A stretch of DNA of 64,000 nt from Roseospira goensis (GTDB lineage: Bacteria > Pseudomonadota > Alphaproteobacteria > Rhodospirillales > Rhodospirillaceae), in the NCBI RefSeq assembly GCF_014197795.1, contig NZ_JACIGI010000017.1, positions 29,487 to 93,486 on the forward strand, read 5' to 3'. Below the pieces are notes generated by a model. It was not told where the DNA came from. It searched no databases and saw only the letters and a program-made list of their open reading frames with translations. Position numbers and translations under genes: made by a program. This document shows, piece by piece, positions 1 through 64,000 of the stretch. The first letter of the stretch is position 1. Each line of letters opens with the position of its first letter.

Positions 1-314
1 CTGTTGCCGAGCGAGACGAGGAAGAACAGGCGGTGCCAGCGGACGGCCGCCGTCACCGGACCCGGGTCGGCGCGATAGCGGCTGTAGACGCGGTGGGCGA
101 TGGTGTTGTTGAGCGCCAGCAGGGCCACCAGCGCCCCCAGCGGGGGCAGGGCCGCCGTGTTCCAGAGCGGCAGCACCAGGAGCGAGGCCGTGAAGGGGTT
201 GGCGGCCAGGGACAGCGGCGTGCCCTGGCGCACCAGCAGGTCGTTGAGCGCCTTGCGCACCGCCAAGGGGTCGGGACGGGGGCCGTCGTCCGGTGTCGGG
301 TCCGCCATCGTCAT
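1..314 (-). CDS. Membrane protein N-terminus (partial, runs off left edge)
   Basis: The reading frame opens with ATG at 314 (an in-frame ATG at 308 is an alternative) and has no stop before the window edge, so only about 104 N-terminal residues are visible. A charged, proline-rich start (residues 1-30) is followed by a hydrophobic stretch near residues 40-68 and a second hydrophobic beginning at the edge, which looks like the membrane module of a sensor or cyclase, but no family is recognisable. It starts 7 bp after the nucleoside transporter stop on the same strand, with GTGAGG upstream of the ATG, so it is probably co-transcribed with that gene. Confidence 0.55.
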   Translation of the reverse strand, partial: MTMADPTPDDGPRPDPLAVRKALNDLLVRQGTPLSLAANPFTASLLVLPLWNTAALPPLGALVALLALNNTIAHRVYSRYRADPGPVTAAVRWHRLFFLVSLGN

Positions 315-321
315 CGCGGCC

Positions 322-1578
322 TCACCACGTCACCAGGCCGACCACGGCCCCGGTCATCAGCGTCGCCAGGGTGCCCGACAGGATGGTGCGCCCGCCCAGC
401 GCCACGATGTCGCTGCGGCGCTCCGGGGCCATCGCGGTGAGGCCGCCCAGCATGATGCCCAGGCTGCCGAAGTTGGCGAAGCCGCACAGGGCATAGGCCA
501 TGATGAGTTCGCTGCGCGGCGACAGGGCGTCGTCGGGCAGCCGCGCCATGCCGGCATAGGCCAGCAGTTCGTTGAGGATGGTCTTGATGCCCATGAGAGA
601 CCCGGCCGTCGCCGCCTCCGCCCACGGGATGCCGATCAGCCACACCACCGGCGCCATCACCCAACCCAGCATGCGTTCCAGGGTCAGCGGCTCGCCCGCC
701 ACGGCCGGCAGCACCCCGAGGATCTGGTTCAGCAGGCTGACCAGCGCGACCATGACCAGCAGCATGGCCGTGACGTTGATGAGCAGGGAGACACCGTCGC
801 GCGTGCCCAGCAGCACCGCCTCCATGGTATTGTTGGCCTCCGGCGGCGGCAGGCTGAGGCGGGCTTCGGTCGGCTGCTCGTCCGGGTCGCCGGGCACCAG
901 CATGAGCGCCAGCGCCAGCGCCGCCGGCGCGCTGATGAGCGAGGCGATCAGGATATGGGCCAGGGGGGTGTCGAGGATGCCGTCGAGGAAGCTGGCGTAG
1001 AGCACCATGACGGTGCCGGCGATGGTGGACATGCCGACCGTCATCATCATGAACAGTTCGGCCCGCGTCATGGCGGCGATGTAGGGGCGGATGAACAGCG
1101 GTGCCTCGATCATGCCGACGAACACGTTGGCACCCGAGGACAGCCCGACCGCGCCGCCGACCCGCATGGTGCGGTTCAGCACCCAGGCCATGGCGCCGAC
1201 CACCAGCGGCAGGACACGCCAGTAGAACAGCACCGAGGTGATCGCGCTGACCACCAGGATCAACGGCAGGGCCTGGAACGCCAGCACGAAGGCCGCGCCC
1301 GGCCAGGGTTCGTCAAAGGGGCGCTCGCCGCCGCCCAGATAGCCGAACACGAAGGTGGTGCCGGCCTCGGTGGCACGTTGCAGCGCCAGCACTGCCTGGT
1401 TGAGCCACACGAACACGGTGGCGGCGCCCGGGGTCTTGAGCAGGATCAGCGCCAGGACCGGTTGCAGCGCCAGCCCGATCAGCACCGGGCGCCATCGGAT
1501 GTCGCGGCGCCGTTCGCTCAGCGCCCAGCACAGGGCGACGATGGCGATGATCCCCAGCAGTCCCTGCGCCGCCCCCAT
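322..1578 (-). CDS. nupC: NupC-type concentrative nucleoside transporter (CNT family)
   Basis: This 418-residue inner-membrane protein is hydrophobic almost throughout. It carries the CNT signature around residues 140-165, where a GGAVGLSSGANVFVG stretch runs into an EAPLF-type helix, matching the nucleoside-binding hairpin of NupC. A second conserved block, GLVSLL-like followed by NEL near the C-terminus, fits the second hairpin. The family imports nucleosides by symport with protons or sodium. Length is typical (about 400-425 residues). The gene is followed 7 bp downstream by a partial membrane protein gene in the same direction. Cation specificity and nucleoside preference cannot be read from sequence alone. 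Confidence 0.9.
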   Translation of the reverse strand: MGAAQGLLGIIAIVALCWALSERRRDIRWRPVLIGLALQPVLALILLKTPGAATVFVWLNQAVLALQRATEAGTTFVFGYLGGGERPFDEPWPGAAFVLAFQALPLILVVSAITSVLFYWRVLPLVVGAMAWVLNRTMRVGGAVGLSSGANVFVGMIEAPLFIRPYIAAMTRAELFMMMTVGMSTIAGTVMVLYASFLDGILDTPLAHILIASLISAPAALALALMLVPGDPDEQPTEARLSLPPPEANNTMEAVLLGTRDGVSLLINVTAMLLVMVALVSLLNQILGVLPAVAGEPLTLERMLGWVMAPVVWLIGIPWAEAATAGSLMGIKTILNELLAYAGMARLPDDALSPRSELIMAYALCGFANFGSLGIMLGGLTAMAPERRSDIVALGGRTILSGTLATLMTGAVVGLVTW

Positions 1579-1681
1579 GCGCCCGTCCCCCTTCGCTGGC
1601 CTGGTTCCGCGGAGGGGCAGTATAGGCGCCTGGGGTCGGGGGGCAACAGGCGCGGCGGTCGCTGCCCCGCGCCCGCGGCCG

Positions 1682-3016
1682 TCAGTTCGAGGCCGCGACC
1701 CCCTCCGGCTGGCCCACCACCACGGTGGTCAGCGCCGCCGGATCCATCAGGCGGTCGGCGACGCGGCGGGCGTCGTCCAGGCTCACGGCCTCGATGTAGG
1801 CGTTGCGCTCCTCCAGGTAGGCCGGCGGCAGGTCCTCCTTCTGCATCGCCACCAGGATGCGCGCGATCGCCCCGGTCGAGGTGAAGCGCAGCGGCCAGGC
1901 CCCGGTCAAGTAGGTCTTGGCGTCGGCCAGTTCCTCGGCGGTCGGCCCCGCGCTGGCCATGCGCGCCCATTCGGCGCGGATCAGGTCCAGGCTCTCGGCG
2001 ATGCGGGCGTTGCTGGTCGCCACCCCGCCCATCCAGACCGGGGCGTGGTCCAGCGGCAGGAGGTAGCTGTACACCGAATAGGCCAGCCCGCGCGCCTCGC
2101 GCACCTCCGCCATCAGGCGGGACGAGAAGCCGCCGCCGCCCAGGATGTAGTTGACCACATAGGCCGCATACCAGTCGGGGTCCGCCCGGTCGAGGCCGCC
2201 GTGGCCGAACAGGGCGACGCTCTGCGGCACCGGCCGGTCGATCACGACGGTCTCGCCCGTCGCCCGGGCCTCGGCCTCGGGCACGTCCGGCAGATGCGCG
2301 GAGGCCGGCAGGTCGCCGAACGCGGTGTCCACGAGGTCGGCCAGCCGCTCCGGGGTCACGTCGCCGGCCACCCCGATCATCAGGCGGTCGCGCGTCATCT
2401 GGCGGCGGGCGAAGTCCTTCAGGTCCGCGCCGGTGATGGCGGCGACGGTCTCGGGGGTGCCCTCGGGGGCACGGCCATAGGGGTGGTCCGGGAACAGGGC
2501 GGCGAACCAGGCCCGGCGCGCGATCTCCTGCGGGTCGTTCTGATCGTAGCGCAGCCCGGCCAGCACCTGACCGCGGATGCGCTCGACCGCGTCGGCATCG
2601 AAGCGCGGGCTGGTCACCGCCAGCCGCAGCAGGTCGATGGCCTCGTCCAGGTTCTCCGTCAGGGTTCGGAGGGTGCCGCCGAAGGAGTCGCGGCCGGCGT
2701 CGAAGTCGAGGTCGATCGCCAGGTCCGCTAGCCGGCGCTGGAACGCCTGGGAGTCCAGGTTGCCGGCGCCTTCGTCCAGCAGCCCGGCGGCCATGGTGGC
2801 GAGGCCAGCCTTGCCGTCGGGGTCGAGGGCGGCGCCGCCGGCGAAGGCGAACTCGATCGTGACCATGGGGTTGGCGTGGTCCTCGACCAGCCAGGCCTCC
2901 AGGCCGCCGGGGCTGGTCACGGTGGCGACGTCGATGGCACGGGCGGAGGGAACGGCGGCGACCATCAGCGCGAGGGCGCCGGCCAGCGCCCCCAGGATGC
3001 GCGAGGGCAGGGGCAT
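1682..3016 (-). CDS. M16 zinc-peptidase family protein, non-catalytic-type subunit
   Basis: The 444-residue protein begins with a signal peptide (MPLPSR, then a hydrophobic run ending AVPSARA), so it is exported to the periplasm. The ATG at 3016 is preceded by GAGGAGC at a good distance; an upstream in-frame extension overlaps the neighbouring gene and was rejected. The M16 fold is evident, including the C-terminal GLAYSVYSYL substrate-binding region, but the zinc motif HxxEH is replaced by LATMAAGLLDEG. This is the usual state of the non-catalytic partner in two-gene M16 pairs. It lies 17 bp downstream of the catalytic homologue and probably forms a heterodimer with it for degrading peptides in the cell envelope. 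Confidence 0.88.
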   Translation of the reverse strand: MPLPSRILGALAGALALMVAAVPSARAIDVATVTSPGGLEAWLVEDHANPMVTIEFAFAGGAALDPDGKAGLATMAAGLLDEGAGNLDSQAFQRRLADLAIDLDFDAGRDSFGGTLRTLTENLDEAIDLLRLAVTSPRFDADAVERIRGQVLAGLRYDQNDPQEIARRAWFAALFPDHPYGRAPEGTPETVAAITGADLKDFARRQMTRDRLMIGVAGDVTPERLADLVDTAFGDLPASAHLPDVPEAEARATGETVVIDRPVPQSVALFGHGGLDRADPDWYAAYVVNYILGGGGFSSRLMAEVREARGLAYSVYSYLLPLDHAPVWMGGVATSNARIAESLDLIRAEWARMASAGPTAEELADAKTYLTGAWPLRFTSTGAIARILVAMQKEDLPPAYLEERNAYIEAVSLDDARRVADRLMDPAALTTVVVGQPEGVAASN

Positions 3017-3033
3017 GGGTCGGGCTCCTCTCG

Positions 3034-4467
3034 TCAACTCGTGGTCTCGGGCAGCAGGATGGCGGTGGCGCTGCTGGCGCCGCCGAAGACGGCGCGGGCG
3101 GCCGCCATGACGTCCTCCGGGGTGACGGCGGCGATGTCCTCGGGCCAGCGTTCCACGTCGTCCACGGTGCTGCCGGTGGCCAGGGCGGCCCCGATGATGC
3201 GCGCCGCGCCGAACACGCTGTCGCGGGCGTAGACCACCGACGCCTTCAGCCGGCGCTTGGCGCCGGCCACCTCGGCGTCGGTGACGCCCTCGGCGAGCAG
3301 GCGGGCGATCTCCGCTTCGACGGCGGCCTGCACGTCGGTGGGCGTGCGGCCGGCGGCCGGCGTGGCGGAGAGGGTGAAGGTGCCGTAGTCCACCGCGCGG
3401 CCATCGTAATAGGTGCGGGCGGACACGGCCACCTCGTCCTCGACCACCAGCCGCTCGTACAGCCGGCTGACCGGGCCGCCGCCCAGCAGTTCGGCCAGCA
3501 CCTGGAGGGCGGGGTAGAGGGCGGTGTCGCCGGCATTGCGGCTGGGCGCGACGATGCGCCGCCACCAACTGGCCTGGCCGACCTGGGGGTGGTCCATGGT
3601 CACGGTCACGTCTGCCGCCGGCGGCAGGTCGCGCACCCGAGCCCGCGCCGGCGTCTCCGGGGCCGCCGGCACACGCCCGTAGGTCCGCTCGGCGATCGGT
3701 CGCAGCGCCTCGGCCGTGACGTCGCCGGCCACCACGACGACCGCGTTGTTGGGGGCATAGAAGCGATCGTAGAACGCCAGCGCGTCCGCCCGGTCCAGCG
3801 CGGCCAACTCGTGCGCCCAGCCGATCACCGGGTTCTTGTAGGGGTGCACGACCCACAGCGCCTGATCCAGCCGTTCGCCGAGCAGGGCGGCGGGCTCGTT
3901 CTCGGTGCGGCTCAGGCGCTCCTCGATCACCACCGAGCGCTCGGTCAGGACGTCGTCCTCGGCCAACCGCAGATTGGCCATGCGGTCGGCCTCCATCTCC
4001 ATGACCAGGTCGAGCCGGTCGCGGGCGATGTTCTGGTAGTAGCCGGTGAAGTCACTGCTGGTGAAGGCGTTGTCGCGGCCGCCATTGCGCGCGATGATCT
4101 TGGAGAACTCGCCGGGCGGGATCGTCTCCGTGCCCTTGAACATCAGGTGTTCGAGCAGGTGGGCGATGCCGGACTTGCCCGGCGGCTCGTCGGCCGCGCC
4201 GACCTTGTACCAGACCATATGCGTGACGACGGGCACACGGTGGTTGGGCACCACCACCACCTGCAGGCCGTTGTCCAGCGTGAAGGTCTCCGGCTCGAAC
4301 ATCTGGGCGCGGGCCGTGGCCGGGGCGAGCAGCAGGGCCGCCAGCAGCGTCAGCGCCAGCAGGACGCCGGACCACAGGGCGAAGCGGGCGCGGGCCTCGG
4401 CCTGCGCGCGGGCGGAGACAGCGATGGCGCGGGCGCGCCGGCGGGCGGACGGAGGGTTGGACGGCAT
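3034..4467 (-). CDS. M16 family zinc metallopeptidase (catalytic subunit)
   Basis: A 477-residue insulinase/pitrilysin-type peptidase. The inverted zinc motif is intact as HLLEH at about residues 103-107, and the downstream glutamate lies in the TERSVVIEER segment. A long, arginine-rich N-terminus precedes a hydrophobic signal segment (about residues 33-50) ending in ARA, indicating export. The start chosen is ATG 4467, with AGGGG six bases upstream; a TTG six codons further upstream is less likely. The next gene encodes a homologue lacking the zinc ligands, the standard arrangement for these periplasmic peptidases, whose natural substrates are poorly known. Confidence 0.9.
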   Translation of the reverse strand: MPSNPPSARRRARAIAVSARAQAEARARFALWSGVLLALTLLAALLLAPATARAQMFEPETFTLDNGLQVVVVPNHRVPVVTHMVWYKVGAADEPPGKSGIAHLLEHLMFKGTETIPPGEFSKIIARNGGRDNAFTSSDFTGYYQNIARDRLDLVMEMEADRMANLRLAEDDVLTERSVVIEERLSRTENEPAALLGERLDQALWVVHPYKNPVIGWAHELAALDRADALAFYDRFYAPNNAVVVVAGDVTAEALRPIAERTYGRVPAAPETPARARVRDLPPAADVTVTMDHPQVGQASWWRRIVAPSRNAGDTALYPALQVLAELLGGGPVSRLYERLVVEDEVAVSARTYYDGRAVDYGTFTLSATPAAGRTPTDVQAAVEAEIARLLAEGVTDAEVAGAKRRLKASVVYARDSVFGAARIIGAALATGSTVDDVERWPEDIAAVTPEDVMAAARAVFGGASSATAILLPETTS

Positions 4468-4592
4468 GGACGACCCCTGTGGCAAGTCGGACGGGAACGC
4501 TCGGCCTTTATATGGTCGGTGGTCGGGTTTGGCTCAACGGCGAGAGGGGGCGCCCACCAGAGCTTGCAGTCCTCCGCCGATACTCCAATTAT

Positions 4593-4607
4593 CCTCCTTG
4601 AAGGAGG
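4593..4607. promoter_or_regulatory. Perfect dyad upstream of small putative regulator
   Basis: CCTCCTTGAAGGAGG is a perfect 15-bp inverted repeat with a single central base, about 40 bp before the start at 4647. Its odd symmetry and position suggest an operator, possibly an autoregulatory one for the putative ribbon-helix-helix protein that follows. As RNA it could also fold and hide the AAGGAGG, but that sequence is too far from the start codon to be its ribosome site. Confidence 0.35.
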
Positions 4608-4646
4608 GGACCTGGAGAGGGTCCATTTCGACGGGGACATGTCACG

Positions 4647-4907
4647 ATGACCAAGGCCCGCGTTCAGTTCGATCTGACGCCCGAGCGGCTGGCGGAGCTG
4701 GACCACCTGATGGCGGTGTGCGGCTTCGAAACCCGCAAGGAGCTGTTCAACACCGCGCTCTCGTTCTTCGAGGCGGCGGTGGAGGAGGCCCGCAAGGGCA
4801 ACGACATCGCCGCCGTGAACGAGGAGGCCCAGACCTACAGCCGCCTGGTCCTGCCAGCGCTGGCACGGGTGACACGCTCCGCCCGGCGCGACGTGGCGGC
4901 GGAATAG
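4647..4907 (+). CDS. Small putative DNA-binding protein (ribbon-helix-helix-like)
   Basis: An 86-residue acidic protein. Its first third (TKARVQFDLTPERLAELD, then an MAVCGFETRKELFNTAL helix) has the strand-helix-helix pattern of CopG/Arc-type regulators. The rest is helical and could mediate oligomerisation. The family match is by pattern only, not certain. A perfect dyad lies about 40 bp upstream, consistent with autoregulation. The next gene, an AhpD-like protein 80 bp downstream on the same strand, may be in the same transcript. No toxin partner of the usual size is seen next to it. Confidence 0.6.
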   Translation: MTKARVQFDLTPERLAELDHLMAVCGFETRKELFNTALSFFEAAVEEARKGNDIAAVNEEAQTYSRLVLPALARVTRSARRDVAAE

Positions 4908-4987
4908 CGATGCGCCGCACACCCTGGCGGAAACACGGGACCGGCGGTAGCATCCGGTCCCTTCCCTCTCGCCAGAAAGGACCCGCC

Positions 4988-5398
4988 ATGGCCACCGTTG
5001 CCCCGCCCGCCGACCCCGAGGCCGATCCGCGCGTCAAGGCCGTCTTCGACGACATCCGCGCCACCCGCGGTACCGACTTCATCAACAACGTCTGGCGCTA
5101 TCTGGCGTTCGACCCGGCGCTGCTGGAGAGCGTGTGGGCCGACATCAAGGCGGTGATGGCGACCCCGTCGGCGCTCGATCCCAAGACCAAGGAGATGCTC
5201 TACGTCGCCGTCTCGATCGCCAATGGCTGCGACTACTGCACCCACTCCCACACCGCCGCCGCCCGCACCAAGGGCATGACCGACGCCGAACACGCCGACC
5301 TGCTGCGCGTGGTGGGGACCGCGTCGCGCCTGAACGCCTTGCTGAACGGCCTGCACGTCCCGGTGGATCCGGCATTCGAGCGTGCCCCCCGGCCCTGA
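4988..5398 (+). CDS. AhpD-like / carboxymuconolactone decarboxylase family protein
   Basis: A 136-residue single-domain member of the CMD/AhpD superfamily. The redox motif CxxCxxxH is present as CDYCTHSH (Cys 81 and 84, His 88), preceded by the conserved glutamate in KEMLYVAV. Such proteins act as alkylhydroperoxidase-type thiol reductants or of unknown function; the decarboxylase name does not apply to members with this Cys pair. ATG 4988 is preceded by AGAAAGGA. No paired peroxiredoxin gene is nearby, so the physiological partner is unknown. Confidence 0.85.
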   Translation: MATVAPPADPEADPRVKAVFDDIRATRGTDFINNVWRYLAFDPALLESVWADIKAVMATPSALDPKTKEMLYVAVSIANGCDYCTHSHTAAARTKGMTDAEHADLLRVVGTASRLNALLNGLHVPVDPAFERAPRP

Positions 5399-5462
5399 GC
5401 CCCCCGTCCGCTGGGTGATCCGCGGCCCTCCGCCGGGAAAGCGTTGCGGGGGGCGTCCGAAG

Positions 5463-5525
5463 ATATTTCGATGACTGTGAAAATGAGCTGGACATCCAGC
5501 CTCAATTCGACGAATATCGAAATAT
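5463..5525 (+). promoter_or_regulatory. Candidate ArsR operator/promoter region
   Basis: Two inverted arms, ATATTTCGAT (5463-5472) and ATCGAAATAT (5516-5525), flank the region, and a perfect dyad ATTCGACGAAT lies at 5505-5515 just inside the right arm. The AT-rich tract stands out from its GC-rich surroundings and runs into the start codon of the ArsR-ArsC fusion. This layout suits autorepression by an ArsR-family protein released by arsenite. No clear ribosome site precedes the ATG at 5524. Confidence 0.5.
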
Positions 5526-6411
5526 GGATCCGACGCTGATCGCCGAGATGATGGCCGCCCTGGCCGCCGAACCCCGCATCCGCGCCCTGCAGGCGCTGGT
5601 GCGGGCGGGGGCGAAAGGCGTGCCGGCCGGGGACCTGGCCCGCCGGTGCGGCGTCGCGCCCTCCACCATGTCCTTCCATCTGACCCAGATGCGCACCGTG
5701 GGTCTGGTGGAAAGCCGGCGCGAGGGGCGCACGCTGCACTATGTCGCCAACCTGATCGCCCTGGAGGCCCTGGGGCACGGCGTCATGACGGGGTTCTGTC
5801 CGGCCCTGCTGCCGGGCGCCGCTGCCTTGCCCACCATCGCGCCTGGAGACCCCGCCATGCCCGCCAACGATGGACACCGGCCCCTGAATGTCCTGTTCCT
5901 GTGCAGCGGCAATTCGGCCCGCAGTCAGATCGCGGAGGCCATCCTGACCCGCGAGGGCGCCGGCCGGTTCCAAGCGTTTTCCGCCGGGTCCCACCCGCGC
6001 GAGACCGTCGACCCGCAGGCCCTGGCGGCGTTGCGCCGGGCCACCCTGCCGACCGCGGGGTTGCGGCCCAAGAGCTGGGACGACTTCGCGCGCCCGGACG
6101 CGCCGCGGATGGATTTCGTCTTCACCGTCTGCGATGACGCCGCCGGCGAGACCTGCCCGGTCTGGCCCGGTCAGCCGATGACCGCCCACTGGGGGGTGCC
6201 CGATCCGGTCGCCTTCACCGGGTCGGACGCCGCCAAGGCCGCCGTGTTCAATGACACGGTCCGCATGCTCTACACCCGGATCGCGATCTTCGTTCAACTT
6301 CCGGTCACTTCTCTGGACCGACTCGCCCTTCAGCACAAGGTCGATGCCATCGGGGCCATGCCCCGGGACCCCGAGGCCACCGCGCCCGTCGCGGCGTCGG
6401 GGCCCGCGTGA
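5524..6411 (+). CDS. ArsR-type regulator fused to thioredoxin-coupled arsenate reductase
   Basis: A 295-residue fusion. Residues 1-95 are a winged-helix ArsR domain with recognition helix around VAPSTMSFHLTQM. Residues about 120-265 are a low-molecular-weight phosphatase-fold arsenate reductase with the P-loop FLCSGNSARSQ and the redox cysteines of VCDDAAGETCPVW. The fusion would sense arsenite and reduce arsenate to arsenite. The typical CVCDL metal site of classical ArsR is absent, so inducer binding must use other cysteines (candidates in RRCGV and TGFC). No ribosome site is visible for ATG 5524; the paired methionines at 5548/5551 are possible alternative starts. The gene leads an arsenic cassette ending in arsJ. 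Confidence 0.85.
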   Translation: MDPTLIAEMMAALAAEPRIRALQALVRAGAKGVPAGDLARRCGVAPSTMSFHLTQMRTVGLVESRREGRTLHYVANLIALEALGHGVMTGFCPALLPGAAALPTIAPGDPAMPANDGHRPLNVLFLCSGNSARSQIAEAILTREGAGRFQAFSAGSHPRETVDPQALAALRRATLPTAGLRPKSWDDFARPDAPRMDFVFTVCDDAAGETCPVWPGQPMTAHWGVPDPVAFTGSDAAKAAVFNDTVRMLYTRIAIFVQLPVTSLDRLALQHKVDAIGAMPRDPEATAPVAASGPA

Positions 6412-6446
6412 CGGCCGGTCCGGACGCCACCCCCAAGGATCGCCTG

Positions 6447-6527
6447 ATGACTCTGCGGATCGGCATCAACGGCTTCGGCCGCGTGGGCCGGCTGGTCGCC
6501 AACATTGCAGGGGCGCTGCCATCATGA
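6447..6527 (+). pseudogene. Relic of arsenic-associated GAPDH gene (26 codons)
   Basis: The ATG at 6447, with AAGGA upstream, opens a frame encoding MTLRIGINGFGRVGRL, the unmistakable start of the NAD-binding domain of glyceraldehyde-3-phosphate dehydrogenase. After about 22 codons the homology ends and a TGA at 6525 overlaps the arsJ ATG. A full gene would be about 335 codons. In ars operons a dedicated GAPDH makes 1-arseno-3-phosphoglycerate, which ArsJ exports. Here roughly 900 bp of it appear to be deleted cleanly between its 5' end and arsJ, leaving arsJ translation coupled to the stub. Confidence 0.8.
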
Positions 6528-7759
6528 GCGACGTCAAGGCCTATGCCGCCATCACCGCGGCCTACTGGGCGTTCACGCTGACCGACGGCGCCCTGCGCGT
6601 GCTGGTGCTGCTGCACTTCCACACCCTGGGCTATGGCCCCCTGGAGGTGGCGACCCTGTTCCTGCTCTACGAGGTCATGGGCATCGTCACCAATGTTGCG
6701 GGCGGCTGGCTGGGGGCGCGCTACGGCCTGCGGCTGACGCTGCTGCTGGGGCTGGGGGTGCAGGTGGTGGCCCTGGTCATGCTGTCGCTGGTCCGGCCCG
6801 ACTGGGCGGTGGCGCTGTCGGTGGCCTACGTGATGGTCGCGCAGGCGCTGTCCGGCGTGGCCAAGGACCTGACCAAGATGAGCAGCAAATCCGCCGTCAA
6901 GCGGGTGGCGGGCGAGGGCGCGCTGTTCCGCTGGGTGGCGATGCTCACCGGCTCCAAGAACGCCCTCAAGGGTGTCGGCTTCCTGCTGGGCGGGGTGCTG
7001 TTGCAGACGCTGGGCTTCCAGGGTGGCCTGTGGCTGATGGCGGGGGCCCTGGCGCTGGTGCTGGTGGCCTCGCTGGTCACGGTTCACGACACGCTGGGCC
7101 GCGCCAAGGAAAAGGCGCTGGGCCGCCACCTGTTCAGCAAGACGCGCGAGATCAATCTGCTCTCGGCGGCGCGGATCGTGTTGTTCGCCTCTCGCGATGT
7201 GTGGTTCGTGGTCGGCGTGCCCCTGTTCCTGTACGAGCGCATGGGCTGGAGCTTCGCCGGTGTGGCGGGGTTCCTGGCGGCGTGGATCATCGGGTACGGC
7301 CTCGTGCAGGCGGCGGTCCCGGCCCTGCTGCGCGGCACCACGACTGCCGCGACGGCGGCCAAGGCGACGCGGCTGTGGGGCTTCGTGCTGGCGGCCGTGC
7401 CGGCGCTGATCGCGGCGGCGCTGACGCCGGACCTGCTGGGCGGCTGGGTCGACGACCGGGTGGCGCTGATCGGCGGGCTGGCCGTGTTCGCCCCCCTGTT
7501 CGCGATCAACAGCGCGCTGCATTCGTACCTGATCGTGGCCTATTCCGACGCCGACAAGGTCGCGCTCAACGTCGGCTTCTACTACATGGCCAACGCCGTC
7601 GGGCGCCTGGGCGGCACGGTCCTGTCCGGGCTGGTCTATCAGCTTGCCGGACTGGCGGCCTGTCTGTGGGTCTCGGCCGCGCTCCTGGTGGCGGCGGCGG
7701 CGGTGGCCCTGGCCCTGCCGACGACACCGCAGGCGGACCGGCGCCCGCTGGCGGTGTGA
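6524..7759 (+). CDS. arsJ: ArsJ-type organoarsenical efflux MFS permease
   Basis: A 411-residue, 12-helix major-facilitator protein opening MSDVKAYAAITAAYWAFTLT, which resembles ArsJ, the exporter of 1-arseno-3-phosphoglycerate. A conserved cytoplasmic loop KDLTKMSSKSAVK and GSKNALKG fit the same family. The ATG at 6524 overlaps the stop of the GAPDH relic (ATGA), the coupling expected if the original order was arsR, gapdh, arsJ. The ArsR-ArsC fusion lies upstream on the same strand. With the dedicated GAPDH gone, substrate would have to come from the housekeeping GAPDH, so current activity is uncertain. Confidence 0.85.
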   Translation: MSDVKAYAAITAAYWAFTLTDGALRVLVLLHFHTLGYGPLEVATLFLLYEVMGIVTNVAGGWLGARYGLRLTLLLGLGVQVVALVMLSLVRPDWAVALSVAYVMVAQALSGVAKDLTKMSSKSAVKRVAGEGALFRWVAMLTGSKNALKGVGFLLGGVLLQTLGFQGGLWLMAGALALVLVASLVTVHDTLGRAKEKALGRHLFSKTREINLLSAARIVLFASRDVWFVVGVPLFLYERMGWSFAGVAGFLAAWIIGYGLVQAAVPALLRGTTTAATAAKATRLWGFVLAAVPALIAAALTPDLLGGWVDDRVALIGGLAVFAPLFAINSALHSYLIVAYSDADKVALNVGFYYMANAVGRLGGTVLSGLVYQLAGLAACLWVSAALLVAAAAVALALPTTPQADRRPLAV

Positions 7760-7992
7760 CGCGGGTCGCGACGCCGCGCCGGCCGGCGCGGACCGGCACG
7801 GCGGGCGGGGCCGTTGCGGGGCGGGACTCCGGTGCGGAAAAAAGTGTCGCCCGCCCCCTTCCCATGGCACCGACCCTGTGATACACACCCTCCCCCGGCC
7901 GGGCCGCCCATCGGGGCACACGGCCGAAGCCGGGGTCGCGCACGGCGGTGGTTGATCACCGATCCGGGCCGGGCAAGCGGCCACTCCCCTGC

Positions 7993-8066
7993 TGGGGGAT
8001 AGTTTAACGGTAGAACAGCGGACTCTGACTCCGTCAGTCCAGGTTCGAATCCTGGTCCCCCAGCCA
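7993..8066 (+). tRNA. tRNA-Gln (anticodon CTG)
   Basis: A complete cloverleaf with CCA encoded. The acceptor stem TGGGGGA pairs with TCCCCCA, the anticodon arm is GCGGA-CTCTGAC-TCCGT with CTG at 34-36, and the T arm is CCAGG-TTCGAAT-CCTGG. It reads CAG glutamine codons. Its 3' end is immediately followed by the stump of a tyrosine recombinase and an IS remnant, so it probably served as an integration site. Confidence 0.95.
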
Positions 8067-8244
8067 CTGATTTTGTTACGCTTTTTTGCCCCCGCCGCGC
8101 CACTTCGGGCGGGCGGTTGGCAGCCGGTGTTTCCGCCCTGTTCCAGCAGCGCCATGGCCGCCTGAGTCAGGCGGCGCGCATCGACCCGGTCGGTGTATCG
8201 GGCCGTCATCTGCGCTGTCGCGTGGCCGAGCCAATGCTGGGTCT
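8067..8244 (-). pseudogene. Tyrosine recombinase (integrase) C-terminal remnant
   Basis: Read on the minus strand, the frame encodes TQHWLGHATAQMTARYTDRV, the last catalytic block of a phage-type integrase: the LGH histidine box followed by the nucleophilic tyrosine in RYTD. Everything upstream (the catalytic Arg, core and N-terminal domains) is missing because the left end of an ISAs1-type element begins at 8245. No stop codon remains before the tRNA, and the frame simply runs into it. The position next to a tRNA 3' end matches an integrase that once sat beside its attachment site. Confidence 0.75.
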
Positions 8245-8895
8245 CAGGGGAAATCGCATTTGAAAAGTCGTGGTCGCGTTTGGGGATGAAACGGATTCTT
8301 TAGGGGACTCCCATTCCAGGTTCGGGAGGCTCCGTGTCCTGGTTTCTGGATGCGTTTGGCGACGTGCCGGACCCTCGGGCGTCAAACGCGCGGCATGATC
8401 TCCTTGAAGGTCTGACGATTGCCCTGATGGCGTCGATCTGCGGGGCGGAAGACGGCTCGGATTTCGGGGATTTCGCGGTCGACCGCGAGGCCCTGTTCCG
8501 CGAGTTTCTGACCCTGACGCACGGGATCCCGAGCCACGGCACGTGTTCCCGGATCGTCCTGGAGCGCGGCGGGATGACCTGTTCCGACTGAAGACCAACC
8601 GGCCCGCCCTGCATGACATGATCGCCGGATCCTTCACCGCGCCCGACGGGACGGCCGACCTGCCGGTCGCCGAGACCACGGACGCCGATCACGGTCGCAT
8701 CGACGTGCGCCGGGCCATGGTGGGCACCGATCTGTCCTGGCTGCGCGGCACCAAGACGTCCTGCGCCGAACCGGCCCTGAACGTCCTTCGGCGCGCCACG
8801 CCGGGCATCTCCATTCGCCGCAAGCGCAAGCGCAAGCGTTGCGGATGGACCAACGAGTTCGCAAGAACCATCATCGGCCAAATGCGATGGCCCTG
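8245..8895 (+). mobile_element. Internally deleted ISAs1-family insertion sequence
   Basis: The element is bounded by CAGGGGAAATCGCATTTG at the left (8245-8262) and its near-inverse CAAATGCGATGGCCCTG at the right (8879-8895), typical CAGGG-starting ISAs1 ends. At about 650 bp it is roughly half of a complete element. The transposase inside is fragmentary and frameshifted. No target-site duplication is evident (left flank TGCTGGGTCT, right flank GACGTGTCGG), which points to decay or a deletion on one side. It truncates the neighbouring integrase remnant. Confidence 0.75.
8334..8892 (+). pseudogene. ISAs1-family transposase, deleted and frameshifted
   Basis: A GTG at 8334, preceded by GGGAGG, starts the conserved N-terminal domain (SWFLDAFGDVPDPRASNARH, then ALMASICGAE and REFLTL-GIPSH). 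The frame shifts at about 8560 and stops at 8591. The rest resumes in another frame with ETTDADHGRIDVRRA (the DHGRIE block of the family) and NVLRRATPGISIRRKRKR near the C-terminus. The central DDE catalytic section is mostly missing, so it cannot be active. The 3' end of the coding remnant overlaps the right inverted repeat. Confidence 0.8.
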
Positions 8896-8990
8896 GACGT
8901 GTCGGGCCGCCCCCTTGACGCGATGCCCCGGCGGCCCGACCTTGCCGCCTGTCCCGGGCGCGCACGCCCGCCTCTGCCGCGGAGTCCCGC

Positions 8991-10514
8991 ATGGATGCCC
9001 CCACCGCCTACGCCCGCCTGAAGACCCGCTTCGGCCGCCTGTCGCACCTGGGCGACGCCACCGAGATGCTGCATTGGGACCTGTCCACGGTGATGCCGCC
9101 GGGCGGGGCCGAGGCCCGCGCCGCCCAGCTTGCCACCCTGCGCGCGCTCGGCCACGACCTGCTGACGGCCCCGGAGGTGGGCGACCTGCTGGACGCCGCC
9201 GAGACCGGCGAGGCGGCCGCCCTCGACCCCTGGGACCGCGCCAACCTGGCGGAGATGCGCCGGGCCTGGCGGCACGCCACGGCGCTGACCGGCGATCTGG
9301 TGGAGGCCCACTCGCGGGCCTGCTCGGCGTGCGAGATGACCTGGCGCGCGGCCCGCGCGGCCGACGACTTCGCCGCCGTCAAGGGGCCGCTGCGGACGGT
9401 GCTCGACCTGACCCGCGAGATCGCGGCCGCCAAGGCGGAGTCGCTCGGGCGGACGCCCTATGACGCGCTGCTCGACGAGTACGAGCCGGACGCCGCCGCG
9501 GCCGAGATCACGGCCGTGTTCGACGACCTTGCGGCCGACCTGCCGGGGTTGCTGGACGACGCCCTGGCGGCGCAGGCGCGCGACGAGGGCGGGGCGGCGC
9601 CGGCTCCCCCGCCCGGTCCCGTGCCGGCGGCGCGGCAACGCGCCCTGGCGGCGCGGCTGATGACGGCCTTGGGCTTCGACTTCCGGCACGGCCGCCTGGA
9701 CGAGAGCCTGCATCCCTTTTGCGGCGGTGTACCCGACGACGTGCGCATCACCACCCGCTATGACGAGGCCGATTTCACCGGCGCCGTCATGGGGGTGCTG
9801 CACGAGACCGGCCATGCCCTGTACGAGCGCGGTCTGCCGGCCGCCTGGCGCGACCAGCCGGTGGGTCGGGCCCTGGGCATGGCGGTGCACGAAAGCCAGA
9901 GCCTGCTGATGGAGATGCAGGCCTGCCGCTCGCGCGCCTTCCTGTCGTTCGCCGCACCGCTGATGGCGGAGATGCTGAACGGCGGCCCCGGCCCGGGCTG
10001 GGATGCCGAGACCCTGTACCGTCTCTACACCCGGGTGCGGCCCGGCCTGATCCGGGTGGATGCCGACGAGGTGACCTATCCGGCGCATATCATCCTGCGC
10101 TTCCGGCTGGAGCGCGCGCTGTTGAGTGGGGACCTGGCGCTCGACGACCTGCCGGGCGCCTGGCGCGACGGCATGCAGGATCTGCTTGGCGTGACGGTGC
10201 CGGACGACCGGTCGGGGTGCCTCCAGGATATCCACTGGTACGACGGCGCCTTCGGCTATTTTCCCACCTACACCCTGGGGGCGATGACGGCGGCCCAGCT
10301 CTTCCGCGCCGCCGTCGCGGCGGTGCCGTCGATCCCCGACGATCTGGCGCGCGGCGACATGGGCGGGCTGCTGGGGTGGCTGCGCACCCACGTGCACGGC
10401 CTGGGGCGCAGCGTGTCGGCGCGCGAGATGCTGGTGCGCGCGACCGGCGCGCCGCTCGACGCGGCGGTGTTCAAGGCCCACCTGCGCCAACGCTACATCG
10501 AGCGGGCGGGGTAG
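8991..10514 (+). CDS. M32 family (Taq-type) metallocarboxypeptidase
   Basis: A 507-residue cytoplasmic enzyme that removes C-terminal residues from peptides. The zinc motif HETGH is at about residue 271, within GVLHETGHALYERGLP, and the flanking family blocks are present: HESQSLLMEMQ (the third-ligand Glu region) and an EVTYPAHIILRF stretch. Length equals that of the thermostable carboxypeptidase Taq family. The gene begins about 95 bp after the IS remnant. A hypothetical gene follows 8 bp downstream on the same strand and is probably co-transcribed. Confidence 0.92.
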   Translation: MDAPTAYARLKTRFGRLSHLGDATEMLHWDLSTVMPPGGAEARAAQLATLRALGHDLLTAPEVGDLLDAAETGEAAALDPWDRANLAEMRRAWRHATALTGDLVEAHSRACSACEMTWRAARAADDFAAVKGPLRTVLDLTREIAAAKAESLGRTPYDALLDEYEPDAAAAEITAVFDDLAADLPGLLDDALAAQARDEGGAAPAPPPGPVPAARQRALAARLMTALGFDFRHGRLDESLHPFCGGVPDDVRITTRYDEADFTGAVMGVLHETGHALYERGLPAAWRDQPVGRALGMAVHESQSLLMEMQACRSRAFLSFAAPLMAEMLNGGPGPGWDAETLYRLYTRVRPGLIRVDADEVTYPAHIILRFRLERALLSGDLALDDLPGAWRDGMQDLLGVTVPDDRSGCLQDIHWYDGAFGYFPTYTLGAMTAAQLFRAAVAAVPSIPDDLARGDMGGLLGWLRTHVHGLGRSVSAREMLVRATGAPLDAAVFKAHLRQRYIERAG

Positions 10515-10522
10515 GCGACGCG

Positions 10523-11209
10523 ATGACCCGCGCGGCGGCCCTGGATCCGCTGATCGCCGCGTGTCGGGCCCGGCTGGCCCGGCTGCGGGCGGACCGGTCC
10601 CCGACGGGCGGTGCGGCCGCCGCGGCCGGATGGGCCGGCGTGCCGCAGGAGGCGGCCTGTTTCCGGGATGGCCTGGTGTGGCGCACGGAGGAACTGGGCC
10701 GCTGTGCGTGCGACTGCTACGGCCGGGGCGACACGGTGGCCGCCGTCATTCTGACGCGTGGCGTGATCGAGGATACGGCCGCCCTGTGGTACCTGAAGGC
10801 CCTGATGCGCCGGACGCTGGACGCCGGCCCCGTGCAGGATCGCGACGTCGTGGAGGCCGCGTTCATGGCCCTGCTGGTGGGCCGCAAGGATGGGCCGCAC
10901 GGCGCGCCCCGGGGCGTCAATGTCCTGACCATGCTGCGGCACCTGGAAAAGGACCGGCCGGACTTCGGGACCCTGTACGACGCCCTGTGCGAGATCGCCC
11001 ACCCGAGCGGGGCCGGCACCGCCGGGGCCTACGGCGGCCTGGTCGACGACGGGGGGACATCGGCCGAAGCGGGCCATCTGGCCGAGACCGGGCTGGGGTT
11101 CCTGCTCCGCGCGCTCGATCTGTTCGAGGCGCTGCACGCCGAGGTCACCGCGCTGCTGCCGGCGCTGGCGGCGCTGTGGGCGGCGCTGCCGGATCGGCCG
11201 GCGCGGTGA
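10523..11209 (+). CDS. Conserved hypothetical protein (DUF5677-like pattern)
   Basis: A 228-residue, largely helical protein with no signal peptide. Its middle (ILTRGVIEDTAALWYLKALM, and later YDALCEIAHPSG) resembles proteins of the DUF5677/AbiV-like type, which have an R-x-x-x-E-x-x-A-x-x-x-Y-L helix and a histidine-containing helix near the C-terminus. This is a pattern match only and no function is assigned. It starts 8 bp after the M32 peptidase stop, suggesting translational coupling. Confidence 0.7.
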   Translation: MTRAAALDPLIAACRARLARLRADRSPTGGAAAAAGWAGVPQEAACFRDGLVWRTEELGRCACDCYGRGDTVAAVILTRGVIEDTAALWYLKALMRRTLDAGPVQDRDVVEAAFMALLVGRKDGPHGAPRGVNVLTMLRHLEKDRPDFGTLYDALCEIAHPSGAGTAGAYGGLVDDGGTSAEAGHLAETGLGFLLRALDLFEALHAEVTALLPALAALWAALPDRPAR

Positions 11210-11302
11210 CGCGGCTCCGTCGTGCGGCAGCGTTGATTGGATCGGGCGGCGTCGCTACGTTCGAGCCAACCCCATACGGCCCCGCACGGAGGACCCGCGA
11301 CC

Positions 11303-12148
11303 ATGACGTTCACCGGCACCCAGACCTATGTCGCCACCGAGGATCTGGCGGTGGCCGTCAATGCCGCCGTGCGGCTGCAACGGCCGCTGCTGGTCAAGGG
11401 CGAACCCGGCACCGGCAAGACCGTGCTGGCGCAGGAGGTCGCGGACGCGCTCGGCCTGCCGCTGATCGCCTGGCACATCAAGTCCACCACCAAGGCCCAG
11501 CACGGCCTGTACGAATACGACGCGGTCTCGCGGCTGCGCGATTCCCAGCTTGGCGATGAGCGGGTGCACGACATCCGCAACTACATCAAGCGCGGCCGCA
11601 TGTGGGACGCCTTCACCCACGACGGCGGGGCGGTGCTGCTGATCGACGAGATCGACAAGGCCGACATCGAGTTCCCCAACGACCTGCTGCTGGAACTCGA
11701 CCGCATGGAGTTCCATGTGCACGAGACCGGGGAGACGGTGCGGGCGGCGACGCGGCCGGTGGTCATCATCACGTCGAACAACGAGAAGGAACTGCCGGAC
11801 GCCTTCCTGCGCCGCTGCTTCTTCCACTACATCAAGTTCCCCGACCCGGAGACCATGGAAGAGATCATCGCGGTGCACTTCCCCGACATCAAGGCCAACC
11901 TGGTGCGGGATGCGTTGCGGGTTTTTTACGACGTGCGCGAGGTGCCGGGGCTGAAGAAGAAGCCGTCGACCAGCGAACTGCTGGACTGGATCAAGCTGCT
12001 GATGGCCGACGACGTGACGGCCGAGGCGCTGCGCTCCGGCGACGTCAAGAAGGTGCTGCCGCCGCTGCACGGGGCGCTGCTGAAGAACGAGCAGGACGTG
12101 CACCTGTTGCAGCGCCTGGCCTTCCTGGCCAAGCGCGAGCGGCGCTGA
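11303..12148 (+). CDS. MoxR-family AAA+ ATPase
   Basis: A 281-residue ATPase of the MoxR/CoxD type. Walker A is GEPGTGKT (residues 33-40), Walker B is VLLIDEIDKA, sensor 1 is ITSNNEKELPDAF and an arginine finger follows in LRRCFFHY. The ATG at 11303 has GGAGG 11 bases upstream. These ATPases usually work as chaperones for metal-cofactor assembly together with a von Willebrand-domain (CoxE-type) protein encoded next door. No such gene follows; a terminator-like hairpin and then an opposing transporter gene come next, so the partner must lie elsewhere. Confidence 0.88.
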   Translation: MTFTGTQTYVATEDLAVAVNAAVRLQRPLLVKGEPGTGKTVLAQEVADALGLPLIAWHIKSTTKAQHGLYEYDAVSRLRDSQLGDERVHDIRNYIKRGRMWDAFTHDGGAVLLIDEIDKADIEFPNDLLLELDRMEFHVHETGETVRAATRPVVIITSNNEKELPDAFLRRCFFHYIKFPDPETMEEIIAVHFPDIKANLVRDALRVFYDVREVPGLKKKPSTSELLDWIKLLMADDVTAEALRSGDVKKVLPPLHGALLKNEQDVHLLQRLAFLAKRERR

Positions 12149-12178
12149 CCCGGGCGCGGGATCGTCGGGCGGATCGCA

Positions 12179-12211
12179 TCCCCTGCGACCCGGAGAGCGG
12201 GTCACAGGGGA
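12179..12211. terminator. Hairpin between convergent genes
   Basis: A 14-bp stem with one mismatch (TCCCCTGCGACCCG against CGGGTCACAGGGGA) and a GAGAG loop lies between the ends of the MoxR gene and the opposing symporter gene. There is no T-run, so it may act with Rho or simply as a transcription barrier. Confidence 0.55.
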
Positions 12212-12255
12212 CGCGTGAATGATCCCTCACTAGTAGACGCAGGTCTGCAGAGTTA

Positions 12256-12302
12256 CGCGCCAAAATGGGACCGGGGCGCGATTCCAAGTTGGCGCGATCT
12301 GC
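12256..12302. repeat. REP-like palindromic repeat, copy 1
   Basis: An imperfect palindrome whose arms are CGCGCCAAAATGG-like and CCAAGTTGGCGCG-like. It ends one base before the stop codon of the symporter gene at 12304. The reverse complement of the sequence at 23698-23748 matches it with only about four differences over 47 bases, so it is a dispersed intergenic element rather than a gene-specific terminator. Confidence 0.75.
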
Positions 12303-12303
12303 C

Positions 12304-13650
12304 CTAGTCCTTGTTGGCCTGGAAATAGGCCCTGCTGATGGCGAACACGGTGCCACTGAGGGCGATCAGCGCGATCAGGTTCGGGATCGCCATCATGGCG
12401 TTCATGATGTCGGCGATGGTCCAGATCAGGCCCAGGTTGCCGATGGCCCCGACGACCAGCGCCAGCACCCAGATGACCCGGAACGGCATCTTGATCCGCG
12501 GCCCGAAGATGAACTGGGCCGCGCGTTCGCCGTAGTAGCTCCAGCCGAGCACGGTCGTGAACGCGAACACCACCAGGCCGAGGCTCACGATCCAGTGGCC
12601 GCCGGGCAGGCCGGTCTCGAAGGCCAGGGCGGACAGCTCGGCGCCGGTCTCGCCGCTGGTCCAGGCCCCGGTGATGATGATGACCAGGGCGGTCATGGTG
12701 CAGACGATGATGGTGTCGATGAAGGTACCCAGCATGGCGACGCAGCCCTGGCGCACCGGGTCGTTGGTCTTGGCGGCGGCATGGGCGATGGGGGCGCTGC
12801 CCAGGCCGGCCTCGTTGGAGAACACGCCGCGGGCGACGCCGAACTGGATGGCCGCGACCACGGCCGCGCCGGTGAAGCCGCCGGCCGCCGCCGTGCCGGT
12901 GAAGGCGTCGGTGAAGATCATGCCGAGCGCCGCCGGCACCGCGCTGTAGTTGGCGCCCAGGATGATGAGGGCGCCCGCCACGTACAGGATGGCCATCAGC
13001 GGCACCAGGTGCTCGGCGACGCTGCCGATGCGCCGCACGCCGCCGACGATGACCAGGAAGGTCAGGACCGCCAGCACGAGACCGGTCGCGAGGGTGGGCA
13101 CGCCGAACGAGCCCTCCAGCGCCTTGGCGACCGAATTGGCCTGCACGGTGTTGCCGATGCCGAAGGCGGCGATGGTGGCGAAGAAGGCGAACACCCAGCC
13201 CAGCCAGGCCCAGCGACCGCCCAATCCGTTGCGGATGTAGTACATCGGGCCGCCGACGTAGCGCCCGGTCTCGTCGGTCTCGCGGTAGCGCACCGCCAGC
13301 ACCGCCTCGGCGTACTTGGTGGCCATGCCCACCAGCGCCGTCAGCCACATCCAGAACACCGCGCCGGGGCCACCCAGGTAAATGGCCGTGGCCACGCCGG
13401 CGATGTTGCCGGTGCCGATGGTGGCCGACAGCGCCGTGGTGAGCGCCTGGAACGGTGTGATCTCGCCCTCGTGGCCTTCCACCACCTTGCGGCCGCCCAG
13501 CATGAGCCGGAACCCGTAGCCCAGCTTGCGCACGGGCAGCAGGCGCAGGCCGAGGGTGAGGTACAGGCCGGTGCCGAGCAGCAGCACCAGCATGACCGGT
13601 CCCCAGACGAAACTGCTCACGTCTCCCAGAAGAGATGACACATAGTCCAT
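12304..13650 (-). CDS. Sodium/alanine (or glycine) symporter, AGCS family
   Basis: A 448-residue membrane transporter with the AGCS signature: TTALSATIGTGNIAGVATAI near residues 75-95, the GGPGAVFWMW motif, and GGPMYYI. It imports small neutral amino acids, mainly alanine or glycine, with sodium. AGAGGTC lies upstream of ATG 13650. It is transcribed away from a folate one-carbon cluster that starts 634 bp away, where glycine uptake would make metabolic sense, but specificity is inferred only. Confidence 0.9.
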   Translation of the reverse strand: MDYVSSLLGDVSSFVWGPVMLVLLLGTGLYLTLGLRLLPVRKLGYGFRLMLGGRKVVEGHEGEITPFQALTTALSATIGTGNIAGVATAIYLGGPGAVFWMWLTALVGMATKYAEAVLAVRYRETDETGRYVGGPMYYIRNGLGGRWAWLGWVFAFFATIAAFGIGNTVQANSVAKALEGSFGVPTLATGLVLAVLTFLVIVGGVRRIGSVAEHLVPLMAILYVAGALIILGANYSAVPAALGMIFTDAFTGTAAAGGFTGAAVVAAIQFGVARGVFSNEAGLGSAPIAHAAAKTNDPVRQGCVAMLGTFIDTIIVCTMTALVIIITGAWTSGETGAELSALAFETGLPGGHWIVSLGLVVFAFTTVLGWSYYGERAAQFIFGPRIKMPFRVIWVLALVVGAIGNLGLIWTIADIMNAMMAIPNLIALIALSGTVFAISRAYFQANKD

Positions 13651-14284
13651 GTCGACTGACCTCTAAGACTGGAATGAATCAAAGTCTTGCGCGGGCGCGC
13701 GGACGGGCCTGGCGAGGGATGCCGTCGGAGCGGTCCCGCCGAGGACCACAGCCGCGGCCTCTGGCCTCTCCGGTCCGGCGGCCCGCCGCGGCCGGCGCCG
13801 GCGCGGAGACTGCGCGTCGGTGGCCACCCTCTGTCAACTGTCGAAGACTCGGGCCTGGAGCCGGAGGGGGACCGCGGGCGCCGTCGGTCGACCGGGACAG
13901 CGCGTGTCGGCATGCGCAAAGCTGGCACCGGCCATGCTTGATTGTTGACCCTGTGAAGGGGAGACCCGGCCCGCTGTGGGCACGGGCGCGGCGGGCGCGG
14001 CGGGCACGGGGGGGCCGGGGCAATGCGACTCGACCGTGCCCGCATCGTCGGCATCGCCCACGCAGGCGGTCGGGTAAGGCCCGATGGGCGGGTGACGGCC
14101 CGGCCTGCCCGGTGGTTGGCCCCTCATATACAAGGATTTTTCTGTTGCGGGTGCGAAAGGCCAGGGTTTCGAAATTCGAATGGCGGAACTGGGATAAAGG
14201 ATGTCGGATTCAAGATAACCGCCGGTGCGGGCGGCTGGCACGGTTGCCGTGTCAAGACCTTTCCCACGAGCGGAGCACGGATCC
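13651..14284. other. Long divergent intergenic region
   Basis: This 634-bp stretch separates the symporter and the DmdA-like gene, which diverge. No credible gene is seen, and the open frames here are GC-driven. Points of note are a less GC-rich block at 14120-14220 and the directly repeated TTCGAA in TTTCGAAATTCGAAT at about 14167-14181, a possible regulator site. I looked for glycine, SAM, SAH and THF riboswitch cores and did not recognise one. Confidence 0.5.
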
Positions 14285-15679
14285 ATGGACACGCCCCTTT
14301 CCCCCGATACCCCCGTCGTGAATGCCGCCGCCGCCACGGTCGAGGCCGCCGTGGCTGCCGCCAGCCTCGATCCGACCACCCGCCAGTGCCCGACGGTCGA
14401 CCAGTCCGACCGCACGGTGCCCATCAACCTGCGCCAGAGCGGGCCGACTCCGGTGCAGATGCTGATCTCCACCCGGGTCCGGAAGTCGCCGTACTGGCAC
14501 CTGGCGCACAAGGCGGGCTGCTGGCGCGCCACCGTCTACAACCGCATGTACCACCCGCGCGGCTATGTGCGGCCGGAGGACGGCGGCGCCATGGTCGAGT
14601 ACGACGCGCTGGTCAACCACGTCACCATGTGGAACGTGGCCGTCGAGCGGCAGATCCAGGTCAAGGGGCCCGACGCCGAGGCGTTCGTGAACACGGTCGT
14701 CACCCGCGACGTCACCCGGATCGCGCCGATGCGGGGCAAGTACGTGATCCTGTGCAACGAGGAGGGCGGCATCCTCAACGATCCCGTTCTGCTCCGCCTG
14801 TCCGAGGACGAGTTCTGGTTCTCGCTGTCCGACAGCGACCTTGAGATGTGGCTGCGCGGCGTGAACCTGGGCCTTGGCATGGATGTGACCATCAAGGAGA
14901 TCGACGTCGCCCCGGTGCAGATTCAGGGACCCAAGTCCAAGGCGCTGATGGAGGATCTGGTTGGTCCGGCGATCCGGGACGTGCCCTACTACGGCCTGCT
15001 GGAGGCCCAGGTGGGCGGCCGTGACGTGGTCATCTCGCAGACCGGGTTCTCGGGCGAGGCCGGCTACGAGATCTACCTGCGCGATGCCACCCTGTACGCC
15101 GACGACATGTGGAACGCGGTCCTGGAGGCCGGGCAGAAGCACAACCTGATGGTCATCGCCCCCGCCCACCACCGCCGCATCGCCGCCGGGATCCTGTCCT
15201 GGGGCCAGGACCTGGACCAGGAGACGCTGCCGTTCCAGTGCAACCTGGGCTACCAGGTGCCGCGCAAGAAGACCGCCGACTACATCGGCAAGGCCCGCCT
15301 GGAGCAGGTGCGCGCCGAACTGGAGGCGGGCGGTGAGCCCTACGCCATGCAGCTCGTCGGCATGGTCCTGGGCGGCCAGCCGATCACCGACTACGCGCCG
15401 GACTTCTGGTTGATCTCCGGCGCCGATGCCGGCGCGCCCCTCGGCTACGTCACCTCGCCCTGGTACTCGCCGGAGCTGGGGACCAACATCGCCATGGGCT
15501 ATGTCCCCTATGGCCTGCGGCACGAGGGCACCCGGCTGACCGTGTGGCTGCCCGACGCGTACGCCGAGACGGCCGGCGCGCCGGTCAACGCGCAGGTGGT
15601 GCCGATGCCGTTCCGGGCCTCGGCCAATCCCAGCGCGCGCGAACTGGCGCGCGGTCAGGGCCGCGACAGCGCCTATTAA
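14285..15679 (+). CDS. DmdA/GcvT-like THF-dependent demethylase (substrate unknown)
   Basis: The 464-residue protein has the GcvT fold. An N-terminal extension of about 60 residues is followed by a DmdA-like core: VYNRMYHPRGY, WNVAVERQIQVKGPDA, GGILNDPV, QTGFSGEAGYEIYL, AAGILSWGQDLDQETLPF and a C-terminal barrel from about residue 370. DmdA moves a methyl group from DMSP to tetrahydrofolate. Related enzymes act on vanillate (LigM), glycine-derived amines and others, so the substrate here is open. It is followed by MTHFR-like and formate-THF ligase genes, the same logic as ligM-metF-ligH in Sphingobium. A convergent choline-to-betaine operon lies downstream, making betaine, dimethylglycine or DMSP candidate substrates. 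Confidence 0.75.
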   Translation: MDTPLSPDTPVVNAAAATVEAAVAAASLDPTTRQCPTVDQSDRTVPINLRQSGPTPVQMLISTRVRKSPYWHLAHKAGCWRATVYNRMYHPRGYVRPEDGGAMVEYDALVNHVTMWNVAVERQIQVKGPDAEAFVNTVVTRDVTRIAPMRGKYVILCNEEGGILNDPVLLRLSEDEFWFSLSDSDLEMWLRGVNLGLGMDVTIKEIDVAPVQIQGPKSKALMEDLVGPAIRDVPYYGLLEAQVGGRDVVISQTGFSGEAGYEIYLRDATLYADDMWNAVLEAGQKHNLMVIAPAHHRRIAAGILSWGQDLDQETLPFQCNLGYQVPRKKTADYIGKARLEQVRAELEAGGEPYAMQLVGMVLGGQPITDYAPDFWLISGADAGAPLGYVTSPWYSPELGTNIAMGYVPYGLRHEGTRLTVWLPDAYAETAGAPVNAQVVPMPFRASANPSARELARGQGRDSAY

Positions 15680-15872
15680 TGGTCTGATGGCCCGCCGAAC
15701 CCGGGCCGGGAACCCAGGCGGGGTTCGTCCCGGGTTCCGCCCGGCGCTGCGCCGCATCGGTGTGCCACATCGGTGCGGGGCGGCGCGGGGCGGGGCCGGC
15801 CCCGCCTGGGACCAGCGTCCCAAGACACGCGCCGCACCACGCGCGGCAGCCCCGCACCCGCCGGAGGGGATC

Positions 15873-16787
15873 ATGCCTTACGACAGTCTCCATGCCGCTC
15901 CGGTCGCCGCCCGGGCGGTCGCGCCGGCCGCGGTGCCGGACGGCGTCTCGCTGGAGGTCACGCCCGGCGTGGCCGCGAAGATCCCGTCCTTCGCCGCCCT
16001 GCTGCCGCCCGGCACGGCGGTCTATGTCACCAATCTGCCCGGAACCGACGTGGCCCAGGCCATGACGCTGTGCCGGCGGCTGCGCGACGAGGGCCTGCGC
16101 CCGGTGCCCCATCTGGCGGCGCGCGGCCTGAAGAGCCGGGCCGATCTGGCCGACTGGCTCGACCGGGCCGTGCACCAGGGCGGCGCGCGGCAGATCCTGT
16201 TGATCGCCGGCTCCGGCGACCGTCCGGCCGGGCCGTTCCGCGACACCCTGGCGGTGCTGGACAGCGGTCTGCTGGAGGCCGCCGGCCTGGAGGGCTTCGG
16301 CGTCGCGGGCCATCCGGAGGGCCATCCCAACGCCGGCCCGGCGGTCCTGCGCGAGGCCCTGTTGCGCAAGCAGGCCTTCGCCGAGTCGCACGGCCTGTCG
16401 GCCTGGATCGTCACCCAGTTCGCGTTCAGCGCCGCCCCGGTGCTGCGTTGGGCGGAGGGGCTGGCGGCCGCCGGCGTCACGCTGCCGATCCGCGTCGGTC
16501 TGCCGGGACCGGCCAAACCCGCCACCCTCATCACGTATGCGCGCCAGTGCGGCGTCGGCGCCTCGTTGCGGGTGCTCACGCGCCGGCCGGATGTCATGGC
16601 CGGGCTGTTGCGGGCCTGGACGCCGGACGCCATCGTCGCCGATCTTGTCCGCGCCGGACGGTCCGAGGGGCCGGCGCGCATCGCTGGGGTGCACCTGTTC
16701 CCGTTCGGCGGCTTCGCCAAGGCGGCGGGCTGGGCCGGCGCCGCCCTGGGCGGGCCGGCGGGCGCGGCCGTGGCGGCGGCCCACTGA
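15873..16787 (+). CDS. Methylenetetrahydrofolate reductase-like flavoprotein (MetF family)
   Basis: A 304-residue TIM-barrel protein resembling a divergent MetF. The SLEVTPG strand keeps the catalytic glutamate of [14 protein letters not shown] corresponds to PHLTC, the LLIAGSGD segment keeps the flavin-contacting Asp, and GHPEGHP and TQFAFS match later family blocks. ATG 15873 follows GGAGGGG. It lies 193 bp after the DmdA-like gene. In a demethylation pathway it would oxidise 5-methyl-THF to 5,10-methylene-THF, the reverse of its usual biosynthetic role. It is unlikely to be the housekeeping MetF because of its sequence divergence and location. Confidence 0.8.
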
Positions 16788-16845
16788 CGGCGGGACATGC
16801 GTCCCACGGCATCACGCGATCCATTGTCGCGCAGAGGGGGTTTCC

Positions 16846-18630
16846 ATGACCTATCACACGGTGGGCGCCGCCCAGGCTCCCTTCGACGTCACCTCGCCCG
16901 GCCCGGCGGTGGCCCCGGCCGCCCGGCCGGTCGAAGACGACGGCCTGCCGCCGCCAGGGACGCCGGATATCGAGATCGCCCGCGCCGCCCGGCCGCGTCC
17001 GATCCTGGCGCTGGCCGAGGATCGGCTGGGCCTACCGGCCGAGGCGCTGATCCCGCACGGCCACACCAAGGCCAAGGTGACGCTCGACCATATCGCCGGC
17101 CTCAGGGCGCGCACGCGCGGCAAGCTGGTGCTGGTGACCGCGATCACGCCGACCCCGGCGGGCGAGGGCAAGACCACGACCACGGTCGGGCTGGGCGACG
17201 GCCTCAACCGCATCGGCCACCACGCCGCGGTGTGCCTGCGCGAGCCGTCGCTGGGGCCGTGCTTCGGCATGAAGGGCGGGGCGGCCGGCGGCGGCCGTGC
17301 GCAGGTGATCCCGATGGAGGACATCAACCTCCACTTCACCGGCGATTTCCACGCCATCGGCGCCGCCCACAACCTGCTCGCCGCGTTGATCGACAACCAT
17401 CTGCACTGGGGCAACGCTCAGGATATCGACCTGCGCCGGGTGAGCTGGCGCCGGGTGATGGACATGAACGACCGCGCGTTGCGCACCATCACCCTGGGCC
17501 TCGGCGGCGCGGCCCATGGTGTGCCGCGCGAAGGCGGCTTCGATATCACCGTGGCCTCGGAGGTGATGGCGATCCTGTGCCTGGCGACGGATCTGGCCGA
17601 CCTGGAACGCCGCCTGGGGGACATCGTCATCGGCCAGCGCCGCGACCGCACGCCGGTGTTCGCCCGTGATCTGGGGGCCGCCGGGGCCATGGCGGTGCTG
17701 CTCAAGGATGCGCTGGCGCCCAATCTGGTGCAGAGCTTGGAGGCCAACCCGGCCTTCATCCATGGCGGGCCGTTCGCCAATATCGCCCACGGCTGCAATT
17801 CGGTGATGGCGACCGACACCGCGCTGCGCCTGGCCGACGTGGTGGTGACCGAGGCCGGCTTCGGCGCCGACCTGGGGGCCGAGAAGTTCCTGCACATCAA
17901 GTGCCGGCAATCGGGCCTGCGGCCGCATGCCGCGGTGGTGGTGGCGACGGTGCGGGCGCTCAAGATGCACGGCGGCGTCGCCAAGGGCGACCTGGGTACA
18001 CCCGATGCCGACGCCGTGCGCCGCGGCGGCGTCAACCTGCGCCGCCACGTCACCAACCTGCAGCGCTTCGGGCTGGCGCCGGTGGTGGCGGTCAACCGTT
18101 TCACCGGCGATGCCGACGCGGAACTCGATGCGGTGCGCGCCCTGTGCGATGACCTGGGGGTGCCCATGGCGCTGGCGTCGCACTGGGCCGAGGGCAGCCA
18201 CGGCAGCGCCGAGCTGGCCCGGCTGGTGGCCGAGCGCCTGGACGGACCGGCACCCGAGGTGCGGTTCCTGTACGACGAGGCGACGCCGCTGGCGGACAAG
18301 ATCCGCGCCGTGGCGACTCAGCTCTACGGCGCCGCGGACATCGCGCTGGATCCGGCAGCGGCGCGCCGTCTGGCCGAGATCGCGGACCTGGGCTACGGCC
18401 ACCTGCCGGTGTGCATTGCCAAGACCCAGTACAGCTTCAGCAGCGATCCGGCCGCCAAGGGCGCGCCCGTGGGCCACGTCCTGCCGGTGCGCGAGGTGCG
18501 GCTGGCCGCCGGGGCGGGGTTCGTCGTGGCGGTCTGCGGCGACATCATGACCATGCCGGGGCTGCCGCGCGATCCGGCGGCGCTGCACATCGGCTTGGAC
18601 GCGGGGGGCGAGATCGTGGGCTTGACGTGA
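16846..18630 (+). CDS. fhs: Formate-tetrahydrofolate ligase
   Basis: At 594 residues this is about 35 longer than the usual enzyme, because of an N-terminal extension before [14 protein letters not shown]. The ATP site [13 protein letters not shown] is near residue 105, and [18 protein letters not shown] and the [14 protein letters not shown] block are conserved. It interconverts formate plus THF and 10-formyl-THF with ATP. Following a DmdA-like demethylase and a MetF-like reductase, it would release methyl-derived carbon as formate with ATP gain. No folD gene is present in the cluster. Confidence 0.93.
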
Positions 18631-18656
18631 TCCGTGCGGACTCGCCGCGCGCGTTC

Positions 18657-18698
18657 GAGGACGCCGCGCCGGAGCGCCTCCCCGGCGCGGCGTTCCTC
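18657..18698. terminator. Strong hairpin between convergent fhs and choX
   Basis: A GC-rich inverted repeat (GAGGACGCCGCGCCGG paired with CCGGCGCGGCGTTCCTC) with a short loop sits between the two convergent transcription units. It is nearly symmetrical and probably ends both. Confidence 0.6.
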
Positions 18699-18720
18699 CT
18701 CCGGATGCGTGTCGCCCGCG

Positions 18721-19695
18721 CTACTCCATCAGCGCCGCCTCGACGGCCGGCAGCCCGGGTGCGCCGTCGACCGTGGTCACGCCCTCCAGCCACGGCGCCA
18801 GCAGGTCGGGGTTGGCGGCCAGGTACTTGGTCGCCGCACTTTCGGCGGTCTCGCCGTGGTCGAGGATCGCGCCCATCAGGATGTTCTCCATCTCCACCGT
18901 GAAGGCGAGGTTATTCAGGAACCGGGCCAGGTTGGGGCATTCGTCCGACAGGCCCGCGCGGGTCAGGGTGTGCACGGTGGCGCCGCCCTGGTTCGGCCCG
19001 AAGTAGGCGTCGCCGCCGGTCAGGTAGACGATGTCCATCTTGGTGTTCATCGGATGCGGCGCCCAGCCCAGGAAGGCGATCCACTCCTCGGACTGCCAGG
19101 CGCCGCGGGCCTGCAGCAGCATGCCGGCCTCGGAGCTTTCGATAAGCTGCCAGTCGGCCAGCCCGAAGGCGTCGGCGTCGATCATGTCCTGGATCAGCAG
19201 GTTGCCGTCGTTGCCGGGCTCGATGCCGTAGATCTTGCCGCCGAACCTGTCCTTGTGGGCGTCCAGGTCGGCCAGGTCGGTGACGCCGGCGTCGGCGGCA
19301 TACTGCGGCACCACCAGGGTGTACTTGGCGCCCTCCAGGTTGGTGCGCACACGGTCGATGGCGCCGCTGTCCAGGCGCTCCTGGACCATGCCGGCCATGG
19401 ACGGCATCCACAGCCCCAGGAAGACGTCGATGTCGCCCTGTTCCAGGCCGATGAAGGTGAGCGGCACGCTGGTCACCTTGACGTCGGTGTCGTAGCCCAG
19501 CGCATCCAGCACGGTGGTGGCGACCCCCGTGGTGGCCTGGATATCGGTCCAGCCGACCTCGGCCAGGCGGACCTGACGGCAGGACTCGGACACCTCGGCC
19601 AGGGCCGGGCCGGCGGCGGCCGTGGTGGCCAGCGCGCCCAGGGTCAGGGCGGCACCGGCGAGCGTGGTCTTGGTCTTGGTCTTGGTTGGGGTCAT
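18721..19695 (-). CDS. choX: Choline/betaine ABC transporter substrate-binding protein (ChoX-like)
   Basis: A 324-residue periplasmic protein of the OpuAC/ChoX type, with EVGWTDIQATTGVA, FLGLWMPSM and AWQSEEWIAFLGWAPHPMN near the expected ligand-box positions. The signal peptide has a lysine-threonine repeat (MTPTKTKTKTTL) coded by a short ACCAAG-type repeat, then a hydrophobic core ending AGPALA. ATG 19695 follows AGGGAGC. It is 55 bp downstream of betA on the same strand, so it belongs to the bet operon. The permease (choW) and ATPase (choV) genes that normally accompany it are absent. Confidence 0.88.
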   Translation of the reverse strand: MTPTKTKTKTTLAGAALTLGALATTAAAGPALAEVSESCRQVRLAEVGWTDIQATTGVATTVLDALGYDTDVKVTSVPLTFIGLEQGDIDVFLGLWMPSMAGMVQERLDSGAIDRVRTNLEGAKYTLVVPQYAADAGVTDLADLDAHKDRFGGKIYGIEPGNDGNLLIQDMIDADAFGLADWQLIESSEAGMLLQARGAWQSEEWIAFLGWAPHPMNTKMDIVYLTGGDAYFGPNQGGATVHTLTRAGLSDECPNLARFLNNLAFTVEMENILMGAILDHGETAESAATKYLAANPDLLAPWLEGVTTVDGAPGLPAVEAALME

Positions 19696-19750
19696 GGGTG
19701 TTGCTCCCTGTGGGGCTTGTCTGTGTGTCGGCGGCGGACAGTCTGACCCG

Positions 19751-21457
19751 TTACGGGGTCGCATTGAAGGGGCGGTCGCTCCTTGACCGCTGCCGGGTCT
19801 CCCAGCCCTCGACCAGCGAGACCGGCGCCGCCTCGGGCGGCAGCGGCGTCCGGCCCCGGATCACATCGGCCAGCTTCTCCGCCAGCATGATCGTGGGGGC
19901 GTTCAGGTTGCCGGAGACGATGCTCGGCATGATCGCGGCATCGACGACGCGCAGGCCCTCGACCCCGTGCACCCGGCCCGCCGGCGAGACGACGGCCATC
20001 GGGTCGCTGTCCGGCCCCATGGCGCAGGTGCAGGAGGGGTGATAGGCGCTCTCCACCAACTGCCGCGCCCAGGCGTCGATCTCGGCGTCGGTGCGCACGT
20101 CCGGTCCCGGCGCCACCTCGCCGTCGTTGAAGGGCGCGAGGGCCGGCTGGGTCATGATCTCGCGCGTCAGCTTGATGCCGTCGCGCATCTCGCGGCGGTC
20201 GCGCTCGGTGGAGAAGTAGTTGAACTGGATCCGCACCTTGTCGCGGGGATCGGCCGACCGCAGCCTGACCCAGCCGCGGCTCTCGGGGCGCATCGGCCCC
20301 ACATGGGCCTGATAGCCGTGCATGTCCTGCATGCCGCTGCCGTCGTAGGCGGCGGCGACGGGCAGGAAGTGGTACTGGATGTTGGGGTGCTTCACGCCCG
20401 GCTCGGAGCGGATGAAGCCGCCCGCCTCGAAGTGGTTGGTGGCCCCCGGGCCGGTGCCGCGCAACAGCCATTCCAGGCCGATCCGAAGCTGATTCTGCGG
20501 CTTCAGGACACCGTATAGGGTCTCGGCCGTCTTGCAGCGGTACTGCACGTAGACCTCGGGGTGATCCTGGAGGTTGGCCCCAACCCCCTTCAGGTCCACC
20601 AGCGGGTCGATCCCGTGTTCGCGCAGCGCGTCGGCATCGCCGATGCCCGACAGCATCAGCAGGTGCGGTGAGTTGAAGGCGCCGCCGGCGAGGATCACCT
20701 CCCGCGTCGCGCGCGGGCGCTTGGTGCCGTCGGGGGCCTTCAGTTCCACGCCGACCGCCGTGCGGCCCTCGAACAGCACGCGGCCCACCAGCGCGCGGTC
20801 GATCAGGGTCAGGTTGCGCCGCTTCAGGGCCGGGCGCAGGTAGCCGACGGCGGTAGACGAGCGCCGGCCCTTGCCGACGCTCATGTCCATGGGGCCGAAG
20901 CCCTCCTGGCTTTCGCCGTTCAGGTCGTCGGTGCGGCGGTAGCCGGCCTGCACCCCGGCCTCGATGAAGGCATCGTAGAGCGGGGTCCAGCGGGTGCCGC
21001 GGGTGACCTTCGTCGGGCCGCCGACCCCGTGGTAGGGGTTGGGGCCGACCTGCGGGAAGTCCTCGCTCTTCTTGAAGTAGGGCAGGCAGTGGGCGTAGTC
21101 CCAGGACGGATCCCGGGTCTGTTCGGCCCAGCGGTCGTAGTCCAGGGCATGGCCCCGGATGTAGCACATGCCGTTCACCGAGCTGGACCCGCCCCACACC
21201 TTGCCGCGCGGCTGATACATGCGGCGGCCGTCGACGTGGGGTTCGGGCTCGGTCTCGTAGGCCCAGTTGAACGTCTTGGTCTTCAGCGGCCAGGCGAAGG
21301 TCGCCGGCATGTGGATGTACAGGCTCCAGTCGCGCCAGCCGGCCTCGATCAGCAGCACGGAGACATCGGGGTCCTCGGTCAGCCGGTTGGCCAGCACGCA
21401 GCCGGCGGATCCGGCGCCGACGATGATGTAGTCGTAGCGGCTCTTGAGGGCGGGCAT
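19751..21457 (-). CDS. betA: Choline dehydrogenase (GMC oxidoreductase)
   Basis: A 568-residue FAD enzyme. The dinucleotide-binding motif VGAGSAGCVLANRL is at the N-terminus, GMC signature 1 is GKVWGGSSSVNGM, and the C-terminal active-site histidine region is AYHPSCTCAMG with a second His/Asn in SGNLNAPTIM. It oxidises choline to betaine aldehyde, probably at the membrane. Its ATG overlaps the betB stop by one base (TGATG), so the two are translationally coupled. Upstream in-frame extension inside betB was rejected. Confidence 0.93.
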   Translation of the reverse strand: MPALKSRYDYIIVGAGSAGCVLANRLTEDPDVSVLLIEAGWRDWSLYIHMPATFAWPLKTKTFNWAYETEPEPHVDGRRMYQPRGKVWGGSSSVNGMCYIRGHALDYDRWAEQTRDPSWDYAHCLPYFKKSEDFPQVGPNPYHGVGGPTKVTRGTRWTPLYDAFIEAGVQAGYRRTDDLNGESQEGFGPMDMSVGKGRRSSTAVGYLRPALKRRNLTLIDRALVGRVLFEGRTAVGVELKAPDGTKRPRATREVILAGGAFNSPHLLMLSGIGDADALREHGIDPLVDLKGVGANLQDHPEVYVQYRCKTAETLYGVLKPQNQLRIGLEWLLRGTGPGATNHFEAGGFIRSEPGVKHPNIQYHFLPVAAAYDGSGMQDMHGYQAHVGPMRPESRGWVRLRSADPRDKVRIQFNYFSTERDRREMRDGIKLTREIMTQPALAPFNDGEVAPGPDVRTDAEIDAWARQLVESAYHPSCTCAMGPDSDPMAVVSPAGRVHGVEGLRVVDAAIMPSIVSGNLNAPTIMLAEKLADVIRGRTPLPPEAAPVSLVEGWETRQRSRSDRPFNATP

Positions 21458-22938
21458 CAGTAGGGGGCCTCCAGGGGTCCGGGTTCCACATAGACGCTCT
21501 TGACGCGGGTGACGTGCTCCAGCGCGGCGCGGCCGTTCTCGCGCCCCAGGCCGGACTGTTTCACGCCGCCGAAGGGCATCTCGATCGGGGTGATGTTGTA
21601 GGTGTTGATCCACACCACGCCGGCCTCCAGGCGGGCGGCGACGCGGTGGGCGCGGGTCAGGTCGCGGGTCATGACGCCGCCGGCCAGGCCGACGGGCAGG
21701 CTGTTGGCGCGGGTCACCGCCTCGTCCTCGGTGTCGAACGGCAGCACGGTCATGACGGGGCCGAAGATCTCGTCGCGGCACAGGGGCAGGGCGTCGTCCT
21801 CGGCCAGGAACACCGTCGGGCGGACGAACGGCTTGCCGGCGAGCGCCGGATCATCGGGAGCGCCGCCGCCGGTCAGCAGCCGGGCGCCGTCGGCCCTGGC
21901 GCGGTCGATATGGGCCAGGACAGACCGATGGTGCTCGGGCGAGATCAGCGGCCCCATCTGGGTCGCCGGATCCAGCGGATCGCCCAGCCGGATGGCCTCG
22001 GCACGCGGCAGCAGGCGGGCCAGGACCGCGTCCAGGATGCCGCGCTGCACGAACACCCGGGTGCAGTTGGTGCAGATCTGGCCCTGGGTATAGAAGTTGC
22101 CGAGGATGGCGGCGGAGACCGCGTCGTCCACGTCGGCGTCGTCGAACACCAGCAGCGGCGACTTGCCACCCAGTTCCAGCGTCAGGACCTTGAGCGTGGC
22201 GGCGCTGTCGGCCATCACCGCCTTGCCGGTGTTGATCTCCCCGGTGAAGGAGATCTTGGCGATGCCCGGGTGCGCGGTCAGCATCCGGCCCACCGCCGCG
22301 TCGCCCTGCACCAGGTTGAACAGGCCCGGCGGCGCGCCGGCCTCGTGCAGGACCTCGGCCAGGATGGTGGCGGACAGCGGGGTCTGTTCGGCCGGTTTGA
22401 ACACCATGGCGTTGCCGGCGGCCAGGGCCGGGGCGGTCTTCCAGCACGCGATCTGGAACGGGTAGTTCCAGGCGCCGATGCCGCCCACCACGCCCAGGGG
22501 CTCGCGCCGGGTGTAGAACCAGGGGCCGGCGCCGTCACCGGACAGGGTCTGCGTCTCGCCGCCGATGGTGGGCGCCAGCGCCGCGAAATACTCCAGGCAG
22601 TCCGCCCCCGAGTCCACGTCGGCCTCCGGCGTCTCCTGGATCGGCTTGCCGCCGTCCAGACTTTCCAGGCGGGCGATCTCGTCGCGGCGGGCGCGGATCA
22701 GATCGGCGGCCCGGGCTAGCACGCGGCCGCGTGCCGCGCCGCCCAGTGCCGCCCAGGCGCGTTGCGCGTCGCGGGCGGCGGCCACGGCGGCGTCGACATC
22801 GGCCGCCGATGCCGTCTGTACCGTGGCGATCACGTCCCCGCTGAACGGGCTGCGGGTCTCGAAGGTGGTCCCCGAGGTCGCGGGACGCGGGGCGCCGCCG
22901 ACGAACAGGGGCCTGGGATCGGGGGGGGAGTCGGTCAT
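21457..22938 (-). CDS. betB: Betaine aldehyde dehydrogenase
   Basis: A 493-residue NAD(P)-dependent aldehyde dehydrogenase. It shows the WNYPFQIACWK cofactor region, the general base in LELGGKSPLLVF and the nucleophile in GQICTNCTRV. The QICTNC pattern and length fit BetB rather than a general ALDH. It converts betaine aldehyde to glycine betaine. The start overlaps the betI stop (ATGA) and the stop overlaps the betA start, giving a tightly coupled betIBA unit. Confidence 0.93.
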   Translation of the reverse strand: MTDSPPDPRPLFVGGAPRPATSGTTFETRSPFSGDVIATVQTASAADVDAAVAAARDAQRAWAALGGAARGRVLARAADLIRARRDEIARLESLDGGKPIQETPEADVDSGADCLEYFAALAPTIGGETQTLSGDGAGPWFYTRREPLGVVGGIGAWNYPFQIACWKTAPALAAGNAMVFKPAEQTPLSATILAEVLHEAGAPPGLFNLVQGDAAVGRMLTAHPGIAKISFTGEINTGKAVMADSAATLKVLTLELGGKSPLLVFDDADVDDAVSAAILGNFYTQGQICTNCTRVFVQRGILDAVLARLLPRAEAIRLGDPLDPATQMGPLISPEHHRSVLAHIDRARADGARLLTGGGAPDDPALAGKPFVRPTVFLAEDDALPLCRDEIFGPVMTVLPFDTEDEAVTRANSLPVGLAGGVMTRDLTRAHRVAARLEAGVVWINTYNITPIEMPFGGVKQSGLGRENGRAALEHVTRVKSVYVEPGPLEAPY

Positions 22939-23546
22939 GGTGATGCCTGTTTCGAGTCCTGCGCCTCACGGAGGGCGGTGTGCAGATAGTGGACGGCCAG
23001 CGCCCGGGTCTCGGCCGGGTCGATGCCGCCGTGGTCGAGGGCGGCGCGCAGCCACAGGCCGTCGATCAGCGTGGACAGCCCCAGGGTGATGCGCGCCACG
23101 GCCTCCGGATCGTCGGGCAGCAGCGCCTTCAGCGCGTGCCGCAGGTTGCTGTGCAGCCGGGCGCTGTTGATGCGCTGGATGCGCGCCAGCCGCGGGCTGT
23201 GGTTCAACCGGCCCCAGAACGCCAGCCAGACCGCGCTGGTGTCGGGGCGGAACTGGTCCGGCCCCAGGTTGGCGTCGATGACCGCGTGCAGCCGCTCCAG
23301 CGGGGTGGTCGCGGCGGCCAGCCGGCGCGCCGTCTCGCGACCCAGCTCGCGGCCGATGTGGCCCATGGTGGCCTCCATCAGCTCGGCCTTGTCGCCGAAG
23401 TAGTGCCCGACGATTCCCGCCGTCAGGCCGGCCCTCTTGGCGATGCGGGCCAGACTGGCGGCCTCCGGGCCGTCCTCGTGGATGGCCTGGATGCAGGCGC
23501 GGATGAGGTCGCGGCGGCGCTGGTCCTTGAGGCTCGGTCGACCCAT
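22935..23546 (-). CDS. betI: BetI TetR-family repressor of the bet operon
   Basis: A 203-residue TetR protein. The N-terminal helix-turn-helix contains SLARIAKRAGLTAGIVGHYFGDK, the characteristic BetI variant (GIVGHYF). The ligand domain includes WLAFWGRL and STLIDGLWLRAAL, also seen in BetI. It represses betIBA and is relieved by choline. It is the first gene of the operon, and an imperfect dyad lies just upstream of its start. Confidence 0.92.
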   Translation of the reverse strand: MGRPSLKDQRRRDLIRACIQAIHEDGPEAASLARIAKRAGLTAGIVGHYFGDKAELMEATMGHIGRELGRETARRLAAATTPLERLHAVIDANLGPDQFRPDTSAVWLAFWGRLNHSPRLARIQRINSARLHSNLRHALKALLPDDPEAVARITLGLSTLIDGLWLRAALDHGGIDPAETRALAVHYLHTALREAQDSKQASP

Positions 23547-23565
23547 GGCGATACGGTGCCTTTAT

Positions 23566-23588
23566 TTGATTGTTCATGCAAACAAAAA
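23566..23588 (-). promoter_or_regulatory. Candidate BetI operator
   Basis: Upstream of betI, within 20-42 bp of the ATG at 23546, the AT-rich sequence TTGATTGTTCATGCAAACAA has inverted TTGTT/AACAA arms around a central CATGCA-like core. Position and composition resemble BetI sites, which are TTGATTG-type dyads. It would also overlap the promoter. Confidence 0.5.
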
Positions 23589-23697
23589 ATTCCGGGAGGG
23601 GAAGGCGGACGGGGAGCCGCGCGAGCGTCTCGGCCCCAGGCGCCCGCCGAGTCCGCCGGCATGCCCGACGCACAGGCGTCCGTTGACGGTCACGGGG

Positions 23698-23748
23698 GCA
23701 GATCGCGCCAAAATGGAATCGCGCCGCGGTCCCATTTTGGCGCGCGAC
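23698..23748. repeat. REP-like palindromic repeat, copy 2
   Basis: Arms GCGCCAAAATGG (23705-23716) and CCCATTTTGGCGCG (23731-23744) make a palindrome almost identical in reverse orientation to the element at 12256-12302. It is followed directly by the linker and hairpin of a second repeat family, giving a composite intergenic block between betI and fliI. Confidence 0.75.
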
Positions 23749-23754
23749 TCTGCT

Positions 23755-23798
23755 TTAAAATCAATAATGTAGAGCCGATTCATGCCCGAAATCGGCTC
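23755..23798. repeat. AT-rich linker plus GAGCCGATT hairpin
   Basis: TTAAAATCAATAATGT (23755-23770) is followed by AGAGCCGATT, a 9-nt loop and AATCGGCTC. The same linker and the AGAGCCGATT arm recur in reverse orientation at 28807-28830. The sequence is AT-rich compared with the neighbourhood. Function is unknown; it could fold in RNA downstream of fliI. Confidence 0.7.
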
Positions 23799-23898
23799 GC
23801 GGGGAAGCCCCGCAGCGGCACGGCACCGGGCGCTCTGGCCGGATCGGCCCGTGCGCGTGCAGGGGCGAGGGCGGCAAGGGTGGACGACGACGGGGCGC

Positions 23899-25263
23899 TC
23901 AGCCGGTCGCGGTGCCGTCCTGGCCGGCGCCGTCCGGCGTCGTCTCCAGGATCCGGCGCAGCAGGGCGTAGCCGGTCTCAAGGTCGGTGGCCTCGTCCTT
24001 CCGCTGCGCCAGGAAATCCTCGATCATCGGATAGTAGTGGATGGCGGCATCCACCTCCGGGTTCGAGCCGGCGCGGTAGGCGCCCAGGCGGATCAGTTCC
24101 GCCATGTCCTCGTAGGTGGTGATGATCCTGCGCGCAGTGTTGACCAGCAGGGTCTGGTCATCGGTGTTGCAGGCCGGCATGGTGCGCGAGACCGAGCGCA
24201 GGATGTTGATGGCCGGATAGCGGTTGCGCTCCGCGATGGCGCGGTCGAGCACGATATGACCGTCGAGGATGCCGCGCACGGCGTCGGAAATGGGCTCGTT
24301 GTGGTCGTCGCCCTCCACCAGCACCGTGAACAGGCCGGTGATCGACCCGGTGCCGGGCACGCCCGGCCCGGCGCGTTCCAGCAGGCGCGGCAGTTCGGCG
24401 AACACGGTCGGGGTATAGCCCTTGCTGGCCGGCGGTTCCCCGGCCGAGAGGCTGATCTCGCGTTGGGCCATGGCGAAGCGGGTCACGGAATCCATCAGGC
24501 ACAGCACGTTGCGTCCCTGGTCGCGGAAGTACTCCGCCACCGTCAGGGTGGCGTAGGCGGCCTGGCGGCGCATCAACGGTCCCTCGTCGGAGGTCGCCAG
24601 CACCACCACGCTGCGGGCCAGGCCGGCCGCGCCCAGGTCGTCCTCGATGAACTCGCGGGCCTCGCGGCCGCGTTCGCCGACCAGCCCGATGACCACCACT
24701 TCGGCCTTGGAGTGGCGGATCAGCATCGACAGCACGGTGGACTTGCCGACCCCGGAGCCGGCGAAGATGCCCATGCGCTGGCCCTCGCAACAGGTCAGGA
24801 AGGTGTTGAGCGCGCGCACCCCCAGGTCCAGCTTGCCGCCGACGCGCCGGCGCTGGTGCGCTGGCGGCGGCTGGGCGCGCACGGGGTAGGGGTGCTCGCC
24901 CAGCGGCATCGGCCCCTGGCCGTCCACCGCCTCGCCGAAGGCGTTGATGACGCGGCCCAGCCAGGTGTCGGTGGGGCGCAGCATGGGGGCGCTTTCGGTC
25001 AGTTCGGCCCGGCAGCCGAGTCCCACCCCGTCGAGCCCGCCGTAGGGCAGCAGCAGCGCGTGGCCGGCGCGGAATCCGACCACCTCGCAGGGCACCGACC
25101 GGTCGTCGCGCGCGATCACCCGGCAGCGGTCGCCGACCGACAGGTTGCCCTGGACGCCGCCGATCTCGATGACGAGTCCCCGCACACTGGCGACTCGGCC
25201 GAACAGCCGTTCCGTCGGCAGACGCTCGATTTCGCCGATGAGGGTCTGGATCAGGCCGACCAT
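23899..25263 (-). CDS. fliI: Flagellar type III export ATPase FliI
   Basis: A 454-residue ATPase of the FliI/YscN class. Walker A is GSGVGKST near residue 168, Walker B is NVLCLMDSVTRFA, and PASKGYTPTVFAELPRLLERAG and GSITGLFTVLVEGDDHNEPI are conserved. It energises export of flagellar axial proteins at the base of the basal body. ATG 25263 with GGAGAG upstream was chosen over an upstream frame start that adds 32 non-homologous residues. It is divergent from ctrA. No fliJ, fliH or other flagellar gene is adjacent, which is unusual. Confidence 0.92.
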   Translation of the reverse strand: MVGLIQTLIGEIERLPTERLFGRVASVRGLVIEIGGVQGNLSVGDRCRVIARDDRSVPCEVVGFRAGHALLLPYGGLDGVGLGCRAELTESAPMLRPTDTWLGRVINAFGEAVDGQGPMPLGEHPYPVRAQPPPAHQRRRVGGKLDLGVRALNTFLTCCEGQRMGIFAGSGVGKSTVLSMLIRHSKAEVVVIGLVGERGREAREFIEDDLGAAGLARSVVVLATSDEGPLMRRQAAYATLTVAEYFRDQGRNVLCLMDSVTRFAMAQREISLSAGEPPASKGYTPTVFAELPRLLERAGPGVPGTGSITGLFTVLVEGDDHNEPISDAVRGILDGHIVLDRAIAERNRYPAINILRSVSRTMPACNTDDQTLLVNTARRIITTYEDMAELIRLGAYRAGSNPEVDAAIHYYPMIEDFLAQRKDEATDLETGYALLRRILETTPDGAGQDGTATG

Positions 25264-25366
25264 CGCAGACGCTCTCCGCAAAAAACCGCACGATCGGTCA
25301 CCGTGGCATGGCGTGGAACCCGAAGCAACCGAGTCGCGTTGACCAACACCGACCCCCATGCTAAAG

Positions 25367-25382
25367 CTTAACGAAAGTTAAG
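25367..25382. promoter_or_regulatory. TTAA dyad, candidate CtrA box
   Basis: CTTAACGAAAGTTAAG is a perfect dyad containing two TTAA half-sites separated by six bases, in the fliI-ctrA intergenic region about 100 bp from each start. The CtrA consensus is TTAA-N7-TTAA, so the spacing is one base short. CtrA commonly controls itself and flagellar genes, so the location is apt. Confidence 0.45.
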
Positions 25383-25483
25383 ACCTGGGGAAACAAGACC
25401 CGATGCGGGTGTCCGGCAGGGCCGGCGCCTGAGTGCAACGCGGGCCGGGGGGCTGCTTTCTTCAACCGGCAGGGGCTGGCAGC

Positions 25484-26185
25484 ATGCGGGTTCTCATCAT
25501 CGAGGACGATCCGGCCACGGCCGAGGGCTTGGCGCTGATCCTGCGGCGCGAGGGCTGGGTGGCCGACACCACCGATCTCGGCGAGGACGGCCTGGAGATC
25601 GGCAAGCTCTACGACTACGACATCATTCTGCTCGATCTGATGCTGCCCGACATGGACGGGCTGGACGTCATCCGCGGGCTGCGCGCGGCGCGCGTCGAAA
25701 CGCCGGTGCTGATCCTCTCGGGCATCGACGAATCGTCGCGCAAGGTCAAGGGGCTGGGCATCGGCGCCGATGACTACCTGACCAAGCCGTTCGACCGCGG
25801 CGAACTGCTGGCGCGCATCCAGGCCATCGTCCGCCGCGCCCGCGGCCATGCCCAGCCGGTGGTCCGGGTCGGGCGCCTGACCATCAACCTGGAAACCCGC
25901 GCCGCCGAGGTGGACGACCAGCCGCTGCATCTGACGGGCAAGGAGTACGGGATCCTGGAACTGCTGGCGATGCGTCGCGGCAGCACCCTGACCAAGGAGC
26001 AGTTCCTCAACCACCTGTACGGCGGCATGGATGAACCAGAGTTGAAGATTATCGACGTCTTCATCTGTAAGCTGCGCAAGAAAATCGCCAAGGCCACCGG
26101 CCAGGAGACCTATGTGGAGACGGTCTGGGGCCGGGGGTACCGCCTCTGCGAGCCCAGCGACACGCCCTCGGCCAAATCGGCCTGA
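25484..26185 (+). CDS. ctrA: Cell-cycle response regulator CtrA
   Basis: A 233-residue OmpR-type response regulator nearly colinear with Caulobacter CtrA. The receiver has EDD at 7-9, the phosphorylated Asp in [11 protein letters not shown] (about 51) and Lys in LTKPFD. The DNA-binding domain contains HLTGKEY and the hallmark [20 protein letters not shown], then TVWGRGYRL. It controls cell-cycle or motility genes in Alphaproteobacteria. It is divergent from fliI with a TTAA dyad between. The C-terminus lacks the AA ending used for ClpXP proteolysis in Caulobacter (here it ends AKSA), so its turnover may differ. Confidence 0.95.
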
Positions 26186-26233
26186 TCCAAACCGGCCCGG
26201 ACCCAAGCCGGCCTCACAGGGCAGTCGGTCGCG

Positions 26234-27223
26234 TTATCCTGTCCGCAGCAGGCGGTTGAGCCCCAAGAACGCCGGGTTGGGGTGGGTCACCACGCGGGTC
26301 GGCACGCCCGCCAGATAATCCCGGAAGCGACCCTTGGCCTCGAAGCGGGCGCGGAACGGCGAGGCCCGGAACAGCGGAAGCGTCGCCGGCACGATGCCGC
26401 CCAGGATGTAGACCCCGCCCAGCGCCCCCGTGCTCAGCACCAGGTTACCGGCCACCGTGCCCAGCAGGGCGAACACCATCGCCACCGCCCGTGCCGCCAG
26501 CGGGTCGTTGCCGTCCAGCGCGGCGGCGGTGATGGCATCCGGGCTCTCGTGGAACGGCCCCTCGGCGCCCAGCGCCCGCAACGTGCGGTGCAGCAGCAGC
26601 AGGCCCGGCCCACTGATCAGCCGCTCCGCCGAGACGTGATCGTGCGTCTCCCACAGGCGGGCGATCACCGCCGCCTCGTCCGCGTTGCCGGGGGCCAGGG
26701 TGACGTGACCGCCCTCGGTCGCCAGCGCGCGGTAGCCGCCCGCCCCCTCGGGCACCAGCAGCGCCACGCCCAGGCCGGTGCCCGGGCCGAGCGCGGCGAT
26801 GGGCGCGTCGGCCTGGCCCGGTCCGTCCGGTCCCACCGCGACCCAGTCGGACGCCGCGAGGTCCGGGATCGCCAGCGCGTTGGCGACGAAATCGTTGACC
26901 ACATGCAGGGTCTTCAGGCCCAGCGCCGCCCGGGCGTCGCTGATCGAGAAGGTCCAGTCGTGGTTGGTCAGGGTGACGGTGTCGCCGGTGACCGGACAGG
27001 CCACGCACCAGGCGGCGCGGTCCGGCGGCGCGTCGGGCGCGTGGCGGGCGACGACGGCGCGGGCGGCGGCCACCGGGCCGTCGAAGTCCCGGGTGGCGAC
27101 GCGCTCCCGCGCCAGCACGGCCCCGGCCTCGTCCACCAGGGCGAAGCGGGCATTGGTGCCGCCGATGTCGGCGATCAGGGCCGGCCGCGCCGGCCCGACC
27201 GGGGGCGGGGCCGGTGCCGTCAT
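26234..27223 (-). CDS. glk: Glucokinase
   Basis: A 329-residue hexokinase-fold kinase. The ATP motif LIADIGGTNARFAL is at the N-terminus, LTNHDW is the glucose-contact segment, VNDFVANALAIP and ALGPGTGLGVA follow, and EGGHVTL carries another substrate residue. It phosphorylates glucose to glucose-6-phosphate. Its start overlaps the otsA stop by four bases, so it is the last gene of an otsA-glk pair. In context it would recapture glucose released by trehalose phosphorolysis or hydrolysis. Confidence 0.93.
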   Translation of the reverse strand: MTAPAPPPVGPARPALIADIGGTNARFALVDEAGAVLARERVATRDFDGPVAAARAVVARHAPDAPPDRAAWCVACPVTGDTVTLTNHDWTFSISDARAALGLKTLHVVNDFVANALAIPDLAASDWVAVGPDGPGQADAPIAALGPGTGLGVALLVPEGAGGYRALATEGGHVTLAPGNADEAAVIARLWETHDHVSAERLISGPGLLLLHRTLRALGAEGPFHESPDAITAAALDGNDPLAARAVAMVFALLGTVAGNLVLSTGALGGVYILGGIVPATLPLFRASPFRARFEAKGRFRDYLAGVPTRVVTHPNPAFLGLNRLLRTG

Positions 27224-28656
27224 CCGGCGTCCGAGGCGGCGGGGGCCGCGGTGGTCGCGGTGCCGGCGCGCCGCTCCGCCAGCGTCGGCACGGCGCGCAG
27301 CACGGACAGGAAGGCCTCGCGCCAGTGTTCCAGCGAGTTGTCGCGCACCTTGGCGATCATGCTTTCCCAGCGCTCCCGGCGCTCCTCCAGCGACATGACC
27401 AAGCCCTGGTGCAGCGCCGCCGCCACGCCGTCGTGGTCGTAGGGGTTGACCAGCAGGGCGGCGTCCAGCTCACGCGCGGCGCCCGCAAAGCGCGACAGAA
27501 CCAGGACGCCGGGATAGCTGGGGTCCTGACTGGCGACGTATTCCTTGGCCACCAGGTTCATGCCGTCGCGCAACGGTGTGACGACGCCGACCCGCGACAG
27601 GCGGAAGAAGCCGGCCAGGGTCTCGCGCTGGAAGTTCTTGGTCAGGTAGTGCAGCGGCATCCAGTCGAAGTCACCGTAGCGGCCGTTGATGTAGCCGGCG
27701 AGCCCCTCCAACTCGTCGCGGATGGCCTTGTACTCCGGCACCTCGGAGCGCGACAGCGGCGCGATCTGCATCATCGACACCTGGCCGCGATGGTCCGGGT
27801 AGGTCTCCAGGAAGCGTTCGAACGAGCGGAAGCGTTCCGGAATGCCCTTGGAGTAGTCCAGTCGATCGACGCCGATCATCAGGCTGCGATTGTGCAGGGT
27901 GCGCTCCAGGCGCCGCGCCGCGCCCAGCTCGACGGCCCGGGCGGAGGCCTCCTCCATCTGACCGCGCTCAATGCCGATGGGGAAGACCTCGGCCCGGACC
28001 ACCCGGCCGTAGGCGTGGAAGGTCTGTTCGTCGATCAGTTCGCCCTTGGTCTCGTAATGGATGTAGTCGCGGAAGGCGCGCAGGTCATTCTCGGTCTGGA
28101 AGCCGATCACGTCATAGGCGCACAGGGACTTGACCAGCAGCGCGTGACTCGGCAGCGCCAGCAGCACCTCCAGGGCCGGGAACGGGGTGTGCAGGTAGAA
28201 GCCCATGGGGTGCTCGACCCCGAGCGCGCGCAGCTCCCGGCCCAGCGGGATCATGTGGTAGTCGTGCACCCAGATGTGATCGTCGTCCTCGATCAGGGGG
28301 CGCAGCTTGTCGGCGAACAGCGTGTTGACGCGCAGGTACCCGGTATAGTTCTCGTGGCTGAACTCGGCCAGGTCGAGTCGATAGTGAAACAGGGGCCAGA
28401 GGGTGCGGTTGGCGAAGCCGTTATAGTATTCGTTGTAGTCCTTGCGGCCCAGATCGAGTGTGGCGTAGGTCACCGGCCCGACCTCGGTGATCGCGGGCTT
28501 CTCGGCGGTCTGGGCCGCCGTCTTGCCGCTCCAGCCGAACCAGACGCCGCCACAGCTTTGCAGCGCATCGCGCAGCGCGACCGCGAGGCCGCCGGCGGTG
28601 GCCGACTGGGCATCGGGCACGGCGACCCGGTTTGAGACCACCACGAGACGAGACAT
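27220..28656 (-). CDS. otsA: Trehalose-6-phosphate synthase
   Basis: A 478-residue GT20 glycosyltransferase. Visible landmarks are SNRVAVP at the start, GGLAVAL (sugar-phosphate loop), WVHDYHMIPLGREL, GVDRLDYSKGIPER and DGMNLVAKEYVASQ near the nucleotide-sugar site. It joins UDP-glucose and glucose-6-phosphate. ATG 28656 is preceded by a perfect AGGAGG. The gene is coupled to glk and lies 356 bp downstream of the GH65 phosphorylase gene, with repeats between. Confidence 0.95.
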   Translation of the reverse strand: MSRLVVVSNRVAVPDAQSATAGGLAVALRDALQSCGGVWFGWSGKTAAQTAEKPAITEVGPVTYATLDLGRKDYNEYYNGFANRTLWPLFHYRLDLAEFSHENYTGYLRVNTLFADKLRPLIEDDDHIWVHDYHMIPLGRELRALGVEHPMGFYLHTPFPALEVLLALPSHALLVKSLCAYDVIGFQTENDLRAFRDYIHYETKGELIDEQTFHAYGRVVRAEVFPIGIERGQMEEASARAVELGAARRLERTLHNRSLMIGVDRLDYSKGIPERFRSFERFLETYPDHRGQVSMMQIAPLSRSEVPEYKAIRDELEGLAGYINGRYGDFDWMPLHYLTKNFQRETLAGFFRLSRVGVVTPLRDGMNLVAKEYVASQDPSYPGVLVLSRFAGAARELDAALLVNPYDHDGVAAALHQGLVMSLEERRERWESMIAKVRDNSLEHWREAFLSVLRAVPTLAERRAGTATTAAPAASDAG

Positions 28657-28754
28657 GGATCCTCCTTGCACACCAGAACCGCGGGCGCCTCGTCGAGCCG
28701 ACGCGCCGGACCCGGCGATCCGGCCATATCCCCACCGCCGGGTCTCATCACTCT

Positions 28755-28892
28755 AGAGCCGATTGTTCGAAATCGGAACCGCAGATGCGGTCCGATTTCG
28801 AACGTAAATCGGCTCTAAATTATTGATTTTACAGCCGATTATCGCGACAAACCGAAGTCGTGCCGCGAGTCCGGTTTGCCGCAATCGGCTGT
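28755..28892. repeat. Pair of 62-bp palindromes joined by AT-rich linker
   Basis: Unit A (28755-28816) begins AGAGCCGATT and ends AATCGGCTCT with inner arms around GTTCGAAATCGGA. Unit B (28831-28892) begins ACAGCCGATT and ends AATCGGCTGT with inner CAAACCG/CGGTTTG arms. The 14-bp AT-rich linker and the unit A edge match, inverted, the element at 23755-23780. The block lies between the GH65 gene and otsA on the minus strand and could form two adjacent stem-loops in a read-through transcript. Confidence 0.8.
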
Positions 28893-29012
28893 AGTGCAGC
28901 CGACGCCCGATGGGAACCGCGAGGGTTTGCGCTGCCCTGGAAAATATCCTTTTTACAATGGATTAGGTGTTCTGCCGGGGCATGGTCCGGCCGCCGGCGC
29001 GGGCCCCGGGGG

Positions 29013-31463
29013 TCAATCCGCGGCCGCCCGGCCGACCTCGGCGGCGCCGCCGCCGGACAGGTTGAAGGTCACCGACTCACCCGGTTGCAGGTCGCGGGTC
29101 TCGCCGCGCACGCAGATGGTCAGCGGCTGCGCCCACCCGGTCTGGGCGGCCACCGTCATCTCGTCCTGCTGCATGGTCACGTGCAGCCAGCTTCCCAGGT
29201 GGCGCAGCTTGAGCTTGAGCGTGCCCATGCGCTCGACGAACACCGGGTCGAAATGCAGGGCGCCGTCGCGGACGTCCAGGCCGGTGAAGCAGCGTTGCAC
29301 CAGGTCGACGGTGCCGGCCATGGCGCCGAGGTGGATGCCCTCCGGCGTGGTGCCGCCCTGGATGTCGTCGATGTCGGAATGCAGCGCCTGGGTGAACAGC
29401 TCCCAGGCCTTCTCCGGGTGGCTGCGCGCCATCACGGCGGCGTGCACCATGTAGGACAGCGTGGAGCCGTGCGACGTGCGGGCCAGGTAGTAGTCGATGT
29501 TGCGCTGCCACTGCTCCAGCGTCAGGGGTTCGTAGCCCAGGCGCTGCATCAGTTCGGACAGCTCCTCGCGCGAGAACAGGTAGAACAGCATCAGGACGTC
29601 GGCCTGCTTGGACAGCTTGTAGCGGTTGGCGCTGTCGCCCTCGGCCTCGAGGATGCGGTCCAGGCGCTGGATGTCGCCGTACTTCTCGCGGTAACCCTCC
29701 CAGTCGAACTCCTTCAGGTTCTCGTAGCCCTCGAACTGGCTGATGATGCCGTCGTCGTGGAAGCAGACGGTGAGCTTGCGGCTCATGTCGTCCCACAGCG
29801 CGAGTTCGCGCTCGTCCAGCATCAGCTTGTCCATCAGCTCGTCGCGGTGGGCGGCGTCCAGGCTGGCCAGCACCCGCATGGCCGAGGTGCACAGCCACGC
29901 CACCATCACATTGGTATAGGCGTTGTTGTTCAGGCCCGCGGTTTCGGTGTCGGGATAGGCTTCGTGGTACTCGTCCGGCCCCATGACGCGGTGGATCTCG
30001 TACCGTCCGGTCTGGGCGTTGAAGTGCGTGAGCGAGGCGAAGAAGCGGGTGATCTCCAGCATCAACTCGGCACCGCGCAGCTCCAGGAAGTGCTCCGAGC
30101 CGGTGATCTGGTAGTGACGCCAGACGTTATAGGCGATGGCCAGGCTGACGTGGCGCTGGATCGAGCTGTTGTCCGGGACCCAGCGGCCCGAGCGCGGGTT
30201 GAGGTGGACCTTCTGGCTTTCCTCGCGGCCGTCGCTGCCCGACTGCCACGGGAACATGGCCCCCTTCAGGCCGGCTTCGTAGGCAGCATGGCGCGCCGCC
30301 GGCAGGCGCAGGTGGCGGTAGCGCAGGCACGAGCGCGCGATCGCCGGCAGCCGGAAGTTCAGGAACGGCAGGATGAACAACTCGTCCCAGAACACGTGCC
30401 CGCGATAGGCCTCGCCGTGCCAGCCGCGCGCCGGCACGCCCACGTCCAGGTCGATGGTGTTCGGCGACAACGTCTGCAACAGGTGGAACATGTGCAGCCG
30501 GAGGATCATCTGGATGCGGCTGCTGCGGTCCAGCACGATGTCGCAGCGGTCCCACAGCATGCACCACATCCGCTCGTGGTCATGCGCGAGCCGCTGGAAC
30601 GCCGGCGCGTGGATGACCGCCTCGCGGGCCGCGACGCCCGGCTCGGAGATGGCCGTGTCGCGGGAGTTGTAGAGACTCGCGAGCTTCTCGACCACGAGGG
30701 TCTCCCCGTGGCCCACATCGACGCGGATGGTCTGACGGGCGTAGCCGGCCTCGGTCTCGGTCGACGACTTGGCCTCGAAGGCGTGCGGGTTCGAGACCAC
30801 CCGGGTGCGCGCCGCCTGAGAGACCCGCAGATGCGACTGCTTGGTTTCGACCAGCAGGTGCAGCATGGTCTCCCCGGTGTCCGGGTTCTCGAACGGCTCG
30901 GCGGCCACCGGGTTGATGTGCGAGCTGTTGAGATCGCGGTAGCGGCGCACGCCGGCGTTGATGACGCGCCCGTCGAGGCCGGACAGCACCTCGACCCGGC
31001 CCGACCAGTTGTGCGCGGTGAGCGACAGTTCCAGCCCGCCCAGGTGCTTTTCCGCCATGCTGGCCAGGCGCCGGGTCTGGAGCGTGCTCTCGCGGCCCTT
31101 CTTGTCCGTGAACCGCACCTCGACCTTGAGAATGCCCCGGTAGAGGTCCAGTTCCTGGCGGAACGATTCGACCGAGACGGCCTGGATGTTGAACCAGTCG
31201 CCGTCGTCGATGCGGAACGTCAGCGCCGACCAGTTCGGCAGGTTGACCAGGTCCTCGTTCTCGATGATGCGGCCGGCGATCTCGGTCTGTGCCCGGTTGT
31301 ACCCGCCGGCCAGGTAGGTCGCTGGATAGTGGGTCTCGTCCGCCATCACCCAGCAGAAGGCGCCGCGGGTGACGTAGTAGCCGTTGCCGGTGGCGCACAG
31401 GGCCTCAAGCAGACCTTGGTTCTTCGGATCGAACTGGTCGTAGACCAGGGACCATTCGGACAT
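29013..31463 (-). CDS. GH65 glycoside phosphorylase/hydrolase (probably trehalose phosphorylase)
   Basis: An 816-residue family GH65 protein with an N-terminal beta-sandwich domain and an (alpha/alpha)6 catalytic barrel. The general-acid motif GPDEYHE is around residue 490, WDELFILPFLNF and MFPWQSGSDGREE frame the active site, and GIHLGAMAGTVDLVQ is the C-terminal phosphate-binding region typical of phosphorylases. GH65 phosphorylases split trehalose, maltose or kojibiose into beta-glucose-1-phosphate and glucose. Genes for beta-phosphoglucomutase, otsB, otsA and glk surround it, which favours trehalose as the substrate, though this is contextual. Confidence 0.85.
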   Translation of the reverse strand: MSEWSLVYDQFDPKNQGLLEALCATGNGYYVTRGAFCWVMADETHYPATYLAGGYNRAQTEIAGRIIENEDLVNLPNWSALTFRIDDGDWFNIQAVSVESFRQELDLYRGILKVEVRFTDKKGRESTLQTRRLASMAEKHLGGLELSLTAHNWSGRVEVLSGLDGRVINAGVRRYRDLNSSHINPVAAEPFENPDTGETMLHLLVETKQSHLRVSQAARTRVVSNPHAFEAKSSTETEAGYARQTIRVDVGHGETLVVEKLASLYNSRDTAISEPGVAAREAVIHAPAFQRLAHDHERMWCMLWDRCDIVLDRSSRIQMILRLHMFHLLQTLSPNTIDLDVGVPARGWHGEAYRGHVFWDELFILPFLNFRLPAIARSCLRYRHLRLPAARHAAYEAGLKGAMFPWQSGSDGREESQKVHLNPRSGRWVPDNSSIQRHVSLAIAYNVWRHYQITGSEHFLELRGAELMLEITRFFASLTHFNAQTGRYEIHRVMGPDEYHEAYPDTETAGLNNNAYTNVMVAWLCTSAMRVLASLDAAHRDELMDKLMLDERELALWDDMSRKLTVCFHDDGIISQFEGYENLKEFDWEGYREKYGDIQRLDRILEAEGDSANRYKLSKQADVLMLFYLFSREELSELMQRLGYEPLTLEQWQRNIDYYLARTSHGSTLSYMVHAAVMARSHPEKAWELFTQALHSDIDDIQGGTTPEGIHLGAMAGTVDLVQRCFTGLDVRDGALHFDPVFVERMGTLKLKLRHLGSWLHVTMQQDEMTVAAQTGWAQPLTICVRGETRDLQPGESVTFNLSGGGAAEVGRAAAD

Positions 31464-31550
31464 GGGTCGCGGACCTTTCGTGGCTGGGCGTGGCTTTGGG
31501 TGTGGCGGGGACGGGGTCGGGTTCTGCGGCCGGTGGGCCGGACGCCGGCG

Positions 31551-32384
31551 CTAGGGGGTCAGGCGGCGCAGCAGGTCCAGCACCTGCCCGGGATCGTCGA
31601 CGCGGAAGTCGGCGGCCGAGACGCGGCCGGTGTCGCTGTCGCTGGCCGGCGCGGCCAGCACGCCGATGCCTCCCATCGTCTGTAGCGCCTTGAACGCGTC
31701 CTCGTCGGTGACGTCATCGCCGAAGAACATCGGCACGTGGCCCGGATCGTCCAGGCGCAGGGTGGCGAGCAGGTGACTGACCGCCTTGCCCTTGTCCCAG
31801 TCGATATCGGGCTGGATCTCGAACACCTTCTTGCCCGGCTTTTCCTTCAGGTCAGGGACGGCGCCCAGGAGCCGGTCCAGCACGCTGCGGAACACCGGAT
31901 ACTCCTCGTCGGCCACCAGCCGGTAGTGGGCGGCCACCGAGAACTTCTTGCGCTCCACCAGCGCCCCCGGGATCGAGTCGAGCCCCGCCTTAAGGCGCCG
32001 CTCCACCTCGTCCATGAGCGCGGTGTAGTCCCCGATGCCCTCCAGCGTCAGGGTGCCGTCGTCGGGGGTGTGGATATCGAAGCCGTGACTGCCGGCGAAG
32101 ATCAGGCTGTCGATGCCGACCAGCTTCTCGACGTCGGGCCGGTCGCGGCCGCTGACCACCGCCACCGGACGCTTGCGCGCCAGGGCATCGACCACCGCGC
32201 GGCCCTCGTCCGACAGGATGGCATCCTGGGGCCGGTCGACGATCGGCGTCAGGGTGCCGTCGTAGTCCAGGAAGATGGCCGGCTCGCGCCCCTTGAGGGC
32301 GGCCGTCAGGGTGTCGAACGCCTCCAGGGCGTGCGGCAGGTCGCGCACGGAGCGCAGCCGGGGTTCGGGGGTCTCAGGCGTCAC
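31551..32384 (-). CDS. otsB: Trehalose-6-phosphate phosphatase
   Basis: A 277-residue HAD phosphatase with the nucleophile motif IFLDYDGTLTP at about residue 38, AVVSGRDRPD, and the late motif FFGDDVTDEDAFKAL. It hydrolyses trehalose-6-phosphate to trehalose. The GTG start at 32384 is preferred: GGGAG lies nine bases upstream and it overlaps the pgmB stop by 11 bp. A frame opening at 32423 would overlap pgmB by 50 bp. It is the middle gene of pgmB-otsB-GH65. Confidence 0.93.
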   Translation of the reverse strand: MTPETPEPRLRSVRDLPHALEAFDTLTAALKGREPAIFLDYDGTLTPIVDRPQDAILSDEGRAVVDALARKRPVAVVSGRDRPDVEKLVGIDSLIFAGSHGFDIHTPDDGTLTLEGIGDYTALMDEVERRLKAGLDSIPGALVERKKFSVAAHYRLVADEEYPVFRSVLDRLLGAVPDLKEKPGKKVFEIQPDIDWDKGKAVSHLLATLRLDDPGHVPMFFGDDVTDEDAFKALQTMGGIGVLAAPASDSDTGRVSAADFRVDDPGQVLDLLRRLTP

Positions 32385-33132
32385 GGAGAAAGTCTCCCAA
32401 GTCCTTGACAACAATGTCGGCACCGTTCTCGCGCAGGGCGTCTTCGCCCAGCCCGCGGTCGACCCCGATGACCAGCCCGAAGCCGCCGGCGCGGCCGGCC
32501 TGGACGCCCACGATGGCGTCTTCGACCATGATGCTCTCGGCCGGTGTCACGCCCACCAGACGGGCGCCTTCGATGAAGGTGTCGGGCGCGGGCTTGCCCG
32601 GCAGGCCCTTCGCGGCGGCCGAGATGCCGTCGACCTGGGCCTCGAACAGGTCGGTCAGGCCGGCGCTTTCGAGCACGGGGCCGCAGTTCTTGGACGACGA
32701 GACGACGACGGCATGCAAACCGTCGGCGCGCAGGCGCCGGATCAGCGCCACGGCGCGGTCGAAGACCGTCACGCCGTCGCGTTCGATCACCGCGTTGAAC
32801 TCCAGGTTCTTGCGGTTGCCGAGGCCGCAGACGGTCTCGGCGTCGGGGGGATCGTCGGGCGTTCCCTCCGGCAGGGTGATGCCGCGCGAGGCCAGGAAGG
32901 TGCGCACACCGTCGTAGCGGGGCTTGCCGTCCACGTGCTGAAGGTAGTCGTCGTGGGTGAACGGCACGAACGGGGCGCCGGTCTGGTCCGACCGGGCCTT
33001 CAGCACCCCGTCGAACAGGCGTTTCCAGGCCGCGGCGTGCACGGCGGCGGTGTCGGTGACCACGCCGTCGAGGTCGCAGATGATGGCCTTGAGGCCCTTG
33101 CCCTCCCACGGCCAGGGTGTCGGGTGCGTCAT
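32374..33132 (-). CDS. pgmB: Beta-phosphoglucomutase (HAD family)
   Basis: A 252-residue HAD enzyme: the ICDLDGVVTDTAAVHAAAWK block holds the nucleophile Asp 20 and acid/base Asp 22, DGKPRYDGV is the cap-domain loop typical of beta-PGM, and VVVSSSKN and IMVEDAIVGVQAG complete the HAD core. It converts beta-glucose-1-phosphate to glucose-6-phosphate, the partner reaction of GH65 phosphorylases. ATG 33132 follows AAGGAAGGGG. It is first in the minus-strand trehalose cluster. Confidence 0.92.
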   Translation of the reverse strand: MTHPTPWPWEGKGLKAIICDLDGVVTDTAAVHAAAWKRLFDGVLKARSDQTGAPFVPFTHDDYLQHVDGKPRYDGVRTFLASRGITLPEGTPDDPPDAETVCGLGNRKNLEFNAVIERDGVTVFDRAVALIRRLRADGLHAVVVSSSKNCGPVLESAGLTDLFEAQVDGISAAAKGLPGKPAPDTFIEGARLVGVTPAESIMVEDAIVGVQAGRAGGFGLVIGVDRGLGEDALRENGADIVVKDLGDFLRDA

Positions 33133-33615
33133 GTCCCCCCTTCCTTGGGTGCGGGCCGGCGCCTCCGTCACGGGACGGACGCGCGGGCGTCGGATGGCGG
33201 ATGAGCGGGCCGTCCTCGGACAACCGGCGGGATGCGCCGACGACGGGCGATCGGGCCGCGCACGACAAATCCCCCGGCGCGCGAGCCCAACGACGACGGC
33301 CCGAACATCATAACGGCATTCCTCGGGTCAGGTCACCCCCTTGGCGGGCGGTTGTCGCCGGACTGACACGACGGCCGGTCGCCCGGGGCGGACGATCGGG
33401 CCATCGGGCCTTGCAATGATCGCGTCGGACGGGCACTTTGGTATGATAGTGCCCACTTCTTTAGAATGAGCCTTTTGGAATGAGCCTTGCCCGCTGACCC
33501 TTGCCAGCGAGGCCGTCCCGGGGCGGGGTCGGTGGGCAAGGCCGCCCGTGGTCCCGGATCCCGCAGCGTCGGGTCTGGTGGGTCGATGGGGGCGGGCCAG
33601 AGGAGGTGCCGAACC
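33133..33615. other. Divergent intergenic region upstream of pgmB
   Basis: No credible gene in this 483-bp gap. Two things stand out near its right side. An extended -10-like TGGTATGAT at 33439-33447 points towards the downstream plus-strand gene, and a direct repeat of GAATGAGCCTT follows at 33464-33474 and 33478-33488. The -35 region is unremarkable. Promoters for the trehalose operon should also lie here but cannot be pinpointed. Confidence 0.4.
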
Positions 33616-34089
33616 ATGTTTCCGTTCTTCCCGTTCGGGTTCGTCCCGCCGTTTCCGTTCCTGTTCCCGTTCGCCGCGATGGCCGGCGGGCGGGCATTCG
33701 GCCTTGGTGCCACCGACGCCGAGACCGGGGACGGGGAGGGCGACGGGGCAGAGGCGCGCCCCGCCGGGCCGTCGTTCGGCCTCGCGCCGTCGGCACTGAT
33801 GGGCATGGCGATGATGCCGGCGATGGCGCCGTTCGCCCTCGGCAGCCGGCTGGCCCGGGCGGTCGAGGACGCCGGCCAGGTGGCCGCGCAGGTGCGCGAG
33901 TCCCTGCAGCGGGACGAGGGGCCGGTGCACGTGATGGTCGGCGATCCGAACGGGCCGCTGGGCCTGGCCATCGGGCTGACCTTCATCAAGGGCACGGCGC
34001 GCCCGGCCCTGCGCGATGCCACGGCCACGGCATCCGCGCCGCGCCTGGAGGACATGGTGGACGTCACCCCGGCGCGACACCCCGCCTGA
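33616..34089 (+). CDS. Hypothetical protein with Phe/Pro-rich N-terminus
   Basis: A 157-residue protein. It begins MFPFFPFGFVPPFPFLFPF, an almost pure Phe/Pro/hydrophobic run, followed by an acidic linker, a Met-rich hydrophobic helix (MGMAMMPAMAPFALG) and a C-terminal part with HVMVGDPNGPLGLAIGLTF. AGGAGG nine bases before ATG 33616 argues that it is translated. The aromatic start could lie in the membrane surface. I recognise no family. It converges with the OmpA-like gene downstream. Confidence 0.65.
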   Translation: MFPFFPFGFVPPFPFLFPFAAMAGGRAFGLGATDAETGDGEGDGAEARPAGPSFGLAPSALMGMAMMPAMAPFALGSRLARAVEDAGQVAAQVRESLQRDEGPVHVMVGDPNGPLGLAIGLTFIKGTARPALRDATATASAPRLEDMVDVTPARHPA

Positions 34090-34182
34090 GCGCCGTCGCC
34101 GGCCGGCGGGAAGGGCTGGTCCTGTCCGCCGGGCGGCGGCCGCGGGAGCCCGGTCAACAGTCCGGTCCGTAGTCCAGCCTGG

Positions 34183-35394
34183 TCAGTAGTCCAGATAGAT
34201 CTCGGCGCGGCGGTTGCCGGCCTCCCCGGTCGGCATGATCTCGTAGTACACCGGCTGGCTGTCCGAGACCGCGCCCACGTACAGGAAGCGGCCCGGCACG
34301 CCGGCGCTCATCAACGCGTCGGCCACCCGGTTGGCGCGCGCCAGCGAGATGTTGAAGTTGACCAGCTTGTGGCGGGCGATGTCCATGGCCCCGGTGCGGC
34401 TGGAGGCATGCCCGACCACCCGCACCACGCCGCCGTACTGCCGCTGCAGGGCCGCGACCTGCTCCAGCACCTGGCGGTCGCGGCCGGACAGACCGGCCGA
34501 GCCGTTGCCGAAGTAGATCACCGCCACGCGCTGGCTGCGGGCGCCGCCGAGCGGACCGTAGGCCGACAGCGGCTGGGCGCCGGCGGGCGCCATGGCGGCC
34601 GGACCGGCCGCCGCGACCGTCGGACCGGCCACCGGATAGGGGCCCGGCGTGGTCAGGGGGCCGCCCGGCCCCAGGGTGGTGACACCGCGCGAGTCGACCA
34701 CGATCGGCCCGCCGCCGTACGGCGCCGCGCTTGGCCCTGCGCCCGGACCCGCGGCCGCCATGCCGGCCGGAGGAACCAGGGGCGCGGTCTGGCGCGGCAT
34801 CGGGGCGCCGGGGGGGGGACCGTCCGGCACCGCGCGCGCCGCTGCGGTCGGGTCGGCAAGCGGGGGCGGCGCCCCGGGCTCGAAGGCGCCGGGCACGGGG
34901 GTGCCGGCGGGCACGGCGGCGGCGCTGCGCGCCGCGCCCTCCGGCGCCGGCAGGTCGCGGCGCACCGGGCTGGCGGCGGGTGCCGGGGGCTGCTCGCCAG
35001 CGTCGAGGCGCGCCGCCGGCGGCGTCTCGGCGGGCGCTGCGGTCTCGGGCGGCGGCGTGAACTCGGGGGGGCGGACCTCGCTGGAGCGGCGGCGCTCGCC
35101 GGTCTCCTCGATGTAGCGGTCTGCGCGCCGGTCGGCGCGCAGCCCCTCCGCCACCTGTTCGCGCTCCCGGGCCGGGGCCACGTCGGGCCGCTCGGACGGA
35201 CTGTCGGCGATGTCCGGATAGGCGCCGGATGCCTCGGGCGGCGGATCGCCGGCGCAGCCGGCCAGCGCCAGGGCGCCGCACAGGACCAGCGCCGGGCCGG
35301 TCCGGGGGCGCCGGGACGGACGCCGCGGCCCGCCGTACGGTGTCCGCCCGTGGGCGGGGTCGGTCCGGGTCTGCCGGGGCCGCTGTGTTGTCAC
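34183..35394 (-). CDS. OmpA-family outer-membrane lipoprotein
   Basis: A 403-residue protein. An arginine-rich start precedes a signal peptide with lipobox LAGC (Cys at about residue 47). About 220 residues of Pro/Ala/Gly-rich linker follow, then a C-terminal OmpA/MotB peptidoglycan-binding domain from about residue 285 (VIYFGNGSAGLS, RVVGHASSRTG, NISLARANRVADAL, GNRRAEIYLDY). It probably bridges the outer membrane and the cell wall. The linker is unusually long and low in complexity. Divergent from phaC. Confidence 0.85.
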   Translation of the reverse strand: MTTQRPRQTRTDPAHGRTPYGGPRRPSRRPRTGPALVLCGALALAGCAGDPPPEASGAYPDIADSPSERPDVAPAREREQVAEGLRADRRADRYIEETGERRRSSEVRPPEFTPPPETAAPAETPPAARLDAGEQPPAPAASPVRRDLPAPEGAARSAAAVPAGTPVPGAFEPGAPPPLADPTAAARAVPDGPPPGAPMPRQTAPLVPPAGMAAAGPGAGPSAAPYGGGPIVVDSRGVTTLGPGGPLTTPGPYPVAGPTVAAAGPAAMAPAGAQPLSAYGPLGGARSQRVAVIYFGNGSAGLSGRDRQVLEQVAALQRQYGGVVRVVGHASSRTGAMDIARHKLVNFNISLARANRVADALMSAGVPGRFLYVGAVSDSQPVYYEIMPTGEAGNRRAEIYLDY

Positions 35395-35425
35395 GCCCGT
35401 CCTCTCCCCAACTTAAGACGTCATC

Positions 35426-35459
35426 TCTGATACCCAGGCCGTTCTGATATCCAGGCCGT
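35426..35459. repeat. 17-bp tandem direct repeat in divergent promoter region
   Basis: TCTGATACCCAGGCCGT (35426-35442) is immediately repeated as TCTGATATCCAGGCCGT (35443-35459) with one change. It lies in the 335-bp region between the divergent OmpA-lipoprotein and phaC genes, 32 bp upstream of the former, and could be a tandem regulator site. The rest of the gap (35395-35729) shows no gene; AGAGGAAGGG precedes the phaC start. Confidence 0.5.
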
Positions 35460-35729
35460 CGCCGCGCCGATCCGCGCCCGCAGGCGGGCGGTGCCGAGGG
35501 TGGCGGCGTCGCCCGGTGCCGATCGCGCGGCCGTTTCTGTCGCGGACCGCTCGGTTCGGCTTGCTCGTCGCGTCGCATTGACCCATCTTTGGGAGACAGC
35601 CGCGCCCCGTCGCAAGCCTCTTGGCCGGCACGGGATCATACCCCACAATGCACGTCAAATCCCCACCGACGGGGTCAGGTTCAACGCCCCCGGACCCTCA
35701 GTGCGCAGCGGATGATAGAGGAAGGGACG

Positions 35730-37538
35730 ATGGCCGATCAACAGGGCAAGACCGACGACATTCCGAAGCATCCGGACCCGCAGGAATTCGCGCGCTCGAT
35801 GCAGGAGATCGCCGAGCACGGCCAGCGTCTGGTCAGCGACTTCCTGAGCCGCCAGGCGTCCGGTCAGCCGACCATGCCGTTCGGCGACCCGCTGAACGTG
35901 GGCGAGGCGTTCCTGGACATGACCGCCCGGATGATGGCGAATCCCTCCAAGATCATGGAGGCCCAGTTCAATCTCTGGCAGGAGTACATGGCGCTGTGGC
36001 AGAACGCGGCCCAGCGCTGGCTCGGCCAGGAAACCGAACCGCTGGTGCAGCCGGAGAAGGGCGACTATCGGTTCCGCGACGAAATGTGGCAGGAGAACGA
36101 GGTCTACGACTTCATCAAGCAGTCCTACCTGCTGACGTCGCGCTGGATGCTTGGGCTGGTCCACGACGTCGAGGGCCAGGACAGCCCTGTCGCGAAGAAG
36201 GTGGACTTCTACACCCGACAGTTCGTCGACGCCATGGCGCCGACCAACTTCGTCATGACCAACCCCCAGGTTCTGCGCACCGCCATCGAGACCAACGGCG
36301 AGAGCCTGCTGCACGGCCTGGAGCACATGCTGGCCGACCTGGAGCGCGGCAAGGGCCAGCTCCGCATCACCATGACCGACGAGGAGGCGTTCAAGGTTGG
36401 GGAAAACATCGTCACCACGCCGGGAAGCGTGGTGTACGAAAACCGGCTGATGCAGCTCATCCAGTACAGTCCGACGACCGAGATGGTGAACAAGCGGCCG
36501 CTGCTCATCGTCCCGCCCTGGATCAACAAGTATTATATTCTGGATTTGCGCGAGAAGAACTCGTTCATCCGCTGGGCCGTCTCGCAGGGCCACACCGTGT
36601 TCACGATCTCATGGGTAAATCCTGACGAGAGCTACCGTGACGTCACGTTCGACGATTACCTGATGGAGGGGCCGGTCGCCGCCCTGGATGCCATTGAGGA
36701 GGCCACGGGCGAGCGCACCGTCAACGCCATCGGATACTGCCTGGGCGGCACGCTTCTGGGCGTGCTGCTGGCCTGGTTGCACGCCAAGGGGCAGGGGGAC
36801 CGGGTCGCCTCGGCGACGCATTTCACGACCATGCTCGACTTCTCGGACCCCGGCGAACTGGGTGTGTTCATCGACCCGACCACGCTGGAGCACCTGGAGA
36901 AGGAAATGTTCGAGCGCGGCTACCTGGACGGCGCCGAGATGGCGACGACGTTCAACATGCTGCGCTCCAACGACCTGATCTGGTCGTTCGTGGTCAACAA
37001 CTATCTGATGGGCAAGGAGCCCTTCCCCTTCGATCTGCTGTACTGGAACTCCGACAGCACGCGCATGCCCGCCGCCATGCACAGCTTCTATCTGCGGCGA
37101 TTCTATCTGGAGAATGCGTTGCGCGAGCCGGGGGCGGTGCGGGTCGCCGGTGTCGACGTCGACCTGAGCAAGGTCAAGACGCCGGCCTACTTCCTGTCGG
37201 CGCGCGAGGATCACATTGCGCCCTGGATCTCCACCTTCCGCGGCTCACACCTGTACAGTGGGCCGGTCAAGTTCGTGCTGGCGGCCTCGGGCCACATCGC
37301 CGGCGTCATCAACCCGCCGGCGGCCAACAAGTACTGCCATTGGACCAGTTCCAGCCGGTCGAAGAACCCGGAAACCTGGCTGGGCGCCGCTACGACACAC
37401 CAGGGGTCGTGGTGGCCGGACTGGGCCAAGTGGGTCGACAAGCACGGCGGCGGACCGGTGCCCGCGCGCCATCCCGGCAACGGTCTGGCGGCGATCGAGG
37501 ACGCGCCCGGCCGCTACGTCAAGATGCGGGCGGTGTAG
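35730..37538 (+). CDS. phaC: Class I polyhydroxyalkanoate synthase
   Basis: A 602-residue synthase. The lipase-like box GYCLGG carries the nucleophile Cys (about 337), the Asp is in SAREDHIAPW and the His in ASGHIAGVINPP. The N-terminal domain (FLDMTARMMANPSKIMEAQ, LWQEYMALWQ) is typical of class I, which needs no PhaE/PhaR subunit. It polymerises hydroxybutyryl-CoA on storage granules. ATG 35730 follows AGAGGAAGGG; a longer frame upstream lacks homology. No phaA, phaB or phasin gene is adjacent. Confidence 0.95.
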   Translation: MADQQGKTDDIPKHPDPQEFARSMQEIAEHGQRLVSDFLSRQASGQPTMPFGDPLNVGEAFLDMTARMMANPSKIMEAQFNLWQEYMALWQNAAQRWLGQETEPLVQPEKGDYRFRDEMWQENEVYDFIKQSYLLTSRWMLGLVHDVEGQDSPVAKKVDFYTRQFVDAMAPTNFVMTNPQVLRTAIETNGESLLHGLEHMLADLERGKGQLRITMTDEEAFKVGENIVTTPGSVVYENRLMQLIQYSPTTEMVNKRPLLIVPPWINKYYILDLREKNSFIRWAVSQGHTVFTISWVNPDESYRDVTFDDYLMEGPVAALDAIEEATGERTVNAIGYCLGGTLLGVLLAWLHAKGQGDRVASATHFTTMLDFSDPGELGVFIDPTTLEHLEKEMFERGYLDGAEMATTFNMLRSNDLIWSFVVNNYLMGKEPFPFDLLYWNSDSTRMPAAMHSFYLRRFYLENALREPGAVRVAGVDVDLSKVKTPAYFLSAREDHIAPWISTFRGSHLYSGPVKFVLAASGHIAGVINPPAANKYCHWTSSSRSKNPETWLGAATTHQGSWWPDWAKWVDKHGGGPVPARHPGNGLAAIEDAPGRYVKMRAV

Positions 37539-37542
37539 GGCC

Positions 37543-37929
37543 GTGGCGTCGGCGGCCCTCCCGGTCCCCAGCAGGGCCGTTGTGGCGATGCTGGCCTTGG
37601 GTCTCGCCGCCGTCGCGGGTCCGGGGAGCGCGGCGCGGGCGCAGACATCCCCCGATGCCACGGTTGACCGCGCCCCGGTTGACCGCGCCCCGGGTGCCGG
37701 CGCGCCGGTTGACAGTCTGTCGCCGACGGAGATGATGGCCCGGTATCAGGCCGAGTGCGCCGGGACCGCCGGCCAGGGCGCGGCCGCGGCGGGCGCGTCG
37801 CAGGCCCGGGCGCACGGCGAGCGGTGCGACGCCCTGGCCGCCGCCATCCAGGCGCTGGATCCGGGCGACCGCCGCGCCGGCAGCGCCGATCTGGCGCGCC
37901 CCGACTTCTACACCCCCGGCGCCCGGTGA
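37543..37929 (+). CDS. Small exported hypothetical protein
   Basis: A 128-residue frame starting with GTG 37543, four bases after the phaC stop. A signal peptide (hydrophobic from about residue 12, ending GSAARAQ) is followed by an Ala/Pro/Asp-rich mature part containing a short repeat of VDRAPVDRAPG and two cysteines (AECAG, ERCDA) that could form a disulfide. No family recognised. Close spacing suggests co-transcription with phaC. Confidence 0.6.
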   Translation: MASAALPVPSRAVVAMLALGLAAVAGPGSAARAQTSPDATVDRAPVDRAPGAGAPVDSLSPTEMMARYQAECAGTAGQGAAAAGASQARAHGERCDALAAAIQALDPGDRRAGSADLARPDFYTPGAR

Positions 37930-37996
37930 TCGCCGGACCGCCGTGTCGGCCCACGGCCGGCCGGCCGCCGGGCAGCACGCAGGATCCGACCGACCC

Positions 37997-38458
37997 ATGA
38001 AGATCAGCACGATGAGTCTGGCGACCGGTGGGGCCGCCGCCGATGCGGCGGCGGGCGGCCCGCAAGAGGTGCGGGTTGACCTCAATGACCGCTGCTTCCT
38101 GTTTCCCGCCGGCAAGGGCCTGTCCCATGTGTCGGTAACGGCCGACCGGGACAGCGGCGTCGAGTTGCGGGCGGTGTTCGCCTTCAACCAGAGCCGGACC
38201 GACAGCACGATCGACGCCTTCACCCTGGACGAGGCCCGCGACCTGGCGCGGTCCATGGTGGAGGCGATCTACCAGGCGCGCACCCAGACCGTGTTTCTGG
38301 ACGGTCGGCGGCTGGCCCTGGTGTGCCATTCGAACGGGTTCGTCATGGTCGGACACGACGACGCCTACGAGCTGTTCATCTCCGGCCAACTCATGATCAA
38401 CGTGGCCCAGGCGATTCTCCGCGCTGTCGACAAGGTGGCGCCGGTCGAGGCGCATTGA
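37997..38458 (+). CDS. Hypothetical cytoplasmic protein
   Basis: A 153-residue soluble protein with no signal peptide. It has mixed alpha/beta character, with VDLNDRCFLFPAGKGLSHVS, LDEARDLARSMVEAIYQARTQ and LVCHSNGFVMVGHDDAYELF as the most structured parts. I do not recognise it. It follows the small exported protein on the same strand with a 67-bp gap and converges with the BciB-like gene. Confidence 0.65.
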   Translation: MKISTMSLATGGAAADAAAGGPQEVRVDLNDRCFLFPAGKGLSHVSVTADRDSGVELRAVFAFNQSRTDSTIDAFTLDEARDLARSMVEAIYQARTQTVFLDGRRLALVCHSNGFVMVGHDDAYELFISGQLMINVAQAILRAVDKVAPVEAH

Positions 38459-38486
38459 TCGCCCCAATCCTCGCGGCCCCCGCCGC

Positions 38487-39734
38487 CTACCGCCGCTCCC
38501 CCGCCCGGGGGGACAGGCCATAGGGTTCCACCAACCGCCACGCATGGTCCGGGATCATGTGCTTCATGCGCCGGGGCTGCTCGCGGCGCAGGTGGATGAC
38601 GCTTTCCGCCGCCTTCATCTCCAGGCGGGCGCGGGCGATCTCCAGGCCGCGCGGCCCGACCTTCGGCATCAGCCATCCCATCAGCGGGCGCAGCCAATTC
38701 GGCATGCCCCGCACCGGCAGGCCGCCGGCCGCCTTCTCGGTGTTGGTGATGAAGCCCTGCACCGAGCTGGCGCGCTGGCCGGCGCTGGTCACGGCTTCGG
38801 TGCGCACCTCGTCGCCCAGCAGATCCAGCAGCGCCTCGCCGGCCTGGTTGCGCACGATCAACCATTGCTCGCCGCGGCCGGCCAGATAGCCCACGGTGAT
38901 GTCGGCCAGTGCGTTGGTGTAGTCCGCACAGGTGCGGCAGGTGAGCGGGAAGAAATCACGCGGCAGTTTCGAGATCGGCAGTTTGAGGAACGGGATCAGC
39001 GTGACCCGCCCGTCCGTGAACCGAAGTTCCACATGGAAGTCGGCGCGGAACTCCAAGTAGGTCACGTCTTCGGGCCGCTCGGTCAGCAAGCCGAGAAAGG
39101 TGTGGAAGTTCTCGGTCGTCGTGTTGTCCGAGCACGGCGTGCCAATGACGTAGAGCCGCTCCAGCCCCAGGTCGGCTTCCAGCGCCCGCAGCGCATGCAC
39201 CTGGCACGGGATGCCGATCACCGCCAGCCGGCGGTAGCCGCGCGCGAGGGCCGGCTCCAGCAGCGCCAGCAGCGGCGCATAGCCCATGCGCATGCCGCGA
39301 CAGGCGGCCATGTCGGCCGGGTCGGTGACGATCACCGGGCGCGGCCGCCAGCGGTCGCCCGCATCGGCGGTCATGGTCAGCACCGCGTCCACCTGGCCCG
39401 TTTCCAGCAGGCGCTGGCCGATCCGGGTCGTGATGCCGGTCCACTGCGCGCCCGGGCGCGGGTCCTTCAGCGCCGCCCTTAGCATGCGGCGGTAGGGGCC
39501 GAAGAACAGCTCGTCGCCCCGCGCCGGATCGCGCGCCCGGCCCTGCACCCGGGCCTCGGCGGCCGGATAGTCCGGCTTGATGAACTGGCAGGCCTCGGCG
39601 CAGCGGCGCGGGTCGGCCATGCGGGAGACGCCGCAGTCGGTGCACAGACCGCGCGGCGCCGGCTCGGCCAGCGGCGGGGTCCACAGGGTCGAGGGATCGG
39701 CGGGGTCGGGAAGGTCGCGGGCCAGGGTATCCAT
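38487..39734 (-). CDS. BciB/FrhB-like ferredoxin-dependent reductase
   Basis: A 415-residue member of the F420-hydrogenase beta-subunit superfamily. The N-terminal cysteines lie in LCTDCGVSR and RRCAEACQF, GIPCQVHALRALE and YVIGTPCSDNTT form the flavin/cluster core, and TCRTCADYTNALADITVGYL supplies further Fe-S ligands. This layout matches BciB, the ferredoxin-dependent 8-vinyl reductase of (bacterio)chlorophyll synthesis, and its HCAR relatives. No photosynthesis gene is nearby, so another flavin/Fe-S reduction cannot be excluded. Start ATG 39734 lacks a strong ribosome site. Confidence 0.7.
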   Translation of the reverse strand: MDTLARDLPDPADPSTLWTPPLAEPAPRGLCTDCGVSRMADPRRCAEACQFIKPDYPAAEARVQGRARDPARGDELFFGPYRRMLRAALKDPRPGAQWTGITTRIGQRLLETGQVDAVLTMTADAGDRWRPRPVIVTDPADMAACRGMRMGYAPLLALLEPALARGYRRLAVIGIPCQVHALRALEADLGLERLYVIGTPCSDNTTTENFHTFLGLLTERPEDVTYLEFRADFHVELRFTDGRVTLIPFLKLPISKLPRDFFPLTCRTCADYTNALADITVGYLAGRGEQWLIVRNQAGEALLDLLGDEVRTEAVTSAGQRASSVQGFITNTEKAAGGLPVRGMPNWLRPLMGWLMPKVGPRGLEIARARLEMKAAESVIHLRREQPRRMKHMIPDHAWRLVEPYGLSPRAGERR

Positions 39735-39944
39735 GGGGCGGGCTCATGTCGTGCAGGAGCGGGACTGATGCCGGCCATTGTGCGCCAAACCGGCGCGCGG
39801 CTGAAGGGCCGGATGACGCGCTGCGCGGTTCAGGCCGGAGGGCAGGGAACTCGACCGGCCGCCGTGCGTTGAGCGGGCGAGGCCGGTCGACACGGCCGGT
39901 TTCGCACATGCTCTCATCGGACACCCACGAGACGGAGGATCGTC

Positions 39945-40598
39945 ATGACACGGACGCTCACCGCCATCGTCGCTGCCCTGGGAGCCACGGGTCTCGTCGC
40001 GGGTCCCGCCCTGGCGGCCGAACCCTATGCCAAGCCGGACGACGCCTGGATCACCCTCAGCGGGACGGTGGTCGGCGTCGCCCCCTCGTCCTTCACCCTG
40101 GACTACGGTGACGGCGTCATCCTGGTCGAGATGGACGATTGGGACAGCGACGCGGACGCCTTCGGCCTCGTCGACGGCGACACGGTGACCGTCTACGGCG
40201 AGGTGGACCAGAACCTGTTCGCCGCCTCCACCATCGAGGCCCAGAGCGTCTACGTCCAGGACCTCAACACCTACTTCTACGCCAGCAGCGCGGACGAGGA
40301 GGGCGCGGACACCTGGGTGACCAGCGGGCCGGTGGTGGTCAGCGAGGCCCGCGTCAACGGGCTGGTCACCGCAGTCACGGAGTCGGAGCAGAGCTTCGTC
40401 CTCGACGTGGGGCCCGGCGACATCACCGTCGAGACCGACCTGCTGGACTACAACCCTCTCGATGACAAGGGCTTCCAGCAGATCGAGGAAGGTGACCGGG
40501 TCAGCGTGGCCGGCCTGATGGACAACGATTTCATCGAGGGCCGTGTGCTGGAGGCCACATCGGTGGTGACCCTGGTCGACAACACGCCGGAGTCCTGA
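39945..40598 (+). CDS. Exported protein with two OB-like repeats
   Basis: A 217-residue protein with a clear signal peptide (MTRTLTAIVAALGA, ending ALAA). The acidic mature part has two similar halves. Half 1 (about 36-95) runs LSGTVVGVAPSSFTLDYG to VTVYGEVDQNLF, and half 2 (about 135-205) runs VNGLVTAVTESEQSFVLDVG to VSVAGLMDNDFIEGR. The pattern recalls the BOF/OB-type or DUF5666 periplasmic domains. GGAGG precedes ATG 39945. Function unknown; a hairpin with trailing T residues ends the unit. Confidence 0.75.
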   Translation: MTRTLTAIVAALGATGLVAGPALAAEPYAKPDDAWITLSGTVVGVAPSSFTLDYGDGVILVEMDDWDSDADAFGLVDGDTVTVYGEVDQNLFAASTIEAQSVYVQDLNTYFYASSADEEGADTWVTSGPVVVSEARVNGLVTAVTESEQSFVLDVGPGDITVETDLLDYNPLDDKGFQQIEEGDRVSVAGLMDNDFIEGRVLEATSVVTLVDNTPES

Positions 40599-40628
40599 TC
40601 CGGCTTCATTCGTCGGCTGGTACGACCG

Positions 40629-40661
40629 CGGGCCGTGTCGGGGAAAGCCCCGACCGGCCCG
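40629..40661 (+). terminator. Rho-independent-type terminator
   Basis: CGGGCCGTGTCGGGG and CCCCGACCGGCCCG pair around an AAAG loop and are followed by TTTCC. It lies 31 bp after the exported two-repeat protein and before the convergent DUF72 gene. Confidence 0.7.
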
Positions 40662-40692
40662 TTTCCGTTGCGCGGCCGGGAACGGAGCCGAC

Positions 40693-41433
40693 TCACGCCG
40701 GGACCCCGTCCCCGTCCACCAGCGTCCGCAGGTGTGCGGCGTTGAGGGCGGCGTAGCCGGCCTCGTCGTTGTCGAAGAAGACATAGACGTCGCGGCCGCC
40801 GTCGCGCCATTCGGCGATGCGCGCGGCCCAGGTGGCCAGCGCGGCCGCGTCGTAGGACCCCTGGTAGGGCGCGCCGGGTCCGTGCAGCCGCACATACGCG
40901 AAGTCCGCCGTGACCTTGACCGGCGCCGTGTGGCCGTCGAGGTCGTAGACCGTGAACGCGGCGCCATGGTCCGCCAGCACCGTGTCGACGGCCTCGGTGA
41001 ACCAGCTCTCGTCCCGGAACTCGACCGCGCAGCGCTGGCCCGGCGGCACCACCGCCAGCAACGCGGCCAGACGATCGACGTTGCAGCGCCAGCGCGGCGG
41101 GAGCTGGAACAGCACCGGGCCGAGCTTGTCGCCGAGCGGTGCGATCGACTCCAGGAATCGCGGCACCGTCTCGGCGGCGTCCTTGAGCTTCTTCATATGG
41201 GTGATGTAGCGGCTGGCCTTGCACGCGAACACGAACCCGTCGGGGGTCTGCGCGCACCAGTGCCGCAGGGTGGACGCACGCGGCAGAGAGTAGAACGTGT
41301 TGTTCACTTCGGCGGCACGGAAGGCGCTAGCGTAAAAGGCGAGTCGATCGCCAGCCTGGACGTCCGATGGATAGAAGGGCCCCGTCCAGTGTGTATAATG
41401 CCATCCAGAGGTCCCGATCAGAACGCGGGCCAT
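40693..41433 (-). CDS. DUF72 (YecE-like) family protein
   Basis: A 246-residue TIM-barrel-like protein of the DUF72 family: IGTSGWHYTHWTGPFYP at the start, VNNTFYSLP, FACKASRYITHMKKL, LGPVLFQLPP, AVEFRDESWF and YVFFDNDEAGYA are the usual family blocks. Biochemical role is not established. ATG 41433 follows AAGGAG; the long upstream extension overlaps the divergent gene and was rejected. Confidence 0.9.
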   Translation of the reverse strand: MARVLIGTSGWHYTHWTGPFYPSDVQAGDRLAFYASAFRAAEVNNTFYSLPRASTLRHWCAQTPDGFVFACKASRYITHMKKLKDAAETVPRFLESIAPLGDKLGPVLFQLPPRWRCNVDRLAALLAVVPPGQRCAVEFRDESWFTEAVDTVLADHGAAFTVYDLDGHTAPVKVTADFAYVRLHGPGAPYQGSYDAAALATWAARIAEWRDGGRDVYVFFDNDEAGYAALNAAHLRTLVDGDGVPA

Positions 41434-41530
41434 GGGGGCGGTCTCCTTCGGTCCGGGCGCCGGGTCTCGCGGCGGGCGCGGGGCTGTCGGGATGCCCCGC
41501 CACCGGTCCGCAGGGCATACAGAGGGGGCC

Positions 41531-43756
41531 ATGATGGCCATGGCCGCAACCGGCGGCACAATGGCGCGGACCATTCTCGCGCTCGAACACCCGTCGGCCA
41601 AGGATGCACGCGACGGCCTGATCCACGCCGTCGCCGAGTTCCCCCTCAACCACCTGGGTCTGGTGGTGCGCCATCACAGTCTGCTCGACCCGTTGCCGGA
41701 TCCGGACACACTCGGCGATGTCCGGGCCGTCCTGACGTGGCTCCGCGGCGAGACGCTGCCGGACGCGGCGGCGCTGCTGCGCTGGGCGGTCGCGATGCAG
41801 GCCCGTGGCGTGCGCTTCGTGGTGCTCGGCGATCTGCCGTTCACCGAAGCCCTCAACACTCCCGAAACGCACGCGCTGGCCGCCCGGTTCCTGGCGACGC
41901 TCGGGGTGCGTGCCGAGGACCGCTGGATCGCGGCGACCTACGGCGTCACGTTCCCGGTGCGCGAGCCGTGGATGATGGACTACGAGCGGCGCATCGGCGG
42001 CATTCTGCCCGGCTATCCGGTGGTGCGGCCGGCGGGCGGCGACACCCGGTCCTGGCTGGTCGCCCGTACGGGTGAGGACGCGACCCTGGACAGCCACCTG
42101 GTGGTGACCGGCCCGGGGGGCGGATTCGCGGCCGCCGGCTACGAACTGTTCACGGCCGACGCGCCGTCGGGGGCGGTGCCGGGCGCGATCGACCCCCTGG
42201 GGCTGCGGGCCTGGCTGATCGACCCGTTCCTGTTCTTCGGGCAGGCCCTGGGGCTCGACGGTCTGCCGCGTCCGGATGTCACCACGCTGGTGGGGCGGCG
42301 GCTCTACTTCAGCCACATCGACGGCGACGGCTGGAACAGCAAGGCGGAACTGCCCGGCTACGAGGAGCGCGGCGCGATCGCCGCCGAGGTCATCCTGCGC
42401 GAGGTCATCGCCCCCTGTCCCGATCTGCCGGTCACCGTGGGGCCGATCGCGGCCGAGCTGGACCCGGACTGGCGGGGCGGGTCCCCGTCACAGGAGATGG
42501 CGCGGGCGCTGTTCGCCCTGCCACAGGTGGAGCCGGCGAGCCACACCTACACCCATCCCTTCCACTGGGCCTTCTTTGCCGACTACACGCCGGAGAAGGA
42601 GGCCCCGTTCATCGCCGCCCTGGCCGAGCGCGGCACCCTGGACACTTACGATGGCGGCGCCCTCGACCAGGAAATCCTGGACCTGGGGGCGACCAACCTG
42701 GCCGACGGCTACGCGCGGCCCCGCGCGTTCATGGACGCGCCGTTCGACCTGGAGACCGAGATGGGCGGCGCCGCCGCGTTCATTGGCCGGTTCGCGCCGC
42801 CGGACAAGCCGGTCCGGGTGGTGTTGTGGTCGGGTGACACGACGCCGTTCCCCGAGGCCCTGGCGGTGGCGCGCGCGGACGGCCTGCTCGCGATCAACGG
42901 CGGCGATACGCGCTACGACAGCGCGTTTCCGTCCGTCGCCTGGGTGTCGCCGATCGGCTGCCTGACCGGCGGCGAGTGCCAGATCTACACCGCCGCCAGC
43001 AACGAGAATACCTATACCGACCTGTGGCGCGACCGGTTCTTCGGCTTCCGCTACCTGACCGAGACCTGGGACCGGAGCGGGACGCCGGCCCGGCTGAAGC
43101 CGATCAACCTCTACTATCACATGTATTCGGGCAGTAAGGTTGCCAGCCTGAACGCCTTGCTGCACAACCTGGACTATGTGCGGACCCAGCCGGTGTGTCC
43201 GGTGACCACCAGCCACTACGTGCGCATCGCGGGCGGCTTTTTCGACGTTACGCTGGTCGAGGTGGCCCCGGCGCGCTGGCGGGTCGAGCAGCGCGGCGCC
43301 CTGCAGACGCTGCGCTTCGACGCCGCGACCGTCCGGGCGGTCGACATGGCGGCGTCGGTTGGCGTGCTGGGCCAGCGGCACGCCCAGGGCAGCCTGTACG
43401 TCGCCCTGGATTCGGCGGTGGTCGCGCCGGAGGTTGCCTTGATGGACTGGCCGACGCCGGACCGGGCGCCGCCCGGCGCCGCCGTGCCCTATGTGATCGA
43501 GAGCCGCTGGCCGCTGTGGGGTCTGACCCGCACCCCGGGCGGTGTGACGGTGCAGGCGCAGGGCTTCGGCGACGGCACGATGGCGTGGCAGGTCGCACCG
43601 GGCGCCCGGACCCACGTCACCGTGACCGACGCCGACGGGGCGGCGGTGGTGCGCACAACGGCCGTTGCCGATGCAGAGGGCCGGCTTGACCTGACGCTGC
43701 CGCCGGTGGCCATGGCCGGCGCGACGGTCACCCTGCGGTTTGGCGGCACCGGCTGA
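41531..43756 (+). CDS. PelA-like polysaccharide deacetylase-fold protein
   Basis: A 741-residue protein. Its middle contains YFSHIDGDGWNSKAELPG (an Asp pair as in metal-dependent deacetylases) and EPASHTYTHPFHW (the metal-binding HxxxH), arranged as in PelA, which deacetylates the Pel exopolysaccharide. The N-terminal 250 residues form an unrecognised alpha/beta region and the last 120 look like a beta-sandwich (carbohydrate-binding type). No signal peptide is obvious from ATG 41531 (GAGGGGG upstream), unlike PelA. None of the other pel genes is here, so it may serve another glycan or be a stand-alone homologue. Confidence 0.7.
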   Translation: MMAMAATGGTMARTILALEHPSAKDARDGLIHAVAEFPLNHLGLVVRHHSLLDPLPDPDTLGDVRAVLTWLRGETLPDAAALLRWAVAMQARGVRFVVLGDLPFTEALNTPETHALAARFLATLGVRAEDRWIAATYGVTFPVREPWMMDYERRIGGILPGYPVVRPAGGDTRSWLVARTGEDATLDSHLVVTGPGGGFAAAGYELFTADAPSGAVPGAIDPLGLRAWLIDPFLFFGQALGLDGLPRPDVTTLVGRRLYFSHIDGDGWNSKAELPGYEERGAIAAEVILREVIAPCPDLPVTVGPIAAELDPDWRGGSPSQEMARALFALPQVEPASHTYTHPFHWAFFADYTPEKEAPFIAALAERGTLDTYDGGALDQEILDLGATNLADGYARPRAFMDAPFDLETEMGGAAAFIGRFAPPDKPVRVVLWSGDTTPFPEALAVARADGLLAINGGDTRYDSAFPSVAWVSPIGCLTGGECQIYTAASNENTYTDLWRDRFFGFRYLTETWDRSGTPARLKPINLYYHMYSGSKVASLNALLHNLDYVRTQPVCPVTTSHYVRIAGGFFDVTLVEVAPARWRVEQRGALQTLRFDAATVRAVDMAASVGVLGQRHAQGSLYVALDSAVVAPEVALMDWPTPDRAPPGAAVPYVIESRWPLWGLTRTPGGVTVQAQGFGDGTMAWQVAPGARTHVTVTDADGAAVVRTTAVADAEGRLDLTLPPVAMAGATVTLRFGGTG

Positions 43757-43777
43757 CGGCCCGGCACCGCGCCGCGC

Positions 43778-44791
43778 TCAGGCGGCGTAGGCGCCCAGGG
43801 CGGCCTTCTGGTTGGCCTGTGCCTGGGCCAGGAACGCCGCCTGCGCCGCCGGGGTGTTGTCGTTGTCGCCGGCCCAGGTGCGCAGCGCCGCCTGTTGCAG
43901 GGCGCGCCCGTAGGAGAAGCTGAGCGGCCACGGCGCCCCGATCTTCAGGGCCAGCACGTTGATGGCGTCGAGGTTGATGGTCGCCTGCTCGTCGCCCTGG
44001 CCGCCGGACAGGAACACGATGCCCGGCACCGCCGCCGGCACCGTGCGCAGGAAGCAGGCCAGGGTGCGCTCCGCGACCTCCTCCGGCGCGGCCTGGGTCG
44101 CGGCCTCCGCCCCGGAGATCACCATGTTCGGCTTCAGCAGCATGCCTTCGAGCAACACCCGCTGGCCCGCCAGTTCCTGGAACACCGCGCGCTGCACCAG
44201 CTCGGTGGCTTCGAAGCAGGCGTCGATGTCGTGGTCGCCGTCCATCAGCACTTCCGGTTCGACGATCGGCACCAGACCGGCCTCCTGGGCCAGCGCGGCG
44301 TAGCGTGCCAGGGCATGGGCGTTGGCGTGGATGCACTGGGCGCTCGGGCGGCCGTCGCCGATGCTGTAGACCGCGCGCCACTTGGCGAAGCGCGCGCCCA
44401 TGCTGGCGTATTCGTCGAACCGCTCGCGCAGCCCGTCGAGGCCCTCGGTCACGGTCTCGCCACTGCCGAACGGGGCCAGCGGCTTGGCGCCCCGGTCGAC
44501 CTTGATGCCGGGGATCATGCCGGCGGACTCGATCAGCCGGACCAGCGGGGTGCCGTCGGCGGCCTCCTGGCGCAGGGTTTCGTCGAACAGGATGACGCCG
44601 CTGATGTGGTCCCCGACGCGCGGGGTGCGCACCAGCATCTCGCGGTAGTCGCGGCGGCTGCGTTCGGTCGACTCCACGCCGACCGCGTCGAAGCGCTTGC
44701 GGATCGAACCGGTGCTTTCGTCGGCCGCCAGCAGGCCCTTGCCGTCGGCGACCAGGGCGCGGGCGGTTTCGGTCAGTCGCACGTGGTCCAT
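43778..44791 (-). CDS. Class I fructose-bisphosphate aldolase
   Basis: A 337-residue Schiff-base aldolase: LLAADESTGSIRKRF, GVILFDETL, GIKVDRGA, PIVEPEVLMDGDHD and the catalytic lysine in GMLLKPNMV, then FLSGGQGDEQATINLDAIN. It cleaves or forms fructose-1,6-bisphosphate in glycolysis, gluconeogenesis or the Calvin cycle. It converges with the PelA-like gene 21 bp away. Confidence 0.95.
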   Translation of the reverse strand: MDHVRLTETARALVADGKGLLAADESTGSIRKRFDAVGVESTERSRRDYREMLVRTPRVGDHISGVILFDETLRQEAADGTPLVRLIESAGMIPGIKVDRGAKPLAPFGSGETVTEGLDGLRERFDEYASMGARFAKWRAVYSIGDGRPSAQCIHANAHALARYAALAQEAGLVPIVEPEVLMDGDHDIDACFEATELVQRAVFQELAGQRVLLEGMLLKPNMVISGAEAATQAAPEEVAERTLACFLRTVPAAVPGIVFLSGGQGDEQATINLDAINVLALKIGAPWPLSFSYGRALQQAALRTWAGDNDNTPAAQAAFLAQAQANQKAALGAYAA

Positions 44792-44928
44792 GGTTCACCT
44801 CTTCGTCTCGGTCGCGCTCGGCCTGCCTCGCGATGTCGGAGCCCAGGTCGCTGCCGAAGAGGTAGGGTGTGTGCCGGGGTGCGTAAAGCATCGTCCGGGG
44901 CGGCCGCGGGCCTTGCCCCAACGGCACA

Positions 44929-44955
44929 GGGGCCGGTGGCGGCGCCACCGGCCCC
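44929..44955 (-). terminator. Perfect 12-bp hairpin after cytochrome b561 gene
   Basis: GGGGCCGGTGGC and GCCACCGGCCCC form a perfect stem with a GGC loop, 31 bp beyond the stop of the minus-strand cytochrome gene and before the aldolase gene. There is no T-run in either direction. Confidence 0.6.
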
Positions 44956-44985
44956 CGGCCGGGTTCCGGTCGTCGCGACAGACGG

Positions 44986-45534
44986 CTAGGCGCCGCGGCC
45001 CAGCATGCGGGTGAAGGTCACGTCGTGGTTCACGTAGTGGTGCTTGACGCTGACCAGGGCGTGCCCGGCAACCGCCGCCACCATCGCATAGCCGACCACC
45101 GTGTGCACCGTGCGGGCCGGCCCGGCCAGACCCGGGTTCTCGCCCCAGGCCGGGATGGTGAACAGGCCGAACACGTTGACCGGATGGCCGCTGTTGATGG
45201 ACATCAGGACGCCGGACAGCGACAGCAGCACGGTGCCGACCAGCAGGACGATATGCATGGCGTTGCGGGCGCGCGCCTCCAGGGCCGGTGTGCCGGGCAC
45301 GGCGCCGGGCCGGCCCCGCTGCACCTGCCACCACAGCACGACCCAGGCCACCAGGACCGCGACCAGCACGCCGATCGCCTTGTGCAGCGGGATCAGGGCC
45401 GCGCGGCCGGCGTCGGGCAGCACCTCGGCGATCAGCAGGCCGGACGCCAGCAGGCCGATGACCACGACCACGAGGAGCCAGTGATTGGCGATGGAGACCG
45501 CGCCGAAGCGGTCTTGGCTATCGAAGAGCTTCAT
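44986..45534 (-). CDS. Cytochrome b561 family protein
   Basis: A 182-residue, four-helix membrane protein. Haem-ligand candidates are the histidines of SIANHWLL, PLHKAIGV, ARTVHTVVGYAM and VAGHALVSVKHHYVNHD. Prokaryotic members of this type shuttle electrons, for example from superoxide to quinone. ATG 45534 has GGAGG seven bases upstream. No partner dehydrogenase or YceI-type protein is adjacent. Confidence 0.85.
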   Translation of the reverse strand: MKLFDSQDRFGAVSIANHWLLVVVVIGLLASGLLIAEVLPDAGRAALIPLHKAIGVLVAVLVAWVVLWWQVQRGRPGAVPGTPALEARARNAMHIVLLVGTVLLSLSGVLMSINSGHPVNVFGLFTIPAWGENPGLAGPARTVHTVVGYAMVAAVAGHALVSVKHHYVNHDVTFTRMLGRGA

Positions 45535-45654
45535 GAAACACCTCCAGGATCCTGGTCCGTTTCGGGACTCGATGGCCGGAGGGTCGGGTATTCGGCGTGC
45601 GGGTGCATTGACGGACGTCGATTCCACCGCGCCGTGCCGTCTTGCGCCGGGCTG

Positions 45655-47250
45655 CTATGCGTGGGGCGCCGAGGCGGCGGGCTGCAGGATGCCGAGTTGG
45701 ACCAGCTTGGCCACCCGGCCGGTCGCCTGCAGCGCGTCCAGGCGCTCGTCCAGCAGCGCCTCGGCCTCGGCATCGCTGGCGCGGCGGCCGTCGTGCTGCA
45801 TCTCGCGCCCGGCGGCGGCCATGGCGCGCACCGTCCAGCGCGGCGCCTCGCTGCGGCCCGCCTCCGCCAGGCCCATCAGCAGCAGCGCGTCAACGGCGCC
45901 CACGTCCACCACCGCGCCCAGGGCCGGGGCGGCCAGCGGCACGCGCGGCGCCACCGCCGACAGCCGAGTGCAGGCCACCCGGTTGAACGGCAGCGGCAGG
46001 CTCAGCCGCCCTCCGGCGAGTCGTGCCGCCGCGGCCGCGTCGGGCAGCGCGGCACCGGGCGCGGGCGCCACCGGGTCGACCAGCCGTGCGGCCAGCAGCA
46101 GGCGCGCCACCTCGCGCGCGGTCTCGCCCGGCAGGTCGGGCAGCGGGTGTCCCGGGTGGGTCTCCCAGTAATCCAGGGCGGCGTCGAACGGCGGTCCGGT
46201 GAAGCTGACCCGCACGCCGCCGAAGGCCACGTCGCGGTCGAGGCCGGCCAGCGGCTCGGTGACGGCGAGGCGCTGCGCGTCCATGGCCGCCTCCCAGGCC
46301 GCCAGGTCGTCCAGCCCGGCGCCCTTGACGTAGACGTCGCGGCGGAAGCCTTCGTTGCGGACGAAGTCGCGCCGGGCCTCGAACTCGGCCCGACTGGCCG
46401 CGCCGGTCAACTCGTCGTGCAGGGCCTCGGGCGCGGCCAGATCGGCGATGTTGAGGAACATCTCGGTCCGGCCGACGAAGCTGGCGCCGCGCGCCGCCAA
46501 GGCCTCGTTGACCTGCGCGAAGGCGAACGGCCACAAACCGGCGTTGAGGTACTCGTGGGCGATGTACGGAAGCTGGTCGTCGCGCAGGTCATCCACCAGG
46601 CGGCCGAGCGCCGGGTTGTCGCGGAAGAACGTCGCGCCGCCGGCCTTCATCCGGCGCAGCCAGTCCAGGGCGGCGCGGGCGCGCCCAAGGCTGCCGCCCT
46701 CGACGTCGCGGGTGACCGCCACCATCATGTCGCGCATGACCTTCTGCGCGGCCCAGCCGGGCAGGGCGTCGTACGAGGCCATCAGCAGCCCGCCCGGCTT
46801 CAGGTCGGCCAGCACGCGGTCCAGCAGCCGCTCGCGGGTCGGGCCGTCGACCCAGGACAACACGCCGTGCAGGACCGCGAAGTCCAGCGGCGGCACGGCC
46901 CCGGCGGGCAGGGCGGCGTGATCGCCCTCCAGAAAGCGCGCGTTGGTCAGGCCGGCGGCCTCGGCGATGCCGCGGGCGAACGCGATGTGGCGCGGGTTGA
47001 GGTCGACCCCGATCACCGCCACCTGGGGCAGGGCGGCGGCGATGGCGAGCGCGGAGACGCCGTTGCCGCAGCCCACGTCACACCAGGTCGTCCCCGCCTC
47101 CAGGGGGCGCGGCCGGGCGCCGGCGAAGGCGGCGACGGCGTTGAGATGCACCGGGCTGTGGTCGGCATACAGTTCGTACAGGTAGGCCGTATCGAGCACA
47201 TAGCCGCCGGCGCCGTGCGGGCTCTCGGGTGACATGGCGGCCTCGCTCAT
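45655..47250 (-). CDS. Class I methyltransferase with PKMT-type regulatory domain
   Basis: A 531-residue protein. The SAM-binding motif CDVGCGNGVSAL is near residue 60, IGVDLNPRHIAFARG is motif II, and YDALPGWAAQKVMRDMM starts the linker. Residues 200-300 (LPYIAHEYLNAGLWPFAF and YIAH-EYL block) match the methyltransferase regulatory domain found in Rickettsia-type protein lysine methyltransferases. A long Ala-rich C-terminal domain follows. It may modify surface proteins or another substrate; the target is unknown. ATG 47250 has AGAAGGGG eight bases upstream. Confidence 0.8.
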   Translation of the reverse strand: MSEAAMSPESPHGAGGYVLDTAYLYELYADHSPVHLNAVAAFAGARPRPLEAGTTWCDVGCGNGVSALAIAAALPQVAVIGVDLNPRHIAFARGIAEAAGLTNARFLEGDHAALPAGAVPPLDFAVLHGVLSWVDGPTRERLLDRVLADLKPGGLLMASYDALPGWAAQKVMRDMMVAVTRDVEGGSLGRARAALDWLRRMKAGGATFFRDNPALGRLVDDLRDDQLPYIAHEYLNAGLWPFAFAQVNEALAARGASFVGRTEMFLNIADLAAPEALHDELTGAASRAEFEARRDFVRNEGFRRDVYVKGAGLDDLAAWEAAMDAQRLAVTEPLAGLDRDVAFGGVRVSFTGPPFDAALDYWETHPGHPLPDLPGETAREVARLLLAARLVDPVAPAPGAALPDAAAAARLAGGRLSLPLPFNRVACTRLSAVAPRVPLAAPALGAVVDVGAVDALLLMGLAEAGRSEAPRWTVRAMAAAGREMQHDGRRASDAEAEALLDERLDALQATGRVAKLVQLGILQPAASAPHA

Positions 47251-47309
47251 GACGCTGCCCCTTCTCGACGGTGAGCGGTCCCCTGCCTCGTGGAAGCCCC
47301 CATAGCGAA

Positions 47310-47345
47310 CGCCCCGCGCCGGTCGACAGCGGACCGGGCGGGGCG
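47310..47345 (-). terminator. Hairpin downstream of trxA
   Basis: CGCCCCGC plus CCGGTC pair with GACCGG plus GCGGGGCG, leaving a one-base bulge and a seven-base loop. It sits between the trxA stop and the start of the methyltransferase gene on the same strand and may separate the two units. Confidence 0.5.
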
Positions 47346-47377
47346 GAACGCGATCGCGGCCGGGGTGGCCGCCTGGA

Positions 47378-47692
47378 TCAGACGACGGACTCGACCCACT
47401 CGAACAGCTTGCTCTTGGGCAGGGCGCCGATCTTGGTGGCCGCCACCTGGCCGCCCTTGAACACCATCAGCGTGGGGATGCCGCGCACGCCGTATTTGTT
47501 GGGGGTGTTCGGGTTTTCGTCGATGTTGATCTTGGCGACCGTGACCTTGTCGGCCATGGTCTGATCCAGTTCCTCGAGCGCCGGCGCAATCTGCCGGCAA
47601 GGTCCGCACCATTCGGCCCAGAAGTCCACCAGCACGGGGGCGCTGGACTTCAGAACGTCCTCTTCGAACGAGGCATCGGACACGTGCTTCAT
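47378..47692 (-). CDS. trxA: Thioredoxin
   Basis: A 104-residue thioredoxin with the active site DFWAEWCGPCRQIAP (Cys 29 and 32), the cis-proline loop RGIPTLMVF and a normal TrxA length. It is the general cytoplasmic disulfide reductase. It could supply electrons to the thioredoxin-linked arsenate reductase domain at 5524-6411, but so could any other thioredoxin in the cell. ATG 47692 follows GAGGAC. Confidence 0.95.
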   Translation of the reverse strand: MKHVSDASFEEDVLKSSAPVLVDFWAEWCGPCRQIAPALEELDQTMADKVTVAKINIDENPNTPNKYGVRGIPTLMVFKGGQVAATKIGALPKSKLFEWVESVV

Positions 47693-47796
47693 GGGGGGGT
47701 CGTCCTCTGACGGGTTTCGGGGCGGGGTCGGCGCCGCAGTCCTGGGCAAAGCCCCGCTCATCGTGCGTCAAATCTAGGGCGGCACCGGGAGGAGCG

Positions 47797-48177
47797 TCAA
47801 GACGACGGGCGATCCCGGCGCGCGGGTGGATGCTGGCACAGATCAAGCATCGCGCGTAGGGTCTCGTCGTCCAGGTCGCGCAGCCGCGCCGCCAGGGTGT
47901 TGGCCAGTTCGGTGGCCAGCGGCGACAGCCCGCCGGTGTCGAGGGTCACCCGCGGCGCCGAGACGGCGGCCAGCGCCTTCAGGTGCTCGGCCTCGTCCCA
48001 GATCAGGTCCAGGGCACCGCAGATCTGCATCACCAGGCCGGGCTGGGGGCGCCCCCGGTGGCCGTGCTCCAGCGCCGACAGATAGGCCGGTGAGACGGTC
48101 AGACGCGCCGCCAGCTCGTTCAGGGTCAGGCCGCGCGCGGCCCGCAGCGCGCGCAGGCGGGCGCCGAACGGGGTCAT
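47797..48177 (-). CDS. XRE-family helix-turn-helix regulator
   Basis: A 126-residue protein. The N-terminal HTH is RALRAARGLTLNELAARLTV-SPAYLSALEHGHRGRP, with an extended helical C-terminus ending LDLCQHPPARRDR. Its ATG overlaps the smr stop (ATGA), so it is translated as the last gene of the lutC-smr-xre run. It may regulate the run it belongs to, but there is no direct sign. Confidence 0.85.
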   Translation of the reverse strand: MTPFGARLRALRAARGLTLNELAARLTVSPAYLSALEHGHRGRPQPGLVMQICGALDLIWDEAEHLKALAAVSAPRVTLDTGGLSPLATELANTLAARLRDLDDETLRAMLDLCQHPPARRDRPSS

Positions 48178-48809
48178 CGGGCGCGACCTCCCCCGGCGGG
48201 ACCGCGGTCGCGGCGCCGGCGCAGCAGGACGTACAGCGCCCCCTCGCCACCGTCGCGGATCTGGGCATGGGTGAACGACAGCACCAGACCGCGCAGCGTT
48301 CCCTGGTTGAGCCAGTGCGGAACGTCGCGGCGCAGCACGCCGCTGCCCTCGCGGCCCGTGCCCTTGCCGGTGACCACCAGCACGCAGCGGGCGCCGCGCT
48401 CGTAGGCGCGGTGCAGGAACACCGACAGCGCCTGATGGGCGCGTTCGCGCGTCATGCCGTGCAGGTCCAGGCGCCCCTCGATGGCCATGCGGCCGCGCCG
48501 GAACCGGTCGTGGGTGCGGCGGTCGATGCCGGCGCCGTCGCCGGGCCGGATCTCCCGGCTCGGCGCCCGGGGCGGCGCCGCGGGGCGGGCCGCCGTCGGC
48601 GTGGGCGATGGGGGGGGCGCGGCGTCCGGTGAGGTGGCCGGCGCAGGCGCAGGCGCAGGTGGAGGCGCGGCCGAGGCCGGCGGCGGGCGCCCCGGCAGCG
48701 GGGTGGCGCTGCGCGTCACCTCCTGCCACAGGCGCAGGTCGGAGTCCGAGATCAGGGCCTTGCCGGCACGCCCGCGCCGGTCAGGCGGCGGGGGCGTCCG
48801 GGTCGTCAT
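48174..48809 (-). CDS. Smr-domain protein
   Basis: A 211-residue protein. A charged N-terminal helix (LISDSDLRLWQEVTRSA) and a long Pro/Ala linker lead to a C-terminal Smr domain: GRLDLHGMTRERAHQAL contains the LDLHG motif and VVTGKGTGREGSGVLRRDVPHWL the TGKG motif. Such domains are nucleases in MutS2 and related proteins. ATG 48809 lies inside the end of lutC (29-bp overlap), which makes the two coupled. Confidence 0.88.
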   Translation of the reverse strand: MTTRTPPPPDRRGRAGKALISDSDLRLWQEVTRSATPLPGRPPPASAAPPPAPAPAPATSPDAAPPPSPTPTAARPAAPPRAPSREIRPGDGAGIDRRTHDRFRRGRMAIEGRLDLHGMTRERAHQALSVFLHRAYERGARCVLVVTGKGTGREGSGVLRRDVPHWLNQGTLRGLVLSFTHAQIRDGGEGALYVLLRRRRDRGPAGGGRAR

Positions 48810-49473
48810 CCACGAGCACGATATGCAGGCGGCGCGGGCCGTGTGCGCCAAGCTGAAGGGTCTGTTCGATGTCGCCGGTGCGCGAGGGCCCGGTGATGAA
48901 GTGGACCGTGCGGGGCGGTCCGTCGGGATGGGCGGTCCGCAGGCGCGCCCAGCCGTCCTCCAGGCCGCCCACCACGTCGCGGGCGCGCACGACCACGATG
49001 TGGGTGTCCGGCAGCATGTTGAGGGTGGACGGGCTGTCCGGGCCGGAGGCCATCAGCAGCGTGCCGGTTTCCGCCAGGCCGGCCAGGGCATGACCCACGC
49101 CCACGGCGTCGTCGCCGGCGGGCGTGCCGCGCCGCTCGACGGTCAGCAGGCCGCTGTCGGCCAGTCCGTCCAGGCGGGCGTCGGCCGCCACCGCCACTCG
49201 GGTGGGCTGGTTATGGTCCCGCAGATAGGCCGCCACGGCCGGCCCGACCGCCGCGGGGGCGACCCGCGCCACCGTGGCGGCGGCGGCCTCGGCGTTGACG
49301 ACGAAGCGGGCCACCAGCGCGGCGCGGCTGCCCCGGGCGATGGCGGGCACCACGGCTGGCGCGGGGGCGGCGAGGCCGCGGTCCAGCGCGGCCCGGGTCT
49401 CGGCCGGCAGCGGGCCGCGCCGAAGCGCGGCGCGGATGCCGTTCAGGATGCTGTCGCGGGCGGGGTCGGTCAC
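48781..49473 (-). CDS. lutC: LutC-type lactate utilisation protein
   Basis: A 230-residue LUD-domain protein with VGVGHALAGLAETGTLLMASGP, LPDTHIVVV, and VHFITGPSRTGDIEQTLQLGAHGP, the family hallmarks. With LutA and LutB it forms the complex that oxidises L-lactate to pyruvate. It is separated from lutB by one unrelated membrane-protein gene, and is coupled to smr downstream. Confidence 0.9.
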   Translation of the reverse strand: MTDPARDSILNGIRAALRRGPLPAETRAALDRGLAAPAPAVVPAIARGSRAALVARFVVNAEAAAATVARVAPAAVGPAVAAYLRDHNQPTRVAVAADARLDGLADSGLLTVERRGTPAGDDAVGVGHALAGLAETGTLLMASGPDSPSTLNMLPDTHIVVVRARDVVGGLEDGWARLRTAHPDGPPRTVHFITGPSRTGDIEQTLQLGAHGPRRLHIVLVDDDPDAPAA

Positions 49474-49530
49474 GCCGCGGGGTCTCCTCGGTGCGGGGGG
49501 GTCGGGGACGGTCGGGGCATGCCCGCCGCG

Positions 49531-50046
49531 TCAGGCCGGTCGCTGGGCCGGGGTCGCCACGGGCGGCGCGCCCGGGGTGGTCTCGCCCAGGCCCGGCCCC
49601 AACTCCTGTGTGCCCTGGAACCGGCGCGCGAACGCCCGCCAGTCCCCGCCCGGCGACACCACGCCGATGCGCGGGTTGTCGGACAGGGTCACCACGACGC
49701 CGCCGTAGGACCACAGGACCTGCCAGTTGTGGGCGTTCTTGAGCATGTTTTCAATGGTGCGGGCGCGCAGGCGTCGGGCGATCCAGGGCCGCACCAGGAA
49801 GGCGTAGACGAACATCGCCCCGACGAGCACCAGAGTGCCGGCGACCAGATTGAACGGCATCACGGTCAGGCTGGCGAGGATCAGGGCCAGCAGGGGCAGG
49901 ACGTTCTCCCACGGATCGAACACGGGCGAGCCGGTGCGGTTCAGGCGGTTGAAGTCCACCTGGATGCGGACCCGATCGGCCATGTAGGCCTCGGTCAGAC
50001 GCTCGTGAAGGCGGTAATCCTGGGCCGCCTGTTTGGCCCGAACCAT
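49531..50046 (-). CDS. Two-helix membrane protein of unknown function
   Basis: A 171-residue protein. A basic, charged N-terminus (about 50 residues) is followed by two closely spaced membrane helices (about 48-90) and a soluble C-terminal part (NWQVLWSYGGVVVTLSDNP, then SPGGDWRAFARRF). GGGAG precedes ATG 50046. It lies inside the lut operon between lutB and lutC in the same direction, which is not the usual arrangement. Family not recognised. Confidence 0.7.
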   Translation of the reverse strand: MVRAKQAAQDYRLHERLTEAYMADRVRIQVDFNRLNRTGSPVFDPWENVLPLLALILASLTVMPFNLVAGTLVLVGAMFVYAFLVRPWIARRLRARTIENMLKNAHNWQVLWSYGGVVVTLSDNPRIGVVSPGGDWRAFARRFQGTQELGPGLGETTPGAPPVATPAQRPA

Positions 50047-50154
50047 TGTCTGTGCGGACTCCCTACCTCGACCCGCGACACCCTGCCTGCCCCGGTCCGG
50101 CCATGCCCCGGAGGGGCGGACGGATCAGAGTCCCGGAGGGGCCGACGGATCAGA

Positions 50155-51576
50155 TTAGTGCGTTTCGCGGCGCTTGTAACGCGCCATGAAGGTGCCGCCC
50201 GGCTCCGGCACCGGGAGGTCGCGCACCCGGGTCCAGCCGCCGGCCAGCGGCAGCCGGGCGAGCCGGCCGCGGCGTCCGCCCAGCAGGCGCAGGGCGCGTG
50301 CGGCCAGACCGGTGCCGAAGCGGTACAGCGCCGGCCGCCGGGCGGTGAAGGCCCACAGCCGCAGGCCCCAGCGCGCCCGCGCCGGCACCAGGTGGCGGGC
50401 GAACTCCTCCTCGCGCCAGTGCCGCAGCATGCGCGGCAGCGGGATCTTCATCGGGCACACCGCCTCGCAGCGGCCGCACAGGGTGGACGCGTTGGGCAGG
50501 TTGGCGGCCTCCTCCAGCGAGGCCAACCCGGGGGTCAGCACCGAGCCGATGGGGCCGGGGTAGACAGAGCCGTAGGCGTGCCCGCCCACCGCGCCGTAGA
50601 TCGGGCAATGGTTGATACAGGCGGCACAGCGGATACAGCGCAATACGTCCTGGACCTGGGTGCCCAGCATGCGCGAGCGGCCGTTGTCCAGCAGCACGAC
50701 ATGGAAGTGCTCGGGTCCGTCCGGATCCTCCGGCCGGCGCGGGCCGGTCGAAAAGGTGGTGTAGGTGGACATCGGCTGACCGGTGGCCGAGCGCGCCAGC
50801 AGGCGCAGAACGATGCTGGAGTCCTCCAGGGTCGGCACCACCTTGTCGATGCTGGTGACCACGATGTGCACCCGGGGCAGGAGCTGGGTCAGGTCGCCGT
50901 TGCCCTCGTTGGTGACGATGACGGTCGAGCCGGTCTCGGCGATCAGCATATTGGCGCCGGTGATGCCGACGTCCGCCGTCAGGAACCGGTCGCGCAGCAC
51001 CGTGCGCGCCTCGTCGAGCAGGTCGCGCGGCTCCTCCAACGGGCGGTCGGCCGGGAACTGGGTGTGGGTATCCCGGAAGCTGTCGGCCACCTGGTCCTTC
51101 CGCACATGGATGGCGGGGGCGATGATGTGGCTGGGCAGCTCGTGGCGGAGCTGGATGATGTATTCGCCCAGGTCGGTCTCGACTGGCTCGATGCCGTTCT
51201 TTTGCAGGAAGGCGTTGAGTTCGATTTCCTCGGCCACCATCGACTTGCCCTTGGTGACCAGGCGGGCGTTGTGGCGGCGGCAGATGTCCAGCACGGTCCG
51301 GCACGCGGCGTCGGCGTCCGGCGCCCAGTGCACGTGGCCGCCGCTGGCGGTGACCTTCTCCTCGAACCGCTCCAGGTAGTGGTCGAGGTGGGCCAGGGTG
51401 TGGTCCTTCATGGCCTTGCCGGCCTCGCGCAGGGCCTCGAACTCGGGCAGCGCGGCCACGGCGACGCCACGTTTGGCGCGGAAGCCGGTCTTCATGGTGG
51501 CCAGGGACTGGCGCAGGTTGGCGTCCGCGACGGCGCCGCGGGCGTTGTCCTTGAACTGGCGGCTGGTCACATGCAT
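50155..51576 (-). CDS. lutB: LutB-type iron-sulfur lactate utilisation protein
   Basis: A 473-residue protein. The LUD domain (KGKSMVAEEIELN, PTLEDSSIVLRLLARSATGQ) comes first, and from about residue 300 there are two 4Fe-4S motifs: CIRCAACINHCPIYGAVGG and LCGRCEAVCPMKIP. It is the ferredoxin-like subunit of the LutABC lactate oxidation complex. ATG 51576 lies 32 bp after the lutA stop. Confidence 0.93.
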   Translation of the reverse strand: MHVTSRQFKDNARGAVADANLRQSLATMKTGFRAKRGVAVAALPEFEALREAGKAMKDHTLAHLDHYLERFEEKVTASGGHVHWAPDADAACRTVLDICRRHNARLVTKGKSMVAEEIELNAFLQKNGIEPVETDLGEYIIQLRHELPSHIIAPAIHVRKDQVADSFRDTHTQFPADRPLEEPRDLLDEARTVLRDRFLTADVGITGANMLIAETGSTVIVTNEGNGDLTQLLPRVHIVVTSIDKVVPTLEDSSIVLRLLARSATGQPMSTYTTFSTGPRRPEDPDGPEHFHVVLLDNGRSRMLGTQVQDVLRCIRCAACINHCPIYGAVGGHAYGSVYPGPIGSVLTPGLASLEEAANLPNASTLCGRCEAVCPMKIPLPRMLRHWREEEFARHLVPARARWGLRLWAFTARRPALYRFGTGLAARALRLLGGRRGRLARLPLAGGWTRVRDLPVPEPGGTFMARYKRRETH

Positions 51577-51608
51577 GGCGGTCCATCCCTGCGCTGGGGG
51601 AGGGGGCT

Positions 51609-52442
51609 TCAGCGGCCGTGTTCGACCGTGGGGTCGGCCTCGCCGATGGCCGGGCCGTCGGTCAGGCCGGCCAGCACCTCGGCGACGTGGCGGGCCTGCA
51701 CCGCGCTGCCGCGCCGCTTGAGGTGGCCGGCGATGTTGAGCAGGCAGCCCAGGTCGCCGCCCAGCACCAGGCCGGCGCCGGTGCCGGCGATGTCGTCGGC
51801 CTTGTCGCCGACCATGCGGCCGGAGATGTCCGGGTACTTGACGCAGAAGGTGCCCCCGAAGCCGCAGCACTCCTCGGCCGCCGCCAACTCGCGCAGTTCC
51901 AGGCCCGCGACCTTCGACAGCAGGGCGCGCGGCTGGTCCTTGATGCCCAGTTCGCGCAGCCCGGAGCAGGTGTCGTGATAGGTGACGGCCGCGTCGAGGC
52001 GCGCCGTCACGTCGGTCCAGCCCCGCACGTCCACCAGGAACGACACCAGTTCGTGCGTCTTGTCGGCCAGATGCCGGGCCCGCGCCGCCAACGCCGGGTC
52101 GTCGGCCAGCAGCACCGGGTAGTGGTGGCGGATCTGGCTGGCGCAGGAGCCCGACGGCGCCACCACGTAGTCGACCGCCTCGGCGTTCAGGGCCTCGACC
52201 ATCGCCTTGGCCTGGGCGCGGGCATCCGCGCGGTCGCCCGAATTATAGGCGGGCTGGCCACAACAGGTCTGGCCCTCCGGCACGCTCACCACGCAGCCGG
52301 CCTGCTCCAGCAGGCGCAGGGCGGCGAAGCCGACCGTCGGACGGAACAGGTCGGCGAGGCAGGTGACGAACAGCGCCACGCGCGGCGCGGCGGGCGGTGC
52401 TGGTGCGGACGGCGGGGAACTGGGGGCGGCTGAGGACTGCAT
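51609..52442 (-). CDS. lutA: LutA-type CCG-domain lactate utilisation protein
   Basis: A 277-residue protein with two cysteine-rich CCG domains: EGQTCCGQPAYNSG and AEECCGFGGTFCVKYPDIS, plus YHDTCSGLRELG. It resembles GlcF/HdrB-type subunits and is the first gene of the lut operon, probably the electron-handling partner of LutB. A Pro/Ala/Ser-rich N-terminus precedes VALFVTCLADLF. Confidence 0.93.
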   Translation of the reverse strand: MQSSAAPSSPPSAPAPPAAPRVALFVTCLADLFRPTVGFAALRLLEQAGCVVSVPEGQTCCGQPAYNSGDRADARAQAKAMVEALNAEAVDYVVAPSGSCASQIRHHYPVLLADDPALAARARHLADKTHELVSFLVDVRGWTDVTARLDAAVTYHDTCSGLRELGIKDQPRALLSKVAGLELRELAAAEECCGFGGTFCVKYPDISGRMVGDKADDIAGTGAGLVLGGDLGCLLNIAGHLKRRGSAVQARHVAEVLAGLTDGPAIGEADPTVEHGR

Positions 52443-52833
52443 CGTGCCGTCTCGGATACCTTGGGGAGAGCCGAAGGGAGGGCCGGCAGGAGGGCCGGGC
52501 CGACCCGTCGGACGCCGGCCTTCGGGCTGGCGTCGCGTCCTTCCTTATCGCAGTCCCGCGGTCCGGAGGGAAGCCCGCGGGCACCCTGTCGTGTTCGCGC
52601 CTGGCCGCCGGCCTTCACCGCGAATGTGATCCTGTCCAGAAGTCATACACCAACTGGGGCAATAGGTTAACCATTTCACCGATAGACTCCGATGGAAACC
52701 GTGTTACAGTTCTCAATGAACACTGAAGGGGGTGTCCAGACGGGTTGCATAGGCTCTGCTTCAGAAGACTATTCTTTAGCATCCAGGCGGCTGGGCAAAC
52801 TTTTCCGAGGAACCCGCGCTCATCTTTGGAAAC
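52443..52833. other. Divergent intergenic region with AT-richer tract
   Basis: This 391-bp gap between lutA and the histidine kinase gene contains no convincing gene. The part from about 52625 to 52800 is clearly less GC-rich than its surroundings and includes GGTTAACC and the imperfect dyad GTGTTACAG...GAACACTG near 52709-52733. It probably holds both promoters. Confidence 0.4.
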
Positions 52834-54045
52834 ATGGGAAACTCCTGGAGCATTATCCATCTTGTCGGTGGTGTCATTCTTGGCGCCATGGTTTCGGCGG
52901 GCGTGGTGGTCGGTCTTCTGGCCGGCGCCGTGGAAGGCGGCGCCGCGGCATCGGGTGCGGGCAACGGCGCGGTTCCTGCGGCGGTCGCCGCCGCGGCGGC
53001 ATGCCTTGGCCTGGTCCTGGCCATCGGCGTCTGGGCGGTGAGGCGGGCGGTCGTGCGGCCGCTGCGGCGCCTGGCGGCGGACATCGAGCGGCGGGCCGCC
53101 GATCCGACGGCGCCGCCCGACCGCGGGGCGCGGCCCCGCCTGCGGGAGTTCGCGCGGCTTGACGCCGCCGTGGACTCGATGGTGGAGGCTACGATGGCCC
53201 AGCGCGCCGCGCTGGCCGACCAGGCGGCATCGCAGGCGGAGGCACTGGCGCGGGCGCGCGACGTGGCCGAGGCGGCGCGCGTCCGGGCGGACGCGGCGAG
53301 CACCGCCAGGACCGAGTTCCTGGTGTCCATGAGCCACGAGTTGCGGACCCCGCTCAACGCGGTGCTGGGCTTCTCCGAGGTGCTGCGCGACGAACTCTTC
53401 GGGCCGCTGACGGAGCCGCGCTACCGCGCCTATGCGCGCGACATTCACGCCAGCGGCTGCCGGCTGCGTGACCTGATCGACAAGCTGTTCGACCTCACGC
53501 TGATCGAGAGCGGCGGCCGGCCGCTGACCCCCGAGTCGCTGGAGATCGCCCGCGAGATCGAGGCGTGCGTCCGCCGGTTCGACGACCTGGTGACCGAACG
53601 GGGCATGCGGGTGCACGCGACCGTGGCGCCGCACTTGCCGCCGCTGGTGGCCGACCGGTCCGCCCTGCGCCAGATCCTGAACAACCTGCTGTCCAACGCC
53701 ATCAAGTTCACGCCGCCCGGCGGTATCGTCCGGATGGATGCGAGCTGGGCCGACGACCGCATCGTCATCAGCGTCTCGGATACCGGGATCGGCATCGCCA
53801 AGCCGTTCCACGACCTGGTGTTTTCAGCCCGTGACCGGGTCGTGAACGTCCACACCCGACAGCTCGACGGGACCGGCCTGGGGCTGGCGCTGGTCAAGGC
53901 ACTGATGGATCAGCACGGCGGAACGGTCACGCTGGAAAGCCGGCTCGGCAAAGGGGCCACGTTCACCCTCGCCTTTCCGGTGCGTCCGACGGTTGTCATC
54001 TGGGAGGGGCGGGAGTGGGGCGCCACGCCGGGCGCGGCCGAATGA
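52834..54045 (+). CDS. Membrane sensor histidine kinase
   Basis: A 403-residue kinase. Two membrane helices (about 8-32 and 48-68) enclose a very short Gly/Ala-rich outside loop, then come a HAMP-like segment and coiled coil. The HisKA box is SMSHELRTPLNA (His about 168), the N box NNLLSNAIKF, G1 SDTGIGI and G2 GTGLGLALVKAL. With almost no periplasmic domain it may sense in the membrane or cytoplasm. No response regulator gene is adjacent. The ribosome site before ATG 52834 is weak. Confidence 0.88.
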   Translation: MGNSWSIIHLVGGVILGAMVSAGVVVGLLAGAVEGGAAASGAGNGAVPAAVAAAAACLGLVLAIGVWAVRRAVVRPLRRLAADIERRAADPTAPPDRGARPRLREFARLDAAVDSMVEATMAQRAALADQAASQAEALARARDVAEAARVRADAASTARTEFLVSMSHELRTPLNAVLGFSEVLRDELFGPLTEPRYRAYARDIHASGCRLRDLIDKLFDLTLIESGGRPLTPESLEIAREIEACVRRFDDLVTERGMRVHATVAPHLPPLVADRSALRQILNNLLSNAIKFTPPGGIVRMDASWADDRIVISVSDTGIGIAKPFHDLVFSARDRVVNVHTRQLDGTGLGLALVKALMDQHGGTVTLESRLGKGATFTLAFPVRPTVVIWEGREWGATPGAAE

Positions 54046-54067
54046 GGCGACGGGCCAAAGGGGGGAG

Positions 54068-54152
54068 TGGTGCGGGCGGCCGGGCTCGAACCGGCACGGG
54101 AGGCCCCAGGCGATTTTAAGTCGCCAGCGTCTACCTATTCCGCCACGCCCGC
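54068..54152 (-). tRNA. tRNA-Leu (anticodon TAA)
   Basis: An 85-nt class II tRNA with encoded CCA. Acceptor GCGGGCG pairs with the 3' arm, the anticodon arm is GGCGA-CTTAAAA-TCGCC (TAA), there is an extra arm of GGGGCCTCCC type, and the T arm contains GGTTCGAGCC. It reads UUA/UUG, rare codons in such GC-rich DNA. The kinase gene upstream converges on it. Confidence 0.95.
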
Positions 54153-54270
54153 GTGAATCCCCCAGGCGGAAGTCCTGAAGGTAGAGGGCCGGGCGCGACA
54201 ACGCAAGGACGTATTCGGGACGTCGGATGGCCCCTGACGAGACAGTCCGCGGCCGCCGTCAGGGCACCCC

Positions 54271-54891
54271 TCAGGGCAGAGGGGGCGCGTCGTCCGGTAC
54301 GCCCAGGGGCGCGAAGTTCGTCCGGCCCTGCATGGCGCGGTGCTGGCGTAAGGCCCAGGCGACGTTGGGGTAGGCGAGCCGGTCCCAGGGCAACGCGTCC
54401 CAGGTCAGCAGCGCGACCTCGTGGCTCTCCGGCCCCGGGGCGCAGGCTGGCGACGTGAGGTGGCCCCGGTAGATCAGGTGCACCTGGCTGATGTGGGACA
54501 GGTTGTAGAGGGCCAGCAGATCGGTCAGGTCGACATGGGCGCGGGCCTCTTCCCAGACCTCGCGGGCGGCCCCCGCCTCGGTGCTCTCGCCCAGCTCCAT
54601 GAAGCCCGACGGCAGGCACCACAGGCCCTCGCGCGGCGGGATGGCGCGGCGCACCAGGAGATAGCGGTCCTGCCACGTGCAGACCGCGCCGACGATGATT
54701 TTCGGGTTGTCGTAGCGGACGTAGCCGCAGTCGGTGCAGACCAGCCGCTCGCGGTCGTCGCCCTCGGGCACCATGGCCACGGTCGGACCCGCGCCGCCCC
54801 CGCCACCGGGGACGGACGTGAAGTAGGTTTTGGGAATCCGGTCGACACTCAAGGACGTGCTTGCCTGGCTGTCACCGCGGCCGCGAGCCAT
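54271..54891 (-). CDS. Nudix hydrolase with zinc-ribbon
   Basis: A 206-residue protein. A zinc-ribbon half with CTDCGYVRYDNPK is followed by the Nudix box GFMELGESTEAGAAREVWEEARA, complete in its REVxEE core. This type hydrolyses nucleotide-linked pyrophosphates such as NADH or ADP-ribose. The start is uncertain: ATG 54891 was chosen because the next in-frame option (GTG 54939) overlaps a TATGAT sequence that could be the -10 element. Confidence 0.85.
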   Translation of the reverse strand: MARGRGDSQASTSLSVDRIPKTYFTSVPGGGGGAGPTVAMVPEGDDRERLVCTDCGYVRYDNPKIIVGAVCTWQDRYLLVRRAIPPREGLWCLPSGFMELGESTEAGAAREVWEEARAHVDLTDLLALYNLSHISQVHLIYRGHLTSPACAPGPESHEVALLTWDALPWDRLAYPNVAWALRQHRAMQGRTNFAPLGVPDDAPPLP

Positions 54892-54910
54892 TCCGCGCCG
54901 GGAGCCCCGA

Positions 54911-55147
54911 TCATACCACGATGTCGAGGTATGTCCCACGCGGGGCGAAGGGATCCAGGTCCCGCCCCTCGAACCGGATCACGGGGGGCGTGTGCGGATC
55001 CGCCCCGCTGGCCCGCGACGAGGGACCACTCCCGCCACCGCTGGCACGGCCGCCGTGCTCGCCGATCGCGGCCGCGCGCACGGCTCCCGTCTGCATCGAC
55101 GACGTGGGGGAGGGGGAGCCGCTGGCGACACCCGGAACATCGGCCAT
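54911..55147 (-). CDS. Hypothetical small protein
   Basis: A 78-residue frame with GGAGG ten bases before ATG 55147. The first 50 residues are Gly/Ser/Ala-rich and probably disordered, while the end (PPVIRFEGRDLDPFAPRGTYLDIVV part) looks ordered. It lies 82 bp downstream of a YjfB-like gene in the same direction, so it might be co-transcribed. No homology recognised; real but short coding is the best reading. Confidence 0.45.
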   Translation of the reverse strand: MADVPGVASGSPSPTSSMQTGAVRAAAIGEHGGRASGGGSGPSSRASGADPHTPPVIRFEGRDLDPFAPRGTYLDIVV

Positions 55148-55229
55148 GGGCGAGTCGGCCTCCGGTCGGTCATGCGGGCCGTCGGCCGGTCAGGACCGGT
55201 CCCGACCCGGGGAATCGGGTGCGAAGGGC

Positions 55230-55442
55230 TCAGGCGAGGATGTCGACGACCGCCCCCTTGCCCGGGGCCGCGGCCGGCGTGACGGCCTGACTCGGCGCCT
55301 GGGCCTGGCCGCTGTTGCGGTCCAGGAGGTCGGCCATGGCCTGATCGGCCTCGACCGACATGCGGAGCATGGAAGTCTGGGTGGACATCAGATTGGCGGC
55401 CTGCGCCAACAGGGTGCCGCCGGCCACGTTGGCGACGCTCAT
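55230..55442 (-). CDS. YjfB-like putative motility protein
   Basis: A 70-residue helical protein similar in layout to the YjfB putative motility family: MSVANVAGGTLLAQAANLMS, then TSMLRMSVEADQAMADLL, and a Gln/Ala-rich tail ending VVDILA. It is preceded by a strong AAGGAGG eight bases before ATG 55442. Function is unproven in the family. Confidence 0.65.
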   Translation of the reverse strand: MSVANVAGGTLLAQAANLMSTQTSMLRMSVEADQAMADLLDRNSGQAQAPSQAVTPAAAPGKGAVVDILA

Positions 55443-55721
55443 GCGGTCCTCCTTCGTCCGACGCCGGCTTCGGGTGCCGCCCGCCCACCCCGGATCCGCC
55501 GTCGGTCTCGACGGCGGCCAAGGCGCGGGTCCGGCGCCACCGGCTCGGGTGGCCACGGTTTCGTGACCACATCTACCTTAACAGGCCGGCCGGACCTGGA
55601 CAAGAACACCGCCCTCGGCCAAAGGTCGATACCCGGAACGGCAGAAGCCCCGTGCGAAACGCCGCAAGACGATCCGCCGTGCCGCCAATGAGCTGCCGGT
55701 GTGGCGATCGCAGAACGAGCG

Positions 55722-58457
55722 TCAGGCGGCGGTGCCGTGACAGTGCTTGTACTTCTTGCCGGAGCCGCACGGGCAGGGCTCGTTGCGGCCGACCTTGCCC
55801 CAGCTCTCGGGATCCGCGGGATTGCGCGACTCGGGGGCGACGTGGCGCACCGGTTCGGCCGTGCGCACGGCGAGACCCTCGCCCTCCGGTGCCCCGCCGC
55901 CGACGGCCGGCTCGGGGCTGTCGTGGTGCGCCTGCATGCGGCCGGCGGCGCGCGGCACCAGGGCCTCGGGCGGCGGGGCCTCGCGCACCTCCACATGGGA
56001 GACGAACTGGGTGACGCGCTCGCGCAGGGTCTCCAGCATGGCCTGGAACAGCTCGAACGCCTCCTGTTTGTACTCGTTCAGGGGGTCCCGCTGACCGTAG
56101 GCGCGCAGCGAGATGCCCTGGCGCAGGTGGTCGAGCTGGAGCAGATGCTCCTTCCAGGTCTGGTCCAGGATCTGGAGCAGCAGGCTCTTCTCGATGGCGC
56201 GCAACGTCTCGGCGCCGAAGCGGGCCGCCTTCTGGGCGTGGTGCTGCTCGGCGGCTTCCAGGATGCGCTCCTCCACCTCGGCCTCGGCGATGCCCTCCTC
56301 GCGGCCCCAGTCCTCGCACGGCAGATCGAGCGCCAGGATGTCCTGGACCTCGCGGTGCAGACCGGCCATGTCCCATTCGTCGGGCATGGCCTTCGCCGGC
56401 ATGTACTTCGGGACCATGCCCGCGACCACTTCCCGGCGCATGTCCACGACGGTTTCGCGCACGTCCGCGGCGGTCATCAACTCGCGGCGCTGTTCGTAGA
56501 CCACCTTGCGCTGGTCGTTCATGACGTCGTCGAAGCGCAGCAGGTTCTTGCGGATCTCGAAGTTGCGCGCCTCGACCTTCTGCTGCGCCTTCTCCAGCGC
56601 CTTGTTGATCCAGGGGTGCTCGATGGCCTCCCCCTCCTGGAGCCCCAGCCGGCGCAGCATGCCGTCCATCCGGTTGGTGCCGAAGATGCGCATCAGGTCG
56701 TCTTCCAGCGACAGGAAGAACTGCGAGGCGCCCGGGTCGCCCTGACGACCGGAGCGGCCGCGCAACTGGTTGTCGATGCGCCGGCTCTCGTGGCGTTCGG
56801 TGCCGATCACGAACAGGCCGCCGGCCTCCAGCGCGGTGGCCTTGCGCGCCTCCACCTCGTCGCGCAGGGCGGCGGCCCGGCGCGCGTGCTCGGCCTCGTC
56901 CAGGTCGGCCGCGATCTCGCGCGACAGCCGCATGTCCAGGTTGCCGCCAAGCTGAATGTCGGTGCCGCGCCCGGCCATGTTGGTGGCGATGGTCACTGCC
57001 CCGGGCACGCCGGCCTCGGCGATGATCAGGGCCTCCTGCTCGTGGTGGCGGGCGTTCAGGACGTTGGACTTGATGCCCTTGGTCTTGCGCAGGGTCTGGG
57101 CCAGGAACTCGGACTTCTCGATCGACACCGTGCCGACCAGAACCGGCTGCTGGCGCTTGTGGCAGTCCTCGATCAGGTCGACGATGGCGTCGTATTTTTC
57201 CTTGGTGGTGCGGTAGACCTGATCGTCCATGTCGTCGCGAACCATCGGCCGGTGGGTCGGCAGGTCGACCACCTCCAGGCCGTAGATCTCGGCGAACTCG
57301 CCGGCCTCGGTCATGGCGGTGCCGGTCATGCCGGCGAGCTTGGGATAGAGCCGGAAGTAATTCTGGAAGGTGATCGAGGCCAGCGTCTGGTTCTCGTTCT
57401 GGACCGTCACACCCTCCTTGGCCTCCAGCGCCTGGTGCAGGCCCTCGGAGTAGCGCCGGCCCTCCATGGCGCGGCCGGTGAACTCGTCGATGATGACGAT
57501 CTTGCCGTCCTTGACCATATAGTGCACGTCGCGCTCGAACAGGACGTGCGCGCGCAACGCCTGGTTCAGGTGGTGCACCAGCGAGACGTTGGACAGGTCG
57601 TACAGGCTGCCCGACTGGATCAGGCCGGCGTCCTTCAGGAGCTGTTCGGCCGTCTCGGTGCCCTCCTCGGTCAGGTTGACCGACCGTTGTTTCTCGTCCT
57701 TCTCGTAGTGCTCGTCGGTCAGCTTCGGGATCAGGGTGTTGACCTTGCCGTACAGCTCGGTGCTGTCCTCGGCCATGCCGGAGATGATCAGCGGGGTGCG
57801 CGCCTCGTCGATCAGGATGCTGTCGACCTCGTCGACGATGCCGAAGCGGAAGCCGCGCTGAACCATGTCCTCCAGGCGGAACTTCATGTTGTCGCGGAGG
57901 TAGTCGAAGCCGAGTTCGTTGTTGGTGCCGTAGGTGACGTCGCAGGCGTAGGCGGCGCGCCGCTCGGCGTCGGTCATCGCGTGGGTGATGCAGCCGACGC
58001 TCAGGCCCAGGAACTCGTAGATCTGGCCCATCCAGGCGGCATCGCGCTGGGCCAGGTAGTCGTTGACGGTGACCACGTGGACACCCTGGCCCTCCAGGGC
58101 GTTCAGGTAGACGGCCAGGGTCGAGACCAGCGTCTTGCCCTCGCCGGTCTTCATCTCCGCGATCTTGCCGCCGTGCAGGACCACGCCGCCCATGAGCTGC
58201 ACGTCGTAGTGGCGCTGGCCCAGGGTGCGCTTGGCGCCTTCGCGCACGGTCGCGAACGCCTCCACCAGCAGATCGTCCAGGCTCTCGCCCTGGCCCAGGC
58301 GGTCGCGGAACCAGGCGGTGCGGGCGCGCAACGCGTCGTCGGACAGCGCCTCCAACTCCGGTTCCAGGTCGTTGATGGCGGCGACGGTCTTTCCGAGGCC
58401 CTTGATATAGCGGTCGTTGGCGGTACCGAAGAGCTTTCGGGCGATGGCGCCGAACAT
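55722..58457 (-). CDS. secA: Preprotein translocase ATPase SecA
   Basis: A 911-residue Sec[14 protein letters not shown] is Walker [21 protein letters not shown] is the DEAD-type Walker [15 protein letters not shown] motif V, and [18 protein letters not shown] motif VI. The C-terminus ends in the zinc motif [13 protein letters not shown] that binds SecB and ribosomes. It drives export through SecYEG. Divergent from a parvulin gene encoding an exported chaperone-type enzyme. Confidence 0.98.
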
Positions 58458-58817
58458 GGGACAACCTCGGAAGCGGAGACGGAGACGGGGCGAAGCCGGC
58501 AGCCGGGAGGCGACGCGGACGGGGGCACGACGCCCCAGGGACCGGGGCGCGGGACCGGCAAGACATAGAGAGCGGCGCTGGGGCTGTCAACGACGCCCCA
58601 TTTCGCCCCAAAACCGTCAAGAACGGGCTCTATGGCAAGGGTCTTCGCGACCACGGGCGCCGGTGCGGCCGGCCGGCGGGCGGTTGACGGCGGCATCGGG
58701 ACGGGTCAGGGTTCCGGCCACGCCGTCGGGACGCCGCCCGGGCGAGTGGTGGGTGCGCCCGCCGCCCTCGGTGCCCGCGCCGCGATCCCATCCCTGCCAT
58801 TCACGAGGACACACGAC

Positions 58818-59672
58818 ATGGTTCGTACCGCCCCCCGCGCCCTGGCTCTCGCGGCCGGCCTGTCCCTGGCCGTGCTGGCGAGTCCCTCGCTGGCGCCGGC
58901 GCAGCAGCAGATCGACCCGGACACCGTGGTGGCCACCGTCAACGGGCACGACATCACGATGGCCGAGCTTCAGGCCGTGCGCGCGCGCGACCCGCAGTTG
59001 TCCCAGGTGCCGCTGGCCATGCTTTACGACTCGCTGGTCAACCATCTGGTCGAGGGGCGCCTGATCGTCGATAAGGCGAAGACCGAGGGGTACGCGGACC
59101 ATCCGGACGTGGCCGAGCGGCTGAACGCGGTGCGCGACGAGATCATCCGCAGCGTCTACCTGACCAATGTGGTGGAAGAGGCGGCCAGCGAGGAGGCCCT
59201 CCAGGCCCGCTACGAGGCCTATAAGGCGGAGAACCCCCCGCAGGAGGAGGTCAAGGCCTCGCACATCCTGGTGGACACCGAGGAGGAGGCCCGGGCGCTC
59301 ATCGGCCAGCTTGAGGATGGTGCCGACTTCGCCGAACTCGCCAAGGCCGAGTCGACCGGCCCGTCGGCGCCCAACGGCGGTGACCTGGGCTACTTCAAGC
59401 GCGAGGGGCAGATGGTCGAGCCGTTCGCCAAGGCCGCCTTCGACCTGGAGGCCGGCGCCTATACCACCGAGCCGGTGAAGACCCAGTTCGGCTGGCACGT
59501 CATCAAGGTGACCGACCGGCGCACGGCCGAGCCGGCGAGCCTGGACGAGGTGCGCAACCAGCTCACCACCGAGATCGCGCAGGAGACCATCGCCGGTCTG
59601 GTGGAAGACCTGCGCGGGGAGGCGGACATCAAGACCACTCCGATCGAGGACATCGCGCCCCAGGCGGAGTAG
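58818..59672 (+). CDS. Periplasmic peptidyl-prolyl isomerase, PpiC/parvulin type
   Basis: A 284-residue protein. The signal peptide (MVRTAPRALALAAGLSLAVL, ending APAQ) is followed by a SurA-N-like helical domain and a parvulin domain with KASHILVDTEEEARAL, FAELAKAESTGPSAPNGGDLGYF, MVEPFAKAAF and TQFGWHVIKV. It helps fold exported proteins. ATG 58818 follows GAGGA; 62 upstream residues in the open frame lack homology. The intergenic region to secA (58458-58817) shows no gene. Confidence 0.9.
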   Translation: MVRTAPRALALAAGLSLAVLASPSLAPAQQQIDPDTVVATVNGHDITMAELQAVRARDPQLSQVPLAMLYDSLVNHLVEGRLIVDKAKTEGYADHPDVAERLNAVRDEIIRSVYLTNVVEEAASEEALQARYEAYKAENPPQEEVKASHILVDTEEEARALIGQLEDGADFAELAKAESTGPSAPNGGDLGYFKREGQMVEPFAKAAFDLEAGAYTTEPVKTQFGWHVIKVTDRRTAEPASLDEVRNQLTTEIAQETIAGLVEDLRGEADIKTTPIEDIAPQAE

Positions 59673-59779
59673 GCCGGGGCGCCCTGGCGGTCTGCCGACG
59701 GAGCGGATAGGCAAGGGGGCGGCGCCCGGCTATGCTGCCGCGCGAAACCGTCCCCTCTCGTTCGCGGATTGCCCGACCC

Positions 59780-61012
59780 ATGGACCTGCCCGTCTCCCCG
59801 CTCGCCCCCGCCGCCCGTGTCGCGCCCGTTCCGGTGCCCGGCGTGCGCCTCGCCACCCGGGCCTGCGGCGTGCGTTACGCCGCGCGCACCGATGTGCTGT
59901 TGGCGCTGTTCGACCCCGGCACCACCGTGGCCGGGGTGCTGACCCGCTCCGCCACACGCTCGGCGCCGGTCGAGTGGTGCGCGCGCGGGCTCGCGGGGGG
60001 CCGCGCCCGGGCCCTGGTGGTGAACGCCGGCAATGCGAACGCCTTCACCGGCCGGCGCGGCATCGCCTCGGTCGAGGCGGTTACCTGCGCGGCGGCCGCC
60101 GTGGCCGGCTGCGCGCCCGACGCGGTCTTCATCGCCTCGACCGGGACCATCGGCGAGTTCCTGCCCGACGCGCGCATCACCGGCCCGCTGCCCGAGATGG
60201 CCGCCGCCGCCCGTCCCGACGCCTGGGGCGAGGCGGCGCAGGCGATCATGACCACCGACACCTTTCCCAAGACGGCGACCCGGGCGAGCCGCATCGGCGA
60301 CGTGCCGGTCACCCTGTCGGGCATCGCCAAGGGCTCCGGCATGATCGCCCCCGACATGGCGACCATGCTGGCCTTCGTCGCCACCGACGCGGCGCTGCCG
60401 CCGGCGGTGCTGCGGGCGCTGCTGGGTCCGGCCGCCGACGCCTCGTTCAACAGCATCACGGTGGACGGCGACACCTCGACCTCGGACACCCTGCTGCTGT
60501 TCGCCACCGGTCAGGCCGACCACGCACCGGTGACCGACCCTGACGACCCGGCGCTGGCGGCGTTCCGGGCGGACCTGAACGCCCTGCTGCTGGACCTGGC
60601 CCACCAGGTGGTGCGCGACGGCGAGGGCGCGACCCGCTTCGTCGAGATCCGGGTCTCCGGGGCCGCCGACGCCGGCGCCGCGCGGCGCATCGGGCTCGCC
60701 ATCGGCAACTCGCCCCTGGTCAAGACCGCCATCGCCGGCGCGGATGCCAACTGGGGCCGCATCGTCATGGCGGTCGGCAAGGCCGGCGAGCGGGCCGACC
60801 GCGACCGCCTCGCCATCCGCATCGGCGGTGTGCCGGTGTGCGCGGACGGGCTGGCGGTGCCGGACTACGATGAGGCGCCGGTCGCGGCGCACATGCAGGG
60901 GCGCGAAATCCTGATCGAGGTGGACGTGGGTATCGGCGACGGCCGCGCCACCGTCTGGACCTGCGACCTCACCCACGGCTATATCGACATCAATGCCGAC
61001 TATCGAAGCTGA
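59780..61012 (+). CDS. argJ: Bifunctional ornithine acetyltransferase / N-acetylglutamate synthase
   Basis: A 410-residue ArgJ: VVNAGNANAFTG, FIASTGTIGEFLP, the self-cleavage region KGSGMIAPDMATMLAF (new N-terminal Thr in MATML), DGDTSTSDT and GADANWGRIVMAVG. It recycles the acetyl group in arginine synthesis, and classes that also use acetyl-CoA perform the first step. ATG 59780 was chosen over an upstream frame start without homology. The next gene overlaps its end by 20 bp. Confidence 0.95.
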   Translation: MDLPVSPLAPAARVAPVPVPGVRLATRACGVRYAARTDVLLALFDPGTTVAGVLTRSATRSAPVEWCARGLAGGRARALVVNAGNANAFTGRRGIASVEAVTCAAAAVAGCAPDAVFIASTGTIGEFLPDARITGPLPEMAAAARPDAWGEAAQAIMTTDTFPKTATRASRIGDVPVTLSGIAKGSGMIAPDMATMLAFVATDAALPPAVLRALLGPAADASFNSITVDGDTSTSDTLLLFATGQADHAPVTDPDDPALAAFRADLNALLLDLAHQVVRDGEGATRFVEIRVSGAADAGAARRIGLAIGNSPLVKTAIAGADANWGRIVMAVGKAGERADRDRLAIRIGGVPVCADGLAVPDYDEAPVAAHMQGREILIEVDVGIGDGRATVWTCDLTHGYIDINADYRS

Positions 61013-62048
61013 CAGGGACGACGCGGACCGCCCGGCGGCGGCGGCCGGGCCGGCGATGCCGGGGCGCCTGCGCGTGGGCGGCTGTGACGCCGCCCTGCCG
61101 CTGGTGACCGATCGCCTCGTCCTGCGCCCCCCCACCGCCGACGACATCGCGCCGGTGGTGGCGATGGCCGGGGTCTGGGATGTCGCCCGCTGCACCGCCA
61201 AGATCCCGCATCCGCTCACCGAACAGGACGTGGCGGCATGGTTCGCGCGCGGCGCCCAGGACCTGGCCGGGGGCGCGGCCGTGGTGCTGCTGGTGACCGA
61301 GCGCGCGGGCGGGGCCGTGATCGGCGCGGTCGACATGAACTGGCGCGAGACCTGGCCGGCGGCGGAGATCGGCTACTGGATCGGGCAGCCCCTTCAGGGC
61401 CGGGGCTACGCCACCGAAGCGGTGCGGGCGCTGCTCGGCCTGGCCTTCGACACCCTGGACCTGGCCGAGGTGTTCGCCAGCGCCGAGGCCTGGAACGCGC
61501 CCTCGCTGCGGGTGATGGAAAAGGCCGGCCTGCGTCCCGACGGCCAGACCCTGACGGTGCCGGCGCCGGCCCGCGGCACCACCTGGCAGCACGACCGCCA
61601 GTCCATCACCCGCTCGCGCTGGTCGCAACGACGCGCCGAGGCCGCCCGCATCGTGCTGGTGGTCGCCGCCGCGCTGGTGGACCGCGACGGCCGGGTGCTG
61701 CTGACGCGGCGTCCCCCGGGCAAGCCGATGGCCGGACTGTGGGAGTTCCCCGGCGGCAAGGTTCACGACGGCGAGAGTCCCGAGCGGGCGCTGATCCGCG
61801 AACTGCACGAGGAACTCGGTATCGACGTTCGCCACGCCTGTCTGGCGCCCCTGACCTTCGCCTCGCATGCCTACCCGGACTTCCACCTGCTGATGCCGCT
61901 GTTCGTGCTGCGGACCTGGCACGGCCGCCTCACCCCGCGCGAGGGCCAGGAGGTTGCCTGGGTGCGGGCCGCCCGACTGCGCGATTACCCCATGCCGCCG
62001 GCCGATCCACCGTTGATCCCGGCGCTCCAGGACCTGTTGCTGGGATAG
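60993..62048 (+). CDS. GNAT acetyltransferase fused to MutT-type Nudix hydrolase
   Basis: A 351-residue fusion. Residues 35-200 are a GNAT domain of the RimJ type (DRLVLRPPTADD, IGYWIGQPLQGRGYATEA, NAPSLRVMEKAGL). Residues 215-351 are a MutT-like Nudix domain with GLWEFPGGKVHDGESPERAL-IRELHEELG, complete as a box, which cleanses 8-oxo-dGTP. The two are separate neighbouring genes in many relatives. The ATG at 60993 overlaps argJ by 20 bp, and the next gene follows 7 bp later. Confidence 0.88.
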   Translation: MPTIEADRDDADRPAAAAGPAMPGRLRVGGCDAALPLVTDRLVLRPPTADDIAPVVAMAGVWDVARCTAKIPHPLTEQDVAAWFARGAQDLAGGAAVVLLVTERAGGAVIGAVDMNWRETWPAAEIGYWIGQPLQGRGYATEAVRALLGLAFDTLDLAEVFASAEAWNAPSLRVMEKAGLRPDGQTLTVPAPARGTTWQHDRQSITRSRWSQRRAEAARIVLVVAAALVDRDGRVLLTRRPPGKPMAGLWEFPGGKVHDGESPERALIRELHEELGIDVRHACLAPLTFASHAYPDFHLLMPLFVLRTWHGRLTPREGQEVAWVRAARLRDYPMPPADPPLIPALQDLLLG

Positions 62049-62055
62049 GCCGCCG

Positions 62056-62829
62056 ATGACGTCGCTCGCGTCTCCCGAGTCCACGCCCACCGCCGCCCTG
62101 GTCATCATCGGCAACGAGATCCTGTCGGGCCGAACCCAGGACAGCAATGCCCAGGTGCTGGCCCAGCGGCTCGGGGCGCTGGGCATTCCCTTGCGCGAGA
62201 TCCGGGTGGTGCCGGACGATCAGGCTGCGATCGTCGCCGCGGTCAACACCCTGCGGGCACGCGAGACCTACGTCTTCACCACCGGCGGCATCGGCCCGAC
62301 TCACGACGACATCACCGCCGCCAGCATCGCCGCCGCCTTCGACCGGCCGCTGATCCGTCACCCGGAGGCGGTCCGGATCATGACCGCGCACTACGGTGAT
62401 GCCCTCAACGGCGCCCGCCTGAAGATGGCCGAGACCCCGGAGGGGGCGACGCTGATCGACAACCCGGTCAGCGCCGCCCCGGGGTTCCGGGTCGAGAACG
62501 TGTTCGTGCTGGCGGGCGTGCCGGCGATCATGCGCGCCATGTTCGAGAGCCTGGCATCGGACCTGACCGGCGGGCCGCCGATCCTGTCGCGGGCCGTCAC
62601 GGCGGCGGTGCGGGAGGGCCAGGTGGCCGCCTCCCTGGCGGCCATCCAGGCGCGCTGGCCGCAGGTCGACATCGGCAGTTATCCCTGGGCCCGCGGCGGC
62701 GCGCTGGGCACCACGCTGGTGGCCCGCGGCACCGACCGGGCGGTGCTGGAGGCCGTGGTCACCGATCTGGTGGCGATGATCGAGGACCTGGGCTACGCCG
62801 CGACCATCCTCGAGTCGGGCGCCGCCTGA
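62056..62829 (+). CDS. CinA/MoaB-type molybdopterin-binding domain protein
   Basis: A 257-residue protein containing the MoCF_biosynth domain: ALVIIGNEILSGRTQDSNA, VFTTGGIGPTHDDITAASI and FVLAGVPAIMRAMFE. It equals the N-terminal half of CinA and lacks the C-terminal deamidase domain. Possible roles are ADP-ribose pyrophosphatase-like activity or cofactor metabolism. It is the last gene of argJ-fusion-cinA. Confidence 0.88.
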   Translation: MTSLASPESTPTAALVIIGNEILSGRTQDSNAQVLAQRLGALGIPLREIRVVPDDQAAIVAAVNTLRARETYVFTTGGIGPTHDDITAASIAAAFDRPLIRHPEAVRIMTAHYGDALNGARLKMAETPEGATLIDNPVSAAPGFRVENVFVLAGVPAIMRAMFESLASDLTGGPPILSRAVTAAVREGQVAASLAAIQARWPQVDIGSYPWARGGALGTTLVARGTDRAVLEAVVTDLVAMIEDLGYAATILESGAA

Positions 62830-63057
62830 GGGACCGGCCGGACGCGACCCGGATCCAGATCAATGCGGCCGGGTGATCGGCCGGCCCAGGCTGGCGCGTA
62901 CCCTTCACCGGCTGCCGGATGACGCGACATCCGATATCGTCGACCGGCACGACCGGACCGGCGCCGCGACCCGACGGATGGCCCCTGATGGCCCCTGTCC
63001 CGACGCGTCAGACCGGGGGGCGACGGCTCTACGGATCCACCAGCGGAGTGTCCCGCC

Positions 63058-63306
63058 ATGGCCCTGTCCAAGCCCGAGCGCGAGGCCATCGTCTTCATGG
63101 CCAAGCATGTGACCTACGGCTTCGCGGGGGCGTTGACCTTCGGCGTTGGCATCCTGGCCCTCGACATCGGCGGCATCGGCACGCTGGCGTTGGGATCCGA
63201 GCAGTGGCCGATCAACCTGCTGATGCTGTTCGGGGGTCTGTTCGTGACCTTCAGCAGCGTCGCCATCGGCGTCGGGGTGATGGGCCTGGCCGAGGACAAG
63301 TACTGA
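63058..63306 (+). CDS. Small two-helix membrane protein
   Basis: An 82-residue protein with a short charged start (MALSKPEREAIVFMAKHV) and two membrane helices (about 17-37 and 50-76) joined by a GSEQWPIN loop. GGAG precedes ATG 63058. No family assigned. The gap upstream (62830-63057) has no gene. Confidence 0.7.
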   Translation: MALSKPEREAIVFMAKHVTYGFAGALTFGVGILALDIGGIGTLALGSEQWPINLLMLFGGLFVTFSSVAIGVGVMGLAEDKY

Positions 63307-63325
63307 CGGGCGGGGGCGCGCGCCG

Positions 63326-63619
63326 TCAGCCCTTGGTCTTCTTCGGCGAGATCATGACCATGAAGGGGATTTCGCCGCCCCTGACCCGCAGCGCGCCCAT
63401 GGCCGTGACCACCTTGTGGTCGCGGTTCTTGAACGCCGAGAAGATCTCGTAGCCGACATCCTCCTTCGGCAACTCGATGTGGTCGACGTAGTCCATGAAC
63501 TTGGCGATCAGTTCCATGCGCGGCCGGTCGAACAGGCCTTCATCCGCTTCGAACTCGTAGCTGGCGTCGGGTCCCTCGGCGGCGTCGATCATCTGCGCCA
63601 CGTAGGTGATGTTGGCCAT
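63326..63619 (-). CDS. Conserved hypothetical protein
   Basis: A 97-residue acidic soluble protein: MANITYVAQMIDAA, LFDRPRMELIAKFMDYVDHIE, VGYEIFSAFKNRDHKVVTAMG and FMVMISPKK are its most ordered parts. GGGAGGG upstream suits ATG 63619 better than the GTG four codons before it. Function unknown; it converges with the small membrane protein. Confidence 0.7.
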   Translation of the reverse strand: MANITYVAQMIDAAEGPDASYEFEADEGLFDRPRMELIAKFMDYVDHIELPKEDVGYEIFSAFKNRDHKVVTAMGALRVRGGEIPFMVMISPKKTKG

Positions 63620-63858
63620 GGCGGGCGGCACCCTCCCGGTTGCGGACTCCGGGGCGCGGACTCCGGGGTGTGGATTCCGGGCGGGCCCCGCCCACCCGAC
63701 GGGGGGCGCCCGCGCGGCGCTTCGAACACCCTAGAACATGGCGGGCCGGCCCTCCAACAGGGATCGCCGCCGCCCCGGCCGGAATTCACGGAATCGACAT
63801 GGGGATCGGCCGGGACTCGGTGCCGCGGCCCGCTCGCCCCGCGCCGCTCACGGCCGAT

Positions 63859-63898
63859 TGCGACACACCGGACGCGCGGCGCGATGTCGGTGTGCCGA
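63859..63898. terminator. Hairpin next to transposase 3' end
   Basis: CGACACACCG and CGGTGTGCCG form a nearly perfect stem around a 20-base GC-rich loop, just beyond the stop of the minus-strand transposase at the edge. It may end that transcript or belong to the IS terminus. The stretch 63620-63858 has no gene; it contains a short tandem GCGGACTCCGGGG-type repeat at about 63643-63679. Confidence 0.4.
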
Positions 63899-63911
63899 AA
63901 TAATCGGTTCA

Positions 63912-64000
63912 TCACGGAATTCCGGGGAAGGCGGCGCGGATCTTGAGGAAGAAGTAGGCGTCATCGCGGAAGCCGTAGGCCATCCGCTTGATGACCTTGA
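63912..64000 (-). CDS. Transposase C-terminus (partial, ISL3-like)
   Basis: Read on the minus strand from the right edge, the frame gives KVIKRMAYGFRDDAYFF, then LKIRAAFPGIP and a TGA at 63912-63914. The KVIKRMAYGFR ending is typical of ISL3-type transposases. Only the last 29 codons are visible, so whether the gene is intact cannot be judged. Confidence 0.65.
   Translation of the reverse strand, partial: KVIKRMAYGFRDDAYFFLKIRAAFPGIP

What the first reader, a model, noticed from the sequence alone, without database searches (positions are those of the whole stretch)
14285..23546. Folate demethylation cluster facing a choline-to-betaine operon
A DmdA/GcvT-like demethylase, a divergent MTHFR-like reductase and formate-THF ligase form one plus-strand unit, ended by a shared hairpin against betI-betB-betA-choX. 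The three-gene order parallels ligM-metF-ligH of Sphingobium, but the demethylase is of the DmdA branch with an extra 60-residue N-terminus. I infer a pathway taking choline to betaine and then moving methyl groups onto THF and out as formate with ATP gain. The substrate may be betaine, dimethylglycine or DMSP, and this could be an undescribed clade.
Basis: partly seen in the sequence, partly recalled or inferred. Interest (0 to 1): 0.75.

Follow-up and report, generated by a model that had tools for sequence, protein, structure and literature searches.

The report
Probable folate-dependent glycine betaine demethylase
A bacterial gene next to the choline-to-glycine-betaine genes probably encodes an undescribed enzyme that strips the first methyl group off the common osmolyte glycine betaine and hands it to folate, a step for which no known enzyme was found in this genome.

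Summary
In detail: a 464-residue GcvT/DmdA-superfamily protein, a 7xg9-like MTHFR and formate-THF ligase face choX-betA-betB-betI across a strong hairpin. The protein is not DmdA (270 bits, cut-off 410; F for W at the DMSP site; separate clade) and not LigM. Orthologues occur in Alpha- and Gammaproteobacteria, Actinomycetota, Gemmatimonadota and haloarchaea. Of 80 loci, 58 hold a DMGDH-type gene, 54 MetF and 33 SoxA. The window genome has betBA, soxBDAG and DMGDH, but searches found no Rieske GbcA family, no MttB family and no free-standing Bhmt, so betaine-to-dimethylglycine has no known enzyme. In 385 genomes the gene and the MttB family nearly exclude each other: MTTB in 2 of 19 carriers, 52 of 55 DMGDH-positive non-carriers; in at least 24 of those 52 it lies within 10 kb of DMGDH. 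Best reading: an oxygen- and cobalamin-independent glycine betaine:THF methyltransferase, its methyl-THF oxidised by MetF and leaving as formate plus ATP. No activity was measured. Bet adjacency is uncommon (1 of 80 other loci; 6-12 kb away in three further genomes). SAR11_1265, without an assigned substrate in the papers seen, is probably the same family.

The parts
14285..15679 (+). GcvT/DmdA-superfamily protein, 464 aa; proposed glycine betaine:THF methyltransferase
   Evidence: neighbourhood and displacement
15873..16787 (+). second methylenetetrahydrofolate reductase, 304 aa, 7xg9-like; proposed to run oxidatively (CH3-THF to CH2-THF)
   Evidence: canonical metF beside metH is elsewhere, C13
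16846..18630 (+). formate--tetrahydrofolate ligase (Fhs); proposed 10-formyl-THF to formate + ATP
18654..18700 (.). GC-rich hairpin between the convergent fhs and choX genes; 11-bp perfect arms 18662-18672 / 18682-18692
   Evidence: z -3.56; no T-run
18721..19695 (-). choX, choline ABC transporter substrate-binding protein (ORF open to 19764)
   Evidence: TIGR03414 420.5 bits, cut-off 379
19751..21457 (-). betA, choline dehydrogenase
   Evidence: TIGR01810 762.4 bits, cut-off 732.1
21457..22938 (-). betB, betaine-aldehyde dehydrogenase
   Evidence: PRK13252 700 bits, cut-off 593; TIGR01804 605.6 bits, below its 668.6
22935..23546 (-). betI, choline-responsive repressor
   Evidence: TIGR03384 204.5 bits, cut-off 201.3
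12304..13650 (-). divergent Na+/alanine-type (AGCS) symporter; possible but untested uptake partner
   Evidence: TIGR00835 507 bits

Best explanation
The 464-aa protein is a glycine betaine:tetrahydrofolate methyltransferase (demethylase). Glycine betaine, made from choline by BetA/BetB or imported, gives its first methyl directly to THF, yielding dimethylglycine and 5-methyl-THF without oxygen or cobalamin (inferred). The MetF next to it oxidises 5-methyl-THF to methylene-THF (inferred). FolD takes it to 10-formyl-THF (inferred; FolD was not sought in this genome). Fhs releases formate with ATP gain (inferred). Dimethylglycine and sarcosine are then demethylated by the DMGDH and SoxBDAG encoded on contig C14 beside GbdR-like regulators (genes shown, activity inferred). 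In three relatives the demethylase and MetF lie just downstream of that gbdR-soxBDAG-DMGDH cluster; in the window genome they lie apart, opposite betIBA.
For: Gap: the own genome has betBA and gbdR-soxBDAG-DMGDH (DMGDH best PDB match 4pab, 1e-187), but no PF00848, no PF06253, and PF02574 only inside a 1207-aa MetH-type frame. Linkage: DMGDH-type gene within the fetched stretch in 58 of 80 homologous loci, MetF in 54, SoxA in 33, GbdR-like in 7; among 24 non-redundant loci of at least 17 kb, DMGDH 16, MetF 15, Fhs 8, any pathway gene 20. R. trueperi (one minus-strand gene between), a Rhodospira MAG and Caenispirillum carry it just after soxBDAG-DMGDH. Displacement: MTTB in 2 of 19 carriers against 52 of 55 DMGDH-positive non-carriers (Fisher 7.7e-12; by family 2 of 14 against 29 of 31, 2.6e-7). 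The best MTTB is within 10 kb of DMGDH in at least 24 of those 52 (one genome's best hit was not in the printed list). The one MTTB read in full (L148) matches 4yyc, named putative trimethylamine methyltransferase, at 7e-223, then 2qne, and 9yce, named glycine betaine methyltransferase, at 2.5e-120, against 4e-37 for 7xcl/7xcm. One genome with neither gene has GbcA-GbcB-like genes between sox and DMGDH (best models, below their cut-offs). Other DmdA-like carriers do not lack MTTB: 17 of 17 DMGDH-positive non-carriers with another DmdA-like protein have it (hand count). Five of 19 carriers have neither MTTB nor any PF00848 protein. A dedicated second MetF is what a methyl (not methylene) donor such as a quaternary ammonium compound would need (general knowledge). 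Haloarchaeal orthologues (55-63%) sit, in varying sets, with DHFR, MTHFR, GlyA, FolD, BCCT and DMGDH-like oxidoreductases in 4 of 5 regions read.
Against: No biochemistry, and no structure model (prediction switched off). Two carriers also have MTTB (G374 strongly, G320 weakly), and G374 lacks a close DMGDH; this subclade, with Rhodosalinus, may differ. PF00848 proteins occur in 14 of 19 carriers; whether any is GbcA was not tested, and Bhmt was tested in the own genome only. SAR11 carriers are reported to have Bhmt (PMC12478193, PMC5069961), so the enzyme would be redundant there or serve oxidation rather than methionine synthesis. A carnitine-monooxygenase-like Rieske stands divergently beside it in SAR11. 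The best PDB match of the displaced MTTB is named for trimethylamine, not betaine. Four of 24 long non-redundant loci show none of the pathway genes, nor does one of five haloarchaeal regions. Only 9 of 15 carriers with a close DMGDH have the two genes within 10 kb. Shared ancestry of the genomes inflates the p-values.
Confidence: 0.77

Rival explanations
1. It is a DMSP demethylase (DmdA) or acts on a later DMSP intermediate such as methylmercaptopropionate, as Sun et al. 2011 speculated for SAR11_1265.
For: Closest solved relative is DmdA 3tfh, 4e-46; best NCBIfam model is DmdA; many carriers are marine or halophilic (titles); Sun et al. (PMC3160333, passages) proposed it.
Against: 270 bits against a cut-off of 410; separate clade; the DmdA W197 column is F in 33 of 34; a true DmdA over cut-off coexists in 4 of the 8 carriers seen (G101, G103, G193, G234). 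The neighbours found are DMGDH/Sox/MetF genes; DMSP genes were not specifically searched.
Confidence: 0.08
2. It demethylates another quaternary ammonium donor (choline, carnitine, TMAO, trimethylamine-type compounds, another betaine), and the betaine genes are only part of a wider methyl-oxidation set.
For: Carnitine-monooxygenase-like Rieske divergent from metF-demethylase in SAR11; partial similarity to TMAO demethylase (173 of 1100 bits); top PDB match of the displaced MTTB is named for trimethylamine; some loci lack DMGDH.
Against: Exclusion with an MttB-family gene that often lies beside DMGDH points to the betaine-to-dimethylglycine step; GbdR-like regulators (188 bits, cut-off 480, best model) in 7 of 80 loci; GbcAB-like genes in the same slot in another genome.
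Confidence: 0.11
3. It takes methyl groups from dimethylglycine or sarcosine, as a helper of DMGDH/Sox.
For: Near DMGDH and Sox in many loci; same superfamily as their C-terminal folate domains.
Against: DMGDH and SoxA already carry their own folate domains; such amines are oxidised to methylene-THF in the known enzymes, so a dedicated MetF would not be needed (general knowledge); it would leave the first methyl step without an enzyme in the window genome.
Confidence: 0.03

Closest known systems
DmdA, DMSP demethylase (NF009133; PDB 3tfh)
   Same: Same superfamily, roughly 33-44% identity to DmdA-like sequences, THF as methyl acceptor (inferred); many residues shared (N165-D166-P167, E262, Y264)
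   Different: Below the DmdA cut-off; separate clade; F for W197; G257/E258 where most DmdA rows have K/Q; conserved N-terminal VDQSDR-NLRQSGPTP segment; different gene context
LigM-MetF-LigH operon of Sphingobium SYK-6 (PMC6888825, passages)
   Same: Same order demethylase-metF-fhs; MetF of the 7xg9 kind (that 7xg9 is the SYK-6 enzyme is recalled)
   Different: The demethylase is not of the LigM family (37 of 580 bits); context is betaine, not aromatics
MtgBCD cobalamin-dependent glycine betaine methyltransferase (PMC12478193)
   Same: Proposed same net step (betaine to dimethylglycine, methyl to THF); MttB-family genes take the place beside DMGDH in many non-carriers
   Different: Unrelated protein; no corrinoid protein or second methyltransferase needed
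GbcAB Rieske glycine betaine monooxygenase; betaine-homocysteine methyltransferase
   Same: Same net demethylation of glycine betaine
   Different: GbcAB uses oxygen and gives formaldehyde; Bhmt gives the methyl to homocysteine (both from PMC12093977, passages); unrelated families; PF00848 and free-standing PF02574 not found in this genome

Membership tests
GcvT/DmdA superfamily | GCV_T and GCV_T_C domains over cut-off | tested here: met
   PF01571 142 bits, PF08669 42.5 bits
DmdA (DMSP demethylase) | NCBIfam NF009133 equivalog cut-off, 410 bits | tested here: not met
   270.3 bits; the 8 carriers scored 244-275 bits, except the divergent G089 copy, 337
DmdA (DMSP demethylase) | Trp at the DMSP-specific site (W171 in PMC7487153, which I equate with W197 of 3tfh) | tested here: not met
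   F in 33 of 34 family rows; W in 8 and Y in 7 of 15 DmdA rows, so the site is not absolute within DmdA
DmdA (DMSP demethylase) | DMSP:THF methyl transfer activity | not testable with these tools
   needs assay
LigM/DesA O-demethylases | NCBIfam cut-offs 580 (LigM) and 800 (DesA) bits | tested here: not met
   36.9 and 47.8 bits
7xg9-type MetF | closest solved structure 7xg9, outside Pfam MTHFR | tested here: met
   5e-55 to 7xg9 against 2.7e-8 to the next entry; no Pfam hit
Bet choline-to-betaine system | BetA, BetB, BetI, ChoX curated models | tested here: met
   each over at least one curated cut-off; betB passes PRK13252 but not TIGR01804
Glycine betaine:THF methyltransferase (proposed) | product dimethylglycine and 5-methyl-THF from glycine betaine and THF | not testable with these tools
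   inferred from gap filling, linkage and displacement

The most novel reading that the evidence does not exclude
A further aerobic route of glycine betaine demethylation, independent of oxygen, cobalamin and homocysteine, made by one DmdA-related enzyme family shared by SAR11/HIMB59, purple bacteria, halomonads, actinomycetes, Gemmatimonadota and haloarchaeal plasmids; SAR11_1265 belongs to it and explains how SAR11 oxidises betaine methyl groups.
Probability: 0.67. Interest if true: 0.82.

Novelty: new variant of a known kind. Interest (0 to 1): 0.72.

Why it matters
Glycine betaine is an abundant osmolyte in the sea and in brines. A 2025 paper (PMC12478193) still called the mechanisms of its first demethylation elusive and then added MtgBCD to GbcAB and Bhmt. 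If this reading is true, genomes like the one in the window, where none of those three families was found, gain a defined route that needs neither oxygen nor vitamin B12; a family annotated only as 'aminomethyl transferase' or 'glycine cleavage system protein T' gains a function; and an unassigned SAR11 gene becomes testable with one assay.

Tried and rejected
Tried: canonical DmdA (rejected by score, tree and site); LigM/DesA (rejected by score); bet co-location as the main clue (1 of 80 other loci; BetA 6.4, 6.8 and 12 kb away in G359, G436, G148; genome-level BetA 10 of 19 against 79 of 366, but 43 of 55 in DMGDH-positive non-carriers); Rieske PF00848 as a discriminator (not useful: 59 of 74 genomes, 14 of 19 carriers); an intrinsic terminator (hairpin real, no T-run); viral contigs (one partial orthologue on a 4-kb contig). 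A first gene call by longest ORF failed in GC-rich loci and was replaced by a codon-scored one. The companion protein I first took for FolD (cluster c6) has no Pfam, NCBIfam or PDB match in the members tried.

Choices that shape the counts: 'carrier' means a match of at least 56% identity over most of P0001 (19 of 385, the window's genome included). 'DMGDH-positive' means at least 53% identity to the own-genome DMGDH, or a partial hit of at least 61% (G428, G330, G273). MTTB was counted at E up to 1e-20, PF00848 at 1e-10. Four carriers (G103, G332, G374, G410) have no close DMGDH but were kept in the 19; without them MTTB is 1 of 15. G380's best MTTB was not in the printed list, so its distance was not measured. 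Tree: two long-branched rows (L130, L175) were kept in the tree and, with L174, left out of the residue counts. Of the non-carriers without MTTB, G290 and G386 were not followed. Only one MTTB protein was read in full.
Full report
What is there. Window 14285-18630 (+) holds a 464-aa GcvT/DmdA-superfamily gene, an MTHFR-like gene whose real start is 15873, and fhs. It faces choX-betA-betB-betI, 18721-23546 (-), across a strong hairpin. The window lies in a 4.18-Mb genome. The nearest named orthologues are Rhodospira trueperi and Roseospira navarrensis at 90 and 88%; 6 of the 7 genomes of the genus carry the gene at E up to 1e-60, and 7 of 74 in the family, the window's own included in both counts.

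What it is not. The DmdA equivalog model gives 270 bits against a cut-off of 410 and LigM gives 37 against 580. In a tree of 78 rows the 34 orthologues form one clade with SH-aLRT 100, apart from the DmdA equivalogs (quick method, no bootstrap; the deeper order is partly unresolved and two rows are long-branched). The column of DmdA W197 is F in 33 of 34 orthologues; among 15 DmdA rows it is W in 8 and Y in 7. PMC7487153 (passages read) names W171 in its numbering as the residue for DMSP; I equate it with W197 of 3tfh from the motif. Of the 8 carriers met in the 190-genome sample (G101, G103, G193, G234) also have a DmdA over cut-off. The family has its own N-terminal signature VDQSDRxVPxNLRQSGPTP.

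What it sits with. A DMGDH-type gene is held in 58 of 80, MetF in 54, SoxA in 33, Fhs in 13, a GbdR-like regulator in 7, bet-type genes in 1, and MTTB and GbcA in 0. Collapsed at 85% identity and limited to loci of at least 17 kb, n = 24: DMGDH 16, MetF 15, SoxA 9, Fhs 8, any pathway gene 20, none 4 (L065, L075, L093, L103). Many loci are cut by contig ends, so these are lower bounds; about 24 of the 80 are SAR11/HIMB59-type loci of one gene order. 'GbdR-like' rests on a best model at 188 bits, cut-off 480. In a Rhodospira MAG and in Caenispirillum the order is gbdR-soxBDAG-DMGDH-demethylase-metF; in R. trueperi it is the same with one minus-strand gene before the demethylase. In the window genome the gbdR-soxBDAG-DMGDH part is on another contig, C14. 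In G320 the order is soxGADB, then divergent demethylase-metF-fhs-c6-DMGDH. Haloarchaeal plasmids carry 55-63% orthologues with DHFR, MTHFR, GlyA, FolD, BCCT and DMGDH-like FAD oxidoreductases in varying sets; 4 of 5 regions read show such genes, while Haloarcula sp. GH36 shows none.

The missing step. The window genome can by gene content make betaine and degrade dimethylglycine and sarcosine, but has no PF00848 match, no PF06253 match, and PF02574 only in a MetH-type frame beside a canonical MetF. The genome is 98.6% complete, so a missed gene is possible but not likely three times over. The MetF in the window is thus a second one.

Displacement test. In 385 genomes of the class, 19 carry the gene. 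A close DMGDH is in 15 of 19 carriers against 55 of 366 others (Fisher 4.4e-9). MTTB is in 2 of 19 carriers and 52 of 55 DMGDH-positive non-carriers (7.7e-12; 2 of 14 against 29 of 31 families, 2.6e-7). The best MTTB is within 10 kb of DMGDH in at least 24 of 52; in carriers the demethylase is within 10 kb of DMGDH in 9 of 15. Of three families with both kinds, f31 and f18 agree (f18 with a weak MTTB hit in the carrier) and f107 does not (G374 has both). All 17 DMGDH-positive non-carriers that had another DmdA-like protein have MTTB (hand count), so the exclusion is special to this clade. The three non-carriers without MTTB are G290, G386 and G428. G428 has GbcA-like (420 bits, cut-off 670) and GbcB-like (365, cut-off 500) genes between sox and DMGDH. 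The one MTTB read in full (L148) matches 4yyc, named putative trimethylamine methyltransferase, at 7e-223, then 2qne and the glycine betaine methyltransferase 9yce at about 2e-120, and the trimethylamine enzymes 7xcl/7xcm at 4e-37. That it acts on betaine is inferred from 9yce, from its place beside DMGDH, and from the report that mtgBCD lie near later betaine genes (PMC12478193, section 7).

Bet genes at genome level. BetA over cut-off: 10 of 19 carriers, 79 of 366 others, p 0.004; DMGDH-positive non-carriers 43 of 55. So bet genes go with betaine degradation in general, not with this enzyme in particular. In three carriers of one genus BetA is on the demethylase's contig, 6.4 kb (G359), 6.8 kb (G436) and 12 kb (G148) away.

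Mechanism. Shown: genes, linkage, failure to find the alternatives in this genome, statistical exclusion with the MttB family. Inferred: the reaction, direction of MetF, formate release. A quaternary ammonium donor gives methyl, so 5-methyl-THF must be oxidised to leave the methionine branch; a dedicated MetF fits this, as proposed for LigM-MetF-LigH in SYK-6 (PMC6888825, passages).

Print. Sun et al. 2011 (PMC3160333, passages) list SAR11_1265 next to metF SAR11_1264 as a DmdA-like aminomethyltransferase of unknown substrate and guess the second DMSP methyl; they give betaine to bhmT and suggest another protein, SAR11_1303, for betaine metabolism. In PMC5069961 (passages; table flattened) the two genes fall together in mRNA in stationary phase (0.20/0.12 and 0.10/0.10) while bhmT rises with sulfur limitation under SAM riboswitches. 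That SAR11_1265 is an orthologue rests on the metF neighbour and on Pelagibacteraceae loci L119, L121, L124, L125 (66-67%); I did not read its sequence. PMC12478193 (outline, abstract, passages, section 7) gives GbcAB, SAR11-type Bhmt and MtgBCD as the aerobic routes. PMC3102087 (passages) suspected betaine use in haloarchaea from oxidases and BCCT genes but, in what I read, named no first enzyme. Ten searches listed no paper that, by title, abstract start or the passages I read, assigns betaine to this family; the library holds open-licence papers only, so subscription papers and preprints may.

Limits. No structure model, no assay, one class sample, GbcA and Bhmt not tested in carriers other than the window genome, related genomes counted as independent except in the family collapse.

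Noticed in passing
L146 11260-12129, L115 14110-14901, L057 10455-11351, L147 12950-13849, L093/L101/L102 beside the demethylase, L063 520-1350: A conserved 263-299 aa protein with no Pfam, NCBIfam or PDB match in the members tried accompanies the demethylase/DMGDH/Sox genes in several groups; its motif (HRDTWGS ... GDLLCFSGAHLHAS ... R) looks like an Fe(II)/2-oxoglutarate oxygenase site (recalled motif). No match in the window or in the own-genome stretches fetched.
   Followed up: partly
L035, L037-L044, L179, L182 (tree): A separate unnamed clade of DmdA-like proteins just below the DmdA cut-off (366-383 bits for those scored), with Trp at the 197 site in 11 of 11 rows.
   Followed up: no
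L188 7061-11159 (Phaeobacter inhibens plasmid pP30_b): A 37% homologue of the demethylase on a plasmid typed as conjugative, followed by OsmC, enoyl-CoA hydratase and acyl-CoA synthetase genes, with tyrosine-recombinase genes on both sides.
   Followed up: no
L142 6282-7490, L143 6332-7528: In SAR11-type genomes a Rieske oxygenase, closest in the PDB to carnitine monooxygenase (L142 copy), stands divergently beside metF-demethylase.
   Followed up: partly
L184-L187 (haloarchaeal plasmids): Orthologue with, in varying sets, dihydrofolate reductase, MTHFR, GlyA, FolD, BCCT, DMGDH-like oxidoreductases (two in L184), creatininase-family and aspartoacylase-family genes: an apparent archaeal betaine-degradation island.
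   Followed up: partly
L129 4538-9163 (own genome C28): A second soxB-soxA set, about 64% (SoxB) and 50% (SoxA) to the copies beside DMGDH in relatives, of unknown substrate.
   Followed up: no
L130 5157-6383 (own genome C1): A long-branched second DmdA-like protein (408 aa; DmdA model 179 bits, TMAO demethylase model 184 bits).
   Followed up: no
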